64,000 bases of DNA from Acetobacteraceae bacterium (GTDB lineage: Bacteria > Pseudomonadota > Alphaproteobacteria > Acetobacterales > Acetobacteraceae): the NCBI GenBank assembly GCA_027487675.1, contig JAIYDD010000275.1, positions 1-64,000 of the forward strand, written 5' to 3'. The position numbers were made by a program, and so were the translations under genes. Below, one piece after another: positions 1 to 64,000 of this stretch. How positions within the stretch are numbered: the first letter of the stretch is position 1; each line of letters begins with the position of its first letter. The notes beneath the pieces were generated by a model. That model did not search any database and was not told the DNA's origin. It saw nothing but the letters and a program-made list of their open reading frames with translations.

Positions 1-2291
1 CAGGTGCGGCCGAACAGGTTGAAGTCGTTGACGTAGAAGCCGCCCAGCGTCGCCTGCAGCGCGGCGAAGATGTCGCTGATGCGGATCCCCAAGGCCTGCG
101 CCTTGTCGCGGTCCACGTCGAGGTAGAGCGAGGGCGTGGTCGGCGAGAAGGTGGAGAAGACGGCGGCCAGCCGCGGATCCTGGTTCGCCGCGACGATCAG
201 CCCGAGCATGGCGGCGCCGAGCTCCGCCGGGTCGCGCCCCTCGAAATCCTGCAGCTGGTATTCGAAGCCGCCGCCGGTGCCGAGGCCGATGATGGGCGGG
301 ATGTTGAAGGCGAAGACATTGGCGACGCGGATGCCCTGCGCTTCCCCGAACACCCGGCCGATGGCGGCGAAGACGCTGTCCTGCACGCCCTTGCGGTCGG
401 CGAAGGGCTTCATCCGCGCCACCATGAAGGCGGAGTTGGACTGCGCGCCGCCATCGATCAGCGAGAAGCCGACGATCGCCAGGCTGACCTCCACCGAGGG
501 GATGCGCGCCAGGATCGCCTCCACCTGCTCCACCGCGGCGCGGGTGCGGGCCACCGAGGCGCCCTGCGGCAGCTGCACCTGGACGAAGAAGGCGCCCTGG
601 TCCTCGGCCGGCAGGAAGCCCTGCGGTACGCGGGTGGAGGCCGTCCAGACGCCGAAGGCGAAGAGGCCGGTCAGCGCCAGCGAAAGCACGGAAAGCCGCA
701 CCAGCCGCCGCACCACCGCCGCATAGCCGTCGCGCACCTTGTCGATGGCGCGCAGCACGTATTTGATCGGCCCGCGCTTCGGCCCGCCATGGCGCAGGAT
801 CACCGCGCAGAGCGCGGGAGAGAGCGTCAGCGCGTTGATGGCGGAGATCACCATCGCCACGCTGATCGTCACCGCGAATTGCCGGAACAGCTCGCCCGAG
901 ACGCCGGGGATGAAGCCGACGGGCACGAAGACCGAGAGAAGGACCAGCGTGATCGCGATGATCGGCCCAGTGATCTCCCCCATCGCCTTGCGCGTGGCCT
1001 CGGCCGGCGAAAGCTCCGGGTGTTCCTCGAGGTTGCGCTCGACGTTCTCGACCACGACGATGGCGTCGTCGACCACGATGCCGATGGCCAGCACCATCGC
1101 CAGCAGGCTGATCGTGTTGGCCGAATAGCCGAGTGCGAGCAGCACCGCGAAGGTGCCGATCAGGCTGACCGGCACGGCGATGGTCGGGATCACCGTCGCG
1201 CGCAGGCTGCCCAGGAACAGATAGACCACCAGCACGACGAGGATGAAGGCCTCGATCAGCGTCTTGATCACCTCGTAGATGGTGTCGGTGACGAAGGTCG
1301 AGGTGTCGTAGACGATGCGGTAGTCGACGCCGGTCGGGAAGCGCGACTTCAGCTCGTCCAGCGCCCGCGTCATGTCGGCCGAGACCTGCACGGCATTGGC
1401 ACCCGGCGCGAGATAGACGCCCATCGCGACCGCCGGCTGGCCGCCGAGCCGCGCCTCCACGTCCATGTTGGTGGCGCCGAGCTCCACCCGCGCGACGTCG
1501 CGCACCCGCAGCACCGAGCCGTCGGCATTGGCGCGGATGACGATGTCGCCGAACTGCTCGGGGGAGGAAAGCCGGCCCTGGGTCTGGATGTTCAGCTGGA
1601 ACTGCTGGTCGTCCGAGACGGGCCTGGCGCCGATGCGGCCCACGGGGGCCTGCACGTTCTGCGCGCGGATCGCGGCGATGACATCGGCGGGCGTGACGTT
1701 CAGGCTGATCAGCCGGTCCACCTCGAACCAGACGCGCATCGAATAGTCCATGCCGCCGAACAGGCTGACCTGGCCGACGCCCGGCACGCGCGCGAGGCGG
1801 TCGATCATGTTGATCGTCGCGTAGTTCGACAGGAACAGCGGGTCGCGCGAGCCGTCCGGCGAGGTGACGAACAGGAATTGCAGCACGGCGGAGGATTGCT
1901 TGCGCACGGTGACGCCGCCGCGCTGCACCTCCTCCGGCAGGCGGGCCAGCGCCGCCTGCACGCGGTTGTTCACGTTCACGGTGGCGATGTCGGCATTGGT
2001 GCCGAGCGCGAAGGAGACGTTCAGCTGGTAGGTGCCGTCGTTCCCCGAATTCGACCGCATGTAGATCATGCGGTCCACGCCGTTCACCGCGCTTTCGATC
2101 GGCTGGCCGACGGTGGCTTCCACCACGGCGGCCGAGGCGCCGGGGAAGCGCGCGGTCACTTGCACCTGCGGCGGCACGATGTCCGGGAACTGGCTGACCG
2201 GGATGCGCAGCATGGACAGCAGCCCGGCCAGCGTCATCACGATGGCGATGACGATGGCGAGCCGGGGGCGGGAGACGAAGATGCCTGACAT
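1..2291 (-). CDS. RND efflux pump inner-membrane permease (AcrB/MexB type, HAE1), partial
   Basis: Proton-driven inner-membrane pump subunit of a tripartite multidrug/hydrophobe exporter. The ORF enters from the left edge, so the C-terminus is missing; 763 codons are visible of the roughly 1040 usual for the family, which is why the ORF track does not list it. The N-terminus MSGIFVSRPRLAIVIAIV is the expected first membrane helix followed by the PVSQFPDI periplasmic entry. The proton-relay pair falls at D408-D409 in the helix GIVVDDAIVVVEN, almost the same numbering as AcrB. The ATG lies 13 bases after the adaptor gene on the same strand, so the two form an operon. Substrate cannot be deduced. 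Confidence 0.95.
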   Translation of the reverse strand, partial: MSGIFVSRPRLAIVIAIVMTLAGLLSMLRIPVSQFPDIVPPQVQVTARFPGASAAVVEATVGQPIESAVNGVDRMIYMRSNSGNDGTYQLNVSFALGTNADIATVNVNNRVQAALARLPEEVQRGGVTVRKQSSAVLQFLFVTSPDGSRDPLFLSNYATINMIDRLARVPGVGQVSLFGGMDYSMRVWFEVDRLISLNVTPADVIAAIRAQNVQAPVGRIGARPVSDDQQFQLNIQTQGRLSSPEQFGDIVIRANADGSVLRVRDVARVELGATNMDVEARLGGQPAVAMGVYLAPGANAVQVSADMTRALDELKSRFPTGVDYRIVYDTSTFVTDTIYEVIKTLIEAFILVVLVVYLFLGSLRATVIPTIAVPVSLIGTFAVLLALGYSANTISLLAMVLAIGIVVDDAIVVVENVERNLEEHPELSPAEATRKAMGEITGPIIAITLVLLSVFVPVGFIPGVSGELFRQFAVTISVAMVISAINALTLSPALCAVILRHGGPKRGPIKYVLRAIDKVRDGYAAVVRRLVRLSVLSLALTGLFAFGVWTASTRVPQGFLPAEDQGAFFVQVQLPQGASVARTRAAVEQVEAILARIPSVEVSLAIVGFSLIDGGAQSNSAFMVARMKPFADRKGVQDSVFAAIGRVFGEAQGIRVANVFAFNIPPIIGLGTGGGFEYQLQDFEGRDPAELGAAMLGLIVAANQDPRLAAVFSTFSPTTPSLYLDVDRDKAQALGIRISDIFAALQATLGGFYVNDFNLFGRT

Positions 2292-2304
2292 CGGTCCGGC
2301 CCGC

Positions 2305-3504
2305 TCAGCGCGCCGGGCCGGCGGCGCCGGCGCGCGGGCCGCCGGTGGTCGCGGGCGCCGGGTTCACCGGCTGGCCGGGCCGCACCCGCTGCAGCCCTTC
2401 CACGATCACGCTCTCGCCCGCGCGGAGGCCATCCTCCACCACGGCGAGCTCGGCCGTGCCGCGCGCCAGCCGCACGGTGCGGCGCATCGCCCGGTTCTCC
2501 GCGTCCACGACGAAGACGAAGGACCCGCCCTGGTCCTGCGCCACCGCGGCGCGGGGGATGACGATGGCCTGCACCGGCTCCGCGCCTTCCACCACCACCG
2601 TCACGAACTGGCCGTCGATCAGCTCCCGGTCGCCGGCCGCGCCCGCGCGGGAATTGTCGCGCACCGGATTCGGGATGACGGCGCGCACCAGCAGCGTGTC
2701 TGTGTTGCGGTCGATCTGGGTGTCGATGAAGTCGATGCGCCCGGCCTGGGCATAGAGCCTTCCGTCGGACAGCGTGATGCGCACGCGCACGGCGTCCGGC
2801 CCGCCGCGGCCCTCGTAGCGGTTGCGCAGCTCCACCGCCTGGCGGCCGCTGACGGGGAAGGCGACGCGCATCGGGTCCTGGCTGACGATGGTCGCCAGCG
2901 GCTGCACGGTGGGGGAGACGACGTTGCCCACCGTGTAGGTGACGCGCCCGATCTTGCCGTCGATCGGCGATGTGATCTCTGTGTAGCCCAGGTTGATCTG
3001 TGCGACGCGCAGCTGCGCCTGCGCGCCCAGCACCTGGGCGGCGGCGCTGCGCTCGGCGGCCAGCGCGTCGTCCACGCGCGCCTGCGTGCCGGCCTGGCTG
3101 CGCACCAGCTCGCGCGCGCGGTTCAGCGCGATGCGCGCATTGATGAGCTCCGCCTCGGCGGCGGCGACCTGCGCCTGGGCGCGCGCCACCTCCGCCTCGA
3201 AGGGGGCGCGCTCGATGGTGAACAGCAGCTCCCCGGCGCGCACTTCCGCGCCCTCGCGGAAGGCCTGGCGTTCCAGGAAGCCGGTGACGCGGGCGCGGAT
3301 GTCGACGCGGTTCACCGCCTCCACCCGCCCGACGAATTCAGCCGTCTCGGTCACCCCGCGGCGCTCCGCCGGCACCACGCCCACGGCGGGCGGGCCCTGC
3401 GGGCCGAACTGCGCGAAGGCCGGTGGTGCTGCCAGCAGCAGGGCGAGCGCGGCGCAGAGCCGGAGCCCGGTGGCTCGGCCGGGAAGGAAGCCGGGACGTC
3501 GCAT
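2305..3504 (-). CDS. RND efflux periplasmic adaptor subunit (membrane fusion protein, AcrA/MexA type)
   Basis: 399 aa. Links the RND permease to an outer-membrane channel. The N-terminus has basic residues, a hydrophobic stretch and a likely cleavage after PPAFAQ near residue 31, so it is exported. The order is typical: a beta-barrel/lipoyl half (VDIRARVTGFLERQAF), an Ala/Glu-rich alpha-helical hairpin around residues 110-170, then the second lipoyl half (ITSPIDGKIGRV) and the membrane-proximal domain. It is the first gene of the operon, 13 bases before the permease. No outer-membrane TolC-like gene is visible in the window. The start codon has only a weak Shine-Dalgarno. Confidence 0.95.
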   Translation of the reverse strand: MRRPGFLPGRATGLRLCAALALLLAAPPAFAQFGPQGPPAVGVVPAERRGVTETAEFVGRVEAVNRVDIRARVTGFLERQAFREGAEVRAGELLFTIERAPFEAEVARAQAQVAAAEAELINARIALNRARELVRSQAGTQARVDDALAAERSAAAQVLGAQAQLRVAQINLGYTEITSPIDGKIGRVTYTVGNVVSPTVQPLATIVSQDPMRVAFPVSGRQAVELRNRYEGRGGPDAVRVRITLSDGRLYAQAGRIDFIDTQIDRNTDTLLVRAVIPNPVRDNSRAGAAGDRELIDGQFVTVVVEGAEPVQAIVIPRAAVAQDQGGSFVFVVDAENRAMRRTVRLARGTAELAVVEDGLRAGESVIVEGLQRVRPGQPVNPAPATTGGPRAGAAGPAR

Positions 3505-3510
3505 GATGGG

Positions 3511-3536
3511 GGTTCCAGAACCTGGACCTAAACCAG
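3511..3536 (-). promoter_or_regulatory. Candidate operator upstream of the RND operon
   Basis: Two adjacent inverted repeats lie just upstream of the adaptor start: GGTTC-tg-GAACC and CTGG-tttaggt-CCAG (read on the minus strand). The position suggests a repressor site for the pump, but no regulator gene is adjacent on the visible side, so this is a weak structural call only. Confidence 0.25.
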
Positions 3537-3573
3537 CCCGAGCCGTCCCCCCCGGTCAAGCGCTTGCCATGTT

Positions 3574-4191
3574 TCAGCTTGCGCCCGCTTGCCGTGACGG
3601 CATCAGGTGGTGCTCGAAGGCCTCGATCTCGGCGATGAGGGTGAGGGTCAGGCCGATCTCGTCAACCCCGCGCAGCAGGCAATCGCGGGCGAAGTTCGGA
3701 ATCGTGAAGGGGTGCGCCGCACCCGCCGCGTCCCGCAGCAGCAGCGCCGCGAGGTCCACCGCGAGCCACGCGCCCGGTGCGGCATGCAGGCCGGCGCGCA
3801 GCGCCTCCACCACCGGCCCCGGCAGCCGCACCGGCACAAGGCCGTTCTTCAGCGCATTGCCGAAGAAGATGTCGCCGAAGCCTTCCGCCACCACGGCGCG
3901 GATGCCGAGCGCGAGCAGCGCATAGACCGCCGCTTCCCGCGACGACCCCACGCCGAAGTTGCGCCCCGCCACCAGGATGCCCGCCTGGTCAAAGGGCGCG
4001 CGGTTCAGCACGAAGTCGGGCCGCTTCGCGCCGCCGGCGTCGAAGCGCAGGTCGTGGAAGCCATAGGTCGCGTAGCGTTCGTCGCGCGGCCGGCGCATCA
4101 GCCGCGCGGGGATGATCTGGTCGGTGTCGACGTTGTGCAGGTCGAGCGGCGCGGCGATCGCCTCGAAGGTGGTGAAGGGCTCGGGCATCAT
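3574..4191 (-). CDS. leuD: 3-isopropylmalate dehydratase small subunit-like (LeuD family)
   Basis: 205 aa, normal length for LeuD. This swivel domain pairs with LeuC to isomerise 2- and 3-isopropylmalate or hydrate related methylated dicarboxylates. Seen directly: the N-terminal DTDQIIPARLM substrate loop, NFGVGSSREAAVYALLALG and the GDIFFGNALKNGL segment. It lies downstream of the LeuC gene on the same strand but is separated by a 312-bp gap filled with tandem repeats, which is unusual because leuC and leuD are normally nearly contiguous. No leuB or leuA is nearby and the surroundings are catabolic, so this may be a second, dissimilatory copy; that is inference. Confidence 0.85.
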   Translation of the reverse strand: MMPEPFTTFEAIAAPLDLHNVDTDQIIPARLMRRPRDERYATYGFHDLRFDAGGAKRPDFVLNRAPFDQAGILVAGRNFGVGSSREAAVYALLALGIRAVVAEGFGDIFFGNALKNGLVPVRLPGPVVEALRAGLHAAPGAWLAVDLAALLLRDAAGAAHPFTIPNFARDCLLRGVDEIGLTLTLIAEIEAFEHHLMPSRQAGAS

Positions 4192-4194
4192 GTC

Positions 4195-4500
4195 ATCTCC
4201 GCGCGACCGGCTGCGCCCTCGGGTGCGCGGCGCCTCCGGCGCTTGCGCCCTCGGCCGGCCGGCTCAGGGTGCGTCTCCACGTGACCGGCTGCGCCCTCGG
4301 GTGCTCGGCGCCTCCGGCGCCTGCGCCCTCGGCCGGCCGGATCAGGGTGCGTCTCCGCGTGACCGGCTGCGGCCTCGGGTGCTCGGCGCCTCCGGCGCCT
4401 GCGCCCTCGGTCGGCCGGATCAGGGCGCGTCTCCGCGTGACCGGCTGCGCCCTCGGGTGCGCGGCGCCTCCGGCGCCTGCGCCCTCGGTCGGCCGGTTCA
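4195..4500. repeat. Four tandem copies of a 78-bp repeat between leuC and leuD
   Basis: Units begin at 4195, 4273, 4351 and 4429, each exactly 78 bp and differing at only a few bases; the last is slightly truncated before the leuC stop codon. Each unit carries internal dyads such as GGCGCCtccGGCGCC. Because 78 is a multiple of three, several reading frames stay open and create repetitive shadow ORFs, but none has a plausible start of its own. The array lies inside the transcribed spacer of a two-gene operon. Copy-number variation between strains would be expected for such an array. Confidence 0.95.
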
Positions 4501-4503
4501 CGA

Positions 4504-5865
4504 TCAGCCCTCCGCCGCCACCAGCCGCCCGGCCAGCGCCGATGCGGCCGCGGAGGCCGGCGAGACCAGGTGCGTCCGCGCCCCGCGCCCCTGCCGCCCC
4601 ACGAAGTTCCGGTTGGAGGTGGAGGCGCAGCGCTGCCCCTCGCCCACGCTGTCGCCGTTCATCGAGACGCAGAGCGAGCAGCCGCTCTCCTCCCACGCCG
4701 CGCCGGCGTCCGCGAAGACGCGGTCCAGCCCCTCCGCCTCCGCCGCGCGCTTCACGGCGGAGGATCCGGGCGAGACCAGCATCGGCACCGCCACGCGCCG
4801 CCCGCGCAGCACCGCGGCGGCCGCCCGCAGATCGTCCAGCCGGGCATTGGTGCAGGAGCCGAGGAAGACGCGGTCGATGCGGATGTCGCTCATCGCCTCC
4901 CCGCCCGACAGGCCCATGTAGTCCAGGCTGTGGCGCCAGGCGGCGGCGCGGGCGGCGTCCGGCGCGTCCTCGGCGCGGGGGACGCGGCCGGAGAGCGGGG
5001 CGGCTTCCTCCGGGCTGGTGCCCCAGCTGGCCATCGGCGCGATGGCGGCGGCGTCCAGCGTCACCTCCGCATCGAAGACGGCCTCGGCATCGCTGGCCAG
5101 CGGCGCCCAGCCCGGCGGCGTGAAGGGCCGGCCGGCGAGCCAGGCGCGCGTCACCTCGTCGGGGGCGACCATGCCGGTGCGGGCGCCGGCCTCGATCGCC
5201 ATGTTGCACAGCGTCAGCCGCGCCTCGACCGACAGCGCGCGCACCGCGGGGCCGGCGAATTCGATGGCCGAGCCGGCCGCGCCGCCGGTGCCGATCGCGG
5301 CGATCAGCGCCAGCGCCATGTCCTTGGCGCCGCTGCCGGCAGGCAGCGCGCCCGTGAAGCTCACGCGCATCTGCCGCGGCATGGCCTGCCAGATGGTCTG
5401 GGTGGCCAGCACATGCGCCACCTCGCTCGCGCCGATGCCGAAGGCCAGCGCGCCGAGCGCGCCATGGGTCGAGGTGTGGCTGTCGCCGCAGACCACCGTC
5501 ATCCCCGGCTGGGTCAGGCCGAGCTCCGGCCCCGCGACATGCACGATGCCCTGGTCGGGGTCGGCCAGGTCGAAGGCACGGATGCCGGCGGCCCGCGCAT
5601 TCGCCTCGAAGGTCTCGATGATGCCGCGGATCTCGGGGTCCGCGACGGCGTCGGTGCGGCGGGCGCGGGTCGGCGCGTAATGGTCGCCGAAGCCGAAGCT
5701 GAGGTCGGGCCGCCGCACCTTCAGCCCGCGCGCGCGCAGCATGTTGAAGGCGTGGAAGCTGCCCTCGTGGAAGTAGTGGCGGTCCACGTAGAGCAGGCAG
5801 AGCCCGTCGTCGCGCCAATGCACGACATGGGCGTCCCAGATCCTGGCGAAGAGGGTGCGGGCCAT
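4504..5865 (-). CDS. leuC: 3-isopropylmalate dehydratase large subunit-like (LeuC/aconitase family)
   Basis: 453 aa. Holds the [4Fe-4S] cluster of a two-subunit hydro-lyase. The three cluster ligands are visible: C338 in LGSCTNARLDD and C396/C399 in GCSLCVSMNGD. CGDSHTSTHGALGALAFGIG is the family substrate/cluster loop. The N-terminal part (RHYFHEGSFHAFNMLRARG) departs from the canonical housekeeping LeuC consensus as I recall it (IHEVTSPQAF), pointing to a divergent paralogue that might act on methylmalate/citraconate-type substrates. The ATG at 5865 starts MARTLFARIWDAH; the longer 909-aa track ORF runs antisense through the next gene and is spurious. Confidence 0.88.
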   Translation of the reverse strand: MARTLFARIWDAHVVHWRDDGLCLLYVDRHYFHEGSFHAFNMLRARGLKVRRPDLSFGFGDHYAPTRARRTDAVADPEIRGIIETFEANARAAGIRAFDLADPDQGIVHVAGPELGLTQPGMTVVCGDSHTSTHGALGALAFGIGASEVAHVLATQTIWQAMPRQMRVSFTGALPAGSGAKDMALALIAAIGTGGAAGSAIEFAGPAVRALSVEARLTLCNMAIEAGARTGMVAPDEVTRAWLAGRPFTPPGWAPLASDAEAVFDAEVTLDAAAIAPMASWGTSPEEAAPLSGRVPRAEDAPDAARAAAWRHSLDYMGLSGGEAMSDIRIDRVFLGSCTNARLDDLRAAAAVLRGRRVAVPMLVSPGSSAVKRAAEAEGLDRVFADAGAAWEESGCSLCVSMNGDSVGEGQRCASTSNRNFVGRQGRGARTHLVSPASAAASALAGRLVAAEG

Positions 5866-5949
5866 GGCGGCCGGACCATGGGCGCGCCGGCGCGGCCGGG
5901 CAAGGGTGGGCCCTTCCGCAGGGCGCGGCTTCCCGCCACGCTGCCGCCC

Positions 5950-6840
5950 ATGTGGACCGACCCGCCCCGCCCGATCGCCGCCCGCCTGCTCTCCCGCCTG
6001 CCCGACGCGCTGCGCCGGCCGATCCCCTCTTCCTGGGCGGCGGCCAATCGCGGCGGCGCGCCGATCGACAGCTTCCTGGAAGGCCCCTGCTTCGACGCGG
6101 CGGGCAACCTGTTCTGCACCGACATCCCGCATGGCCGCGTCTTCCGCATCGCCGGCAGCCAGTGGGAGGCGGTGGCCGAGTATGGCGGCTGGCCCAACGG
6201 CCTGGCGGCGCGGGGCGAGGAGCTGCTGGTCGCCGACTACCGCCACGGCCTGCTGACGCTCGACCCCCGCACCGGCGCCATGGCCCCGCTGGTGGAAACC
6301 GTCCTGTCCGAGGGTTTTCGGGGCCTGAACGACGTCATCCTGCACCCGGATGGCAGCGTGCTGGTCACCGACCAGGGCCAGACCGGGCTGCAGGACCCCT
6401 CGGGGCGGGTGTTCCGCTTCCACGCCGATGGGCGCGTCGACCGGCTGCTGGCCAATGGCCCGAGCCCGAACGGGCTGGCGCTGAACCGCGCGGCGACGCA
6501 TCTGCTGGTCGCGATGACGCGGTCCTGCGAGGTCTGGCGCTTCGCGCTGCGCGCCGACGCCGTGGTGGGCAAGGCGAACCTGTTCTTCCGGGCGCCGGCC
6601 GGCACTTCCGGCCCCGACGGCATGGCGGTCGACCCGCATGACCGGCTCTGCGTGGCCAATCCCGGCCATGGCCAGGTCTGGGTGGTCGATCCGCACGGGC
6701 TCTGCACGCATCGCATCGACTGCACCCCCTTCGGCCGCATGCCGACCAACTGCGCCTTCGCCCCCGATGGCCGCACCCTGGTCATCACCGAGAGCGAATC
6801 GGGCTGCCTGCTGGCGGCCGAGCTGCCACCCCCGGCCTGA
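5950..6840 (+). CDS. SMP-30/gluconolactonase/LRE family beta-propeller protein
   Basis: 296 aa. Six-bladed beta-propeller hydrolase family; known members open sugar lactones using a divalent metal. Motifs seen: a metal-site glutamate in SFLEGPCFDAAGNL, GGWPNGLA, the LNDVILHPDGSVLVTD core with its Asn-Asp, and PSPNGLALN and GPDGMAVDPHDRL blades. No signal peptide, so cytoplasmic. The ATG lies 84 bp from the divergent leuC start, so a shared divergent promoter is likely. The preceding frame extends back to 4570 only as antisense shadow. Its association with LeuCD-like, Bug and CoA-transferase genes suggests a catabolic lactone or sugar-acid step, but the substrate is unknown. Confidence 0.85.
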   Translation: MWTDPPRPIAARLLSRLPDALRRPIPSSWAAANRGGAPIDSFLEGPCFDAAGNLFCTDIPHGRVFRIAGSQWEAVAEYGGWPNGLAARGEELLVADYRHGLLTLDPRTGAMAPLVETVLSEGFRGLNDVILHPDGSVLVTDQGQTGLQDPSGRVFRFHADGRVDRLLANGPSPNGLALNRAATHLLVAMTRSCEVWRFALRADAVVGKANLFFRAPAGTSGPDGMAVDPHDRLCVANPGHGQVWVVDPHGLCTHRIDCTPFGRMPTNCAFAPDGRTLVITESESGCLLAAELPPPA

Positions 6841-6864
6841 CGCGGCCCCGCCGGCGGTTTTGGC

Positions 6865-7030
6865 TTGACGCCGGCCCAGGCCTCGCCCAAGTTGTTCTAA
6901 AATAGAACGTCGTTCCAATAGACGGAACACCCGGTCTCCTGGAAGCCGCGCCGCGGCCAGTCGCGGCGATGCCGCCGCCGCGACTGGACACGGCCTCCAA
7001 AGGAACGGAACGTTCGACGTAACGGAACAC
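6865..7030 (+). promoter_or_regulatory. Promoter/operator region of the Bug-IclR cluster with several palindromes
   Basis: This 256-bp gap contains a markedly AT-rich patch in a 72% GC background. Perfect dyads are GTTCT-aaaat-AGAAC (6894-6908) and GTTCC-aatagac-GGAAC (6912-6928), followed by GGAACGTTC (7007-7015) and a further GGAAC at 7023. The repeated GTTCC/GGAAC half-site is typical of dimeric or tetrameric repressor binding, and the IclR-family gene two ORFs downstream is the obvious candidate. TAAAAT inside the first dyad could be a -10 element; no -35 is well spaced. Confidence 0.6.
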
Positions 7031-7096
7031 CGCACGATCCAGCCGGGTCGGCGACAACGACCGGCTGAAGCGGGACCGGCGGAGGGAGGCAGGACC

Positions 7097-8107
7097 ATGG
7101 CGCGCACCGATGACCCGCGGCCGCACGGACCCACGCGGCGCGCCCTGCTCGCCGCCCCGGTCCTGCTGGCCGCCGCTTCCCGCGCCCCCGCCGCGCGGGC
7201 CGAGTCCGCCTGGCCGGCGCGCCCCGTCCGCATGGTGCTGCCCTATGCCGCCGGCGGCGCCACCGACGTGATCGGCCGCCTGGTCGCGGACCGCCTTTCC
7301 GCCCGCCTGCCGCAGCGCGTGGTGATGGAGAACCGCACCGGCGCCGGCGGCTCGATCGGCGCCTCCAACATCGCGAAGTCGCCGGCGGACGGGCACCATC
7401 TGCTGTTCCACAACATCGGCCATGCGGTGACCAGGCCGCTCTACCCGCAGCTGGACTACGACCCGGAGGCGGACCTGAAGGCGGCGACCATCGTGGCCGA
7501 AAGCCCGATGGTGCTGCTGGTGCCGCCCAATTCCCCGCACCGGACGGTCGCCGAGCTGGTCGCCTTCGCCCGCGCCAACCCGGACCGCCTGACCTATGGC
7601 AGCACCGGCGGCGGCGGCGCGCTGCAGCTGGTCGCGCTGCTGTTCCTGCGCGCGGCCGGCATCCGCATGACGGAGGTGCCGTATCGCGGCGGCGCGCCGG
7701 CGGCGCTCGATCTGGCGAATGGCACGCTCGACATGCTCTACGATGCCGGGCTGACGGGCTTCGCGCTGGCGCAGGGCGGCCGGGCGCGGGCGCTGGCCGT
7801 CTCGGGGCCGCAGCGCAGCCCGGTGATGCCCGATGTGCCCACCATGGCGGAGCTCGGCTTCCCCGACGCCACCTTCATGGTCTGGCAGGCCGTGCTGGCG
7901 CCGTCCGCGACCCCCGCGCCGGTGATGGCGCGCATCCAGGCCGAGATCGCCGCCGTGCTGGCCGAGCCCGCCACCCGCACGCGCCTCGCTGAGCTCGGCG
8001 CCGAGCGCCTGGTCGGCAACAGCCCGGAGGAGGCGCAGCGCTTCGTCGCCGCCGAGATGGCGAAATGGGCGCGGATCCTGCGCGAGGCCGGGGTGAGGGC
8101 CGCCTGA
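7097..8107 (+). CDS. Bug-family tripartite tricarboxylate transporter substrate-binding protein
   Basis: 336 aa. Periplasmic binding protein of the TctC/Bug superfamily, usually for carboxylates. The N-terminus has a twin-arginine-like TRRALLAAPVLLAAAS export signal and probable cleavage near residue 35. The mature part begins WPARPVRMVLPYAAGGATDV, the standard Bug ligand-loop motif, followed by ENRTGAGGSIGA and LTYGSTGGGG. No TctA or TctB membrane subunit is present nearby, which is common for Bug proteins. Its stop overlaps the next gene start (TGATG), so it is translationally coupled to the IclR regulator. Confidence 0.93.
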   Translation: MARTDDPRPHGPTRRALLAAPVLLAAASRAPAARAESAWPARPVRMVLPYAAGGATDVIGRLVADRLSARLPQRVVMENRTGAGGSIGASNIAKSPADGHHLLFHNIGHAVTRPLYPQLDYDPEADLKAATIVAESPMVLLVPPNSPHRTVAELVAFARANPDRLTYGSTGGGGALQLVALLFLRAAGIRMTEVPYRGGAPAALDLANGTLDMLYDAGLTGFALAQGGRARALAVSGPQRSPVMPDVPTMAELGFPDATFMVWQAVLAPSATPAPVMARIQAEIAAVLAEPATRTRLAELGAERLVGNSPEEAQRFVAAEMAKWARILREAGVRAA

Positions 8108-8802
8108 TGCTGGACAGCACCGACCGCCCGGCGCCCGACCGCGCCGCGCCGGACGGCGTCGCCGCCGTCCACCGCGCGCTCTCCCTGCTCTTCGCCTTCC
8201 GCGAGGGGGAGGCGACGCTGACGCTGGCCGAGATCGCCGCGCGCACCGGCCACTACAAATCCACCATCCTGCGGCTGCTCGGCACGCTCGAGCAGGCGCG
8301 CTGCGTGGAACGCCAGCCGGACGGCAGCTGGGCGCTGGGGCCCATGCTGTTCCGGCTCGGCAGCCTCTACGCCCAGGCGCGCCCGGCGCGGCGGCACCTG
8401 CCGACCGCGCTCGCGGCTCTCGCCGAAGCCACCGGCGAGACGGCGAGCTTCTGGATCCGCCAGGGCGACGACCGGCTCTGCCTGGCGCGTGTCCGCTCGC
8501 CCTCCCCGATCCGCGACGACCTGTCGGAAGGCGCGCTGCTGCCGCTGCCCGCGGGCGCCGGCGGGCGGATCCTGTCGGCGGCCGATCCCCGCGCGCTCGG
8601 CGTGGTTGCCACCTTCGGGGAGCGCAACCCGGAAACCGCCGCCGTCGCCGCCGCCGTGTTCGGCCCGGGCGGGGCGCTGGCGGGCGCGCTCGGCATCTCC
8701 GGCCCGCGCGCGCGGATCGAGGCGCGGGCGGAGGAATTCCGCACCCTCGTCGCGGCCGGCGCGGCGGAGCTGACGCGCCGCCTGGGCGGCGACCTGCGCT
8801 GA
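8107..8802 (+). CDS. IclR-family transcriptional regulator
   Basis: 231 aa. An N-terminal winged helix-turn-helix (about residues 15-75: AVHRALSLLFAF, TLAEIAARTGHYKSTILRLLGTLE) is followed by the IclR effector-binding domain ending near the C-terminus. The ATG overlaps the Bug stop codon. By position it should control this binding protein and the CoA-transferase downstream, probably through the GTTCC/GGAAC palindromes upstream of 7097. Effector unknown; in this family it is often the carboxylate being taken up or an intermediate of its breakdown. Confidence 0.92.
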   Translation: MLDSTDRPAPDRAAPDGVAAVHRALSLLFAFREGEATLTLAEIAARTGHYKSTILRLLGTLEQARCVERQPDGSWALGPMLFRLGSLYAQARPARRHLPTALAALAEATGETASFWIRQGDDRLCLARVRSPSPIRDDLSEGALLPLPAGAGGRILSAADPRALGVVATFGERNPETAAVAAAVFGPGGALAGALGISGPRARIEARAEEFRTLVAAGAAELTRRLGGDLR

Positions 8803-8845
8803 CGCCGCCCGCCGCCGCACGCCGCCGACCGGAGAACGTTGGATC

Positions 8846-10030
8846 GTGACCACGCCCACCCCGCTCCGCGGCATCCGCGTCGTCGAGTTCACCCACATGG
8901 TCATGGGCCCGACCGCGGGCATGGTGCTGGCCGACCTCGGCGCCGAGGTCGTGAAGGTGGAGCCCGCGCCCGATGGCGGCACCACGCGCCGCCTGACCGG
9001 CTCCGGCACCGGCTTCCACGCCGCCTTCGGCCGCGGCCGCCGCAGCCTGGCCGTGGACATGAAGTCGCCGGAGGGGATGGCGCTGGTCCGGCGCCTGGTG
9101 GCGCGCGCCGACGTGCTGATCGAGAATTTCCGCCCCGGCGCCATGGCGAAGCTCGGCCTGGGCGTCGCGCAGCTGCGCGCGGCGCATCCGCGGCTGGTCT
9201 ATTGTTCCTGCAAGGGATTCCTGCCCGGCCCCTATGAGCACCGCACCGCGCTCGACGAGGTGGTGCAGATGATGGGCGGGCTCGCCTACATGACCGGGCC
9301 GGAGGGGCGGCCGCTGCGCGCGGGCTCCTCCGTCATTGACATCATGGGCGGGCTCTCGGCCGTGATCGGCATCCTCGCCGCGCTGAAGGAGCGGGAGGCG
9401 ACGGGGCAGGGCGGGGAGGTGCAGGCGGGCCTGTTCGAGACGGTGGCGCTGCTGATGGCCCAGCACATGGCGCAGGCCGCGATCACCGGCGCCGCGCCGC
9501 CGCCGATGTCGGTCCGCACCCCGGCCTGGCCGGTCTACGACATCTTCGACACCGAAGATGGCGGCCAGGTCTTCATCGGCGTCGTCACCGACACGCAATG
9601 GCCGGCCTTCTGCGACGCCTTCGGCCTGGGCGCGCTGGCCGCCGACCCGAAGCTCGCCACCAAGACCCAGCGCGTCGCGGCGCGCGGGCGGACGCTGCCG
9701 GTGATCGCGGATGCGCTGCGCGGCTGGACCAAGGCCGCGCTCATGGCGAAGTGCGAGGCGCTCGGCCTGCCCTTCGCGCCGATCGGGACGCCGGCCGAGC
9801 TGTTCGACGACCCGCATTTGCAGGGCTCCGGCGGGCTGGTGAAGCTGACGCTGCCCGATGGCCGCGCCGTCTCGCTGCCCGCCCTGCCGGTGGCGCTGGA
9901 CGGCGCGCGGCCAGGGGGCGCGGGCGACCTGCGGCCGGTCGGGGCGGATGGCGCGTCGGTGGCGGCGGAGCTGGGCTATACCGAGGCCGAGATCGCGGCG
10001 CTGCGTGGGGCGGGCGTGCTGGCGGGGTAG
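8846..10030 (+). CDS. CaiB/BaiF family (family III) CoA-transferase
   Basis: 394 aa from a GTG start. Moves CoA between an acyl-CoA and a carboxylic acid through a catalytic aspartate. Typical N-terminal signature GIRVVEFTHMVMGPTAGMVLADLGAEVVKVEP, then SLAVDMKSPEG, ADVLIENFRPGAMAKLGL and the LIENF loop. The family catalytic Asp should follow around residue 165-175 (SSVIDIMGGLSAVIG). It lies 43 bp after the IclR gene on the same strand and probably belongs to that transcript. It may activate the acid imported with the Bug protein; substrate unresolved. Confidence 0.92.
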   Translation: MTTPTPLRGIRVVEFTHMVMGPTAGMVLADLGAEVVKVEPAPDGGTTRRLTGSGTGFHAAFGRGRRSLAVDMKSPEGMALVRRLVARADVLIENFRPGAMAKLGLGVAQLRAAHPRLVYCSCKGFLPGPYEHRTALDEVVQMMGGLAYMTGPEGRPLRAGSSVIDIMGGLSAVIGILAALKEREATGQGGEVQAGLFETVALLMAQHMAQAAITGAAPPPMSVRTPAWPVYDIFDTEDGGQVFIGVVTDTQWPAFCDAFGLGALAADPKLATKTQRVAARGRTLPVIADALRGWTKAALMAKCEALGLPFAPIGTPAELFDDPHLQGSGGLVKLTLPDGRAVSLPALPVALDGARPGGAGDLRPVGADGASVAAELGYTEAEIAALRGAGVLAG

Positions 10031-10065
10031 CCAGGCCCGTCGCGCATCGGCGGGCGCGGGAAGAT

Positions 10066-10105
10066 CTCCCTCTCCCGCCTGGACGAGAGAGGGTAGGGGT
10101 GAGGG
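10066..10105. repeat. Dispersed CTCTCCCGCC intergenic hairpin repeat, copy A
   Basis: An imperfect inverted repeat (CCCTCTCCCGCC facing GAGAGAGGG) followed by GTAGGGGTGAGGGTGGGGCGC. Related sequences occur at 23591 and 48043. It sits in the 240-bp gap after the CoA-transferase, which otherwise shows no gene. It could act as a transcription terminator or as a mobile intergenic repeat. Confidence 0.65.
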
Positions 10106-10270
10106 TGGGGCGCACGGCGCCGGCGCTCTCCCCCCCGTAGAGCGCGACGCCATCCCTGACTGTCGCCTGCCGCTCTGCATCTGCGATTGCCCTGGCGGGG
10201 TCGCCGCGCTGCATTGACCCGCCGCCCCCCCCGGGCGCAGCCTTTTCGCAAACATGGGGGGAGGCCGCGC

Positions 10271-11188
10271 ATGGCGGGCGGGATCGCGCGGGTCGGCTTC
10301 GTCGGGCTCGGCCGCATGGGCTGGCCGATGGCGCGGCGGCTGGCCGAGGCAGGCTTCACGCTGTCAGTCCACGATGCCGTGCCCGGCCGCGCCGCCGCCT
10401 TCGCCGGCGCGCATGGCGCCCGCGCCGCCGCCGACCCCGCGGACTGCGCAGCGGATGCCGAGGCCTTCGTCACCATGCTGCCCACCAGCCGCGAGGTGGC
10501 CGAGGTGCTGCACGCCGCCGCGCCGCGCCTGGCGCCCGGCGCGCTGGTGATCGAGATGTCCTCCGGCGAGCCCGCCGCCACGCGCGCGCTGTCCGAAGCC
10601 CTCGCCGCGCGCGGCATCGGCATGCTGGACGCCCCCGTCTCCGGCGGCGTGGCGCGCGCTGAGACCGGCGAACTGGCTATCATGGCGGGCGGGGACGCCG
10701 CGTCGCTGGATCGCGCCATGCCGCTGCTGCGCGCGCTGGGCACCGCCGTCACCCATTGCGGCGCGATCGGCGCGGGGCAGGCGATGAAGGCGCTGAACAA
10801 CCTGGTCAGCGCGGCGGGGTTCCTGGCGAGCGTGGAGGCGCTGCTGATCGGCAGCCGCTTCGGCCTGGATCCCGCGACGATGGTCGATGTGCTGAACGCG
10901 TCGACGGGGATGAACAACAGCACGCAGAAGAAGCTGCGCCAGTTTGTGCTCTCCCGCGGCTTCGATTCCGGCTTCGGCCTCGACCTGATGGTCAAGGACT
11001 TGACCATCGCGCTGTCGGTGGGGCGGGAGACGGCAACCCCCGCGCCGCTCTCGGCCCAGGTGCGGGAGATGTGGGCGTCGGCGGCGGCGATGCTCGGCCC
11101 CGGCCAGGACCACACCGCGGCGGCGCGGTTCAGCGAGGCACTGGCGGCGCACGAACTGGCCTCGGCCCAGGTGCAGCGGAAGGGATGA
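10271..11188 (+). CDS. NAD(P)-dependent 3-hydroxyisobutyrate dehydrogenase-family oxidoreductase
   Basis: 305 aa. Rossmann domain with VGFVGLGRMGWPMARRLAEAG at the N-terminus, the substrate-binding DAPVSGGVARAETGELAIMAGG motif near residue 120, and the catalytic lysine in GAGQAMKALNN near residue 171. These are hallmarks of the beta-hydroxyacid dehydrogenase family (3-hydroxyisobutyrate dehydrogenase, tartronate semialdehyde reductase). The exact substrate cannot be read from sequence. The ATG at 10271 directly precedes the nucleotide fold. The next gene begins 4 bp after the stop, suggesting co-transcription. Confidence 0.92.
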   Translation: MAGGIARVGFVGLGRMGWPMARRLAEAGFTLSVHDAVPGRAAAFAGAHGARAAADPADCAADAEAFVTMLPTSREVAEVLHAAAPRLAPGALVIEMSSGEPAATRALSEALAARGIGMLDAPVSGGVARAETGELAIMAGGDAASLDRAMPLLRALGTAVTHCGAIGAGQAMKALNNLVSAAGFLASVEALLIGSRFGLDPATMVDVLNASTGMNNSTQKKLRQFVLSRGFDSGFGLDLMVKDLTIALSVGRETATPAPLSAQVREMWASAAAMLGPGQDHTAAARFSEALAAHELASAQVQRKG

Positions 11189-11192
11189 CCAG

Positions 11193-11981
11193 ATGTGGCA
11201 GGTGATCGCGCTGCGCTACGGCGCGCATGAACGCAACGCGCAGGCCAATTTCCTGATGCCCGTGGCGGATGCGCATGACGCCATGCCGATTGACTACTTC
11301 GTCTGGCTGCTGCGCGGCCCGGACGGGCGCGAGATCCTGGTGGACACCGGCTTCGACCCGGAGGTGGCGGCCCGCCGCAACCGCCCGCTGCTGCGCACGG
11401 TCGATGCCGCGCTCCGCAGCGTCGGCACCGCGCCGGAGGCGATCCGCGACGTGATCGTCAGCCACCTGCACTACGACCATGCCGGCAATCTCGGCCTGTT
11501 CCCGAATGCCACCTTCCACATCCAGGACCGCGAGATGGCCTTCGCCACGGGGCGGCACATCTGCGCCGCCTGCATCCGCACCACCTTCGAGGTGGAGGAT
11601 GTGGTGAAGCTGGTGCGCGCCCTCTACGCCGACCGCGTGCAGTTCCACGATGGCGAGGGCGAGGTGGCGCCCGGCGTCACCGTCCACCGCGTCGGCGGCC
11701 ACACCGACGGGATGCAGATGGTGCGCGTGGCGACCGCCCGCGGGCCGCTGGTGCTGGCGGTGGACGCGCTGCATTTCTACGCCAATGCCGATCGGCAGAA
11801 CCCCTTCCCGATCCTGTTCGACCTGGGCGCGATGGTGCAGGGCTGGCGCCGCGCGAAGCAGCTGGCCGGCGGCGACGAGACGCTGGTGATCCCGGGCCAC
11901 GACCCGCTGGTGCGCGCGCGCTTCCCGGCGATGGACGGCGACGCGGAGGCGATCCGGCTGGACCTGCCGCCGCTGCGCTGA
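11193..11981 (+). CDS. Metallo-beta-lactamase-fold hydrolase (N-acyl homoserine lactonase-like)
   Basis: 262 aa. The zinc motif H91-L-H93-Y-D95-H96 is intact, with a later metal His in VGGHTDGMQ, an Asp in AVDALHF and a terminal His in IPGHDPL. The arrangement of these motifs and the length match the AttM/AiiA-type lactonase branch, but enzymes of this branch also cleave other lactones and esters. No LuxI/LuxR pair is in the window, so quorum quenching is not supported by context; a catabolic lactone hydrolysis next to the SMP-30 gene and dehydrogenase is equally likely. Starts 4 bp after the upstream stop. Confidence 0.85.
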   Translation: MWQVIALRYGAHERNAQANFLMPVADAHDAMPIDYFVWLLRGPDGREILVDTGFDPEVAARRNRPLLRTVDAALRSVGTAPEAIRDVIVSHLHYDHAGNLGLFPNATFHIQDREMAFATGRHICAACIRTTFEVEDVVKLVRALYADRVQFHDGEGEVAPGVTVHRVGGHTDGMQMVRVATARGPLVLAVDALHFYANADRQNPFPILFDLGAMVQGWRRAKQLAGGDETLVIPGHDPLVRARFPAMDGDAEAIRLDLPPLR

Positions 11982-12000
11982 CCGCGGCGGCGCGGCGCCG

Positions 12001-12837
12001 TCAGCGATGGATGAAGACCGGCACGCGCGATGCGCGCAGCAGCCGGTCCGTGGTGCTGCCCAGCAGCAGCCGCAGCAGGCTCGACCCGCCGAAGGCGCCC
12101 ATCACCAGCAGCCGCGCGCCGATGCCATCCGCCTCCGCCGCGATCAGCGCCGCCGCGTCGCCGCACGCCACCGGCAGCGGCTCCGCCGCGATGCCGTGGT
12201 GGCGCAGGCAGGCGACACCCTCCGCCGCGGCGGTCGCCGCTTCCTCCCGCGTGTCGCCCACCGCGACGACGCGCACCGGCGAGCCCTCGGCCAGGCCGAG
12301 CAGCGCGAAGAGCTGGAAGGTCTCCCGCGCCGGGGCCGATCCGTCATAGGCGGCCAGCACCGGGCCCTCCGCGGCCAGCGCAGCGCCCGGCGGCACCACC
12401 AGCAGCGGCCGCGCGCCGTCGCGCAGCAGTCGCTCGATCACCGGCGCGACCTCGTCCTCGGCGAGTTCCCGTCCCAGCGTGCTGTCGCGGCCGACCACGA
12501 TCATGTCATGCGCCGCGCCGGCGCGCACCAGCGCGGGTTCCGGCGCGTCCTGCAGGCGCAGCACCTCGTAGGGAAGGTCGGCGGCGGCGCCGGCGCAGGC
12601 GGCCAGCGCGGCCTCGGCCTCGGCCTCGGCCTGCGCGGTCAGCTTCGCGTCGCGCCGCGCCTTGAAGGCGGCGCCGCCGACGGGGACGAATTCGTGCTCG
12701 CTCTGGGTGTGCGGCCGGTCGAGCACGACCGCGACCGTCAGCGCCGCGCCGGTGCGCTTCGCCAGCGCGATGGCCGCGTCGCGCGCCGCGACGGCGCCCC
12801 CCGTGTCGTCCAGCGCGGCGAGGATGCTGCGGAGCAT
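12001..12837 (-). CDS. Universal stress protein, two-domain (UspA family)
   Basis: 278 aa, twice the size of a single UspA domain. The first domain opens MLRSILAALDDTGGAVAARDAA; the second contains GPVLAAYDGSAPARETF and ends with ARLLVMGAFGGSSLLRLLLGSTTDRLLR, close to the ATP-binding G-x2-G-x9-G-S/T signature. Cytoplasmic, probably nucleotide-binding. It converges with the lactonase-like gene (19 bp between stops). The very long frame upstream on this strand is antisense shadow; ATG 12837 is chosen because it begins the domain. Confidence 0.9.
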   Translation of the reverse strand: MLRSILAALDDTGGAVAARDAAIALAKRTGAALTVAVVLDRPHTQSEHEFVPVGGAAFKARRDAKLTAQAEAEAEAALAACAGAAADLPYEVLRLQDAPEPALVRAGAAHDMIVVGRDSTLGRELAEDEVAPVIERLLRDGARPLLVVPPGAALAAEGPVLAAYDGSAPARETFQLFALLGLAEGSPVRVVAVGDTREEAATAAAEGVACLRHHGIAAEPLPVACGDAAALIAAEADGIGARLLVMGAFGGSSLLRLLLGSTTDRLLRASRVPVFIHR

Positions 12838-12969
12838 GGCCTGTCCCTCTCTCGCCCCCAGCATAGACCCGGCTGGCGCGGCCGGGCAAAGCGCACGGGC
12901 GGATTGGCGCTGCCCGCGCGGTCCTCTAGCCTGCCCGGCGACGGGACAGGCAGCGAAGGGGGCGCGACC

Positions 12970-13821
12970 ATGCAGGCGGGAACGGGGGCGCCGGCGGATG
13001 CCGCCGCGCGGCGCGCGGTGAAGCCGGTGCTGGTCTACACGCTCGATCGGCTGCCGGCGGTGGACCTGGCCGGCTACCAGGCCGCCCGCGCCGGCTGGAC
13101 CAAGGTCGCCGAGACCCGGATCGAACCGCGCGAGGCCGAGACCTTCGACGTGCCCGCCGGCTGCTTCTTCCGCATCGTCTCGATCGAGGGCCCGCAGGTC
13201 GGCGACCTGAACCTCTGGGCGAAGGACGACCCGACCGAACACTTCTATTCCGGCAAGACCCGCGCGCTGCACGGCACGCACCTGACGACCGGCGCGCGCA
13301 TGTGGTCTTCCCTGCCGCATCTGCGCCCGATGGCGACGATCACCGGGGACACGCTGGCCTGGTATGGCCGCGACGAGTTCGGGGGCGCGGTGCACGACAT
13401 CCTCGGCACGCGCTGCGATCCCTACACGCACAAGCTGCTGTCGGGCGGCGAATACCACCATTGCTGCCATTCCAACCTGTCGCGCGCGCTGGCGAAGCGG
13501 CTGGGGCTGCCAGTGACGCAGGCGGAGATGCATGTGCACGACGTGCTGAACGTCTTCATGTGCACCGGGACCACCCGCGACAAGGGCCAGTTCTTCATGA
13601 AGGCGAGCCCGGTCCGCCCCGGCGACCACCTGGAATTCTTCGCCGAGATCGACCTGATCGGCGCCGTCTCGGCCTGCCCGGGCGGCGATTGCGGGACGGA
13701 GCATTCCTCGGACGCGCCGCGCTGCCACCCGATGCTGGTCGAGGTCTACCGCCCCGCCGCGCCGCCCGCGGGCTGGTCGCCGCCTGCGCGCAACGCCTAT
13801 GGCCGCGCGCACGGGCCGTGA
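12970..13821 (+). CDS. DUF1989 (urea carboxylase-associated) family protein
   Basis: 283 aa. Conserved cupin-like family found beside urea amidolyases and amino-acid catabolic genes; biochemical role not established. Seen: ETFDVPAGCFFRIVSIEGPQVGDLNLWA near residue 60, MWSSLPHLRPMATITGDTL, the cysteine/histidine-rich GGEYHHCCHSNLSRAL, and SACPGGDCGTEHSS, which probably form a metal site. No urea carboxylase or allophanate hydrolase gene is in the window, so it is separated from the usual partners. Divergent from the universal stress gene with a 132-bp spacer that holds its promoter. Confidence 0.88.
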   Translation: MQAGTGAPADAAARRAVKPVLVYTLDRLPAVDLAGYQAARAGWTKVAETRIEPREAETFDVPAGCFFRIVSIEGPQVGDLNLWAKDDPTEHFYSGKTRALHGTHLTTGARMWSSLPHLRPMATITGDTLAWYGRDEFGGAVHDILGTRCDPYTHKLLSGGEYHHCCHSNLSRALAKRLGLPVTQAEMHVHDVLNVFMCTGTTRDKGQFFMKASPVRPGDHLEFFAEIDLIGAVSACPGGDCGTEHSSDAPRCHPMLVEVYRPAAPPAGWSPPARNAYGRAHGP

Positions 13822-13853
13822 CGCGGCCGGGGGGCGCGCCGTGCCCTCCGCCG

Positions 13854-15065
13854 TCACCGCGCGCCCCGCCCGCTCAGCACCCAGAAGCCCACCGCACCGG
13901 CCACCAGCGCGACCGCGAAGGTGGCCAGCGCCGCCTCGATCCCGCCGAGCGCCGCCGCGACCCCCGACGCCGCCTGCAGCACCGCCGCCCCGAGGAAATA
14001 GGCCATGTTGCCGGCAGAGAGCGCCCGGCCGGCCTGGTCCGGCGGCACCGCGGCGCGGATCAGCGAGAAGGTGATCACCTGCAGCGAGATCACCAGGCAG
14101 AACAGCAGCAGCAGCACGAAGTCCCACGACGCCGGCAGCATTGGCACGCCGAGCGCCGCGGGCAGCGCCGCCCCGGGCCCGCCCGCCAGGATCAGCGCCA
14201 CCAGCCCGCCCGAGACCAGGTGCGCGCCTGCCAGCAGCAGCCGCGGCCGACCCACCAGGCGCAGCACCACGCCCGCCAGCGCGGGACCCGCGATCAGCGC
14301 CAGCGTCACGCCCGAGAGCACGTTGCCGGCGGCGACGCGGTCGAGCCCCTTCACATCCATCAGCCAGGGCCCACCCCACAGCCCGCGCAGGCCGAGCACC
14401 GCGGCGAAGGAGGGGAAGGCGATCACCATCACCGCGCGCATCGGCGGCGCCCAGGCGATCCGCGCCACCTCGGCCAGGTCCTGCATCGGGCTGCGGGGCG
14501 CACGCGCCGAGGGGCTGTCGTCCGGCACCACCAGCGCCACCAGCGCCGCCGCGAACCCGGCCATCGCCACGCAGGCCCAGAAGCCGGCGCGCCAGTCCGT
14601 CGCCTCTATCAGCAGCGCCAGCGGGCTGGCGGACAGCAGCATCCCGGTGTTGCCGATCGCCTGGATCAGCCCCGACCACAGCGTGAAGCGCGGCGCCGAC
14701 AGCGCGCGGGCGGCGAAGGTGATCGGTGCCATCAGCATCCCCGAACACCCCGCGCCCAGCACCACCTGCGCCGCCAGCATCGACCACGGCCCGGTGGCCA
14801 GCGCCGCCATCGCCGCGCCGCCGCCCGCCACCGCCAGCAGGCAGAGCGAGACGCGCTTCACCCCGTAGCGGTCCAGCGCGATGCCCACCGGGACCATGGC
14901 CGCCGCGAAGGCGAAGGGAAACGCCCCGGTGATCTGCGCCAGCGCTTCCGCCGAGATGCCGAGGTCGCGCGTCAGCAGGTCCACCGCCACCGCCGGCAGC
15001 GTGCGCGTGGCGTTGGAGAAGACGTGCCCGAGGCAGAGCGCGATGATCGGCAGGATGATGGGCAA
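13854..15065 (-). CDS. MFS transporter
   Basis: 403 aa with about twelve hydrophobic segments. Early motif-A-like stretch GIALDRYGVKRVSLCLLA after helix 2 identifies the major facilitator superfamily. Substrate unknown. The start is inferred as TTG at 15065, 18 bp after the FAD-oxidase stop on the same strand, so it is probably translated from the oxidase transcript; a 2-hydroxyacid permease role would fit but is only contextual. Convergent with the DUF1989 gene (32 bp between stops). Confidence 0.88.
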   Translation of the reverse strand: MPIILPIIALCLGHVFSNATRTLPAVAVDLLTRDLGISAEALAQITGAFPFAFAAAMVPVGIALDRYGVKRVSLCLLAVAGGGAAMAALATGPWSMLAAQVVLGAGCSGMLMAPITFAARALSAPRFTLWSGLIQAIGNTGMLLSASPLALLIEATDWRAGFWACVAMAGFAAALVALVVPDDSPSARAPRSPMQDLAEVARIAWAPPMRAVMVIAFPSFAAVLGLRGLWGGPWLMDVKGLDRVAAGNVLSGVTLALIAGPALAGVVLRLVGRPRLLLAGAHLVSGGLVALILAGGPGAALPAALGVPMLPASWDFVLLLLFCLVISLQVITFSLIRAAVPPDQAGRALSAGNMAYFLGAAVLQAASGVAAALGGIEAALATFAVALVAGAVGFWVLSGRGAR

Positions 15066-15083
15066 GCTGGCGTGCCCGGCGCC

Positions 15084-16478
15084 TCAGTTCCGGAACATCT
15101 TGCCCGGGTTCAGGATGCCCTTGGGGTCCAGCGCCTGCTTGATGCCGCGCATCACCGACAGCGCTTCCGCCCCATGCTCGCGCTCCAGGAATTCCCGCTT
15201 GCCGAGGCCGATGCCGTGTTCGCCCGAACACGTCCCGCCGAGCGCCAGGCCGCGTTCCACGATGCGCCGGTCCATGTCCCAGGCGCGTTCCAGCCCCTGC
15301 GGATCGGCCGGGTCATAAAGCACCATCTGGTGGAAATTGCCGTCGCCGACATGGCCCACGATGCAGGTCGGGTGGCCGAGCGCCTGCGCTTCCCGCTTCG
15401 CCCCCACCAGCGCTTCCGCCAGCCGCGAGATCGGCACGCAGACATCGGTGGTCAGCGCCTTCCAGCCGGGCCGGCTCGCGATGCCGGCCCAGTAGCTGTC
15501 ATGCCGCGCCTTCCACAGCTTCGCGCGCTCCGCGGGGTCGGTCGCCCATTGGAAGCCGGAGGCACCGTGGCCGGCGGTGATCGCCTCCACCGCCTCGGCC
15601 TGTTCGCGCACGCCCGCGTCCGTGCCGTGGAATTCCAGGAACAGCGTGGTGCGCACCGCATAGCCCTCGAGCTTCGAGAAGCCGATGCAGGCGGCCATCA
15701 TGTCGTCGTCCAGCAGCTCGATGCGGGCGACGGGGATGCCCATCTGCATCACCTCGATCACGCTCTGCACCGCGCCCTCCAGCGCGTCGAACTGCACCAC
15801 CGCGGCGCTCATCGCCTCCGGGATGCCGTGCAGGCGCAGCCGCACGCGGGTCACCACGCCGAGCGTGCCTTCCGATCCGATGAACATCCGCGTCAGGTCG
15901 TAGCCATTGGCGGCCTTGCGCGTGCGCCCGCCCGTCTCGATGACGCGGCCATCGGCCAGCACCACTTCCAGCCCCAGCACCTGTTCGCGGATCGTGCCGT
16001 AGCGCACGGCATTGGTGCCCGATGCCCGCGTCGCGACCATGCCGCCGATGGTGCAATGGCTGCCGGGATCGACGGGGAAGAACATGCCCTTGTCGCGCAG
16101 GTGCTCGTTCAGCTGCTGGCGCGTGACACCTGGCTCGATGACGCAATCCATGTCCTCGGCGTTCACTTCCAGGATCGCCGCCATCTGCGACAGGTCGAGG
16201 CTGATCCCGCCGCGCACCGGGTTCACATGCCCCTCCAGGCTCGTGCCCGCGCCGAAGGGCGTGACCGGCACGTCATGCCGGTGGCAGAGCGCGAGAAGGC
16301 GGCTCACCTCCTCCGTCGTGCGGACGAAGGCCACCGCATCGGGCAGGGTCGGCGTGGTGCTGTCCTCGCCCTTCGCATGCTGCTCGCGCACCGTCGCATT
16401 GGTGGACAGCCGCTCGCCGAGCAGCTCGCGCGCGGCGGCGATCACGGCATCCACCGGGCGCGGCGTGATGGCGGTCAT
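15084..16478 (-). CDS. FAD-linked oxidase, D-lactate dehydrogenase (cytochrome)/GlcD type
   Basis: 464 aa. Vanillyl-alcohol-oxidase-fold flavoprotein oxidising a D-2-hydroxyacid. FAD-domain motifs: PVTPFGAGTSLEGHVNPVRGG, VDPGSHCTIGGMVATRASGTNAVRYG and IGSEGTLGVVTRV. The C-terminal half shows HVGDGNFH and GGTCSGEHGIGLGK, the family metal/substrate-site segments. Length and motif set fit the soluble D-lactate/glycolate/2-hydroxyglutarate dehydrogenase group rather than the three-subunit GlcDEF, since no GlcE/GlcF is present. It precedes an MFS gene and diverges from the HpaI-like aldolase, so the three may form one 2-hydroxy/2-keto acid pathway. Confidence 0.92.
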   Translation of the reverse strand: MTAITPRPVDAVIAAARELLGERLSTNATVREQHAKGEDSTTPTLPDAVAFVRTTEEVSRLLALCHRHDVPVTPFGAGTSLEGHVNPVRGGISLDLSQMAAILEVNAEDMDCVIEPGVTRQQLNEHLRDKGMFFPVDPGSHCTIGGMVATRASGTNAVRYGTIREQVLGLEVVLADGRVIETGGRTRKAANGYDLTRMFIGSEGTLGVVTRVRLRLHGIPEAMSAAVVQFDALEGAVQSVIEVMQMGIPVARIELLDDDMMAACIGFSKLEGYAVRTTLFLEFHGTDAGVREQAEAVEAITAGHGASGFQWATDPAERAKLWKARHDSYWAGIASRPGWKALTTDVCVPISRLAEALVGAKREAQALGHPTCIVGHVGDGNFHQMVLYDPADPQGLERAWDMDRRIVERGLALGGTCSGEHGIGLGKREFLEREHGAEALSVMRGIKQALDPKGILNPGKMFRN

Positions 16479-16625
16479 GGCGGTCCCTCCCGCGGCAGCG
16501 TGGCGGGCGCGCCGGGCCGCGGCAACCCCGCCACCCCCGCACGCCCCCTCGCGTTGACGCCGCTTCGCGGACGGGCCTAGCGTCCTTCTCACCCGCATCG
16601 CAAGGGATTGGGAGAGGAACGGCCA

Positions 16626-17381
16626 ATGGCGAATGGCGTGAAGGCGGCCTGGGCGGCCGGCAAGCCGGTGCTGAACGGGTGGCTCGCCATCCCCTCCGGC
16701 TTCAGCGCGGAAGTCATGGCGCTCGCCGGCTTCGACAGCCTGACGGTCGACATCCAGCACGGGGTGCAGGACTACCTCTCCATGGTCGCCTGCTTCCAGG
16801 GCATGCAGCCGCACGGCGTGACACCGATGGTCCGCGTCCCCTGGAACGAGGTCGGCATCATCGGCAAGGTGCTGGACGGCGGCGCCAAGGGCGTGATCTG
16901 CCCGATGGTGAACACCGAGGCCGAGGCGCGCGCCCTGGTCTCCGCCTGCCGCTACCCGCCCAAGGGCACGCGCAGCTTCGGCCCGATCCGCTCCGGCCTC
17001 TACGGCGCGCCGGCCGACACCAACGCGGCGAACGACGACGTCCTCGTCATCCCGATGATCGAGACCAAGACGGCGCTCGAGAACCTGGAGTCGATCGTCT
17101 CCGTCCCCGGCGTCGACGCGGTCTATATCGGCCCCTCCGACCTCTCGCTCTCGCTCGGGATGGAGCCGAAGCAGGACCGGCAGGAACCGGAATTCCTGGA
17201 GATCCTGGACCGCATCCGCACCACCGCCCACCGCCACGGCGTGAAGGCCTGCATCCACACCATGTCGGGCGCTTACTCGAAGCAGATGCTCGCCCGTGGC
17301 TTCAACCTGGCCACCATCATGAACGACAGCGGCCTGATGCTGACCGGCGCCCGCGCCCAGCTGGCGGCCGCGCGAGGCTGA
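16626..17381 (+). CDS. HpcH/HpaI family aldolase
   Basis: 251 aa. Metal-dependent class II pyruvate aldolase family (TIM barrel) cleaving 4-hydroxy-2-keto acids or related compounds. Recognisable: LTVDIQHGVQDY (base loop), MVRVPWNEVG (Arg), GVICPMVNTEAEAR, the metal Glu in IPMIETKTALENL and Asp in YIGPSDLSLSLG. The usual E of the D-x-E-H loop is Q here, a variant I recall from a branch of this family. Good ribosome site GGAGAGGAA before ATG 16626. Divergent from the oxidase across a 147-bp spacer. Confidence 0.9.
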   Translation: MANGVKAAWAAGKPVLNGWLAIPSGFSAEVMALAGFDSLTVDIQHGVQDYLSMVACFQGMQPHGVTPMVRVPWNEVGIIGKVLDGGAKGVICPMVNTEAEARALVSACRYPPKGTRSFGPIRSGLYGAPADTNAANDDVLVIPMIETKTALENLESIVSVPGVDAVYIGPSDLSLSLGMEPKQDRQEPEFLEILDRIRTTAHRHGVKACIHTMSGAYSKQMLARGFNLATIMNDSGLMLTGARAQLAAARG

Positions 17382-17437
17382 AGGGGCGGTAGCGCTTGTG
17401 GCCCGGGTAGGGCTCTGCCCTCCCCGTACCCCACCCG

Positions 17438-17458
17438 CCAGGGGCGTGACGCCCCTGG
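17438..17458 (+). terminator. Perfect 9-bp stem hairpin after the aldolase
   Basis: CCAGGGGCG-tga-CGCCCCTGG. It lies 57 bp beyond the aldolase stop and has no U-tract, so intrinsic termination is only possible. A very similar hairpin with a 10-bp stem occurs at 23513-23535, so this may equally be a repeat-family module. Confidence 0.5.
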
Positions 17459-17473
17459 ACCCGTCATCAGTTG

Positions 17474-17548
17474 GTCGTTGGTTGGGGAGGGGGCCGCGCG
17501 CGCCATTGCCACGCGTCCGCCCTTGAGGCCCCCTCCCCAACCAACGAC
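17474..17548. repeat. 22-bp perfect inverted repeat with 31-nt loop
   Basis: The left arm starting GTCGTTGGTTGGGGAGGG (17474-17495) is matched exactly in reverse complement by 17527-17548. It lies between the convergent aldolase and the 90-aa ORF/peroxiredoxin transcripts. Perfect long arms suggest a selected hairpin, a bidirectional terminator or the end remnant of a small mobile repeat. No ORF lies between the arms. Confidence 0.9.
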
Positions 17549-17600
17549 AAAACTCACGGCTGGGGTCCGGGGACCGCCACGGTCCCCGGCGGGGAGGGTT

Positions 17601-17623
17601 CGGGAGGGGCAGCGCCCCTCCCG
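17601..17623 (-). terminator. Hairpin at the end of the peroxiredoxin transcript
   Basis: CGGGAGGGG-cagcg-CCCCTCCCG, 9-bp perfect arms, 15 bp beyond the stop of the 90-aa ORF at 17639. Position suits a terminator for the minus-strand pair; there is no U-tract. Confidence 0.5.
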
Positions 17624-17638
17624 AGGAGCCGCCACCGC

Positions 17639-17911
17639 CTACCCCCCCTTCAAGGCCTTCCGCAGGTTCGCCCGCACGCGCCGCCGGGCCGGGGCCAGGG
17701 CGGCCGCGGCGACCAGGTCGGGTCGGCTGCCGAGCATGGCGGCCTGGGTGGCCGCGATGGCGCCGGCGGTGAAGGCGCGCTGCTTCTCCTCCGCCATGTC
17801 GCACAGCGTGGCGGCGGCGGTCGCGGGCTGGGTCCACAGCTGCGCCGAGCGCAGGGTGAAGACGCAGCCGGCCTGCCAGGCGAGAAGGGCGTAGTCGGCG
17901 GGGGTTCTCAC
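17639..17911 (-). CDS. Small hypothetical protein coupled to peroxiredoxin
   Basis: 90 aa, alanine-rich and helical. Starts at GTG 17911, overlapping the peroxiredoxin stop by four bases (GTGA), which supports translation as the second gene of the pair. It opens MRTPADYALLAWQAGCVFTLRSAQLW and ends with a basic RRRVRANLRKALKGG tail. The pattern of amphipathic helices and basic tail recalls short phasin-like proteins, but I do not recognise a defined family. Absent from the ORF track under its own start. Confidence 0.6.
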   Translation of the reverse strand: MRTPADYALLAWQAGCVFTLRSAQLWTQPATAAATLCDMAEEKQRAFTAGAIAATQAAMLGSRPDLVAAAALAPARRRVRANLRKALKGG

Positions 17912-18390
17912 AGGGCGGCCAGTACCGCCTCGGCCTTCGACACCTCGAAGGCGCCCGGCGCTTCGACCGCGATGTGCGTGACCTTGCCGCCCTTGGCGAT
18001 CAGCGCGAAGCGCTGGCAGCGCAGGCCGAGGCCGCGCGCCGTCAGGTCCAGTTCCAGGCCGAGCGCCTTGGTGAAGGCCGCCGAGCCATCGGCCAGCATC
18101 ACCACCTCCTCCGTGATGCCCTGGTCCTTGGCCCAGGCGCGCATCACGAAGGCGTCGTTCACCGACATGCAGGCGATGCTGTCCACGCCCTTGGCCTTCA
18201 GCGCCTCGGCGTGCTGGACGAAGCCGGGCAGGTGCTTGGCCGAGCAGGTCGGCGTGAAGGCGCCCGGCACCCCGAACAGCACCACGGTCCCGCCGCCGAA
18301 GAGGTCGGTGGTCGAGACCTCCTTCGGCCCTTCGGCGGTGGCCTGCATCAGCCGCACCTCGGGGATCTGGTCCCCCACCTTGATCGTCAT
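17908..18390 (-). CDS. Peroxiredoxin, Prx5 (redoxin) type
   Basis: 160 aa. Reduces hydrogen and organic peroxides in the cytoplasm with glutathione/glutaredoxin or thioredoxin as reductant. The peroxidatic cysteine is in the invariant PGAFTPTCSAKHLPGF motif near residue 49. A further cysteine occurs in GLRCQRFALIA. The N-terminus MTIKVGDQIPEVRL matches the family start, so ATG 18390 is secure. First gene of a pair with the 90-aa ORF. Confidence 0.95.
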   Translation of the reverse strand: MTIKVGDQIPEVRLMQATAEGPKEVSTTDLFGGGTVVLFGVPGAFTPTCSAKHLPGFVQHAEALKAKGVDSIACMSVNDAFVMRAWAKDQGITEEVVMLADGSAAFTKALGLELDLTARGLGLRCQRFALIAKGGKVTHIAVEAPGAFEVSKAEAVLAAL

Positions 18391-18503
18391 CGCGTGATCC
18401 CCCGCGCCTCGTGGTCAACCCTGCCATGTAGCGCGTGATGGCATGGTGGCGGAAGCGCCCCGCCGCGCTTGCGGTGCCCGGCCGGCGGCCTCATCTTCCC
18501 GGC

Positions 18504-19109
18504 ATGGGTCGACGTCTCTCCCCCCGCCGGGCCAAATCCTCGGTGTCGCCCGGCGATGGCTGGCTGACCGGGCAGCTGCTGGTCGCCATGCCGCAGATGC
18601 AGGATCCGCGGTTCGCCCGCTCGGTGATCTGCCTGTGTGCCCATTCCGCCGATGGGGCGATGGGGCTCGTCCTGAACAAGCCCTTGCCGAACCTCAGCTT
18701 CGACGAGCTGCTCAAGCAGTTGAGCCTGGACCCGGTGCCGCCGCAGCGGCGCATCCGCCTGCTGGCCGGCGGCCCGGTGGAGGGTGGCCGCGGCTTCGTG
18801 CTGCACACCGCGGATTGGGAGACGGAAGGCAGCCTGCGGGTGACCGGCGACGTGGCGCTGACGGCGAGCGTGGACATCCTGAAGGCGATCGCCGGCGGCG
18901 GCGGTCCGCGCCAGGGGCTGCTGGCGCTTGGCTATGCCGGCTGGGGCCCGGGCCAGCTGGAGAGCGAGTTCCAGCAGAACGCCTGGCTGTCGGTGCCGCC
19001 GGACCACGGGTTGCTGTTCGACGCCGACCCGGATGGGCTGTGGCGCCAGGCCCTGGCCAAGCTGCATGTGGACCCGGCGCTGCTGTCGGCGGCCGCGGGC
19101 CACGCCTGA
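18504..19109 (+). CDS. YqgE/AlgH family protein (UPF0301)
   Basis: 201 aa. Conserved single-domain family of unclear function. The characteristic run is GWLTGQLLVAMPQMQDPRFARSV, then GAMGLVLNKPL, LLAGGPVEGGRGFVLH and GYAGWGPGQLESE with NAWLSVP. Start ATG 18504 (MGRRLSP) is preferred; an in-frame ATG at 18435 would add a proline/arginine-rich leader not typical of the family. Divergent from the peroxiredoxin across 113 bp. Confidence 0.92.
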   Translation: MGRRLSPRRAKSSVSPGDGWLTGQLLVAMPQMQDPRFARSVICLCAHSADGAMGLVLNKPLPNLSFDELLKQLSLDPVPPQRRIRLLAGGPVEGGRGFVLHTADWETEGSLRVTGDVALTASVDILKAIAGGGGPRQGLLALGYAGWGPGQLESEFQQNAWLSVPPDHGLLFDADPDGLWRQALAKLHVDPALLSAAAGHA

Positions 19110-19519
19110 AGGCGGGCGTGCCGGCCAGCGGGCACGCCCTTCCCGCGGCCTGGCGAAAGCCTTTTCCAGCTTCGAACCATGACCGGCGATGCAGGGATCG
19201 CCGACCATAATCCGGCCGATTGTTCCGGCACGTGGTTCATGCCTGCCCGGCGTTCCGCCTTGCGGCGATGGCGCGGCAGGGGGACTCGGCAAAAGGGGGC
19301 GCCACAGGGGGGCAACGGCTCCGGCGCAGCGCGCCGTCGGGGCGGGGGCGGGGGGAACGCGCGCGATCCGCGTCTGCGTCGTCCGACGCTATCCCCGCGC
19401 CCGGCCGGCTGCCGCATCGGTGGATCGGCCGGTTCCGTGCCGCCGCCCGCCCGCCCACGCACCCCAGCCCCCTGCCGATCCCGCTGGACCGCGCGGCCGC
19501 GCCTGCCACACTCGGCGCG
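19110..19519. other. 410-bp intergenic stretch, no gene seen
   Basis: Between YqgE and the EamA transporter. Open frames here are extensions or shadows without family sequence. A slightly AT-richer segment around 19195-19235 could hold a promoter, but no clear -35/-10 pair or strong hairpin was found. Confidence 0.5.
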
Positions 19520-20383
19520 ATGTCCCGCACCCTCCAGGGCGTGCTGCTGCAGCTGGCCGCGCTCGCCCTTTTCGTCGCGATGGATTCGCTGCTGAAGCTG
19601 CTGGTCGCGCAGTTCGCGGTGCCGCAGCTGATGTTCATCCGCTTCCTGACCAGCAGCGTGCTGGTGCTGGGCGGGGTCTGGGCGGTGACCGGCTCGGTGC
19701 CCTGGCGGTCGCGGGCGCCTGGCCTGCAGACGCTGCGGTCGCTGTCGCTCGCGGTCGCCAATGCCGCGTTGTCGGTCGCGCTGCTCGACATCCCGCTGGC
19801 GGATGCCACGGCGATCGTCTTCATCGGCCCGGCATTGACCGTCGCCGCGGCCGCGATCTGGCTCGGGGAGAAGGTCTCGCCGCGCCGCTGGGCGGGGGTG
19901 ACGATCGGGCTGGCGGGCGTCGTCATCGCCGTCCGGCCGCCCTTCCTCACCGGCGAGCCGCTGGCCTGGGCGATGCTGCTGCCGCTGGTCACGGCGGCGG
20001 CCAACACCGTCTACCAGCTGCTCACGCGCCGGCTGGCGGCGGTGGATGATCCGCGCACCACCTTCGTCCATACCGGCGTCGCGGCCGCGGCGGTCACGGG
20101 ACTGGCGCAGCCCTTCGTGTGGGACGCGCCGGCGGCGGGGGATTGGCCCTGGCTGCTGGCGCTCGGCGCGCTGGGCGGGGCTGGGCATGTGCTGCTGGTG
20201 ATGGCCTTCGCCCGGGCGCCGGCCTCGATCCTCGCGCCGATGTCCTACAGCCAGCTGGTCTGGGCAGGATTGGCCGGCGTGCTTGTCTTCGGCGACTGGC
20301 CCGATGGCTGGACCCTTCTGGGGGCGGCGGTGATCGCGGCGGGCGGGCTGCTCGTCGCCTGGCCGGAACGCCGGGCAACCTGA
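19520..20383 (+). CDS. EamA/DMT-family transporter (RhaT-like)
   Basis: 287 aa with ten hydrophobic segments and two EamA halves (about 5-135 and 150-285). Features: FVAMDSLLKLL in helix 1, MFIRFLTSSVLVLGG, and the end of each repeat with a helix such as GVLVFGDWPDGWTLLGAAVIAAGG. Members export small metabolites; substrate not predictable. The ORF track begins at 19220, but ATG 19520 (MSRTLQGVLLQLAALALF) starts directly at the first helix. Confidence 0.9.
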   Translation: MSRTLQGVLLQLAALALFVAMDSLLKLLVAQFAVPQLMFIRFLTSSVLVLGGVWAVTGSVPWRSRAPGLQTLRSLSLAVANAALSVALLDIPLADATAIVFIGPALTVAAAAIWLGEKVSPRRWAGVTIGLAGVVIAVRPPFLTGEPLAWAMLLPLVTAAANTVYQLLTRRLAAVDDPRTTFVHTGVAAAAVTGLAQPFVWDAPAAGDWPWLLALGALGGAGHVLLVMAFARAPASILAPMSYSQLVWAGLAGVLVFGDWPDGWTLLGAAVIAAGGLLVAWPERRAT

Positions 20384-20536
20384 CCGCCCGGCGGGCGCGT
20401 TATCGATTCGTCGCTTTCTTGACGCTTCATTGTCACGAAACCGCTTGCGCGCCTTCCGCTTCGGATTTACCGCCTGCGATCGCCCGGGGCCTGACGGCCG
20501 AGCCGGCGCCCCGCCCGCCGCGAGACCCTGCACCGC

Positions 20537-21229
20537 ATGAACATCCGCACCGATGCCCCCGACCGCCAGCATCCCCGCGCCAGCCTGGACGCGGAGGGGG
20601 TGCGGGACGCCTACCGGCGTTGGGCGGGCGTCTACGACGCCGTCTTCGGCGGCGTCTCCGCCCCGGGCCGCCGCCGCGCGGTGGCGGAGGTGAACCGCCT
20701 GCCCGGCACCCGCGTGCTGGAAGTCGGCGTCGGCACCGGCCTCGCCCTGCCGCATTACCGCCGGGAGAAGCGGGTCGTCGGCATCGACCTGTCGCGGGAG
20801 ATGCTGGACCGGGCGGCGGAACGGGTGCGTGCGGAGCACCTCGGCCAGGTGGTGGGCCTGGCCGAGATGGACGCCGAGCGCATGGCCTTCGCCGACGATG
20901 CCTTCGACATCGCGGTGGCGATGTTCACCGCCTCCGTCGTGCCGGATGCCAGGCGCCTGTTCGCGGAGATGTCGCGGGTGGTCCGGCCGGGCGGCGACCT
21001 GTTGTTCGTCAACCACTTCGCGGCCGAGGCCGGCCCGCGCTGGTGGGTCGAACGCACCATGTCGCCGCTGGCCCGCCTGCTCGGCTGGCACCCGGATTTC
21101 GCCCTGCGCGACCTGCTCGACCCCGAGGCCACCAGGGTCGAGGCGATGGAAGCCTGCCCGCCGGTCGGACTGTTCACGCTGATCCGGGTGCGGAACCCGG
21201 CAGCGCCGGCTCTGCTGGCCGCGGCGTGA
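20537..21229 (+). CDS. pmtA: Phosphatidylethanolamine N-methyltransferase-like class I SAM methyltransferase (PmtA type)
   Basis: 230 aa. The order DAYRRWAGVYDAVFGGVSAPGR followed by VLEVGVGTGLALPHY and VVGIDLSREMLDRA is the pattern of alphaproteobacterial PmtA, which makes phosphatidylcholine by methylating phosphatidylethanolamine. The acidic SAM loop (AEMDAERMAFADDAFDIAV) follows. A general SAM methyltransferase cannot be fully excluded. Its 3' end overlaps the converging metal-permease gene by 56 bp (21174-21229). Confidence 0.8.
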   Translation: MNIRTDAPDRQHPRASLDAEGVRDAYRRWAGVYDAVFGGVSAPGRRRAVAEVNRLPGTRVLEVGVGTGLALPHYRREKRVVGIDLSREMLDRAAERVRAEHLGQVVGLAEMDAERMAFADDAFDIAVAMFTASVVPDARRLFAEMSRVVRPGGDLLFVNHFAAEAGPRWWVERTMSPLARLLGWHPDFALRDLLDPEATRVEAMEACPPVGLFTLIRVRNPAAPALLAAA

Positions 21230-22133
21230 CGCTGGCGCGGCGCCTGGCCAGCGCCGCCGCCGCCACCGCCAGCCCGCCCAGCGTGCCGATCACCCCGGCG
21301 GCGTTCAGCGCCACCCCGATGCCGAGCGCCGCCGGCACCGGCCCGGCCAGCGCATAGCCCACGCCCCCCAGCGCGGCGCCCAGCGCCGCGCCGCCCAGCA
21401 CCTGGGTCCGGTAGTCGTCGGTCATCAGCCGCAGCGCGGCGGCCGGGCAGACCAGCATCGCCACCACCAGGATGCTGCCGACGGCCTGGAAGGCCGCCAC
21501 CGCGGCGGCCGCCACCATCATCGCCAGCCCGATCTCCAGCCCGCGGGAAGGCAGGCCGAGCGCCGCGGCATAGCCCGGGTCGAAGCAGATCAGCTTCAGC
21601 GGCCGCCACAGCGCCGCGACCGTGAGCCCCACCGCGACCGCGACGCCCGCCATCAGGCCGAGCTGCCGCGGCAGGGCGGCCAGCGCCGCCGGATCGACCA
21701 GCGCGGCGAGGCTGCGGCCCTCGGTCCAGACCAGGGTTTCCAGCTGGCCGAACAGCACGCAATCCAGGTCGAGGTCGACGCTGCGCGCCCCCGTCACCTC
21801 GATCAGCACCAGCCCCACCGCGAAGAAGGTGGTGAACACCGCGCCGATCGCCGCGCCGGGGTCGAGCCGCGCCGCCTTCTGCACCACCGCGATCAGCCCG
21901 ACCGCCGCCAGCCCCGCCAGCATGGCGCCCGCCAGCATCGGCAGGCCGGACGCCACGCCGGTGACGGCAAAGCCCAGGATGATGCCGGGCAGCACCGCAT
22001 GCGCCAGCGCATCGCCGACCAGGCTTTCCCGCCGCAGCACGAGGAACGACCCCAGCAGCCCGCAGGTGCCCCCCGCCAACAGCGCCGCCAGCAGGGGCGG
22101 CAGGTCCAGCATCAGCAGGTCCTGGAGCGTCAC
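21174..22133 (-). CDS. Metal ABC transporter permease (ZnuB/TroD family), second permease
   Basis: 319 aa from a GTG that overlaps the upstream permease stop (GTGA). Eight or more helices of the ABC-3 family; conserved RRESLVGDALAHAVLPGIILGF early and a DYRTQVLGGAALGAALG region late. Works with the first permease as the membrane channel for Zn, Mn or Fe uptake. Last gene of the four-gene operon. The C-terminal 20 or so residues (RPAEPALPGSAPGSA) are low-complexity and are encoded antisense to pmtA. Confidence 0.92.
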   Translation of the reverse strand: MTLQDLLMLDLPPLLAALLAGGTCGLLGSFLVLRRESLVGDALAHAVLPGIILGFAVTGVASGLPMLAGAMLAGLAAVGLIAVVQKAARLDPGAAIGAVFTTFFAVGLVLIEVTGARSVDLDLDCVLFGQLETLVWTEGRSLAALVDPAALAALPRQLGLMAGVAVAVGLTVAALWRPLKLICFDPGYAAALGLPSRGLEIGLAMMVAAAAVAAFQAVGSILVVAMLVCPAAALRLMTDDYRTQVLGGAALGAALGGVGYALAGPVPAALGIGVALNAAGVIGTLGGLAVAAAALARRRASVTPRPAEPALPGSAPGSA

Positions 22134-23425
22134 GGCGTTCCCTTCCCCAGCGCATGCGGGCTGTCCGGCAGGGCGGAAGGCTCGGGCAGCAGGCGGGCGG
22201 CCATCTCGGCCGGCAGCCCGTGCTCCACCAGGTCCGCCAGCCGGTCGGCGGAGGCGATGTCGGCCGCGCCCGCCGCCAGCAGATGGTGCTCCACCACCCG
22301 ATGCGCGCGGACCGCGCGCCGCGCCGCGGTGGCGCCGAGCGGCGTCAGGTGCACATGCCCCTGCGCGCAGGCGACCAGGCCGCGCAGCGCCAGCCAGCGC
22401 GCCAGCCGCCGGGCGCGGCCCGGGGTCCAGCCGCGGGTGGCGGCCACCGATTCGATGCTGGCCCAGCGGTCGCCCGCCGTGCCCGGCCCGGCGCCCGCGG
22501 CTTCCTGCGCTTCCCAGGCGGCGCGCAGGAAATGGTCGGTGTCGGCCGAGAGGCGCCGCCGCAGCCGGATCGCCCCGCGCGCCAGCAGCCCGCGCCCGGG
22601 CGAGAACAGCAGGGCCAGGGAGAACATCGCCGCCGCCGCCAGCACCACCGCCGCCCCGGTCGGCACCTCGGGCCGCCAGGCGGAGGCCATGGCCCCGCCC
22701 GCGCCCGCCACCGCGCCGACGGCGGCCGCGATCGCCAGCATCCGCGGCAGCCGGTGCGTCAGCAGCCGCGCGGTGGCCGCCGGCAGCACCAGCAGCGCCA
22801 CCACCAGGATCAGCCCGACCGCCTGCAACCCCGCGACGCAGACCACCACCAGCAGCCCGAGCAGCAGCAGGTCCACCCGGCCCACCGCGAGCCCCTGCAC
22901 GCGCGCGAAATCCGGGTCGAAGGACGCGGCCCGCAGCGCCTGGAAGGCCAGCAGCACCACCAGCAGGCAGGCGCCGGCGACGGCGGCGGCGATGATCGCG
23001 TCCTCCGCCCGCATCGCCGCCGCCTGGCCGAGGATGAACTTGGACAACCCCGCCTGCGCGGCCCCGGGCCGGGTCTGCAGCCAGGACAGCAGCGCCACGC
23101 CGGCGGCATAGAAGGCGGACAGCACGACGGCGATCGCCGCATCCTCCCGGATGCGCCCGGTGCGCGACAAGGCCTGCACCGCCAGCACGCCGAGCAGGCC
23201 CGCCAGCGCGGCGCCCGCCAGCAGCGGCGGCAGGGAGCGCGGATCGGCCCCCACCGCGCCCACCACCAGCGCCGCCAGCGCCACGCCGGGCAGCGCCGCA
23301 TGGCCGATCGCATCGGCGACCAGGGCGCGGCCACGCAGCAGCGCGAAGGTGCCGACCGTGCCGGCGGCGACACCGAGCAGGGCGCAGCCGAGCAGGACGA
23401 CGAGCGTGTTGTAGGGGATCAGCAT
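22130..23425 (-). CDS. Metal ABC transporter permease fused to a DtxR/MntR-like regulator domain
   Basis: 431 aa. Residues about 1-290 form an ABC-3 permease (RGRALVADAIGHAALPGVALAALV). After LLFSPGRGLLARGAIRLRRRLSAD comes a cytoplasmic C-terminal domain of about 140 residues: a winged-helix-like part (WASIESVAATRGWTPGRARRL) and then AHRVVEHHLL and LVEHGLPAEMAARL, which align by eye with the DtxR/MntR metal-binding and dimerisation region. Such permease-regulator fusions are known in TroC-type systems; whether the domain binds DNA or senses metal in the transporter itself is unclear. Start ATG 23425; it overlaps the next permease by 4 bp. Confidence 0.88.
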   Translation of the reverse strand: MLIPYNTLVVLLGCALLGVAAGTVGTFALLRGRALVADAIGHAALPGVALAALVVGAVGADPRSLPPLLAGAALAGLLGVLAVQALSRTGRIREDAAIAVVLSAFYAAGVALLSWLQTRPGAAQAGLSKFILGQAAAMRAEDAIIAAAVAGACLLVVLLAFQALRAASFDPDFARVQGLAVGRVDLLLLGLLVVVCVAGLQAVGLILVVALLVLPAATARLLTHRLPRMLAIAAAVGAVAGAGGAMASAWRPEVPTGAAVVLAAAAMFSLALLFSPGRGLLARGAIRLRRRLSADTDHFLRAAWEAQEAAGAGPGTAGDRWASIESVAATRGWTPGRARRLARWLALRGLVACAQGHVHLTPLGATAARRAVRAHRVVEHHLLAAGAADIASADRLADLVEHGLPAEMAARLLPEPSALPDSPHALGKGTP

Positions 23426-23443
23426 GATGGGGGAGGGCCTTGC

Positions 23444-23535
23444 GGGGGCTCCGCCCCCACGCCCCCGCGGGCCCCCATGCACGCTGCGCGGCATCGTGCA
23501 CGGGTTCCGTCGCCGGGGGGCGTGGCGCCCCCCGG
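23444..23535. repeat. GC hairpin block between the ATPase and permease genes
   Basis: Contains GGGGGC-tcc-GCCCCC (23444-23458) and a perfect 10-bp stem CCGGGGGGCG-tgg-CGCCCCCCGG (23513-23535). The same two-part arrangement (GGGCTCYGCCC followed by a GGGGCG-tgr-CGCCCC hairpin) occurs at 17410-17458. It lies inside a presumed operon, where it could stabilise or attenuate the message. Confidence 0.7.
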
Positions 23536-23590
23536 GCCCCGCCGCGTTCCGGCGCCCGGCGGCAGGCGCACCCGATCCCGGCCCATGCCA

Positions 23591-23631
23591 TTCCCTCTCC
23601 CGCCCGGGCGGGAGAGCGTGAGGCTGGGGCG
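23591..23631. repeat. Dispersed CTCTCCCGCC intergenic hairpin repeat, copy B
   Basis: CCCTCTCCCGCC-cg-GGCGGGAGAG followed by CGTGAGGCTGGGGCGCG. Near-identical layout to the copy at 10066 and similar to 48043. It sits 20 bp before the ATPase stop on the complementary strand. Confidence 0.7.
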
Positions 23632-23651
23632 CGCGGCGCGTGACAACTCCG

Positions 23652-24419
23652 TCATCCGCCGCCTCCCTCCGCCCCCGACAGCAGCGCCTGCTCCAGCACC
23701 GGCAGCCGCGCGCCGTAGGTCTGCGCGATCGCGGCCGCGGAGAACGCCCGCGCCACCGGGCCGGCCGCGAAGACCCGCGTGTTCAGCAGCAGCACGCTGC
23801 CGAAATAGGCCGGCACCGTGCCCAGATCGTGATGCACCGCCACCACGTGCCGGCCGCTCGCGGCCAGGTCGCGCAGCACCTGCACGATCGCTTCCTCCGT
23901 TGCCGCGTCCACGGCGGCGAAGGGCTCGTCCATCAGCACCAGGTCGGCATCCTGCGCCAGCGCGCGCGCCAGGAAGACCCGCTGCTGCTGCCCGCCCGAC
24001 AGCATCCCGATCTGCCGCCCCGCGAGGTCCGCCAGACCCACCTGCGCCAGCGCATCCCGCGCCGCCTCGCGGTGCCGGCGCGGGATCGGGCCCCACCAGC
24101 GCATCCGGGGGTAGCGCGCCATCGCCACCACATCCAGCGCGGTCGCGGGGAAGTCCCAGTCCACGCTGGCCCGCTGCGGCAGGTAGCCGACGCGGTCGCG
24201 CACCTCGGCGAGCGGGCGGCCGAAGAAGCGCACCTCCCCCGACAGCGCCGGCACCAGGCCGAGCGTCGCCTTCAGGAGCGTCGATTTTCCCGCCCCGTTC
24301 GGCCCGACGATCGCCGTGAGCCCCGGCGGCGCGTCCCAGGACACGTCCCAGACCGCCGGCCGCTCCCCATACGCGACCGTCAGCTGCCGGACCGACAGGG
24401 GAGGGGGCGCGGCGCTCAC
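23652..24419 (-). CDS. Metal ABC transporter ATP-binding protein (ZnuC/TroB family)
   Basis: 255 aa. Walker A GPNGAGKST near residue 40, signature LSGGQQQR, Walker B ADLVLMDEPFAAVD and the H-loop VAVHHDLG are all present. The preceding YLPQRASVDWDFPATALDVVAMARYPR is characteristic of the Mn/Zn/Fe branch. Its start overlaps the binding-protein stop (4 bp), and a 226-bp structured gap separates it from the first permease, an odd interruption in an otherwise overlapping operon. Confidence 0.95.
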   Translation of the reverse strand: MSAAPPPLSVRQLTVAYGERPAVWDVSWDAPPGLTAIVGPNGAGKSTLLKATLGLVPALSGEVRFFGRPLAEVRDRVGYLPQRASVDWDFPATALDVVAMARYPRMRWWGPIPRRHREAARDALAQVGLADLAGRQIGMLSGGQQQRVFLARALAQDADLVLMDEPFAAVDAATEEAIVQVLRDLAASGRHVVAVHHDLGTVPAYFGSVLLLNTRVFAAGPVARAFSAAAIAQTYGARLPVLEQALLSGAEGGGG

Positions 24420-25435
24420 GCCGCCAGCCGCCCGTTCAGCCCGCGCGCCGGCACCCGACCGCCGAGCGCCCGGGCAATGGTGGTGGCGTTGTGGTCCATC
24501 ATGCCCTCGTAGCTCCCTTCATAGGTGCCCGGCCGCCCCATCGCATCGGAGAACAGGTTGCCCCCGAGCGCGACCCGGTGGCCGCGTGCCGCCGCGCCCT
24601 CGATGAGCGCGCGGACGGCGCGGTCGGGGACCGAGGTCTCGGCGAAGACCGCCGGCACCCGGCGCTCGACCAGCTTGCGCACCAGCGCCTCGATCTGCGC
24701 CAGGTTCGCCTCCGATTCGGTGGACAGCCCCTGGATCGAGGCGATCTCGAGCCCGTAGCGGGCACCGAAATACGCGAAGGCGTCATGGGCGGTGACCAGC
24801 AGCCGCGCCTCGGCCGGGATGCTGCCGATCGCTTCCTGCACGTAGTGGTCCAGCCGCCCGAGCCGGCGGCGGAAGCGCAGCAGGTTGTCGGCGAAGCCTT
24901 CGCGGGCATCGGGGGCCAGCGCCGCCAGCGCTTCCGCCACCGCGCCCGAGGCGTCGGCCCAGAGCGCGGGGTCCATCCATACATGCGGGTCGGCGGCGTC
25001 CGGGTAGTCCGGATTGGCGCGCAGCCGGGAGCGCGGCAGCGATTCGGCCATCAGCACCACCGGCTTGCCGGCCGCCCGGACCCGTTCCAGCACGTCGCCC
25101 ATCCGGCCCTCCAGCCGGTGGCCATTGGCGAAGACGGCATCCGCGGCCAGCAGCTTCGCGATGTCGGCCCGCGTCGGGCGGAACAGGTGGGGGTCCACCC
25201 CCTCGCCGATCAGCGTCTCGGCACGGATGCGCCCGCCCGAGATCTCGCGCACCACGTCACCCACCATGGCAACCGTCGCGATCACGTTGCGCGGCACCCG
25301 GGCGCCCGGGGCCGGCTGCGCCTGCGCGATGGCCGGCAGCGCCAGCGCGCCGAGCCCGCCGAGGAGCAGCGAGCGGCGCCCGACATGTGAACGACTGTAG
25401 AGATGTAGCTGTCTCGATATGTGTCTCCTGTTCAT
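24416..25435 (-). CDS. Metal ABC transporter periplasmic binding protein (cluster 9, TroA/ZnuA type)
   Basis: 339 aa. A twin-arginine-like signal GRRSLLLGGLGALALPAIAQAQ occupies residues about 19-40. Predicted metal ligands are H83 (VDPHLFRP), H151 (DPHVWMDP), H217 (TAHDAFAYF) and D297 (LFSDAMG); spacing 68/66/80 is close to TroA (H68, H133, H199, D279), so Zn or Mn is likely. The His-rich loop seen in many ZnuA proteins is absent. First gene of the operon. Start ATG 25435 gives an unusual N-terminal 17-residue leader encoded by AT-rich DNA that overlaps a tandem array. Confidence 0.9.
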   Translation of the reverse strand: MNRRHISRQLHLYSRSHVGRRSLLLGGLGALALPAIAQAQPAPGARVPRNVIATVAMVGDVVREISGGRIRAETLIGEGVDPHLFRPTRADIAKLLAADAVFANGHRLEGRMGDVLERVRAAGKPVVLMAESLPRSRLRANPDYPDAADPHVWMDPALWADASGAVAEALAALAPDAREGFADNLLRFRRRLGRLDHYVQEAIGSIPAEARLLVTAHDAFAYFGARYGLEIASIQGLSTESEANLAQIEALVRKLVERRVPAVFAETSVPDRAVRALIEGAAARGHRVALGGNLFSDAMGRPGTYEGSYEGMMDHNATTIARALGGRVPARGLNGRLAA

Positions 25436-25452
25436 CTGTTCATATGTTCCTT
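25429..25452 (-). promoter_or_regulatory. Triplicated 8-bp element over the start of the metal importer
   Basis: On the plus strand TGTTCATC, TGTTCATA and TGTTCCTT follow directly, within the only strongly AT-rich patch of the region (25395-25465). The first unit covers the binding-protein ATG. The direct spacing of 8 bp and the divergent regulator 120 bp away make an operator array plausible; it does not match a Zur or Mur box that I can recall. Confidence 0.45.
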
Positions 25453-25572
25453 TTGATTCAATAGGTTGGTCCGACATGCCGCAGGTTGGATGCTGCGCGG
25501 GCCGAATCAAGGGCGGGCTGGACGCGGCCGCGCCGGCGCATGATCCTTGCTTCCGCACCGGGGAGGCGGCCG

Positions 25573-25905
25573 ATGGGCGCGCGCGACAGGATCGGCGAGG
25601 ACCAGGTGGTGGAGCTCGCCGAGATGTTCCGGCTGATGAGCGACCCGACACGGCTGCGCATCATCCTCGCCTGCCTCGACGCCCCGGTCCCGGTGGGAGA
25701 GATGGCGGACCGCCTGGCGATCTCCGCTTCCCTTGTCTCGCACCACCTGCGGCTGCTGCGCGCCGCACGGCTGCTGCAGGCGGAGCGACGCGGCCGGCAG
25801 GTCTTCTACGTGGTCGGCGACAGCCACATCCGCTCCATGCTGACCGACATGGTGGACCATGTCGCTGAAGGCGACGCGGAGGCCGAGCAGGCGCCCGGCG
25901 GCTGA
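25573..25905 (+). CDS. ArsR/SmtB-family metal-sensing transcriptional regulator
   Basis: 110 aa. Winged-helix: MSDPTRLRIILACLD then the recognition helix ISASLVSHHLRLLRAARLL and wing ERRGRQVFYVV. Helix alpha-5 carries D83, H85, H96 and E99, the exact spacing of the SmtB alpha-5 zinc site (D104, H106, H117, E120). There is no N-terminal Cys cluster for an alpha-3N site. It is transcribed away from the metal importer and most likely controls it and itself. SmtB-type proteins normally release DNA when zinc is high, which would be the wrong logic for an importer. Start ATG 25573 rather than the 5' extension in the track. Confidence 0.9.
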   Translation: MGARDRIGEDQVVELAEMFRLMSDPTRLRIILACLDAPVPVGEMADRLAISASLVSHHLRLLRAARLLQAERRGRQVFYVVGDSHIRSMLTDMVDHVAEGDAEAEQAPGG

Positions 25906-26126
25906 CGCCCGGCCCCGCGCCCCGCCTTCGGCGGCGCCGCTTCGACGCGACGGAGCGCTTGCCAAGCGGCGGGAACGCCTCACTTGTGCGGTGCGGTGGG
26001 CGCTTCTATGGTCCGGCCGCGGGTCGCCGGCCGCCATGCGCGCCGGCGACCCGCATCCGGGCCAGCGCCTGGGGTTGAGGGAAGAATGCGAGCGCGCCCC
26101 GGGGCGTGCCGGCAAGGCGGATCAGG

Positions 26127-28704
<2,578 letters not shown>

Positions 28705-28769
28705 ACGCGGGGATGCCTTAAGCCGCCGCACGCCCGCGCAAGCCGGGCGGCGGCGGATGGAACGGACGG

Positions 28770-29717
28770 ATGAGCGACGCCGCGCTGCACCAGGGGGGGG
28801 CTCAGGCCCCCCTCGCCGCATCCATGGACCAGTCCGAGGTCAAGGACTGGCTCACCCTGCTCAAGCCGCGGGTGATGACGCTTGTCGTCTTCACCGGCCT
28901 GGTCGGGCTGCTGGTCGCGCCCGTCCCGGTGCACCCGGTGCTGGGGCTGGCCGCGGTGCTCTGCATCGCCGTCGGCGCGGGCGCGGCGGGCGCGATCAAC
29001 ATGTGGTACGACCGCGACATCGACGCGGTGATGCGCCGCACCGCGCGCCGGCCGATCCCGGCCGGGCGCATCTCGCCCGAGGCCGCGCTGAGCTTCGGCC
29101 TGGTGCTGTCCGCGGCCTCGGTCGCGGTAATGGGGCTGGCGACGAACTGGGTGGCGGCGGGATGGCTCGCCTTCTCCATCTTCTTCTACGTCGTGGTCTA
29201 CACGATGTGGCTGAAGCGCCGGACGCCGCAGAACATCGTCATCGGCGGCGCGGCCGGCGCCTTCCCGCCGCTGATCGGCTGGGCGGCGGCCACCGGGGAC
29301 GTGACCCTGGTGCCGATCCTGCTCTTCGCGATCATCTTCGCCTGGACGCCGCCGCATTTCTGGGCGCTCGCGCTCTGGGCGCATGGCGACTACGCGCGCG
29401 CCAAGGTGCCGATGCTCCCCGTGACCCACGGCGCGAAGGAAACGCGGCGGCAGGTGCTGATCTATGCGCTGCTGCTCGCCCCGCTCGGCCTGTCGCCCTG
29501 GATCATCGGCTTCGCCGGCCCCATCTATGCGGCATCGGCCGCCGGGCTCGGCCTGTGGTTCGTCTGGCACGCCATCCGCGTGGTGCGCGAAGCGCAGGAC
29601 GAGCAGGGAAGCAGCCTGGTGAACGACGCCGCCGCGCGCGGCGCCTTCAAGGTCTCGCTCTATTACCTTTTCGCGCTGTTCGGCGCGCTGGCCCTGGACC
29701 GACTGGTGTTCGCATGA
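28770..29717 (+). CDS. ctaB: Protoheme IX farnesyltransferase (heme O synthase)
   Basis: 315 aa, UbiA-fold membrane prenyltransferase that farnesylates heme B to heme O for the oxidase. Prenyl-diphosphate motif NMWYDRDIDAVMRRTARRPIPAGR near residue 75-95 and second motif region YTMWLKRRTPQNIVIGGAAGAFPPLIGW. Seven to nine helices. The stop overlaps the following 45-aa ORF start (ATGA). Confidence 0.97.
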   Translation: MSDAALHQGGAQAPLAASMDQSEVKDWLTLLKPRVMTLVVFTGLVGLLVAPVPVHPVLGLAAVLCIAVGAGAAGAINMWYDRDIDAVMRRTARRPIPAGRISPEAALSFGLVLSAASVAVMGLATNWVAAGWLAFSIFFYVVVYTMWLKRRTPQNIVIGGAAGAFPPLIGWAAATGDVTLVPILLFAIIFAWTPPHFWALALWAHGDYARAKVPMLPVTHGAKETRRQVLIYALLLAPLGLSPWIIGFAGPIYAASAAGLGLWFVWHAIRVVREAQDEQGSSLVNDAAARGAFKVSLYYLFALFGALALDRLVFA

Positions 29718-29851
29718 CGCCCGACGAAACCGCTGCCTTCGAGAAGCGCCGCCGCGCCCGCAACTGGGCGATCATGCTGACGCTGATCGGCCTGGTCGTT
29801 CTGTTCTACTTCATCTCCATGGCGCGCTTCCCGCGCGCGGCGCTGGGCTGA
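29714..29851 (+). CDS. Small single-helix membrane protein in the oxidase operon
   Basis: 45 aa: a charged N-terminus (MTPDETAAFEKRRRARNW), one helix (AIMLTLIGLVVLFYFISM) and a short tail. It overlaps ctaB by 4 bp and precedes ctaG by 8 bp. Small one-helix ORFs at this place are known in alphaproteobacterial cta operons, and an assembly or stabilising role is plausible. It is too short for the track under its own start. Confidence 0.8.
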   Translation: MTPDETAAFEKRRRARNWAIMLTLIGLVVLFYFISMARFPRAALG

Positions 29852-29859
29852 GCCGCGCC

Positions 29860-30468
29860 ATGCCGGATCGCGCCCAGATGGCCGCCCGCAACCGCCGCGT
29901 CGCCGGCGCCGCCTTCGGCGTGGTGTTCGGCATGGTCGGCCTCTCCTTCGCCGCCGTGCCGCTCTACGATCTGTTCTGCCGGGTGACGGGCTTCGGCGGC
30001 ACGCCGATGATCGGCCAGGCCGCCCCCGCGCAGCCCGGCGAGTTCGTCGTCACCGTCCGCTTCAACGCCAACACCCAGCCCAACCTGCCCTGGCGGTTCG
30101 AGCCGGCGCAGCCCGCCGTGCAGCTCCGCGTCGGCGAGGAAGCGGTGGGCTTCTACCTGGCGCGCAACCTCTCCGACGCGCCGGCCACCGGCATCTCCAC
30201 CTACAACGTCACGCCCGAGGTGGTCGGCAAGTATTTCCACAAGACCGCCTGCTTCTGCTTCGAGGAGCAGACGCTGGCCCCCGGCCAGCAGGTGGACATG
30301 CCGCTGGCCTTCTGGGTCGACCCGCGCATCGCCGAGGACCCGAACACGCGGGGCATCCGCACCATCACGGTGAACTACACCTTCTTCCGCAGCCTGAAGG
30401 ACGCCGAGCGCGCCGGCGCCGTCGCCTCCACCGGGCCGCATGTCGGGCGCGCCGCCGCCCAGCCCTGA
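29860..30468 (+). CDS. ctaG: Cytochrome c oxidase assembly protein CtaG/Cox11
   Basis: 202 aa. Copper chaperone that delivers CuB to subunit I. One N-terminal anchor (VAGAAFGVVFGMVGLSFAAVPLYDLFCRVTG) and a periplasmic Ig-like domain. The copper-binding CFCF motif is at C131/C133 in HKTACFCFEEQTL, plus C40 at the end of the anchor, as in characterised Cox11. It ends with NYTFFRSLKD. Eight bp after the small ORF. Confidence 0.97.
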   Translation: MPDRAQMAARNRRVAGAAFGVVFGMVGLSFAAVPLYDLFCRVTGFGGTPMIGQAAPAQPGEFVVTVRFNANTQPNLPWRFEPAQPAVQLRVGEEAVGFYLARNLSDAPATGISTYNVTPEVVGKYFHKTACFCFEEQTLAPGQQVDMPLAFWVDPRIAEDPNTRGIRTITVNYTFFRSLKDAERAGAVASTGPHVGRAAAQP

Positions 30469-30522
30469 CCGCGCCGCACGCGCGGGTTGACGGAGCGCCG
30501 CGAAACCGCGCCTGATCGGCCG

Positions 30523-31209
30523 ATGCACGACACCGCCCTGGCCGCCGGCGCGGCCTTCTTCGAGACATACGGCACCAAGCCCGGCGTCGAGATCGTCGAG
30601 GTCGGCGCACGCGACGTCGGCGTCGGCGCGCTGCGCAAGGCCGCCCCCGCCCATGCCGGGCGCTACATCGGCCTCGACCTGGAAGCCGGCCCCAATGTGG
30701 ACCTGGTGCTGGAAGATCCGCACAGCTTCCCGCTGGCCGATGCCTCGGTCGATCTCGTCGTCTCCTCCTCCTGCATGGAGCATGACGGGATGTTCTGGCT
30801 GACCTTCCTCGAGATGGTCCGCATCCTGCGTCCCGGCGGCGTGCTGTATGTGAACGCGCCGTCGAACGGGGTGGTGCATCGCTACCCCGTGGATTGCTGG
30901 CGCTTCTACCCTGACAGCGGCGCGGCGCTGGCCAAGTGGGCGGCGCGCCAGGGCATGCCGGTGCTGCTGCTGGAAGCGATGACGCTGCGCCGGCAGCGCG
31001 ACATCTGGAACGACTGCGTCATGGTGTTCCGCCGCGAGCCGGTGCACGAGCCCGCCCTGCCCGCGCGCCCGCTGGCCGCGCGCTTCCCGGATGCGATGAA
31101 TGTGCGCATGCATGGCGACACCGCGCTGCGCAACCCGTCGCAGTTGACGGAGGACATGGCCATCATCCGCGCGCTGCGCCAGCGGATGGCCGCATCCGCG
31201 AAGGGTTGA
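30523..31209 (+). CDS. Class I SAM-dependent methyltransferase-like protein
   Basis: 228 aa. Motif I is weak (IVEVGARDVG), followed by GRYIGLDLEAGPNVDLVLEDPHSFPLADASVDLVVSSSCMEHD, which is the typical methyltransferase-11 layout, and ILRPGGVLYVNAPSNG. The C-terminus is specific to this protein. It stands between ctaG and ctaE, where methyltransferases are not part of the usual operon; whether it acts on the oxidase, on a lipid or on an unrelated substrate is unknown. Start ATG 30523 chosen over an upstream TTG. Confidence 0.75.
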   Translation: MHDTALAAGAAFFETYGTKPGVEIVEVGARDVGVGALRKAAPAHAGRYIGLDLEAGPNVDLVLEDPHSFPLADASVDLVVSSSCMEHDGMFWLTFLEMVRILRPGGVLYVNAPSNGVVHRYPVDCWRFYPDSGAALAKWAARQGMPVLLLEAMTLRRQRDIWNDCVMVFRREPVHEPALPARPLAARFPDAMNVRMHGDTALRNPSQLTEDMAIIRALRQRMAASAKG

Positions 31210-31353
31210 CGCGGCGCCCGCGGTCGCGCATCCGGCACCGCGCGGGGACCGCCGCGGGCTTGATCGCTGCGGGCTTTTGGGGATTGATGCGCCGCGGAAG
31301 GCACCCGGCCCGCGACCCCGCGCGCGGGGCAAGAACGGCGACCAGGACGAACG

Positions 31354-32190
31354 ATGGCAAGCCAGAGCGAGACGGGCGCAAGCCCCTACAAGCACCCCTA
31401 CCATCTGGTCGATCCCTCGCCCTGGCCGCTGATCAGCGCCTTCGCGGGCGGCGCGCTGGTGCTGGGCATCGTGCTCTACGCCCATTACGGCGACATGATC
31501 GTGCTGGGCGTGGGCCTGGTCGGCGTGCTGGCCTGCATGTTCGGCTGGTGGCGCGACATCATCAAGGAAAGCCGCACGCCCGGCCTGCACAGCCCCGTGG
31601 TGCGCATCGGCCTGCGCTACGGCATGGTGCTGTTCATCGCCTCCGAGGTGATGTTCTTCGTCGCCTTCTTCTGGGCCTATTTCCACTTCGCGCTGTTCCC
31701 GGAACACGTCTCGGGCGCCGAGCGCGCGATCTGGCCGCCGGCCGGGGTCTACACCTTTGATCCCTTCCACCTGCCGCTGCTCAACACGATGATCCTGCTG
31801 CTGTCGGGCTGCACGGTCACCTGGGCGCACCACGCGCTGCTGAACAACGACCGCAAGGCGCTGATCACCGGCCTGGCGCTGACCGTCGCCCTGGGCGTCA
31901 TGTTCACCGGCTTCCAGATCAAGGAATACTTCATCGCGCCCTTCGGCTTCCGCGATGGCATCTATCCCTCGGTCTTCTATCTCGCGACCGGCTTCCACGG
32001 TTTCCACGTCTTCGTCGGCACCTGCTTCCTGGCGGTCTGCCTGGTGCGCGCCATCCGCGGCCACTTCACCACCCAGCGCCATTTCGGCTTCGAGGCGGCG
32101 GCCTGGTACTGGCACTTCGTGGACGTGGTGTGGCTGTTCCTCTTCATCTTCATCTATGTCTGGGGCGTCGGCGAGATCGCCCACCACTGA
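31354..32190 (+). CDS. ctaE: Cytochrome c oxidase subunit III
   Basis: 278 aa, seven helices. N-terminus ends KHPYHLVDPSPWPLISAF, followed by ESRTPGLHSPVVRIGLRYGMVLFIASEVMFF, and the family stretches FWAYFHFAL, NTMILLLSGCTVTWAHHAL and GFHGFHVFVGTCFL. Supports proton uptake and stability of subunit I. 144 bp after the methyltransferase; the gap probably contains its own promoter or readthrough. Confidence 0.97.
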   Translation: MASQSETGASPYKHPYHLVDPSPWPLISAFAGGALVLGIVLYAHYGDMIVLGVGLVGVLACMFGWWRDIIKESRTPGLHSPVVRIGLRYGMVLFIASEVMFFVAFFWAYFHFALFPEHVSGAERAIWPPAGVYTFDPFHLPLLNTMILLLSGCTVTWAHHALLNNDRKALITGLALTVALGVMFTGFQIKEYFIAPFGFRDGIYPSVFYLATGFHGFHVFVGTCFLAVCLVRAIRGHFTTQRHFGFEAAAWYWHFVDVVWLFLFIFIYVWGVGEIAHH

Positions 32191-32213
32191 CCGCATCCTC
32201 GATTCGCGATGCG

Positions 32214-32245
32214 ACGACCCCGTCCGCGCCCGCGGGCGGGGTCGT
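32214..32245 (+). terminator. Hairpin after ctaE
   Basis: ACGACCCCG and CGGGGTCGT form a perfect 9-bp stem 24 bp beyond the ctaE stop. There is no T-tract, so it may only partly terminate, allowing expression of surf1 downstream. Confidence 0.5.
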
Positions 32246-32326
32246 GCCGTTCGGCGGGCGCGGCGACGCGCCCGCCGGGGCGTCGTCGGTCCGGCGGCTC
32301 GCGCGCCGGGGCAGGGGGTTCGGCGC

Positions 32327-32557
32327 ATGACGCGCCGCGGCGTGTCCTGGCTGGTCGCGCCGCCCGTCGCGCTGCTGGCCTGGCTGCTCGGCGCGGGGCT
32401 GCCGGCGGTGTTCGTGGCGGGCTGCCCCGGTCTGCTGGCGGGTTGGGCCGCCGCCGCGCTGGCCGGCCTTCCGCCGCCGCCCGGCGACCAGTCCGGCGCC
32501 GGCGGCGAGGGCGGCTTTGCCGATGGCTGCGCCGGCGGGGATGGCGGCGGCGACTGA
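32327..32557 (+). CDS. Small membrane protein with Gly/Asp-rich tail, between ctaE and surf1
   Basis: 76 aa. A basic start (MTRRGVSW) precedes one or two hydrophobic helices (LVAPPVALLAWLLGAGLPAVFVAG, CPGLLAGWAAAALAGL) and an acidic, glycine-rich tail (GGEGGFADGCAGGDGGGD). In many relatives this position holds a DUF983 protein; that family's CPxCG zinc motifs are missing here, so it is not an obvious DUF983 member. Cysteines in the tail and helix could bind metal. Coding support is moderate: conserved context and a 20-bp spacing to surf1. Confidence 0.5.
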   Translation: MTRRGVSWLVAPPVALLAWLLGAGLPAVFVAGCPGLLAGWAAAALAGLPPPPGDQSGAGGEGGFADGCAGGDGGGD

Positions 32558-32577
32558 GCCGGGCCACATACCGCCGC

Positions 32578-33282
32578 ATGCGCCGCCCCGTCCTGATCGC
32601 CGCCATCGCCGCGCTGCCCGTGTTCGGCCTGCTGCTCTATCTGGGCACCTGGCAGGTCCAGCGGCTGGGCTGGAAGAACGACCTGCTCGCCCGCATCGCG
32701 GCCGCCGAGGCCGGCCCCGCCGCGCCGCTGGCCGAGCCGCCCGAGCCGCTCGCCAAGGTGCGCGTCGCCGGCCGCTTCGACCATGCCCGCGAATCGCTCC
32801 TGGGGATGGAGGTGCGCGGCAATGCGCTCGGCGCCCGGCTGGTGACGCCGCTGCTGCGCGACGGCGCGCCGCCGCTGCTGGTCGATCGCGGCTGGGTGCC
32901 GACCGACCGCGCCGCCGACATCGCCCGGCCCGAGGGCCCGGTGCAGCTGGAGGGCTGGGTGCACCCCGGCGACCGGCCCAACCTGTTCTCCGCCCGCGAC
33001 GACGGGGCGGCGCGGCGCTTCTTCACCTTCGACCCGCCGGCGATCGGCGCGGCGCTCGGCCTGCCCTCCGTCGCGCCCTACGGGCTGGTGGCGCTCGGCC
33101 CGGCGGGCGCGCTGCCGGAGCCCGCGCGCACCCTGCCGCGGCCGACCAACAACCACCTGGGCTATGCGATCACCTGGTACGGGCTGGCGCTGTCTCTGGT
33201 GGTGGTGCTCGCCGCCCTCGCGCTGCGTCGCCCCTCCGGTCGCCGGGGGGCGGATGAAGCGGGCCGGGTGACGGGGGCGTGA
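32578..33282 (+). CDS. SURF1 family cytochrome oxidase assembly protein
   Basis: 234 aa. Two membrane anchors flank a periplasmic domain. Signature: GTWQVQRLGWKNDLLARI after helix 1, LLVDRGWVPTDRA in the domain and the C-terminal NNHLGYAITWYGLALSLVVV. Known to support heme a insertion into subunit I. Last recognisable member of the oxidase cluster. Confidence 0.95.
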   Translation: MRRPVLIAAIAALPVFGLLLYLGTWQVQRLGWKNDLLARIAAAEAGPAAPLAEPPEPLAKVRVAGRFDHARESLLGMEVRGNALGARLVTPLLRDGAPPLLVDRGWVPTDRAADIARPEGPVQLEGWVHPGDRPNLFSARDDGAARRFFTFDPPAIGAALGLPSVAPYGLVALGPAGALPEPARTLPRPTNNHLGYAITWYGLALSLVVVLAALALRRPSGRRGADEAGRVTGA

Positions 33283-33299
33283 CGCGAAGGGAAGCCGAG

Positions 33300-34787
33300 A
33301 TGACCAACCCTGCCTATGGCCGCCTCAAGGCCCGCTTCGCCCGCATCGGTGCGCTGGAGGAAGCCGCCGGCATCCTGCGCTGGGACGAGAGCGTGGTGAT
33401 GCCGGTGGGCGGCGCCCATGCCCGCGGCGAGCAGCTGGCGGCGCTGGCCGGCGTGACGCATGAGCTGCTGACCGCGCCCGAGATGGCCGACGACCTCGCC
33501 GCCGCCGAGGCCGCGGGCGACTGGGACGGCCCGAACCTCGCCCTGATGCGCCGCGCCCATGCCCGCGCCACCGCGCTGCCCGTCGCGCTGGTCGAGGCGG
33601 TGGCGCGCGCCAACACCGCCTGCGAGAAGGTCTGGCGGGAGGCGAGGCGGGATGCCGATTTCGCCAAGGTCGCGAAGCTGCTCACCGAGGTGGTGCGCCT
33701 GCAGCGCGAGGTGGCGTCGGGGCTTGCCGCGCGTCTCGACCTCGATCCCTACGACGCGCTGATGGATGGCTACCAGCCGGGCATCGGCGCGGCGGATGTC
33801 GAGCCGGTCTTCGAAGCCTATGCCGGCTGGCTCGCCACGGCGCTGCCGCGCGCCGAGGCGCTGCAGGCGCGCCGCCCGGCGCCGGTGCCGCTGGAAGGCC
33901 CCTTCGATGCGGAATTGCAGGAGAAGCTCTGCCGCTGGCTGTCGGAGCGGCTGGGGCTGGAGCCCGGCCATGCGCGGCTCGACGTCTCGGCCCATCCCTT
34001 CTGCGGCGGCCATCCGACCGACATCCGCATCACCACCGCCTATGATGAGGACAACGTCGCCAAGGCGGTGCTCGGCGTGCTGCACGAGACCGGGCATGCG
34101 CTGTACGAGCGCGGGCTGCCGGCGGCCTGGTCGCGCCAGCCGGTGGGCGCGGCGGCGGGGATGGCGGCGCATGAATCGCAGTCCCTGATCGTCGAGATGC
34201 AGGCCTGCCGCTCCGACGCCTTCCTGGGCTTCCTGGGCCGCGAGCTGGCCGATGGCTTCGGCCTGCCGGAGGCGGCGACGTCCGCCGCCAACCTCGCCCG
34301 GATCTGGCGGCGGGTGGCGCGCGGCTTCATCCGGGTGGATGCCGACGAGATGACCTATCCCGCCCATGTCCTGCTGCGCTTCCGGCTGGAGCGGGCGATG
34401 ATCCGGGGCGAGCTCGAAGTGCCGGACCTGCCCGCGGCCTGGAACGAGGGGTTGCGCGGGCTGCTCGGCATCGTCCCGCCCGACGATGCGCGCGGCTGCC
34501 TGCAGGACATCCACTGGCATGACGGCGCCTTCGGCTATTTCCCCAGCTACACGCTGGGCGCCATGGCGGCTGCGCAGCTGATGGCGGCGATCCGGCGCGA
34601 CCTGCCGGACCTGGACGCGGCGCTCGCCGAGGGCGACCTGTCCGGCATGCTGCGCTGGCTGAACCTGCGCGTGCACGGGCAGGGCGCGCGGCTCGGCTTC
34701 CAGGACCTGCTGCGGCACGCTACGGGCAAGCCGCTCGACCCCGCCGACTTCACCGCCCACCTGGCCCGGCGCTACCTGGACGGCTGA
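33300..34787 (+). CDS. Metallocarboxypeptidase, M32 (Taq carboxypeptidase) family
   Basis: 495 aa. Zinc-dependent broad-specificity carboxypeptidase. The H262-E-T-G-H266 motif is inside VLGVLHETGHALYERG, with the family partners HPFCGGHPTDIRITT upstream and the downstream HESQSLIVEMQ segment supplying the third ligand; IRVDADEMTYPAHVLLRF is also characteristic. Helical throughout and cytoplasmic. ATG 33300 has ribosome site GAAGGGAAG; a GTG at 33279 overlapping the surf1 stop is an alternative. Confidence 0.95.
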   Translation: MTNPAYGRLKARFARIGALEEAAGILRWDESVVMPVGGAHARGEQLAALAGVTHELLTAPEMADDLAAAEAAGDWDGPNLALMRRAHARATALPVALVEAVARANTACEKVWREARRDADFAKVAKLLTEVVRLQREVASGLAARLDLDPYDALMDGYQPGIGAADVEPVFEAYAGWLATALPRAEALQARRPAPVPLEGPFDAELQEKLCRWLSERLGLEPGHARLDVSAHPFCGGHPTDIRITTAYDEDNVAKAVLGVLHETGHALYERGLPAAWSRQPVGAAAGMAAHESQSLIVEMQACRSDAFLGFLGRELADGFGLPEAATSAANLARIWRRVARGFIRVDADEMTYPAHVLLRFRLERAMIRGELEVPDLPAAWNEGLRGLLGIVPPDDARGCLQDIHWHDGAFGYFPSYTLGAMAAAQLMAAIRRDLPDLDAALAEGDLSGMLRWLNLRVHGQGARLGFQDLLRHATGKPLDPADFTAHLARRYLDG

Positions 34788-34872
34788 TGCGCCCCGGCCC
34801 GCCGCCGCGCCGTCGGGCCGCGCCGTCGGGCCGCGCGGGCCTGGCGCGGGCCGCCCCACCGGGCGGCCGGCC

Positions 34873-35625
34873 TCAGTCCAGCAGGTGCACCAGCCGCGGA
34901 TCCTCGATGCTGCGCAGGAAGCGCAGGGAGCGCGCGTACATGGCGTTGAGGGCGACGATGGTCTCGGGCTTCAGTTCATGCTTGTGCCGGCCCGGCGCGG
35001 TGTCCGAGCCCTGCCAGCGCTGGCCGATCCAGCGGCGGTTGCCGGCGAGGTTCTCCGTCCGCTCCGCCTCCACCGCCTTGCGCCGGCCGGAGTTCAGCTT
35101 CCAGACATCGGTGTCGAGCATAGAGGCGATCTTCGCCACGGCATCGTCGAACAGCAGGCAATAGAGCGCATAGCCGACGAAGGTCCAGTTCTCCCGCGGC
35201 GCGCTTTCCAGGATCTGCGCCACGCGGTCGTATTGCGCGACGTAGGAGGTATCGAGGACGAAGCGGTCGATACCTTCCGCCTGCAGCTTGGCGTGGCGGG
35301 CGGCCACGATCTCCGGCGTGTCGCCGGGATAGGGGTGGCTGAACTGCCAATGGTACTTGTTGCAGGCCAGGTCGCGGGGGTCGCGCAGGTTCACGACCAG
35401 CTTGTACTTGCCGAGGTCGAGGTCGCGGTTGAGCTGCATCGGACCGTTGAACAGGATGACATGGTCCTCCTCCGGCGGCACCCAGCTGTGCATCGGCACG
35501 CCCTCGCGCTTGGCGAGGTGCGCCTGGGCGATCTGCGTCCAGCGCCGGTCGGCAAGGGCGCTGATGGTGCGCCACATCGATCCGGTTGCACTGGTCGTCG
35601 AGGTCAGGAAGATGACCGTCTGCAT
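34873..35625 (-). CDS. Sulfotransferase-domain-like protein
   Basis: 250 aa. The N-terminus IFLTSTTSATGSMWRTISALA takes the place of the PAPS 5'-phosphosulfate loop, though it lacks the usual lysine. VVNLRDPRDLACNKYHWQFSHPYP matches the 3'-phosphate RDPRD-x-xxS-x-Y motif, and a later basic stretch (RHKHELKPETIVALN) resembles the C-terminal PAPS contact. Related to P-loop sulfotransferases used on polysaccharides and lipids. Catalytic competence is uncertain given the divergent loop. ATG 35625; orphan gene with convergent neighbours. Confidence 0.65.
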   Translation of the reverse strand: MQTVIFLTSTTSATGSMWRTISALADRRWTQIAQAHLAKREGVPMHSWVPPEEDHVILFNGPMQLNRDLDLGKYKLVVNLRDPRDLACNKYHWQFSHPYPGDTPEIVAARHAKLQAEGIDRFVLDTSYVAQYDRVAQILESAPRENWTFVGYALYCLLFDDAVAKIASMLDTDVWKLNSGRRKAVEAERTENLAGNRRWIGQRWQGSDTAPGRHKHELKPETIVALNAMYARSLRFLRSIEDPRLVHLLD

Positions 35626-35842
35626 CGCCGGATCCTGGCCCTTCCCCAAGGCATTTAGCGGCCTCGCCGCGGGCCGTACGCGCCCTTGCCGAGGCACCGG
35701 TCACCGTGGCGCGCGGGACCTGGCAGGCCAGACCCGCCACCGTGCCGCCGTTCTAGGGTGCGCCGCCGCAGGCCACAAGGCAGGTCGCCGCCGATCGGGT
35801 GGCGCGGCTCGCGCCACGGGCCGGGGCACAGGCGCAAGGCGC

Positions 35843-36931
35843 TCAGCGCGGGCCGGGCGGGCCGGGCCATTCCCAGCCCGGCAGGCGCAGCACCGGGATG
35901 CGGGCGATCGCCAGCGTGCGGTCCTCCAGCGTCGCCGGCACCTCGACCTCGGGCGGGCCGCCATCGGCGGGGATGCGGGAGAGCAGCGGGAGTACCGCGC
36001 GCGCCGTGCCGGCGGCGCGGCGGCCGACCAGCCCGGCCTCGGCCAGCGCGTCCAGCGCCTGCGCCGCGCCGGACAGGCGCAGCGTGCCCGCGCCCATCGG
36101 CTGCAGCGCCTCGTCCAGCGCGATCGTCGCCGCCGCGGCGGCCCCCACCGGGCCCCAGCGCAGGCTGAGCGAGCGCACCTCCAACGTGCCGCCGCCGTCG
36201 CGCCAGGCGCCCGCCCGCTCGGCAGGCAGCCGCCCGGCGGGCAGCGGGCCGGACAGCGCCAGGTCGGCCGACAGCGTGTCGATCCGCCGCCCGAAGGCCG
36301 CCGCCGCCCCGCCGGCCTGTGCCAGCGGCAGGTCCAGCGCCTCGGCCACCAGGCTGAGCGACAGCGCCGGCTCCGCCTCGGTGGCGGAGGCCGAGCCCTG
36401 CACCGCCAGCCGCCCGGAGCCCAGCGCGACGCCGCCGGCCGGCGTGCCGACGCGCAGGCGCTCCGCGAACAGTTCCGCCGCGCTCGGCACCGTGCCCTGT
36501 TCCAGGGGCACCAGCGCCAGCAGCCGGTCGGCGGCAAAGGGCAGTTCCGCGCCGCCGACCCGCAGCCTGCCCTGGCCCGGCAGGTCGATCTCCAGCCGGT
36601 CGAGCCGCGGCAGCCGCACGCGCAGCACCATCCGCTCCCCCGAAAGGCCGATCCCGCCCGGGATGGTGGCGCCGGCGCCCTCGATCCGCACGCGGTCCAG
36701 GGTGAGCGTGGCGGCCAGCGGCCAGCCGCCGCGGAGCGGGGCCGCATGCTCCACCCGCCAGCCCTGGGCGCGGCGCAGCGCGGTCCAGGTCGCCAGCCCT
36801 TCCTCGAGCCGCGCGGCCATCAGGTTCCACAGCGCGGCATGTCCGGCGCCGATCGCCACCAGCGCGACGACCAGCCAGAGGCCCAGGCGACGGCCGGCGC
36901 GGCGGCGCGGGGCGGGGGGCTTCATGTCCAT
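35843..36931 (-). CDS. DUF2125 family periplasmic/membrane-anchored protein
   Basis: 362 aa. A short cytosolic start (MDMKPPAPRRRAGRR) and one N-terminal helix (LGLWLVVALVAIGAGHAALW) lead into a long beta-rich periplasmic part with repeated LxLxxVRIEGAG- and LRVGTPAGG-type strands. This is the layout of DUF2125 proteins of alphaproteobacteria, whose repeated strands recall AsmA-like envelope proteins. Function unknown. Divergent from the gamma-glutamylcyclotransferase with only about 30-96 bp between starts. Confidence 0.8.
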   Translation of the reverse strand: MDMKPPAPRRRAGRRLGLWLVVALVAIGAGHAALWNLMAARLEEGLATWTALRRAQGWRVEHAAPLRGGWPLAATLTLDRVRIEGAGATIPGGIGLSGERMVLRVRLPRLDRLEIDLPGQGRLRVGGAELPFAADRLLALVPLEQGTVPSAAELFAERLRVGTPAGGVALGSGRLAVQGSASATEAEPALSLSLVAEALDLPLAQAGGAAAAFGRRIDTLSADLALSGPLPAGRLPAERAGAWRDGGGTLEVRSLSLRWGPVGAAAAATIALDEALQPMGAGTLRLSGAAQALDALAEAGLVGRRAAGTARAVLPLLSRIPADGGPPEVEVPATLEDRTLAIARIPVLRLPGWEWPGPPGPR

Positions 36932-37027
36932 GGCGCGTCGGCGTATAGCCCGGCCCCGCCCGTGCAGACACCCCGCCCAGCCCGCCCGATCCGCCTGCCC
37001 GACCCGCCGCTGGCCCCCTGCGGGCAC

Positions 37028-37576
37028 ATGTGGGTCTTCGCCTATGGGTCGCTGATCTGGAACCCGGGCTTCGCCCATGCGGGCAGCCATCCGGCGCTGC
37101 TGCGCGGCTTCCACCGGCGGTTCTGCCTGTGGTCGCATCGCTACCGGGGCACGCCGGAAATGCCGGGGCTGGTGCTGGGCCTGGATCGCGGCGGCGCGTG
37201 CCGCGGCGTGGCCTTCCGCGTGGCGGCCCGCCACGCGGCCGAGGTGCTGGGCTACCTCGACGACCGCGAACTGCCGGACGGGGCCGAGCAGGTCTATCAC
37301 CGCCGCGTGCTGAAGGTGCGGCTGCTGGATGCGCCCGCGGCCGGCGGGGTGCCGGCGGTCGCCCCGGCGGTCGCCTATGTCGCGAACCGTGCCTGCCGGC
37401 TCTACGCCGCGCGGCTCTCGCCGGAACAGGCGGCGGCGGCCATCGCGCGCGGGCGGGGGCAGATGGGCCCGAACCGCGACTACCTGCTGAACACGGTGGG
37501 CGGGCTGCGGGCCATGGGGGTGCGGGATGCGGGGCTGGACCGCATCGCCGCCCTGCTGCCGGACCCGGCCGGGTGA
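37028..37576 (+). CDS. Gamma-glutamylcyclotransferase (ChaC family)
   Basis: 182 aa. Degrades glutathione or gamma-glutamyl peptides to 5-oxoproline. The signature VFAYGSLIWNPGF opens the protein, with FHRRFCLWSHRYRGTPEMPGLVLGL following, and the catalytic Glu in DDRELPDGAEQVYHRR. The C-terminal GQMGPNRDYLLNTVGGL matches ChaC. An in-frame GTG at 36962 would add 22 residues, similar to the leader of other ChaC proteins, and cannot be excluded. Confidence 0.88.
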   Translation: MWVFAYGSLIWNPGFAHAGSHPALLRGFHRRFCLWSHRYRGTPEMPGLVLGLDRGGACRGVAFRVAARHAAEVLGYLDDRELPDGAEQVYHRRVLKVRLLDAPAAGGVPAVAPAVAYVANRACRLYAARLSPEQAAAAIARGRGQMGPNRDYLLNTVGGLRAMGVRDAGLDRIAALLPDPAG

Positions 37577-37848
37577 CATCGCCGCGCCGGCCTGGGCAAG
37601 GCCGTTGACTTGCTGTGGGCGCCGCGACCCGCGCGAACTATCCACGGTCGCGGCGACGGCATGGGCGGGCCGCCGCACGGCGCCGGCGGGCAGAGCAAGG
37701 GAATTATCACCGCCAGGTTGATGCGTTTGATTTCAATGCGTTGCTGGCGATCTGCCGAGGCGGTCGGCCGCAAGGACCCGCAAAGCGCCGCACAAAACCG
37801 GCCACGAACAGCACCTTGGCGCGTCCTTCCGCGGCCGTGCGGCAGGCT
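37577..37848. other. 272-bp convergent intergenic region with AT-rich patch
   Basis: No convincing gene. The segment 37700-37750 (GGGAATTATCACCGCC ... GATTTCAATGCG) is clearly less GC-rich than its surroundings. A TTGACT at 37605 has no properly spaced -10. A 97-aa minus-strand ORF crosses it but looks like a shadow. Could be a regulatory remnant. Confidence 0.5.
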
Positions 37849-38589
37849 TCAACCCACAGACTTGTCCACAGCTCCGTGCACAGGCTCGGCGAGCAGCCGG
37901 GCCGATTCCGTCTCGATGGCCTGCTCCAGCGCGCCGAGCAGCGCGGCGCGCGGCAGGCCCGGCGGCAGCGGCGGCAGGATCGAGATGCGGATCACCCCGG
38001 GATGCTTGGCGAAGGCGCGGCGGCCCCAAAAGCGGCCGCTGTCGGTCGCCACCGGCACGACGGGCGCGCCGCCGGAACCTGCGATGGCCACCACCCCGGG
38101 CTGGTAGGGGATGCGGGCGCCGGGCGCGGTGCGGGTGCCCTCGGGGAAGATCACCACCTGGCGGCCCTCGGCCAGCGCGGCCTGGGCGGCGCGCAGCATG
38201 CGGCGCAGCGCGGCGCCGCCGCCGGCGCGGTCCACCGGGATCATGCCCGACTTGCGCAGGTGCCAGCCATAGAGCGGGATCGACAGCAGTTCCTTCTTCA
38301 GGACGTAGGCGACATCCGGCAGCAGCGCGAGCCAGACGATGGTGTCGAAGGCCGATTGGTGCTTGGCGGCGACGATGCAGGGGCCGGGCGGCAGGTGCTC
38401 GCGCCCCAGCACCTCGAAGCGGACCCCGCAGATCAGGCGCAGCAGGAACAGCAGGATCCGCGCCCAGAGCCGCGCGACGGCGCGCATGGCCCAGCGTGGC
38501 GCCGCCAGCGCCGGCAGTGCCAGAATGGAGACCAGGGCGGTGACGCCGAAGAAGGCCGCGTTGAAGATCGCGGAGCGGAGCAGCGTCAT
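37849..38589 (-). CDS. plsC: 1-acyl-sn-glycerol-3-phosphate acyltransferase
   Basis: 246 aa. Acylates lysophosphatidic acid in phospholipid synthesis. An N-terminal hydrophobic region, catalytic H-x4-D in AAKHQSAFDTIVW, the second motif SGMIPVDRAGG and VIFPEGTRTAPG are all present. The four-base overlap of its start with the YdcF-like gene upstream shows they are co-transcribed. Confidence 0.93.
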   Translation of the reverse strand: MTLLRSAIFNAAFFGVTALVSILALPALAAPRWAMRAVARLWARILLFLLRLICGVRFEVLGREHLPPGPCIVAAKHQSAFDTIVWLALLPDVAYVLKKELLSIPLYGWHLRKSGMIPVDRAGGGAALRRMLRAAQAALAEGRQVVIFPEGTRTAPGARIPYQPGVVAIAGSGGAPVVPVATDSGRFWGRRAFAKHPGVIRISILPPLPPGLPRAALLGALEQAIETESARLLAEPVHGAVDKSVG

Positions 38590-39188
38590 CGTCGCTGGGC
38601 CTCCGCCGCCGTGGCGAAGCGCGTCAGCCCGGCGGCGGCCAGCCCGAGCTTGGCGTATTCCCCGGCCATCAGCCGCGCGACGCGGCCGGCCGGCATCGTG
38701 CCCTCCCGCAGCGCCGCGGGCCCGACCGGATGCGCCAGCAGCTCGGCCTCCGGCAGGGCGCGGGAGAGTTCCAGCATGGCGCGCGGCATGTGGTAGCCGG
38801 CGGTGACCACGCGGAAGGACCGGACGCCGTGCGCCCGCGCATAGGCCGCGGCCTCGGCGGCGTTGCCGATGGTGGTGGCCGCGGCATGGCCGAGCGTGAC
38901 ACGGCCGGCCAGCGCGGCCGGGCTGCGGCCGGTGGCGCGGGCGAGTTCCGCCAGCGTCAGCCCCGGCGCGGCGCCGGAGACCAGCAGGCGCGGCGCGGCG
39001 CCGGCCTCGAGCAGGCGCAGGCCGGTGTCCACCCGCTCGGCCCCGCCGGTCAGCACCAGTATGGCATCGGTGCGGCGGGCCAGGTCGGCGGGCGGGGCGG
39101 CGGCCGCGCGCAGGAACCAGGCGAAGCCCGCGCCGGCCAGGGCGAGCACCGCCGGGCCCAGCAGCAGGGGCAGGCGCCAGCGCCTCAT
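38586..39188 (-). CDS. YdcF/SanA family (DUF218) membrane-associated protein
   Basis: 200 aa. One N-terminal helix then the DUF218 fold: TDAILVLTGGAERVDTGLRLLEAGAAPRLLVSG, followed by ATTIGNAAEAAAYARAHG and VVTAGYHMPRAMLEL. Related proteins influence cell-envelope polymer or vancomycin sensitivity, with no defined reaction. It lies between ftsX and plsC on one strand; this ftsE-ftsX-ydcF-plsC order recurs in alphaproteobacteria. Confidence 0.88.
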   Translation of the reverse strand: MRRWRLPLLLGPAVLALAGAGFAWFLRAAAAPPADLARRTDAILVLTGGAERVDTGLRLLEAGAAPRLLVSGAAPGLTLAELARATGRSPAALAGRVTLGHAAATTIGNAAEAAAYARAHGVRSFRVVTAGYHMPRAMLELSRALPEAELLAHPVGPAALREGTMPAGRVARLMAGEYAKLGLAAAGLTRFATAAEAQRR

Positions 39189-39258
39189 GCGCGGGACCCC
39201 GGCGACGGCCGGGCCGGTGCCCGGCAGGGCCGGCCGCGGGCGGGAAGGCAGGCGGGCG

Positions 39259-40125
39259 TCACGGCAGTTGCCGCAGCCAGCGCCGCACCGTGGCCTGGGC
39301 GGTCGCCCAGCCGACCAGGAAGGCGAAGGGCGGCACAGCCAGCAGCGCCGGCCAGGGCAGGGCGGAGAGCCCGCGCGCCGCTTCCCCGCCCACCCAGGGC
39401 GCGGCGAGGTCGGCGAGCAGCGCCAGCATCGGCACCGCCGCCGCCGTGCCCCCCGCCGCGCCGAGCGCCGCCAGCAGGCCGAGCCGGCGGGCGAAGCGGC
39501 CGGCGATGTCGGCATCCCGCGCGCCCAGGCCGTGCAGCACCTCGATCGCGTCGCGCCGTGCCGCAAGGCCCGCGCGGGTGGCGACCGCCACCACGGCGGC
39601 GGCGACGGCGGCGACGAGGGCAAGGACCACCCAGGCCAGCGCCTGCAGGCTGCGGGCGAGCGCCGCCAGCCGCCGGACCCAGAGGCCATGCGCCTCCACC
39701 ACCGCGCCGGGCACGACGGCCGCCAGGCGGTCGCCGACCAGCACCGGGTCGGCGCGGGGGTCGCGCAGGCGCAGCTCGATCAGGGCGGGCAGCGGGATGG
39801 CGGGCGCGGCGCCGAGCCAGGGGCGGAGCAGGGCATCGAGGCGGGCGGCGTCGATCGCCTCGGCCTCCGCCACCTCCTCCATGGCGCGCAGCGCGGCGAG
39901 CGCCGGTTCGACGCGGGCGGCATCGGGCAGCTGGACGGTGACGGCGGCGGCGGCGCCGCGCTGCCAGCGATCGGCGAGGCCCGCCGCGCCCTGCGCGCCG
40001 GCGACGGCCAGCGCGGCCAGCAGCGCCATGGCGGCGACCAGGCCGGGCAGCAGCCAGCCCGACAGCGCCCGGCGCAGGCCGAGCGGGTCGCGGGAGTATC
40101 GGCTACGCCTCGGCAAGCCCGTCAT
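39259..40125 (-). CDS. ftsX: Cell division protein FtsX (ABC permease)
   Basis: 288 aa. Membrane partner of FtsE: one N-terminal helix ([21 protein letters not shown]), a periplasmic domain carrying [13 protein letters not shown], then three further helices, with the FtsX hallmark [23 protein letters not shown] in the cytosolic loop. Transmits FtsE ATPase state to periplasmic amidase activators during division. Overlaps the end of ftsE by 23 bp. Confidence 0.9.
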
Positions 40126-40834
40126 CCTCCGCCGCGAAGGGGCCGCGGGCATTGTCGGGGTCGTGCAGCCGGCCTTCATGCAGCAGCAGCGACGGCGCCG
40201 GGAAGCGCGCGACCAGCTCGTCGTCATGGGTGGCGACGACGACGGTGGTGCCCAGGCGGTTCATCTCCCGCAGCAGGGCGAGCAGGCGGCGGGCCTGGCG
40301 GCTGTCGAGGTTGCCGGTCGGCTCGTCGGCCAGCAGCAGGTCGGGGCGGTGGATGACGGCCCGCGCGATGGCGACCCGCTGCTGTTCCCCGCCCGACAGC
40401 TCCGGCGGCAGGGCGAGCGCCTTGGCCTGCAGGCCGACCCAGCGCAGCATCTCGGTCACATCGGCCTTGAGCGAGGCTTCGGGCCGCCCCGCCAGGCGCA
40501 GCGGCAGCGCCACGTTGTCGAAGACGGACAGGTAGGGCAGCAGCCGGAAATCCTGGAAGACGACGCCGATTCGCCGGCGGATCGGGGGCAGGGCGGCGCG
40601 CGGGGCGCGGGCGGTGCGCAGGCCGAGCACCTCGACCTCGCCGCGGGTCGGGCGGAGCGCCAGGTGCATCAGGCGCAGCACGGAGGATTTGCCGGCCCCG
40701 GAGGGGCCGAGCAGCCAGGTGAAGGACCCGGGCGGCAGCGCGAAGGTGACGTCGGCGAGTGCTTCCTCGCCCCAGTCGCCGCGATGCGGCCCGGTGCCGG
40801 GATAGCGCAGGCCGACCGCCTCGAAGCGGACCAT
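40103..40834 (-). CDS. ftsE: Cell division ATP-binding protein FtsE
   Basis: 243 aa. Walker [31 protein letters not shown]-loop, [14 protein letters not shown] signature and [12 protein letters not shown] Walker B are intact. The sequence [11 protein letters not shown] between strand 1 and the following element is longer than in E. coli FtsE. Start ATG 40834 begins [13 protein letters not shown]; the longer frame is antisense. Confidence 0.93.
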
Positions 40835-40949
40835 GGGGCGTTTCTGCCCGCCGCGCGGGCCGGCGCCAAGGGGGCAATCGCGACGGCGTGATGGCGACGG
40901 CGTCGGGCGCTGGACGGGCCGGGGCGGCGCGGTCACTCTGCCGGGCGAG

Positions 40950-41411
40950 ATGCGAATCGCCTGCCCCGGATGCGCCGCGGAATACGAGGTGCCGGACGCC
41001 GCGCTGGCGGCCGGGCCACGGATGCTGCGCTGCGCGCGCTGCGCGACGCAGTTCCGGGCGGCGCTGCCGGAAGCCGGGGCCGCGGCGCCGCCGGTTTCGC
41101 CGCGGGCGGCGGAGCAGCCGGCGGCGGTGGATCGCGAAAGGCCGGCGGAGGCGGGGCTTCGGGCGGGGGACGGGCCGGCCCGCCCGCCGCCGACCCGCGG
41201 GCCAAGCCGGCACAGCCCGATCGACCCGGCGCCGGAGGAGGCGGAGCGCCGAAGCGGCGGGGCGGGGCTGGTGCTGGCCTGGGTGCTGTCCTTGGCGTTG
41301 CTGGGGGGGGCGGGCTGGGCGGCGTTCGCCTATCGCGCCGAGGTGATGGAGGCCTGGCCGCCCTCGATCCGGTTGTACGAGGCGCTGGGGATGGCGGACC
41401 GGGCGCCCTGA
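40950..41411 (+). CDS. MJ0042-type zinc-ribbon membrane protein
   Basis: 153 aa. A N-terminal zinc ribbon (MRIACPGCAAEYEVPDAAL and LRCARCATQFRA, four cysteines), a long Pro/Arg-rich disordered linker and one C-terminal helix (LVLAWVLSLALLGGAGWAAFAY). Conserved next to ftsEX in alphaproteobacteria and transcribed divergently here (115 bp between starts). Role unknown; a membrane-tethered zinc-ribbon sensor is only a guess. Confidence 0.85.
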   Translation: MRIACPGCAAEYEVPDAALAAGPRMLRCARCATQFRAALPEAGAAAPPVSPRAAEQPAAVDRERPAEAGLRAGDGPARPPPTRGPSRHSPIDPAPEEAERRSGGAGLVLAWVLSLALLGGAGWAAFAYRAEVMEAWPPSIRLYEALGMADRAP

Positions 41412-41811
41412 GGGTTGCCGGGCGCGAGGTTGCTTGTGCCGGGAAGACGCCCGCGCAACCTGTGCCGTGCGGCCGGTGCCGGTCGGTCCGATGGCTTGCA
41501 TGCGGGGCGGTGGCCTGCGGCGCGATGGCCGGGGAGGCAAAGGCGCGCGGCGGGGCCGGCTTCGGGCACCGCCGCCCTCGGGCGCACCCGCTGCCCGGGC
41601 GGAGTGGCCAGAGCCGCCAGGATGCGGGCGAGGGCGAGCGTGACGTCACGCACCGCCGGCCGTCCCGGGTCCCGGCGAGGAGCTGCAAGGCGGGCCCGGC
41701 TGGCCGCCGCCCATCCGCGCGACCCGGCCTCACGGTACGCGTCGCGGCCGCCATCCGGTGGCCTTCCCCGCTCCGCCGGCCGCCTGGCGCCGAGGTCGCC
41801 GCCGCCCGCGG
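41412..41811. other. 400-bp intergenic stretch, no gene seen
   Basis: Between convergent MJ0042 and FkbM genes. ORFs here are shadows. GC content matches flanks; no hairpin of note and no recognisable repeat were found. Confidence 0.5.
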
Positions 41812-42771
41812 TCAGGCCGGGATCCGGCGGAAGAACCGGTTCTCGCCCAGCCGCGGCAATTCGGTGAAGCCGGGCCCGACCGCGCGCCGCACCGCGGCAT
41901 CGCTGCCGGGACGGAAGCGGTCATGGGTCTCGACGACGATCAGCCCGATGCGTGGCAGCCAGGCGGCGGCGCTGTCGTCGAACAGCTCCACCTCCGCGCC
42001 CTCGATGTCCACCTTCAGGATGTCCACCTGCTGGAAGCCGTGGCGATCGAGCAGCGTGTCCAGGCGGAAGCAGGGCGTCTGGCGCGCCGACGGGGACGGC
42101 GCCTCGGTGACCTGGATGCCCCAGCCATCAAGGTCATTGCCCGCCTCGTCCTCGTCGGCCAGCGAGATCATGCCGTCGCGGTTCCAGATCGCGGCCTGCT
42201 CGCGCCGGACGCGCTCGCCGAAGGGCGCGGTGTTGGCTTCCAGCAGCGCGAAGTTGCCGGCATCGGGCTCCACCGCAAGCAGGCGGGCCTGCCTGTAGCG
42301 CAGGGCGAAGAACAGCGCGCTGAGGCCGATATTGGCACCCAGATCGACCACCGTCGCCGCGGCGGCGGGCAGGTCGGGGGTTTCGTATTCGCGGCGACCG
42401 AAGACCTGCTGGTAGACGGCGCCGTCGCTGCCGTGCAGGCGCAGGCTGACCTCGGCCTCGGTGCCGGGGATGGTGAAGCGAAGGCTGTGCGGCCGGACGA
42501 CCTGGCCGGCGATCTGGATCAGGCCGCCGCGGCGGCGCAGCATGTCGAAGCGGATCGCCGTGGCGGCAACGGCTTCATGCACGAAGTCGCGGCCGACGCG
42601 GAGGAAGGCGTCGCGTTCGCCGTCCTCCCAGTCCAGCTCCAGCCGATCGGCGGCCAGCCGGTACCGGCCGCGCCGGGGCTTGCCTTCCATCGCCGCGGCG
42701 GCCTCGGCCTCGGACAGCAGGAGATGCGCGGTCCAGGCCGGGTGGATCGCCTTCACGCGGGTCACGGACAT
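41812..42771 (-). CDS. FkbM family methyltransferase
   Basis: 319 aa. SAM-binding motif VVDLGANIGLSALFF near residue 150, LAVEPDAGNFALLEAN and the FkbM-specific VDILKVDIEGAEVELFDDS with IVVETHDRFRPGS. FkbM enzymes O-methylate sugars or polyketides. Immediate neighbours give no pathway clue. Start ATG 42771 (MSVTRVKAIH) preferred over an in-frame ATG at 42861 with a proline-rich leader. Confidence 0.88.
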   Translation of the reverse strand: MSVTRVKAIHPAWTAHLLLSEAEAAAAMEGKPRRGRYRLAADRLELDWEDGERDAFLRVGRDFVHEAVAATAIRFDMLRRRGGLIQIAGQVVRPHSLRFTIPGTEAEVSLRLHGSDGAVYQQVFGRREYETPDLPAAAATVVDLGANIGLSALFFALRYRQARLLAVEPDAGNFALLEANTAPFGERVRREQAAIWNRDGMISLADEDEAGNDLDGWGIQVTEAPSPSARQTPCFRLDTLLDRHGFQQVDILKVDIEGAEVELFDDSAAAWLPRIGLIVVETHDRFRPGSDAAVRRAVGPGFTELPRLGENRFFRRIPA

Positions 42772-42912
42772 GCTGCTGGCTGCCTTCTGCCGGACGGGCG
42801 GCGCCGTCGGCCCGGATGCCGGGCGGTCGGGCCTTCCGGCTCCGCGCGGCGGTGGTGCCATGGGCGCCCGGCGACGCCAAGGGCCGGGCGAGGGCTCATC
42901 GGGGCGCGGTCG

Positions 42913-43851
42913 TCAGCCTGCCACCCCCAGCACGCGCCGCGCCGCCGCCGCGTCGGCCGCGATCGCGGCCTTCAGCTCCTCCAGCCCCCCGAAGGTCGCG
43001 TCCGGCCGCAGGAAGGCGCGCAGGCGCACGCCGATCTCCTGGCCGTAGAGGTCGCCGGACCAGTCGAACAGATGCGTCTCGCACCGCGTCACCGGGTCGC
43101 CGCCCAGCGTCGGGCGGCGGCCGACATTGGCCACGCCCGGCACTTCCTGCCCCGATGCCAGCATGCAGGTCACGGCATAGACCCCGCGCGCCGGTTCCAG
43201 GTGCCGGCCGAGCAGAATGTTGGCGGTCGGCCAGCCCAGCACGCGCCCGAGCCGGTCGCCGACGAAAACCTCGCCGCGCAGCTCGAAGGGCCGCCCGAGC
43301 AGCGCGGCGGCGCGGTCCGGGTAGCCATCCTGCAGCAGCTTGCGGATGCGGGTGGAGGAGACGGGTCCGGCCTCATCCGTCACCGCGGGGACGATGGTCA
43401 GGCCGATGCCGCGGCGTTCCGCCTCCCGCGCCAGGAAGGCGACGTCGCCGCCGCGGCGGTGGCCGAAGGCGAAGTCGGCGCCGCAGGCCAGGTGCCGGGC
43501 GCCGAGTCCCTGGTGCAGCACCTCCTCCACGAAAATCTCCGCCGGCATGGCGGCGAGCGTCGCGTCGAAGGGAAGCGCATGGATGCGGGTGGCGCCGGCG
43601 GCGGCCAGCGCGGCCGCCTTGGCGGGCAGCAGCGTCAGGCGGAAGGGCGGGTCCTCGGGGCGGAAATGCTCGCGCGGGTGGGGTTCGAAGGTCAGCGCGG
43701 CGAGCGGCAGGTCCGGGCGGGCGGCGTGGGCGGCGCGCAGCACGGCCAGGTGGCCGAGATGCACGCCGTCCAGGTTGCCGAGCGCCAGGGTGGCGCCGCG
43801 CCGGGACGGGGGAAGCTGGCGCCAGTCCGTGACGATGTCGGGGGTGGTCAT
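42913..43851 (-). CDS. ribF: Bifunctional riboflavin kinase/FAD synthetase
   Basis: 312 aa. The N-terminal adenylyltransferase has the nucleotidyl GNLDGVHLGHLAVL motif and later VSSTRIRKLLQDG; the C-terminal riboflavin kinase shows GRVLGWPTANI, GVYAV and VANVGRRPT. Makes FMN and FAD. ATG 43851 (MTTPDIVTDW). Housekeeping. Confidence 0.96.
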   Translation of the reverse strand: MTTPDIVTDWRQLPPSRRGATLALGNLDGVHLGHLAVLRAAHAARPDLPLAALTFEPHPREHFRPEDPPFRLTLLPAKAAALAAAGATRIHALPFDATLAAMPAEIFVEEVLHQGLGARHLACGADFAFGHRRGGDVAFLAREAERRGIGLTIVPAVTDEAGPVSSTRIRKLLQDGYPDRAAALLGRPFELRGEVFVGDRLGRVLGWPTANILLGRHLEPARGVYAVTCMLASGQEVPGVANVGRRPTLGGDPVTRCETHLFDWSGDLYGQEIGVRLRAFLRPDATFGGLEELKAAIAADAAAARRVLGVAG

Positions 43852-43930
43852 GGCCGGCAGATGAGGGGTGGCGGGGCCGGGGCGCAAGGCGGGCCGGCGG
43901 GAAGGGGGGCGCGGGCGCGCCCCGCGGGCA

Positions 43931-44548
43931 TCACGCCTGGTCGGGGCGCAGCCAGGCCTGGGTGCCCGGGGGCGGGGCGAAGCCGTCCAGCGCCGCCAGC
44001 GCGCCGTCCGGGTCCTCGGCCAGCATGGCCAGGGGGCGATGGTGGGGGCGGACGAAGCCCTCGGCGGCCATATGGTCGAGCGCCCCCAGGAAGGGGCGCC
44101 AATAGCCGTCCACGTCGAGGAACACCGTGCCCTTGTCCTGGATGCCGAGCTGCGCCCAGGTCAGCGCCTCCACCGCTTCCTCCAGCGTGCCGTAGCCGCC
44201 GGGCAGCACGATGAAGCCGTCGGAGAGCGAGGCCATCAGCGCCTTGCGCTCATGCATGGTGTCGACGACGTGCAGGTCGACCGCGCCGCCATGCCCGACC
44301 TCCCGCGCCAGCAGCCCGTGCGGGATCACGCCGGTCACATGCGCGCCGGCCGACAGCGCGGCATCCGCCACGATGCCCATCAGCCCGACCGCGCCGCCGC
44401 CGTAGACCAGGCCGAGGCCGCGCGCCGCGATCCGCCGGCCCATGGCGCGCGCGGCCTCCGCATAGGCGGGGCGGGCGCCGGGGGCGGATCCGCAGAAGAC
44501 GCAGACGCGCCTGAGGCGCCGGAAGCCGGGGGCGGCGGGCGGGGTCAC
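43931..44548 (-). CDS. LOG family protein (TIGR00730), cytokinin riboside 5'-monophosphate phosphoribohydrolase-like
   Basis: 205 aa from GTG 44548, which overlaps the MaoC stop. Rossmann fold VCVFCGSAPGARPAYAEAAR, GLVYGGGAVGLMGIVADAAL and the diagnostic PGGYGTLEEAVEALTWAQLG. Known members cleave nucleoside 5'-monophosphates. The enormous 1505-aa frame in the track is mostly shadow; only its end is real. Confidence 0.9.
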   Translation of the reverse strand: MTPPAAPGFRRLRRVCVFCGSAPGARPAYAEAARAMGRRIAARGLGLVYGGGAVGLMGIVADAALSAGAHVTGVIPHGLLAREVGHGGAVDLHVVDTMHERKALMASLSDGFIVLPGGYGTLEEAVEALTWAQLGIQDKGTVFLDVDGYWRPFLGALDHMAAEGFVRPHHRPLAMLAEDPDGALAALDGFAPPPGTQAWLRPDQA

Positions 44549-45015
44549 TCCGCGGCCTCCGCTGCTGCCGCCGCCGCGGCGCGGACGGCGAGCGCGGCGC
44601 GGGATGGCACGGCGACCAGCGCTTCCCCTTCCAGCACCGGCTCGCCGCGCACGGTGCAGACGGTGCGCAGGCTGGCGCGGCTCTTGGCGGCGTTCAGCTC
44701 GGTGATCTCCACGGTCGCGGTGACGGTGTCGCCGATGCGGACGGGGCGGCGGAAGCGCAGCGATTGCGACATGTAGATGGTCCCCGGGCCGGGAAGTTGC
44801 GTGCCCATGACCTTGGTGATCAGCCCGGCCGCCAGCATGCCGTGGGCGATGCGTTCGCCGAAGACGCTGTCGCGGGCGTATTCGGCGTTGAGGTGCATCG
44901 GGTTGGTGTCGCCGGTGACGGCGGCGAACAGCACGATGTCGGCTTCCGTGATGGTCTTGCCGAAGCTCGCCTTCTGGCCGACCGAGAGATCCTCGAAGAA
45001 CCAGCCCTCGCTCAT
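44545..45015 (-). CDS. MaoC family (R)-specific enoyl-CoA hydratase-like protein
   Basis: 156 aa hotdog fold. The hydratase motif with Asp/His is in FAAVTGDTNPMHLNAEYA, and FGERIAHGMLAAGLITKVMG follows. Hydrates short trans-enoyl-CoAs in fatty-acid or PHA metabolism. Starts MSEGWFFEDLSVGQ. Forms a two-gene unit with the LOG gene (4-bp overlap). Confidence 0.92.
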   Translation of the reverse strand: MSEGWFFEDLSVGQKASFGKTITEADIVLFAAVTGDTNPMHLNAEYARDSVFGERIAHGMLAAGLITKVMGTQLPGPGTIYMSQSLRFRRPVRIGDTVTATVEITELNAAKSRASLRTVCTVRGEPVLEGEALVAVPSRAALAVRAAAAAAAEAAE

Positions 45016-45163
45016 TGCGTGACGCCCCTGTTGCGCTGCACAAGCCGTAGCCGTTGCGGGGCGTGGCGGGCAAGGGGCGCCCAAGGGGGGACACGGCATG
45101 GACAAGCCGGCGCGCCCCTGCCAGAACGCCGGCCGCTTCACGAAACTGCCACGGGACGACGCG

Positions 45164-46303
45164 ATGCCCCGCACCGAGATCGGCTCCTCCGAGCGGCTGC
45201 TGGAAGAACTGCGCGGCTGGGTCGAGACGGAGACGCCGACCACCGATGCGCTGGCCGTGAACCGGCTGGCCGACCGCGCAGAGGCGGGGCTGCGCGCGGT
45301 GGGCGGCGCGGTGACGCGCATCCCCGGCCGCGACGGATTCGGGGACACGCTGGTGTGCCGCACGCCAGGCCCAGGGGGCGACGGCGTCGCGCCGGTGGTG
45401 GTGGCCGGGCATCTCGACACGGTGTGGGACCACGGCACGCTGGACGGCGCGATGCCCTTCCGCATCGACGGCGCGAAGGCCCACGGGCCGGGGATCTACG
45501 ACATGAAGGCAGGGTCCTTCATGGCCTTCCACAGCGTGCGGGAGATCCTGCGCCAGAAGGTCGCGACGCGCAGCCCGATCGTGCTGCTGCTGACGCCGGA
45601 CGAGGAGGTGGGAAGCCCCACCAGCCGCGGCCCGATCGAGGAGGCGGCGCGCGGCGCCCGGGCGGTGCTGATCCCCGAACCGGCCGGCGCGGGGGGGGCC
45701 TGCGTCACCGCGCGCAAGGGCGTCGGGCGCTTCGAGATCGCGGTCGATGGCGTCTCCGCCCATGCCGGCGGCAACTGGAGCGAGGGGCGCAGCGCGATCG
45801 TCGCCCTCTCGCGCCTCGTCCTGCGGATCCATGCGATGACGGACCTGGCGGCGGGCATCACCACCAATGTCGCGCCGGTCTGGGGCGGCACGCGCCCGAA
45901 CGTGATCGCGCCGGAGGCAGGGTGCGAGGTGGATCTGCGCGTGCCGACCATCGCGCTCGGCGAAAGGCTGGAGGCGGAGATCCTGGCCCTGGCGGGCACG
46001 GAGGACGGGGTGCGTGTGACGGTGACCGGCGGCATGAACCGCCCGCCCTTCGCCGAGACGCCGGCGATCCGCGCGCTCTACGAGCAGGCGCGCGCCCTGG
46101 CGGCGGCGCATGGCTACGACCTGCCGGTGCAGCATCGCGGCGGCGGGTCGGACGGGAATTTCACGGCGGCGCTCGGCGTGCCGACGCTGGATGGGCTGGG
46201 CTGCACGGGCGCGGGCGCGCATGCGCCGCACGAGCATATCCTGTGGCCGGACCTGGCGCCGCGCTGCGCGACGCTCTGCGCGCTGCTCGAGGAGATCGGG
46301 TAG
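45164..46303 (+). CDS. M20 family metallopeptidase (glutamate carboxypeptidase-like)
   Basis: 379 aa. Zinc ligands: VVVAGHLDTVWDHG (His, Asp), GPGIYDMKAG (bridging Asp), LTPDEEVGS (catalytic Glu pair) and a C-terminal HAPHEHILW His; GVSAHAGGNWSEGRSA marks the dimerisation domain. Closest by pattern to carboxypeptidase G2. Start ATG 45164 (MPRTEIGSS) is favoured; the ATG at 45098 adds 22 atypical residues. Confidence 0.88.
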   Translation: MPRTEIGSSERLLEELRGWVETETPTTDALAVNRLADRAEAGLRAVGGAVTRIPGRDGFGDTLVCRTPGPGGDGVAPVVVAGHLDTVWDHGTLDGAMPFRIDGAKAHGPGIYDMKAGSFMAFHSVREILRQKVATRSPIVLLLTPDEEVGSPTSRGPIEEAARGARAVLIPEPAGAGGACVTARKGVGRFEIAVDGVSAHAGGNWSEGRSAIVALSRLVLRIHAMTDLAAGITTNVAPVWGGTRPNVIAPEAGCEVDLRVPTIALGERLEAEILALAGTEDGVRVTVTGGMNRPPFAETPAIRALYEQARALAAAHGYDLPVQHRGGGSDGNFTAALGVPTLDGLGCTGAGAHAPHEHILWPDLAPRCATLCALLEEIG

Positions 46304-46485
46304 GGGGCGCGCGGGGCCGCGGCTGCGGCCCGTCGGGCCGCGGAGGCCGTGCCGCGCGGGCGCGGCCGGCATGGCCACCCGCGGCCGCGCTTCAGCCGGC
46401 GCGGGCCATGGTCTAGCCTGCCGCCGATGCGCGCCGCCCCTCCGCCCTGCCCGCCTTGCCATGGCCGCCCGGCCGACCGGCGGGC

Positions 46486-46815
46486 ATGACCGCGGCCTTC
46501 GGCTTCTACGCGCTGGCGGCGCTGGCCGAGATCGCGGGCTGCTTCGCGGTCTGGGCGGTGCTGCGGCTCGGGCGCAGCGCCTGGTGGCTGCTGCCGGGGC
46601 TGGCGTGCCTGGCGCTGTTCGCCTGGGTGCTGACGCGGGTGGAGGCGGAATTCGCCGGCCGGGCCTTCGCCGCCTATGGCGGGGTCTACATCGCCGCATC
46701 GCTCGCATGGATGTGGGCGGTGGAAGGCGCGCGGCCGGATCGCTTCGACCTGGCCGGCGCCGCGCTGTGCCTGGGCGGCGCGGCGCTGATCCTGCTGGCA
46801 CCGCGCGCGGGCTGA
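46486..46815 (+). CDS. YnfA family (UPF0060) small membrane protein
   Basis: 109 aa with four helices, the same length as E. coli YnfA. Seen: [28 protein letters not shown] and [31 protein letters not shown]. Related to small multidrug resistance folds; transport role not settled. ATG 46486 ([10 protein letters not shown]). Confidence 0.93.
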
Positions 46816-46827
46816 GCCGCCGGCGCC

Positions 46828-47937
46828 TCAGCCCAGCGGCGCGGTGCGCCACAGCGTGACGCGCAGCCCGCCATGCGGCACCGGCGGGCCCGGCGGCAGG
46901 AAGGGCAGGGCGGTGGCCCGCGCCAGGGCGGGCTCGGCCGTCACCAGCCCGACGCGCCAGCCCCGGAAGCGGCGCAGCAGCACCTGGCCGAGGGCGCGGT
47001 GCAGCGGCACCAGCGCCGCCGCATCGCCCAGCCGCGCGCCATAGGGCGGGTTGACCATGACCAGGCCCGGCGGGCCGGGCGGCGGCTCGGCCTCGGAGAC
47101 CACGGCCTGGCGGAAGGCGGTGCCCGCCGCCATGCCGGCGCGGCCGGCATTCGCGATGGCCGCGGCGATGGAGCCGGCATCGCGGTCGCTGCCGTGGCAG
47201 GTGGCGGCGGGCGGCCGCGGCCGTTCCACCGCGCGCATCCGCGCCCAGGCCTCGGCGTCGAAGGTGGCCAGGCGTTCGAAGGCGAAGCTTCGGGCACGGC
47301 CGGGGTTGAGGCGCGCGGCGATCTCCGCGGCCTCGATGACGAAGGTGCCCGATCCGCACATCGGGTCCAGCACCGGCTCCGCGCCGCCATAGCCGCATTG
47401 CATCAGGAACAGCGCGGCCATGGTCTCGCGCAGCGGGGCGGCGGCGACGTCCTGCTTGAAGCCGCGGCGATGCAGGGGCTCGCCGGAGGTGTCGAGGCTG
47501 AGGGTGCAGAGATCGTGGTCGATGCGGACCATCACCGCGACCTCCGCGGCCGGGTCGGGCGTGGCGCCGAGCGTCTCCGCGATCGCGCGCTCCACCCGCT
47601 CCGCTGCCGCGCCGGAATGCCAGATGCGGGAGGCGCTGCAACTGGCCTCGACGCGGAAGGGGGTGTCCCGGCGCAGCAGCGCGGGCCACGGCGTGCGCCG
47701 CGCGCGCAGGTCGAGCTGGGCAAGCTGCGTGACGCGGAAGGCATCGACGCGCGCCAGCACGCGGGTGGCGCCGCGCAGCCAGAGATTGGCGCGCCAGGCA
47801 TCCGGCCAGGCGCCCTGGAAGGCGACGCCGCCGGGCACGGCGAGCGGCTGGCGGAACCCCTTGAGGCGGAGCTCCTGGAGGAGCGTGGGCTCCAGGCCCG
47901 GCGGGCAGGCGGCGAAGAGGTCGAGATGAGGGGGCAT
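46828..47937 (-). CDS. THUMP-domain class I SAM-dependent RNA methyltransferase (RlmL/YpsC-like)
   Basis: 369 aa. An N-terminal THUMP region (RIWHSGAAAERVERAIAETLG, RIDHDLCTLSLDTSGEPLHRRGFKQ) precedes the catalytic domain with VLDPMCGSGTFVIEAAEIA and the amino-methyltransferase motif MVNPPYGARLGD. This matches bacterial 23S rRNA guanine-N2 methyltransferases such as the RlmL N-terminal half. Start ATG 47937 (MPPHLDLFAA). Convergent with ynfA, 12 bp between stops. Confidence 0.9.
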   Translation of the reverse strand: MPPHLDLFAACPPGLEPTLLQELRLKGFRQPLAVPGGVAFQGAWPDAWRANLWLRGATRVLARVDAFRVTQLAQLDLRARRTPWPALLRRDTPFRVEASCSASRIWHSGAAAERVERAIAETLGATPDPAAEVAVMVRIDHDLCTLSLDTSGEPLHRRGFKQDVAAAPLRETMAALFLMQCGYGGAEPVLDPMCGSGTFVIEAAEIAARLNPGRARSFAFERLATFDAEAWARMRAVERPRPPAATCHGSDRDAGSIAAAIANAGRAGMAAGTAFRQAVVSEAEPPPGPPGLVMVNPPYGARLGDAAALVPLHRALGQVLLRRFRGWRVGLVTAEPALARATALPFLPPGPPVPHGGLRVTLWRTAPLG

Positions 47938-48305
47938 GTCGGTGGGGCCGGATGATGCCGGCGGGCCGGGCGCGCGGAAAGGCCGGCGCCCGGGCATGGG
48001 CATCGCATGCGCGGAACGAAAGGCTACTGCCGTCGTTGCACCTGCCCTCTCCCCGGCGGAGGGAGAGGGTCGGGGCAGTGCGCCGTCGGGGTGAAGGGGC
48101 GTGCGAAGCGCTGGTCCACCACCTGGAGTCCGAAGCGTTATCCGCACGGCGCCGCGCGCCCCGCCCTCTCCCGGCCAGGCGGGACAGGGTGGTTCTCGCC
48201 GCGTCGGCGCCCCTGCGGGTGTCCTGGGCGTCCGGGACCGGCCCCTTGCCGGCCCCCGCCCGGCCGGGCGATCCTCGGCCCCGACGCCGCCAGGGGAGTT
48301 CCGCC
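47938..48305. other. 368-bp divergent intergenic region with hairpins
   Basis: Upstream of both the RNA methyltransferase and the SDR gene. It contains the CCCTCTCC... repeat copy at 48043-48078 and proline/arginine shadow ORFs. No gene seen. The promoter for the SDR gene must lie here, but no clear consensus was found. Confidence 0.55.
48043..48078. repeat. Dispersed CTCTCCCGCC intergenic hairpin repeat, copy C
   Basis: TGCCCTCTCCCCGGCGGAGGGAGAGGGTCGGGGCAG: an inverted pair CCCTCTCC/GGAGAGGG-type followed by GTCGGGGCAGTGCGCCG. Clear relative of 10066 and 23591 but more divergent. Confidence 0.6.
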
Positions 48306-48980
48306 ATGCCGCAGGCGCTGATCGTCGGCGCGGGGGAGGGGTTTTCCGCCTCCTTCGCCCGGAAGCTGGCCGGGCAGGGCCATGCCGTGGCGCTCGCCGC
48401 CCGCGACGTGGCCAAGCTCGAACCGCTGCAGGCCGAGACCGGCGCCACGCTGCACGCCTGCGACGCCGCCGACCCGGCGCAGGTCGCGGCGCTGTTCGCG
48501 ACGCCGCAGGCGCGCGACGCCGGGATCGTGCTCTACAACCCCTCCTACCGCGTGCGCGGGCCGATCACCGAGCTCGAGCCGGAGCAGGTGCGCCGGGTGC
48601 TGGAGGTCTGCGCCTTCGGCGCCTTCCTCGTCGCGCAGCAGGCGGCGCGCTGCATGCTGCCGCGCGGGCGCGGCACCATCCTGCTCACCGGCGCCTCGGC
48701 CGGGGTGAAGGGGTTTCCGGGTTCCGCCCCCTTCGCCATGGGCAAGTTCGCGCTGCGGGGGCTGGGCGAATCGCTGGCGCGGGAGCTGCACCCGCAGGGC
48801 ATCCATGTGGTGCACATCGTCGTCGATGGCGGCATCCGCAGCGCCAGGCGGCCGGAGACCGGGCAGGACACGCTGCTCGACCCGGATGCGATCGCGGAGG
48901 CCGCCTGGGCCGCGGTGCAGCAGCCGCGCAGCGCCTGGTCGCACGAGATCGCGCTGCGCCCCTGGGTGGAGAAGTTCTGA
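48306..48980 (+). CDS. SDR-family oxidoreductase with altered catalytic tetrad
   Basis: 224 aa. Rossmann start ALIVGAGEGFSASFARKLA (the usual TGxxxGIG is GAGEGFS), and AARDVAKLEPLQAE. In the active site the Ser is S131 (LLTGASAGVKG), but the Y-x3-K motif reads F143-A-M-G-K147, so the catalytic tyrosine is Phe. The NNAG motif is YNPSY. I recall a family branch with this change, whose activity is uncertain. The following TTC38 gene begins 1 bp after the stop. Confidence 0.85.
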   Translation: MPQALIVGAGEGFSASFARKLAGQGHAVALAARDVAKLEPLQAETGATLHACDAADPAQVAALFATPQARDAGIVLYNPSYRVRGPITELEPEQVRRVLEVCAFGAFLVAQQAARCMLPRGRGTILLTGASAGVKGFPGSAPFAMGKFALRGLGESLARELHPQGIHVVHIVVDGGIRSARRPETGQDTLLDPDAIAEAAWAAVQQPRSAWSHEIALRPWVEKF

Positions 48981-48981
48981 C

Positions 48982-50325
48982 ATGCCGCAGGACGCGCAGG
49001 GCAACGCGCTGACCATCGCGTCGGAGGAGGCGGCGCGCGCCTTCGACCACATGGTGGCGGGCTTCCTGACCTATCGCTTCGACACCGGCCTGCGCCTGAA
49101 GGCCGTCCTCAAGCTGGACGCCGAGGCGCCGCTGCCGCAGGCCATGGCCGGCGCCTTCGCGCTGCTGGCCTATGACCGCGGCATGGTCCCGCGCGCGGAG
49201 GCCGCGCTGGACCGCGCCGCCGCGCTGCCCGCCAACCCGCGCGAGGCCGCCCATGTCGCGGCGCTGCGCCATTGGGCGGCCGGCCACCCCGAACGCGCGC
49301 TGACGGCGTGGGAGGCGATCGTGGCGGAGCATCCGCGCGACCTGCTCGCCTTCCGCCTGCACCATTTCACCGCCTTCTGGATGGGGGCGAAGGGGCGGAT
49401 GCTGGCGCTGGCGCAGCGCGCCATGCCGGGCTGGTCGGACGCGGTGCCGGGCCATGGCTCGATGCTCGCCTGCCTCTGCTTCGCGATGGAGGAATGCGGG
49501 CTCTACACCCCCGCCGAGGAAGCCGGCCGCGCCGCCGTGGCGCTGGACCCGGAGGAATTGTGGGCGGTCCACGGCGTGGCCCATGTGCTGGAGATGCAGG
49601 GCCGCCGCGCCGAGGGCCTGGACTGGATCGCCGCCTGCGAGCCCGGCTTCGGCGAGGGCAACAACCTGATGCACCACATCTGGTGGCACCAGGCGATGTT
49701 CCACCTGGAACGGCGGGAATTCGACGCGGCGCTGGCGCTGTACGACACGCGCTTCCGCAACCCCGGCAGCCGCGTGACCCAGGCGCAGCCCGACCTCTAC
49801 ATCGACGTGCAGAACGCCGCCTCCATCCTGTGGCGGCTGGAACGCCAGGGGGCGCAGGGCGGCGCGCGCTGGCAGGAACTGGCCGACAAGGCGGAGGCGC
49901 GGATCGGCGACACGCTCTCTGCCTTCACCCAGCCGCACTGGATGATGGCGCTGGCCGCCGCCGGGCGGTTCGAGGCGGCGGGGCGGATGCTGGCGGCGCT
50001 GGAGGAGGCCGGCCGCGGCAACACGCCGCACGCCGCGGTGCTGCGCGAGGCGGCGCTGCCGGCCTGCCGGGCCGTGCTGGCCCATGCGCGCGGCCAGCAC
50101 GCGGCGGCGGTGGCGGCGCTGCGCCCGGCGCTCGGCGGGCTGTATCGGCTCGGCGGGTCGCATGCGCAGCTGGACGTGCTGGAACAGCTGTTCCTGGACG
50201 CGGCGATGCGGGCGGGGCAGGTGGCCGATGCGCGGCTGCTGCTGGAACGCGTCGCCGCCCGCCACCCGGTGCCGCCGGCGCGGCGCATCGGCTATGCCGA
50301 GGCCGCGCTGGCCGTGCCGCACTGA
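48982..50325 (+). CDS. Tetratricopeptide repeat protein, TTC38-like
   Basis: 447 aa. All-helical with repeated A-x-A-LALxP-type helices: [69 protein letters not shown] and a conserved [24 protein letters not shown]. The sequence pattern matches bacterial homologues of eukaryotic TTC38, no reaction known. Starts one base after the SDR stop, so they are a pair. Confidence 0.85.
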
Positions 50326-50377
50326 CCGGCCTCCCCGCACGTTGAGGCGGGGGGGCGAGTGGTCTAAACCGGCGCGC

Positions 50378-51253
50378 ATGACCCAACAGCCCGCCACGGT
50401 CGAGATCGGCGCCGCCGCCGGCGCCGTCCGCTTCGCCAATCACCTGCCGATCGCGCTGATCGCCGGGCCCTGCCAGATGGAAAGCCGCGCCCATGCGCTG
50501 GAGATGGCGCAGGCGCTGAAGGAGATCGCTGCCCGGCGCGGCATCGGGCTGGTCTTCAAGACAAGCTACGACAAGGCCAACCGCACCTCCGGCAAGGCCG
50601 CGCGCGGCATCGGCATGGCGGGCGCGCTGCCGGTCTTCGCCGAGATCCGCGAAAGCCTCGGCCTGCCCGTGCTGACCGACGTGCACGAGGCGGCGCAATG
50701 CGCCCCCGTCGCCGAGGCGGTGGACGTGCTGCAGATCCCGGCCTTCCTCTGCCGCCAGACCGACCTGCTGCTGGCCGCCGCCGCGACGGGCCGGGCGGTG
50801 AACGTCAAGAAGGGCCAGTTCCTGGCGCCGTGGGACATGAAGAACGTCGCCGCCAAGATCACCGAGGCCGGCAACCCCCGCGTGCTGCTGACCGAGCGCG
50901 GGGCATCCTTCGGCTACAACACGCTGGTGTCCGACATGCGCGCCCTGCCGATCATGGCGCGGGAGACCGGGCTGCCGGTGGTGTTCGACGCGACGCATTC
51001 CGTGCAGCAGCCGGGCGGGCAGGGCGCGTCCTCCGGCGGGCAGCGCGAATTCGTGGAGACGCTGGCGCGCGCGGCGGTGGCGGTCGGCGTGGCCGGCCTG
51101 TTCATCGAGACGCACCAGGACCCCGACCGCGCGCCGTCGGACGGGCCGAACATGGTCCCGCTGGCGAGGTTCGAGGCGCTGGTCGCGCGGCTGCAGGCGA
51201 TCGACGCGCTGGTGAAGGGTTTTGCCGCCGATGACGGCGGCGCCGCGGGCTGA
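50378..51253 (+). CDS. kdsA: 3-deoxy-8-phosphooctulonate synthase (KDO8P synthase)
   Basis: 291 aa. Condenses PEP with arabinose 5-phosphate. The site loop is AGPCQMES with C32, typical of metal-dependent KDO8PS rather than the metal-free Asn type of E. coli. Other family motifs: [51 protein letters not shown] and [13 protein letters not shown]. Ends with [17 protein letters not shown]. 21 bp before kdsB. Confidence 0.97.
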
Positions 51254-51274
51254 GGCGTCGGGACGGCGACACCA

Positions 51275-52015
51275 ATGAACCCGATCGTCCTGATTCCGGC
51301 GCGCATGGCCGCGACGCGGCTGCCCGACAAGCCGCTGGCCGACATCCACGGCAAGCCGATGATCGTGCATGTCTGGGAACGCGCGATGGAGGCCGCGATC
51401 GGCGCGGTCGTCGTCGCCACCGACAGCCCCGCCATCGCGGATGCCGTGCGCGCCGCCGGCGGGCGCGTGCAGATGACGCGCGCCGACCACCCTTCCGGCA
51501 GCGACCGCATCCATGAGGCGATCGCGGCACTCGACCCCGAAGGCCGGCACGATGCGGTGGTCAACGTCCAGGGCGACCTGCCGACCATCGATCCCGCCTG
51601 CATCCGCGCCTCCCTCTCGCCGCTGATGGACCCCGCGGTGGACATCGCCACCCTGGTCGCGGAGATCGACCGGGAGGAGGAGCGCACCGCGCCGTCGGTC
51701 GTGAAGATGGTGGGCAGCGAACTGGCGCCGGGGCGCTTCCGCTGCCTGTATTTCACCCGCGCCACCGCGCCCTGGGGCGAGGGCAGGCTGTGGCACCATA
51801 TCGGGCTCTACGCCTGGCGGCGCGCGGCGCTGGCGCGCTTCGTCGCGCTGCCGCCGTCCGGGCTCGAGAGGCGCGAGAAGCTGGAACAGCTGCGCGCGCT
51901 GGAAGCGGGGATGCGCATCGACGCGGTGGCGGTGCCGACCGTGCCGCTCGGCGTGGACACGCCGGCCGATCTGGAACGCGCGCGCCGGATGCTGGCGCCG
52001 GGAGCGAGGGCATGA
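51275..52015 (+). CDS. kdsB: 3-deoxy-manno-octulosonate cytidylyltransferase (CMP-Kdo synthetase)
   Basis: 246 aa. Starts [21 protein letters not shown], followed by [38 protein letters not shown] and [16 protein letters not shown]. Activates Kdo for transfer to lipid A. The stop overlaps kdsD by four bases (ATGA). Confidence 0.97.
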
Positions 52016-52989
52016 GCGAGGCAATGCGGCGTGCGACGCTGGTGCGCACCCTGGCGCTCGAAGTGGAAGGCCTGCAGGCGCTGCAGGCGGCGCTCGAAGG
52101 CGAGCTCGGGACCCAGGTGCTGCGCGCGGTGGAGGTGGTGCTGGCGCGCCATGGCCGCGTCGCCGTCACGGGCATGGGCAAGTCGGGGCATGTGGCGCGC
52201 AAGATCGCGGCGACCATGGCTTCCACCGGCACGCCCGCGCAGTTCGTCCATCCCGCGGAAGCCAGCCATGGCGACCTCGGCATGATCGCGCGCGACGACG
52301 TGGTCTTCGCGCTGTCCTGGTCGGGCGAGGCGCCGGAGCTGGCCGACATCATCGCCTATACGCGGCGCTTCGCGGTGCCGCTGGTGGCCTTCACCTCCCG
52401 CGCCGACAGCGCGCTGGGCCTGGCGGCCGATGTCTGCCTGACCATGCCGCGCATGGCGGAAGCCTGCCCGAACGGCCTGGCGCCCACCACCAGCACGACG
52501 ATGACGCTCGCGCTGGGCGATGCGCTGGCCATGGCGCTGCTGGAGGCGCGCGGCTTCTCGCCGCAGGATTTCCGGGACTTCCACCCGGGCGGCAAGCTCG
52601 GCGCGCGCCTGAAGCGCGCCCGGGACCTGATGCACGGGCCGGAGGACCTGCCGCTGGTCACGCAGCAGGCCACGCTGACCGAGGCGATCGTGGAGATGAC
52701 GTCGCGCCGCTTCGGGGTGACCGGCGTGGTGGACGGGGAAGGCCGCCTGGTCGGCGTGCTGACCGATGGCGACCTGCGCCGCGCCTTCCAGACTGGCCGT
52801 TCGCTGGATGGCGAGGTGGCGGAGGCGATGACGCCGCGGCCGCGCACCGCCGCGCCCGATGCGCTGGCGGCCGACCTTCTCGGCATGATGAACGAGAAGC
52901 GAATCACCAGCCTGTTCGTCGTCGCCGGCGGCATGCGGCCGGTCGGCATCCTGCACATCCACGACCTGCTGCGCGCCGGGGTGGTGTAG
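52012..52989 (+). CDS. kdsD: D-arabinose 5-phosphate isomerase (KdsD/KpsF/GutQ family)
   Basis: 325 aa. SIS domain (about 35-170) with [41 protein letters not shown] and [14 protein letters not shown], then two CBS domains (about 205-325) with [22 protein letters not shown]. Supplies arabinose 5-phosphate to KdsA, completing the kdsA-kdsB-kdsD set. Confidence 0.95.
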
Positions 52990-53086
52990 CGCAGCCGGCG
53001 TCGATCACGCGCGCGAACAGCCTTCCGCGCCATGGCGGGGGCCCCGCCGGGCACGCATCACGGAACGCGGCCCGGCCGGCCTGCCT

Positions 53087-54826
53087 TCACCATATGCCGA
53101 GGCTCGCCAGGCCCCAGATCGTCAGCACGGCCGCGCAGGTGTAGCTGGCGAGCACCACGCTGCCGACGCGCAGGAAGTCGATGATGCGGTAGTTGCCCGG
53201 CCCCATCACCATCAGATGGGTCTGGTAGCCATAGGGCATCAGGAAGGAAGCGGAGGCACCGAAGGCCACGGTCAGTACCACGGCTTCCGGCGCGAGGTTG
53301 CCGAGCTGCGCGAGCTGGATGCCGATGGGCAGCGCGGCGACGCCGGCGGCGACATTGGACAGCAGCTCCGTCAGCACCCAGGTCACGAAGAAGATCGCCA
53401 GGATCAGCAGCAGCGGCCCCGCCTCTCCGAGCAGGCTCGCGACGCCGCCCGCGATCGTAACGTCGAGCCCGACCTTGGTCATCGCGTTGCCCAGCGCGAT
53501 CGAGCCCCAGAGCAGCATGCCGAGCTCGAAGGGGAAGATGCGCCGCAGCTCGCGCGGGGTCAGCATGCCGAACATCAGCGGCACGAAGACCAGCATCGCC
53601 GCGGCGAGAACGAAGGGCACGATCTCCGCCGTCACCAGCACGAAGAAGCTGCCGAACAGCGCGGTGACGATGGCGGCGTCGCGGCGCGACAGCATGGCGC
53701 CGCTGCTCTCGTCGGTCTCGACGATGTGGAAGTTGGACCGCACATCCTCCTTCGCGAGGAAGTCGGAGCCGGCGGAGATCACCAGCAGGTCGCCCGGCCG
53801 CAGCTCGATCTCGCCGAGCTTGCCGGACAGCTTCTGGGTGCCGCGGCGGATGCCGAGCACGGAGGCGTCGAAGGCGGCGCGGAAGCCCACCTCCTTCAAC
53901 GTGGAGCCCACCAGCCCGGAATTGGACGACACCACGGCGTGGTAGACGCCGAGGCTGGAATGCGATTTCGGCTCGCGCACCACCTGCAGGCCGGCGATGG
54001 CGCGCAGCTCGTCGATGTAGCGCACGTCGCCGGCGAGGATCAGCACGTCGCCATCCTGCAGCAGCTCGGTCGGGTGGACAGGGGCGAGGGTGGCGGTGCC
54101 GCGCACGATCTCGGCGACGTAGAAATGCGCCAGGTTGCGCAGCTGGTTCTCGATCAGCGACTTGCCGATCAGCTGGCTGCCGGGCGGGACGCGCGCCTCG
54201 ATGTGGAAGAGCTCGGCGGTGCGGACCTCGGCGGTGCCGCGCCTGCCGCTCAGCAGCAGGGGGGCGAAGAACAGCAGCACGCCGAGCACCGCGGCGAAGG
54301 CGGCGATGCCGGGCAGCACGAAGTCCAGCACGCCGACGCCGATGCCGCGGTTCGCCGCCTGGCCCACCACGATGACGCTGGCCGAGGTGCCGAAGCTGGT
54401 CAGCATGCCCCCGGCCAGCGCGATGTAGGACAGCGGCATGAGCAGCTGGTGCGGCGGCACGGTCGGGTGGCGCGCCGCCGGGCCCATGAAGGCGCCGACG
54501 ACCGCGGTGTTGGGCAGCGCGGCGGAGACGAGGCCGGCGGTGCCGAGGAAGCGGCGCGCCGCGGCGAAGACGGTGCTGTCGCGCCGGCTGACCAGCAGCT
54601 TTCGCAGCCAGTGCAGCCGGCCGAGCAGGGTGGAGAAGATCACCAGGCAGATCACCGCGACGGAAGCGGGATCGACCAGCAGCTGCAGCAATTCGCGCGA
54701 GGTCATGGTGCCGAGCAGCAGCAGCCCCGCCATGAAGGCGGCGAAGGCGTGCGCCATCCTGACGCGGCCGCTGGTGAGCGCCACCAGCAGGACCGCGATC
54801 AGGGCATACTCGGCATAGGGGCTCAT
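53087..54826 (-). CDS. SLC13-type permease with TrkA-C domains, probably sulfate
   Basis: 579 aa. Two membrane halves frame two regulatory RCK-C/TrkA-C domains (about residues 205-290 and 290-370, such as RVPPGSQLIGKSLIENQ and NSGLVGSTLKEVGFRA). The DASS family motif is seen in SNVAAGVAALPIGIQLA and the GTSASVIVVGQA/GASASFLMPYGYQTHLMVMG loops. It lies 25 bp after cysNC on the same strand, so sulfate (or thiosulfate) import for assimilation is the favoured substrate. Not experimentally provable from sequence. Confidence 0.85.
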   Translation of the reverse strand: MSPYAEYALIAVLLVALTSGRVRMAHAFAAFMAGLLLLGTMTSRELLQLLVDPASVAVICLVIFSTLLGRLHWLRKLLVSRRDSTVFAAARRFLGTAGLVSAALPNTAVVGAFMGPAARHPTVPPHQLLMPLSYIALAGGMLTSFGTSASVIVVGQAANRGIGVGVLDFVLPGIAAFAAVLGVLLFFAPLLLSGRRGTAEVRTAELFHIEARVPPGSQLIGKSLIENQLRNLAHFYVAEIVRGTATLAPVHPTELLQDGDVLILAGDVRYIDELRAIAGLQVVREPKSHSSLGVYHAVVSSNSGLVGSTLKEVGFRAAFDASVLGIRRGTQKLSGKLGEIELRPGDLLVISAGSDFLAKEDVRSNFHIVETDESSGAMLSRRDAAIVTALFGSFFVLVTAEIVPFVLAAAMLVFVPLMFGMLTPRELRRIFPFELGMLLWGSIALGNAMTKVGLDVTIAGGVASLLGEAGPLLLILAIFFVTWVLTELLSNVAAGVAALPIGIQLAQLGNLAPEAVVLTVAFGASASFLMPYGYQTHLMVMGPGNYRIIDFLRVGSVVLASYTCAAVLTIWGLASLGIW

Positions 54827-54851
54827 GCCTGCCGGCCCGCCGCCGCGCCGT

Positions 54852-56708
54852 TCAGCTGGCGATCAGCCGCCGGACGTGGTCGAGCACCTCGACCGCCGCC
54901 TGTTCGGGCGTGCGGCCGACGGTGTGCAGGTGGACTTCCGCCTGCTCCGGCGGTTCGTAGGGCGAGGAGACGCCGGTGAAATTCTGGATCGCCCCGCGCA
55001 GCGCCTTGGCGTAGAGGCCCTTCGGGTCGCGGCGGATGCATTCCTCGACCGGGGTGTCCACGAAGACCTCGATGAACTCGCCGTCTGCCATCATCTCGCG
55101 CACCATGCGGCGTTCCGCGCGGAAGGGCGAGATGAAGGAGCAGAGCACGATCACGCCGGCATCGACGAACAGCTTCGCCACCTCGCCCACGCGGCGGATG
55201 TTCTCCACGCGGTCCTGGTCGGTGAAGCCCAGGTCGCGGTTGAGCCCGAAGCGCAGGTTGTCGCCGTCCAGCGTGTAGGTGTGCCGCCCTTCGCGGTAGA
55301 GCGCCTGCTCGACCAGCTTGGCCACCGTGGACTTGCCCGAGCCCGACAGGCCGGTGAACCACAGCACCAGTGGCTTCTGGTGATCGAGCGCCGCGCGCGC
55401 CCGCTTGTCCACCAGGAATTCCTCCTGGTGGATGTTGGTGGCGCGGCGCAGCCCGAAGCTGATCATGCCCGCGCCGGCGGTGCGGTTCGACAGCCGGTCC
55501 ACCAGCACGAAGGCGCCGGTCTGGCGGTTCTCGGTGTAGGCGTCGAAGGGCACGCGCATCGCGGTGGAGAAGTTGCAGAAGCCGATCTCGTTCAGGTCGA
55601 GCTTCTTGGCCGCCGCGTGTTCCAGCGTGTTGACATCGACGCGGTGCTTGATGGCGGTGACCGAGGCGGTGGTCCACAGGTTGCCGACGCGCATCAGGTA
55701 CTGGCGGCCGGGCAGCATCGCTTCCTCGTCCATCCAGAGCAGGTGCGCGGCGAACTGGTCGGCGAGTTCCGGCCGGTCCGCCAGCGGCGCCAGCACGTCG
55801 CCGCGCGCCACGTCCACCTCGTCCGCCAGGCAGATCGTCACGGCATCGCCCGCCGAGCAGACATCGACGTCGCCGTCGGGGCCGAGGATGCGCGCGATGT
55901 GGCTGGTGCGCCCCGAGGCGGCGACCACCACCGCGTCCCCCACCGCCGCGCGGCCCGAGGCGACGCTGCCGGAGAAGCCGCGGAAATCGAGGTTCGGCCG
56001 GTTCACCCACTGCACCGGGAAGCGGAAGGACTTGTCTTCCACCCCGTGCTCCACGTCCACCGCTTCCAGGTGGCCGAGCAGCGTCGGGCCGCGGTACCAG
56101 GGCGTGTTGCCCGAGCGCTGCGTGACGTTGTCGCCGAAGCGCGCGGAAACCGGGATCGGCACCATCGTCTGGAAGCCGAGGCCCGAGGCGAAGGTCGCCC
56201 AGTCGCCCACGATGCGGTCGAAGGTCGCCTCGTCGAAGCCGACCAGATCGATCTTGTTCACCGCCAGAACCACGTGGCGGATGCCGAGCAGCGAGCAGAT
56301 GTAGGTGTGCCGCCTGGTCTGCGTCAGCACGCCCTTGCGGGCGTCGGCCAGGATGATCGCGAGATCCGAATTGGACGCGCCGGTCGCCATGTTGCGCGTG
56401 TACTGCTCGTGCCCCGGCGTGTCGGCGACGATGAAGCTGCGCTTCGGCGTGCCGAAGAAGCGGTAGGCGACGTCGATGGTGATGCCCTGCTGCCGCTCCG
56501 CCTCCAGGCCATCCACCAGCAGCGCGAGATCCACTTCCTCGCCCACCGTGCCGTGCTTGCGGCTGTCCTTCTCGATGGTCGCCAGCGTGTCTTCCATGAT
56601 CAGCTTGCTGTCGTAGAGCAGCCGGCCGATCAGGGTGGACTTGCCGTCATCCACCGACCCGCAGGTGAGGAAGCGGAGCAGCCCGCGCGCGGTGTCCATG
56701 CCGTGCAT
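54852..56708 (-). CDS. cysN: Bifunctional sulfate adenylyltransferase large subunit/adenylylsulfate kinase
   Basis: 618 aa, CysN-CysC fusion. N-terminal GTPase: [22 protein letters not shown], switch [16 protein letters not shown] and [23 protein letters not shown]. Beta-barrel EF-Tu-like domains follow. The APS kinase begins near residue 445: [26 protein letters not shown], and [31 protein letters not shown]. Overlaps cysD by 3 bp. Confidence 0.96.
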
Positions 56709-57655
56709 CAGAAGTAACCCTCGCGCTTCTTCCGCTCCATCGAGGCTTCCTGGTCCTTGTCGATCAGGCGCCCCGCGCGTTCGCTGACGCGGCTTTCGCG
56801 CAGCTCGTCCAGCATCTGCCCGAGCGTCTCGGCGCGGCTTTCATGCGCCGCCGTCAGCGGCCAGTCGCCCATGGTGCGAAAGCGCACCCACATGCGCTCC
56901 ACCTGCTCGCCGTCGCGCAGCTTCATGCGGTCGTCGTCGCGCATGATCAGGATGCCGTCGCGCTTCACGATCGGGCGTTCGGCGGCGAAGTACAGCGGCA
57001 CGACGGGGATGTTCTCGGCGGCGATGTATTCCCAGACGTCGAACTCGGTCCAGTTGGACAGCGGGAAGACGCGCATGCCCTCGCCCTGGTTGATGCGGGT
57101 GTTGTAGAGGCCCCAGAGCTCCGGCCGCTGGTTGCGCGGTTCCCAGGTGTGGCCGGCGGTGCGGTGGCTGAACACGCGCTCCTTGGCGCGCGCCTTCTCC
57201 TCGTCGCGCCGCGCGCCGCCGATCGCCGCGTCGAAGCCATGGATGTCGAGGCCCTGCTTCAGCGCCTCCGTCCCCATGACCGACATGTGGACCTGGCTGC
57301 CGTGGTCGAGCGGGTTGATGCCGCGCGCCAGGCCGTCGGGGTTGGAATGCACGATCAGCCGCAGGCCGAGTTCCGCCACGCGGCGGTCGCGGAATTCCAG
57401 CATGTCGCGGAAGTCCCAGCCGGTGGCGATGTGCATCAGCGGGAAGGGCGGCTTGCCCGGCGCGAAGGCCTTCATCGCCAGGTGCAGGACGACCGAGCTG
57501 TCCTTGCCGATGGAATAGAGCAGCACGGGGTTGCGGAAGCCCGCCGCCGTCTCGCGCAGGATGCCGATGGCCTCGGCCTCCAGCCGGCGCAGCTGCGGGG
57601 TCAGGCGGCCGGCGGAGGCACCCACCCCGGGCCCCGCGCGCGTAGTGGATTGCAT
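56708..57655 (-). CDS. cysD: Sulfate adenylyltransferase small subunit
   Basis: 315 aa. PAPS-reductase/ATP-pyrophosphatase fold with PP-loop [56 protein letters not shown] and [14 protein letters not shown]. Activates sulfate to APS with CysN. Start ATG 57655 (MQSTTRAGP); an in-frame ATG at 57715 and one at 57730 occur but add no conserved sequence. First gene of cysD-cysNC-permease. Confidence 0.95.
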
Positions 57656-57742
57656 CGCCACGCTCGATCGCATCCCTGGGATCGCCCTTCCAAAACTGCT
57701 GGCCGGCGGTTGCATACCGCAGCGCAGCATCGCCGGATAGGC

Positions 57743-57748
57743 ACTATA
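57743..57748 (-). promoter_or_regulatory. Weak candidate -10 of the cysD promoter
   Basis: TATAGT on the minus strand, 88 bp upstream of the chosen cysD ATG. No convincing -35 is spaced 16-18 bp before it, so this is tentative. Confidence 0.25.
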
Positions 57749-57877
57749 CCAGCCATCCGGGCAAACTCTACCGGCGCGAAGGTCGCTGTTGGTCGTGCCG
57801 CTTGGCGCGGCGCGGCGGTGCGCGCGAATGCTCCTTGCCGCCGTCGTCGGCGTCCGCCGGCGCCGCGCCGGATGCGC

Positions 57878-59185
57878 TCAGGGCCGGCCGATGGATGCGT
57901 ATCGGAAGCCCGCCTCCCGCATCGCCGGGGGGTCCCAGACGTTGCGGAGGTCGAGCACGACGTCGCCGCGCATCGCGGCCTTCAGCCGCGCCGGGGCCAG
58001 CGCGCGGAACTCGTTCCATTCGGTCAGCAGCACCAGCGCATCGGCGCCCGCCGCCGCATCCAGCGCGTTCTCGCAGAACTGCACGGCCTGCGGCAGCAGC
58101 GCCTTCGCATGCGCCATGGCCGCCGGGTCGAAGGCGCGCAGCGTGGCGCCGGCCGCCGCCAGCCGCGGCAGGATGTCGAGCGAGGGCGCGTCGCGCATGT
58201 CGTCGGTCTCGGGCTTGAAGGCCAGCCCCAGCACGCCGATCACCTTGCCCGCCGCGTCGCCGCCGAGCGCGTGCAGCACGCGGTCCGCCATCGCCAGCTT
58301 GCGCGCATCGTTCGCCGCGATCGTCGCCTCCACCAGCGTGATCGGCGCCCCGGCGTCGCGCGCGGTGCGCGCCAGCGCCAGCGTGTCCTTCGGGAAGCAG
58401 GACCCGCCATAGCCCGGCCCGGCGTGCAGGAACTTCCGCCCGATCCGGCCATCGAGGCCCATGCCGCGCGCCACGTCGTGCACGTCCGCGCCGACCTTCT
58501 CGCAGAGATCGGCGACCTGGTTGATGAAGGTCACCTTGGCGGCCAGGAAGGCGTTGGCGGCGTACTTGATCAGCTCCGCCGTCTCGATGCTGGTCGCGAC
58601 GATCGGCGTCTCGATCAGGTAGAGCGGGCGGTACAGCCGGCGCAGCACCGTCAGAGCGCGGTCGCTGTCGGTGCCGATCACCACGCGGTCCGGGCGCATG
58701 AAGTCGCCGATCGCGTTCCCCTCGCGCAGGAATTCCGGGTTGGAGGCGACCTGGATCTCGAGGTCCGGGCGGATGCGCGCCACCAGCTCGCGCAGCTGCG
58801 CGCCGGTGCCGACGGGCACGGTGGATTTCGTCACCAGCACGAAGGGCTGGGTGGCGGCGCGGGCCACCTGTTCGGCGGCGGCGAAGACGTAGGTGAGGTC
58901 GGCGTGCCCGTCGCCGCGGCGGGACGGCGTGCCGACGGCCAGGAACACGGCTTCCGCGCCGGCGATGCCCTCGGCGATGTCGGTGGTGAAGCGCAGCCTG
59001 CCTTCGGCGCTGTTGTCCGCGACCAGCCGGTCCAGCCCCGGCTCGTAGATCGGGATCCGGCCTTCGCGCAGCGCGGCGATCTTGGCCGCGTCGGTGTCCA
59101 CCAGCACCACCTCGGTGCCGAATTCGGCGAAGCAGGCGCCGGAAACCAGGCCGACATAGCCGGCGCCGATGACCGCGATCCTCAT
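57878..59185 (-). CDS. UDP-glucose 6-dehydrogenase
   Basis: 435 aa. Oxidises UDP-glucose to UDP-glucuronate for exopolysaccharide or lipid A modification. Rossmann start MRIAVIGAGYVGLVSGACFAEFG, AVFLAVGTPSRRGDGHADLTY, and the catalytic cysteine near residue 261 in HAGPGYGGSCFPKDTLAL; GLAFKPETDDMRDAPSLDIL and ALVLLTEWNEF complete the set. No adjacent exopolysaccharide genes in the window. Could also carry the symbols ugd or rkpK. Confidence 0.96.
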   Translation of the reverse strand: MRIAVIGAGYVGLVSGACFAEFGTEVVLVDTDAAKIAALREGRIPIYEPGLDRLVADNSAEGRLRFTTDIAEGIAGAEAVFLAVGTPSRRGDGHADLTYVFAAAEQVARAATQPFVLVTKSTVPVGTGAQLRELVARIRPDLEIQVASNPEFLREGNAIGDFMRPDRVVIGTDSDRALTVLRRLYRPLYLIETPIVATSIETAELIKYAANAFLAAKVTFINQVADLCEKVGADVHDVARGMGLDGRIGRKFLHAGPGYGGSCFPKDTLALARTARDAGAPITLVEATIAANDARKLAMADRVLHALGGDAAGKVIGVLGLAFKPETDDMRDAPSLDILPRLAAAGATLRAFDPAAMAHAKALLPQAVQFCENALDAAAGADALVLLTEWNEFRALAPARLKAAMRGDVVLDLRNVWDPPAMREAGFRYASIGRP

Positions 59186-59266
59186 GGCCTCAGCCTCCTT
59201 CCGGGCGGCAGCGGGGATCGGCCTGCGTCGCCAGGCCGCCCGCGCCCTGCATGGCTGCGGGGCGGG

Positions 59267-60430
59267 CTAACGCAGCCCCGCCCCGCTGGCAAGTGAGGCG
59301 CCGGCGCCTTCGGCCAGCAGCCCCGCGAAGATCGGCAGGGCGGCCCGCAGTTCGGCCGCCGGCACCCTCTCCCGCGGGGTGTGCGCCAGCCCGACATCGC
59401 CGGGGCCCAGCACGAGGCAGGGGGCCAGGGCCTGCAGCTCGCTCGCATCCGTCCCGTAGGGCGCCGTGCCGGGCGCGCGGCCGGTCAGCCGCGCGCCGAG
59501 CGCCACCAGCGGATGGTCGGCCGGCAGCTCGGGCGGGCGGCCTTCATGGTGCTCGGCCAGCTCGACCCCGGCCTCCGCGGCGGCCGCGCGCACCGCCTCC
59601 AGCACGGGGGCCGGATCGACCTTCGCGCTGTAGCGGAACTTGATCAGCGCGGTGGCCCGGCCGACGGTGACGTTCACCGCGGTGCCGTGGTTGTCGAGCA
59701 CCAGGTTGAAGTCCGAGAAGGGCGGCGCGTAGTCCGCATCCTGCAGCGCCGGGTCGCTGCGCAGGCGGTCATGCACCTGCCGCATCGCGACCAGGAACGG
59801 CAGCAGCTTCCAGTTGGCGTTGACGCCGAGCCCGGTCGAGGAATGCGCCTGCACGCCGCGCGCGACGGCGGTGAAGGCGACATGACTGCGATGGCCGCGC
59901 ACCGGGGCAAGGCCCGTCGGCTCCGCCACCACGATGCCGGCAAGCCCGATCTCCCGCGCCAGGCGGCTGTCGCGGGCGATGCGCTGCGCACCTTCCTTCG
60001 TCGTCTCCTCGTCCGTCGTGATCAGCAGCGTGGCCGGCGTGCCGGCGGGCGCCGCCTTCGCGGCGACGATGCAGGCCGCGAGCTGGCCCTTCATGTCGAC
60101 GCTGCCGAGGCCGTGCAGCCAGCCTTCCGCATCCAGGCGCGGCGACCAGGGGTCGCTCTCCCACCCCGTGGCGGGGACGGTGTCCATGTGGCCGGACAGC
60201 GCGATGCCGCCGCGCGGGCCGCGATGCGCGACCAGCGCGCGCTTCGCGACGCCGGCGGCGTCGGTGAAGTCCAGCCGCTCGATCTCGAAGCCCGCCAGCT
60301 CCCGCTCGATGCGATCGGCGATAGCGAGGTTGGACATCGCGCTGCGGCTGTCGATGGCGACGAGGTCCGCGGCGAGCCGCAGCACGGGATCCCGGGTGGC
60401 TTGCAGCGCCGGCTTGGGCAGGTCGGTCAT
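59267..60430 (-). CDS. argE: Acetylornithine deacetylase
   Basis: 387 aa, M20 fold. IALSGHMDTVPATGWESDPW (His, Asp), GLGSVDMKGQLAACI (bridging Asp), ITTDEETTKEGA (catalytic Glu) and C-terminal LGPGDVGLAHTPRE are the ArgE type motifs, together with AHSSTGLGVNANWKLLPFL. Releases acetate from N-acetylornithine in arginine synthesis. Related M20 deacylases cannot be fully excluded. Divergent from the PLP enzyme (104 bp). Confidence 0.88.
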   Translation of the reverse strand: MTDLPKPALQATRDPVLRLAADLVAIDSRSAMSNLAIADRIERELAGFEIERLDFTDAAGVAKRALVAHRGPRGGIALSGHMDTVPATGWESDPWSPRLDAEGWLHGLGSVDMKGQLAACIVAAKAAPAGTPATLLITTDEETTKEGAQRIARDSRLAREIGLAGIVVAEPTGLAPVRGHRSHVAFTAVARGVQAHSSTGLGVNANWKLLPFLVAMRQVHDRLRSDPALQDADYAPPFSDFNLVLDNHGTAVNVTVGRATALIKFRYSAKVDPAPVLEAVRAAAAEAGVELAEHHEGRPPELPADHPLVALGARLTGRAPGTAPYGTDASELQALAPCLVLGPGDVGLAHTPRERVPAAELRAALPIFAGLLAEGAGASLASGAGLR

Positions 60431-60534
60431 GGGCTGACCCTTGCTCGCCCGGGCGCGCGCCGCAAGCCGTCCCTGCCGCGGCGCGTCCCGAGCCGCGCTT
60501 GCCGCGGCCTTGGCCGCGAGGGAGGATGCGCGCC

Positions 60535-61653
60535 ATGCAAAGCTACCTCGACCCGCGCAGCGGCCGCACCTGGCCGCTCGACCCGCCCCGCTGGTGCGGC
60601 GATGCCCGCGAGCCGCTGCTGCTGACCCCGCGGCGCGGCATCGGGCGGGACGAGGTCGCGCGCGACCGGCGCTCCATCTGGCGCTACGCCGCCGCGCTGC
60701 CCTTCGCGCCCTCGGCGCCGGTCACGATGGGGGAGGGCTGCACCCCGCTGCTGGAACGCGCCCTGCCCGGCGGCACGGCGCTGCTGAAATGCGAATGGTT
60801 CATGCCGACCGGCAGCTTCAAGGATCGCGGGGCGTCGGTGATGCTGTCGCTGCTGCGCGCGCAGGGCATCGCGCATGTGCTGGAAGACAGTTCCGGCAAT
60901 GGCGGCGCCGCGGTCAGCGCCTATGCCGCGGCCGGCGGGATGGCGGCGACGATCTACGTGCCGGCTTCCACCAGCCCGGCCAAGACCGTGCAGGCGCGCG
61001 CGGCCGGCGCGGCGATCGAACTGGTCCCCGGCAGCCGCCAGGACTGCGCCGATGCCGCGCTGGCCAGGTCCGGCGGGATCTTCTACGCCAGCCACAACTG
61101 GCACCCCTTCTTCCTGGAAGGGACGAAGACGCTCGCCTACGAGCTGTGGGAGGATCTCGGCTTCCGCGCGCCGGACCATGTCATCGTGCCCTGCGGGGCG
61201 GGATCGAACGTGCTCGGCTGCTGGCTCGGCTTCGGGGAGCTGCTGCGCGCGGGGCAGGTCGCGGCGCTGCCGCGAATCTGGGCGGCCCAGCCGGCGCAGT
61301 GCGGGCCGATCGCCCGCGCGGCGCTCGGCCTGCCGGACGTGCCGCCGGGCCCGACCATGGCGGAAGGAACGGCCATCGCCCGGCCCATCCGGCTGCCCGA
61401 ATGCCTGGCTGCGCTCCGCGAAAGCGGCGGCGGCGCGGTGCTGCTCGACGAGCCGGAGATCGCCGCGGCCGCGCTGGCGCTGGCGCGGCAGGGCATCTAT
61501 GTGGAGCCCACCTGCGCGCAGGCGGCGGCGGCCTTCGCGCGGCTGCGCCAGGCGGGCGCGATCGGGCCGGCGGAGACGGCGGTGGTGGTGCTGACCGGCA
61601 CCGGGCTGAAGGCGACGCCGCGCTTCGCCGATCTGCTGGGGCTGCAATTGTGA
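60535..61653 (+). CDS. Threonine-synthase-like PLP enzyme (fold type II)
   Basis: 372 aa. The PLP lysine is K96 in FMPTGSFKDRGASVM, the phosphate loop SSGNGGAAVSAYAA follows, and PCGAGSNVLGCWLG, then VVVLTGTGLKATPR close the pattern. A four-cysteine zinc motif is not apparent. Called threonine synthase-like because many such proteins are, but serine/threonine or diaminopropionate lyase activity is possible. ATG 60535 has GGGAGG ten bases upstream. Partner gene follows 51 bp downstream. Confidence 0.8.
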   Translation: MQSYLDPRSGRTWPLDPPRWCGDAREPLLLTPRRGIGRDEVARDRRSIWRYAAALPFAPSAPVTMGEGCTPLLERALPGGTALLKCEWFMPTGSFKDRGASVMLSLLRAQGIAHVLEDSSGNGGAAVSAYAAAGGMAATIYVPASTSPAKTVQARAAGAAIELVPGSRQDCADAALARSGGIFYASHNWHPFFLEGTKTLAYELWEDLGFRAPDHVIVPCGAGSNVLGCWLGFGELLRAGQVAALPRIWAAQPAQCGPIARAALGLPDVPPGPTMAEGTAIARPIRLPECLAALRESGGGAVLLDEPEIAAAALALARQGIYVEPTCAQAAAAFARLRQAGAIGPAETAVVVLTGTGLKATPRFADLLGLQL

Positions 61654-61704
61654 CCCGCACGCCGGCGCCGCCCCGGCGCGCCAGGCACCGGAGGCCCGGA
61701 CCGC

Positions 61705-62823
61705 ATGCGTGACAACCCGCTTCTCGACCTGCCGACGCCCTGCCTGCTGCTCGACCTCGATATCCTGAAGCGCAACCTGGCGCGCATGGCCGCCGCCGTC
61801 GCGCGGCATCCGGGCGTCGCGCTGCGCCCGCACATGAAGACCGCGAAGTGCTGGCAGGCCGCGGAACTCGCCGCGCCCGGCCGCGGGCCGATCACCGTCA
61901 GCACCCTGGCCGAGGCGCGGCACTTCGCCGACCACGGCTTCCGCGACCAGGTCTATGCGGTCGGCATCGCGCCGGCGAAGCTGGACGCGGTGGCGGCGCT
62001 GAACGCCGCCGGGGCCTCGGTCAAGGTCATCACCGACGACGCGGAGGTCGCCGACGCCATCGCCGCGCATCCCGGCGACATCCCCACCCTGATCGAAGTG
62101 GATGTGGGCGAAGGCCGCGGTGGCATCCCGGCCGACAGCGCGATGCTGGAACAGGCCGCCGCGCGGCTCGGCCCGAAGCTCGCCGGCCTCCTCTCCCATT
62201 CCGGGCATTCCTATGCCGGCCGCAGCGCGGCGGCGATGGCCGAACTGGCGGAGGCCGAGCGCGCCGCGCTGGCCGGCGCGGCGGCAAGGCTGCGCCAGGC
62301 GGGGCACGCCGTGGGCATCGTCTCGGCCGGCGCTTCCCCCACCGCGGCGCATGCGGCGCGGCTCGATGGCATCACGGAGATGCGGGCCGGCGTCTACATG
62401 CTCGGCGACCTGTTCCAGGCGGGCATCGGCACGCATGGGATCGAGGATGTGGCGGTGACCGTGCTGGCCTCCGTCATCGGGCGCTATCCTGCGCGCGGCG
62501 CGGTGCTGCTGGATGCCGGCGCGCTGGCGCTGTCGAAGGACCGCAGCACGGAAGCGGGCCCGCGCGACTGGGGGTTCGGCCGCGTGCTGGACCTGGAAGG
62601 CCGGCCATTGCCGGGCGAGGCGATGGTCACCCGCGTCCACCAGGAACATGGCGAGGTGCGGGCCGCGCCGGGCGCGACCCTGCCGCTCGACCGGCTGGCG
62701 GTCGGTACGCGGCTGCGGGTCGCGCCCAACCATGTCTGCCTGACCGCGGCCGCGCATCCGCGCTACCACGTGCTGGAGGGCGGGCGCGTCGTCGCGGTCT
62801 GGGAGAGGGTGAACCACTGGTAA
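61705..62823 (+). CDS. D-threonine aldolase/D-serine dehydratase (DSD1) family PLP enzyme
   Basis: 372 aa, fold type III alanine-racemase-like barrel. PLP lysine K45 in LRPHMKTAKCWQAAE; metal site H343/C345 in VAPNHVCLTAAAHPRYH, the zinc signature of DSD1 and D-threonine aldolase. The start MRDNPLLDLPTPCLLLDLDIL matches the family. With the upstream enzyme it may metabolise D- or beta-hydroxy amino acids; substrate undecided. Confidence 0.88.
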   Translation: MRDNPLLDLPTPCLLLDLDILKRNLARMAAAVARHPGVALRPHMKTAKCWQAAELAAPGRGPITVSTLAEARHFADHGFRDQVYAVGIAPAKLDAVAALNAAGASVKVITDDAEVADAIAAHPGDIPTLIEVDVGEGRGGIPADSAMLEQAAARLGPKLAGLLSHSGHSYAGRSAAAMAELAEAERAALAGAAARLRQAGHAVGIVSAGASPTAAHAARLDGITEMRAGVYMLGDLFQAGIGTHGIEDVAVTVLASVIGRYPARGAVLLDAGALALSKDRSTEAGPRDWGFGRVLDLEGRPLPGEAMVTRVHQEHGEVRAAPGATLPLDRLAVGTRLRVAPNHVCLTAAAHPRYHVLEGGRVVAVWERVNHW

Positions 62824-62883
62824 GGGCGTTTTCACCGCCGCGGCGCAACATCGGGGCTAGTTTCCAATGCCAGAGCAGCCCCG

Positions 62884-63306
62884 GTGTCCAAGCCCCCTCT
62901 CCCCCGTCGTGCCGCCTTCCTGCTGCCCGCGCTGCTGTTGCCGGGCGGGCATGCGCGCGCGGCGCCGGCCGCCATCCCGCCCTTTCCCGACTGGGTCGGG
63001 CGCACCGCGCTGCTCTCGGGCGAGGGCGGCGCGGCGCGTCTGCTGCTGACGGCGGACGGCAGCGGGCGGATGGCCGTGAAGCTGCTGCTGTTCTGCCGCA
63101 CCGTCCCGATCCGCGAGGTGCGGATGGCCGCCGACGGCATGTCCATCCGCTACGCCCGGCCTTCCGTCCTCGACCCCGCCCGCACGGTGGCGGGGGAGGC
63201 GCATATCCTGGCCGAGGAGCGGCAGCTGCTGTGGATCGAGGCGCGCCGGCACACCGCCGTGCTGGACGGCTTCGCCCCGGCGCAGGCGATCGCAGGCTGC
63301 GGTTGA
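62884..63306 (+). CDS. Hypothetical exported protein
   Basis: 140 aa from GTG 62884. A signal peptide MSKPPLPRRAAFLLPALLLPGGHARA is likely, followed by a mature domain with GRTALLSGEGGAARLLLTADGSGRMAVKLLLFCRTVPIREVRM. I do not recognise the family. 60 bp after the D-TA gene; a promoter-like AT patch precedes it. The single C near CRTVP is unpaired except for C139 in IAGCG, so one disulfide is possible. Confidence 0.6.
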   Translation: MSKPPLPRRAAFLLPALLLPGGHARAAPAAIPPFPDWVGRTALLSGEGGAARLLLTADGSGRMAVKLLLFCRTVPIREVRMAADGMSIRYARPSVLDPARTVAGEAHILAEERQLLWIEARRHTAVLDGFAPAQAIAGCG

Positions 63307-63404
63307 GCGGCGGCCGCCGCGCTTGCTTGCCAGCCGCCGGGGCCGCTGGTAACCGCGCCGCCTGACAGGCCGGGCGGCGCCCGGCGAGCAGGAGGCGGAC
63401 CGAC

Positions 63405-64000
63405 ATGGCGGCCCCGCCGCCGCGGCGGCAGTGCATCTTCACCAGCGCCGGCGACGACCACGCGATCGGCGCCTGGACCGCGGCCCCGTCCCGCAGCTGG
63501 GACCTGCTGGCCGCCTGGCAGGGCGACGACGCGACGGCGCGGGCGGTGGTGGAGGCCGAGGCGACGCTGCTGCTCCCGGGACGCGGCGCGACCTTCCCGG
63601 ACCTCGCCGCGGCGCTGAAGGCGCGGCCGCTGCTGCTGACCGGCTACGACCTGGTCTGGGTGATGGACGCTCGGCTGGCCCCCGCGCCGGATGCGATCGA
63701 GCGGATGTTCGCCATCGCGCGCGGCTGGGCGCTCGGCGTCTGCCAGCCGGCGCAGGCGGGGAATGCCGGGCCGGGCGGGCTGCTGGCGCGCGATCCGGGC
63801 GGCGGGCTGCTGCGCTACACGACGCTGGTCGGCCATGCCTGCCCGCTGTTCCGCCGCGAGAGGCTGGAGCGGTTCCTGGCCCGCTACGACGGCAGCCTGG
63901 AAGGCCCGGCCTTGTCGCACTGGATGGCGCAGGTGCTGCGCGGCGGGCCGGCCACCGGCTTCGCGGTGGTGGACGCGGTGGAACTTGCCGTGCCCGACGA
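63405..64000 (+). CDS. DUF707-like hypothetical protein, partial
   Basis: 198 codons to the right edge, frame still open. Not in the ORF track because it has no stop here. A ribosome site GGAGGCGG precedes ATG 63405. The order IFTSAGDDHAIGAWT, then GYDLVWVMDARLAPAPDAIERMF and HACPLFRRERLERFLARYDGSLEG resembles DUF707 proteins, thought to act on sugars. Catalytic residues unknown and the C-terminus is missing. Confidence 0.5.
   Translation, partial: MAAPPPRRQCIFTSAGDDHAIGAWTAAPSRSWDLLAAWQGDDATARAVVEAEATLLLPGRGATFPDLAAALKARPLLLTGYDLVWVMDARLAPAPDAIERMFAIARGWALGVCQPAQAGNAGPGGLLARDPGGGLLRYTTLVGHACPLFRRERLERFLARYDGSLEGPALSHWMAQVLRGGPATGFAVVDAVELAVPD

Follow-up and report, generated by a model that had tools for sequence, protein, structure and literature searches.

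The window analysed here, a stretch of 64,000 nucleotides from an Acetobacteraceae bacterium, carries on its reverse strand the two subunit genes of 3-isopropylmalate dehydratase: leuC (4504–5865; large subunit), the upstream gene, and leuD (3574–4191; small subunit), the downstream gene. Both identities were confirmed by NCBIfam profiles (NF009116 at 651 bits, along with the gene call, for leuC; NF002458 at 197 bits and TIGR00171 at 163 bits for leuD). The spacer between them is 312 nt long and is occupied throughout by a tandem array on the same strand. TRF, run on the 64-kb window, places this array at 4196–4500, with a period of 78 bp, 3.9 copies, 94% matches, no indels and a score of 533; the second-strongest array scores 82. 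The earlier note had described just this, four units of 78 bp filling the spacer, and it was also right that the unit length is a multiple of three. Counted from leuC, the units are unit 1 (4430–4500, 71 bp), unit 2 (4352–4429), unit 3 (4274–4351) and the leuD-proximal unit 4 (4196–4273), and they show 3–7 pairwise differences. The low divergence had been read as a sign of recent expansion, which at 4–9% holds only in a relative sense. The copy number of four is provisional, since the assembly is a draft of 288 contigs and other arrays of the same family (see below) lie at contig ends.

On the coding strand, leuC ends in GGGCTGA, followed by TC and then by the GTG of an open frame of 102 codons (4193–4501, from translation) that runs across the array. 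The frame thus starts 2 nt after the leuC stop, and its own TGA lies 1 nt before the leuD ATG. By itself an open frame of this length is weak evidence, since stops are rare at 81% GC, and a protein profile search with the bridging frame gave no protein family match. All units have a motif similar to GCGGAGA at the downstream end; that of unit 4 (GCGGAGA) is positioned as a putative Shine-Dalgarno sequence of leuD. The genome has two leuD-type loci, 44% identical to each other: the one in the window (3574–4191) and L037 (G000:C3:7791-8360), which is near trmD. The genome may therefore have another leucine enzyme besides the leuCD pair of the window.

The array is a lineage-specific insertion. 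In all 14 congeners that could be searched, leuC and leuD are separated by a few nucleotides at most, or overlap, and they are likewise end to end in named species of Roseomonas, Falsiroseomonas and Humitalea, as the earlier note had supposed to be normal for these genes.

What, then, was inserted? When the array was compared by BLAST with its own genome and with congeners, the matches were short intergenic segments that share an architecture and not one sequence. The common element is about 66 bp long (78 bp with its linker at leu) and consists of a 10-bp outer stem (P1), a 4-bp stem (P2) and an apical stem. Its core, AGGGCG[C/G]AG...GAGCACC, is conserved, and so is a TGA bulge on the 3' side, with AATC after it. 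A covariance model, R1, was made from an alignment of twelve dispersed copies that excluded the leu units. In this seed alignment, 13 of 25 pairs are changed on both sides, and 94% of the cells pair, compared with 33–42% in slid controls. Among 127 distinct aligned copies, two-sided changes affect 20 of 24 pairs, 93% are paired (33–43% when slid), and the covariation score is 0.40, against no more than 0.07 for slid structures.

The leu units are divergent copies of this dispersed hairpin element. They are the top four R1 matches in the window, at 41.6 bits for unit 2 (element at 4360–4422, E 2.3e-7), 39.6 for unit 3 (4282–4344, E 6.9e-7), 37.9 for unit 1 (4436–4502, E 1.7e-6) and 25.3 for unit 4 (E 0.0016), where only the apical core at 4219–4251 is matched; the next match in the window scores 19.1 bits. 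Their E values, 2e-7 to 0.0016 in the window, become 1.9e-5 to 0.135 genome-wide. (The seeds of R1 came from BLAST matches of the leu array, so the similarity in core sequence is partly circular; the tests of structure and context are independent of it.) The leu array is nevertheless an atypical member of the family, since its frame is not the one used by most members and its stop context is CTGA. Its units have the core intact, a shorter and bulged P1, and no TGA bulge. Strong internal dyads, which had been ascribed to the unit in general, are borne out for units 1, 2 and 3 (fold z −2.55, −2.44 and −2.21, that is, −2.2 to −2.6); unit 4 folds no better than shuffled sequence (z −0.29), and is not folded as the rest of the family is.

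The element is widespread in its own genome, where at least 67 R1 matches were found at E≤1 (a lower bound, from the 150 first-look candidates that were scored), many of them in other tandem arrays. There are at least ten arrays. These include three units of 69 bp (C274), three of 72 (C126), two of 63 (C70 and C81), three of 63 (C202 and C118), five of 59 (C41) and two of 51 (C116), as well as arrays with a period of 58 (C82 and C120) and one with a period of 87 that is broken by contig ends (C206/C278). C206 (L061) and C278 (L069) both begin inside 87-bp arrays, and on comparison with G009 and G011 their flanks correspond to a single orthologous junction; they are probably the two sides of one longer, collapsed array. 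R1 matches occur in all 15 genomes of the genus (the Roseomonas/Falsiroseomonas group), with 3–42 per genome at 1e-3, and at family level in 11 of 150 genomes at 1e-7, scattered over other genera. In a sample of 288 other genomes of the class there was no match at 1e-6, a result that doubles as a control for specificity. The number of copies differs between species at two orthologous sites, being two, one and one at L006, L011 and L013, and at least four, two and one at L069/L061, L189 and L217, in a sample of one genome per species in which the own genome is a draft with arrays at contig ends.

A shorter hairpin of 44 bp, GCGTGATCGCCGAAGGGCGGAACGCCCGAAGGCGTGAATCACGC, is present in at least six identical copies in the own genome (L085 and L090–L094, at 1501–1544 in each), which frequently lie at the 3' ends of genes or between convergent ones. 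Probably it is a related REP-like element whose dispersal is more recent. At L083, L086 and L092 the similarity extends beyond the short hairpin, over about 245 bp on its upstream side and about 50 bp on its downstream side (84–98% identity), and at these loci the hairpin is thus embedded in a larger repeated element.

The element occupies a characteristic position. Among 103 arrays and single copies, 72 lie in sense and 8 in antisense orientation between co-directional genes (gene calls and starts are from our own codon-usage gene caller, and the starts are approximate). This bias in orientation could be produced by asymmetry of the target alone. In the 52 tight cases, the element typically starts 0–4 nt after the upstream stop, most often 1 nt after it, and the downstream start falls within the 3' arm of P1 or a few nucleotides beyond. 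The upstream stop is a start-overlapping NTGA at 46 of these 52 junctions; among the remaining co-directional junctions of these loci the figure is 28 of 67 (p 9e-8). A reading of the hairpins as terminators was rejected: in the copies read they are not followed by a T-run, and the copies sit between closely spaced co-directional genes.

Dispersal, together with filled and empty sites, suggests that the family is or, probably, once was mobile. No transposase was found: the Y1 transposase (PF01797) is absent from all 15 genomes, while control genomes were positive. Nor is there a family-wide target-site duplication, the mean longest flank match being 3.93, compared with 3.91 for shuffled pairings. 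Single cases do resemble target duplications (CATGAC at L206, CATGAA at L217), and the 8-bp direct repeats CTCACTTG that flank L245 and the 7-bp CTCATGT that flanks L216 could be such duplications as well.

One alternative is a neutral one, in which a selfish or slippage-born repeat is kept because it is harmless and has no effect on leuD, and the covariation reflects correction of DNA quasipalindromes by template switching. The scattered distribution and the lineage-specific insertion at leuCD agree with this, as do arrays that occur at convergent gene ends too. On the other hand, the structure is kept at orthologous sites that are about 80–90% identical between species, and with compensatory changes: CCCCGTCGAT...ATCGATGGGG at L229 corresponds to GTTCATCGAT...ATCGATGAAC at L233, CCCATCCGAT...ATCGGATGGG at L213 to CGCATGCGAT...ATCGCATGCG at L223, and compensatory changes connect the orthologous copies at L213, L223 and L240. 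Moreover, among the non-Watson-Crick pairs G.U outnumbers A.C by 39 to 15 (22 to 5 in P1 and P2 of full-length copies; p ~7e-4, which is optimistic, since the count includes some orthologous loci). Such an asymmetry is unexpected from strand-symmetric correction of DNA, and the excess of G.U points to sense RNA rather than DNA as the structured molecule. A purely neutral repeat is a possibility that deserves some weight, if a doubtful one.

How would translation proceed through such an insertion? In 38 non-orthologous cases, the frame opened by the start that overlaps the upstream stop was followed downstream. It enters the next gene, or ends no more than 8 nt from its start, in 32 of the 38; for the other two frames at the same junctions the figures are 9 and 13 (p 9e-8 and 9e-6). 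Sixteen of the 52 tight copies are in frame with the downstream gene and form N-terminal extensions at the junctions. The clearest example comes from the rimM-trmD junction, which was compared at the DNA level in 15 genomes, with the TrmD frame confirmed. In most congeners this is a plain ATGA overlap, gcATGACCTGGCGC; in the own genome ATGAC is followed by an in-frame element and then by CTGGCGC, which adds 24 codons to TrmD. At the same junction in G011 (L256) there is an 18-nt in-frame insertion that resembles the 5' part of the hairpin element, apparently what is left of a copy since lost. The idea that selection maintains a conserved peptide was considered and rejected, as members of the family use more than one reading frame. 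The leu array reads the element in a different frame from most members, and the leuC stop, CTGA, is not a start-overlapping NTGA.

In all eight tight intercistronic arrays the period is a multiple of three (leu 78, C274 69, C126 72, C70 63, C206/C278 87, L189 72, L220 78 and L006 81), as against 4 of 9 other arrays (p 0.02, for a grouping into tight and other arrays made post hoc, after the data had been seen).

Taken as a whole, the leuCD spacer most probably contains a dispersed hairpin element, repeated four times in tandem, that acts as a translated linker at operon junctions, and we hold this reading with reasonable confidence. Elements of this family would settle in sense orientation at stop/start junctions of co-directional genes, preferably at NTGA overlaps. 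A start overlapping the upstream stop, or just after it, would then open a frame that leads through the hairpin to the next gene or to its start codon; ribosomes would melt the hairpin and pass on to that gene, and we propose that the element is tolerated at junctions because translation is not broken. At leuCD, most likely, a single copy landed directly behind the leuC stop and was amplified in steps of 78 bp that preserved the frame, and the resulting frame of 102 codons would hand ribosomes from leuC to leuD. On this reading the frames would be translated and would keep the genes coupled, and the arrays would have grown by slippage or unequal exchange.

A more ambitious version would make the element a mobile translational-coupling cassette, in which a ribosome-melted hairpin replaces the overlap with a translated linker and the number of tandem copies determines the ratio between the two proteins of the operon; this is a tentative idea at best. 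For leuD itself, copy number might affect translation or mRNA stability; that it tunes leuD is speculation.

Hairpins at the end of leuC might instead act after transcription, in the manner of REP/BIME elements, by affecting mRNA stability or stalling ribosomes, so that the levels of leuC and leuD are uncoupled. Tandem copies would strengthen the effect, and translation would be incidental. The placement 0–4 nt after stop codons, the sense orientation, the excess of G.U pairs and the predicted folds of about −44 kcal/mol all suit this explanation. In E. coli, according to work cited in PMC5082802, REPs that lie no more than 15 nt from a stop codon have been reported to cause ribosome stalling and decay. 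However, frame continuity and periods in multiples of three are unexpected for untranslated elements, in-frame N-terminal fusions such as that of trmD put the hairpin within coding sequence, and no RAYT gene is present. We consider this explanation unlikely. The family does share with REP/BIME elements and CGTC-tagged palindromes a short, GC-rich, dispersed palindromic hairpin near stop codons, but it lacks a recognised GTAG/CGTC end tag and a RAYT, and its tandem copies are direct and not alternating. An origin from RAYT/REP systems was rejected on the lack of Y1 transposase in the 15 genomes. CGTC repeats have been reported missing from Acetobacteraceae (PMC3733652).

The proposal of the earlier note, a phase-variation-like switch in copy number dedicated to leuD, is very improbable: the 78-bp units are near-identical and copy number does differ between species at the two orthologous family sites, but the element and its arrays are found at many unrelated junctions, steps in multiples of three nucleotides keep the frame rather than switch it, 4–9% divergence implies that turnover is not very fast, and the genome has a second leuD-type locus. 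The search of the genome for further units that the note had called for found dozens of dispersed copies and a total of at least ten arrays, which is largely the outcome the note had named as refuting its idea, a common, plain intergenic element unrelated to the operon.

The translated-linker reading finds its closest parallel in the MIRUs (mycobacterial interspersed repetitive units), whose original description reportedly noted a preference for DTGA sites. Both families consist of dispersed, often tandem intercistronic units at start codons or stop/start overlaps. MIRUs are apparently mobile and insert at start codons, which couples a reading frame inside them to the gene at a spacing of −4 nt (PMC12548453). 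The present family likewise lies at co-directional stop/start junctions in one orientation (72 vs 8, 0–4 nt from the stop), with a DTGA-type site and a coupled frame (46/52 vs 28/67; 32/38), while the leu site has CTGA with a GTG 2 nt later. It differs in its covarying P1/P2/apical hairpin, in the many copies that are fused in frame with the downstream gene, and in occurring in another phylum. The element works like MIRUs, but no homology was detected: the best R1 match in four mycobacterial records, at E 0.29, was no better than background. Rickettsia palindromic elements (RPEs), like the present family alphaproteobacterial palindromes, are known to insert in frame in genes in a way compatible with the product (PMC10969869). 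However, RPEs are about 150 bp long, encode a conserved peptide and lie within ORFs, whereas the present element is about 66 bp long, lies at gene junctions and is read in several frames. Neither a CGTC tag at an end nor a conserved RPE peptide is present in the alignment, in which more than one reading frame is used. Rfam covariance models had no match at E≤1 in seven element-bearing loci, and no earlier description of the element was found in the open-access literature on Roseomonas. This family of short structured elements seems not to have been described before.

In a clade of Acetobacteraceae, the family appears to colonise junctions within operons while leaving translation unbroken, a second, apparently independent case of the MIRU strategy, and it also extends proteins at the N-terminus, as in TrmD. 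For annotation it carries a risk, in that automatic pipelines may call spurious small ORFs or misplace gene starts at the elements. The arrays are ready VNTR typing loci, and junctions that have one, two or several hairpins in different species are natural experiments on translational coupling.
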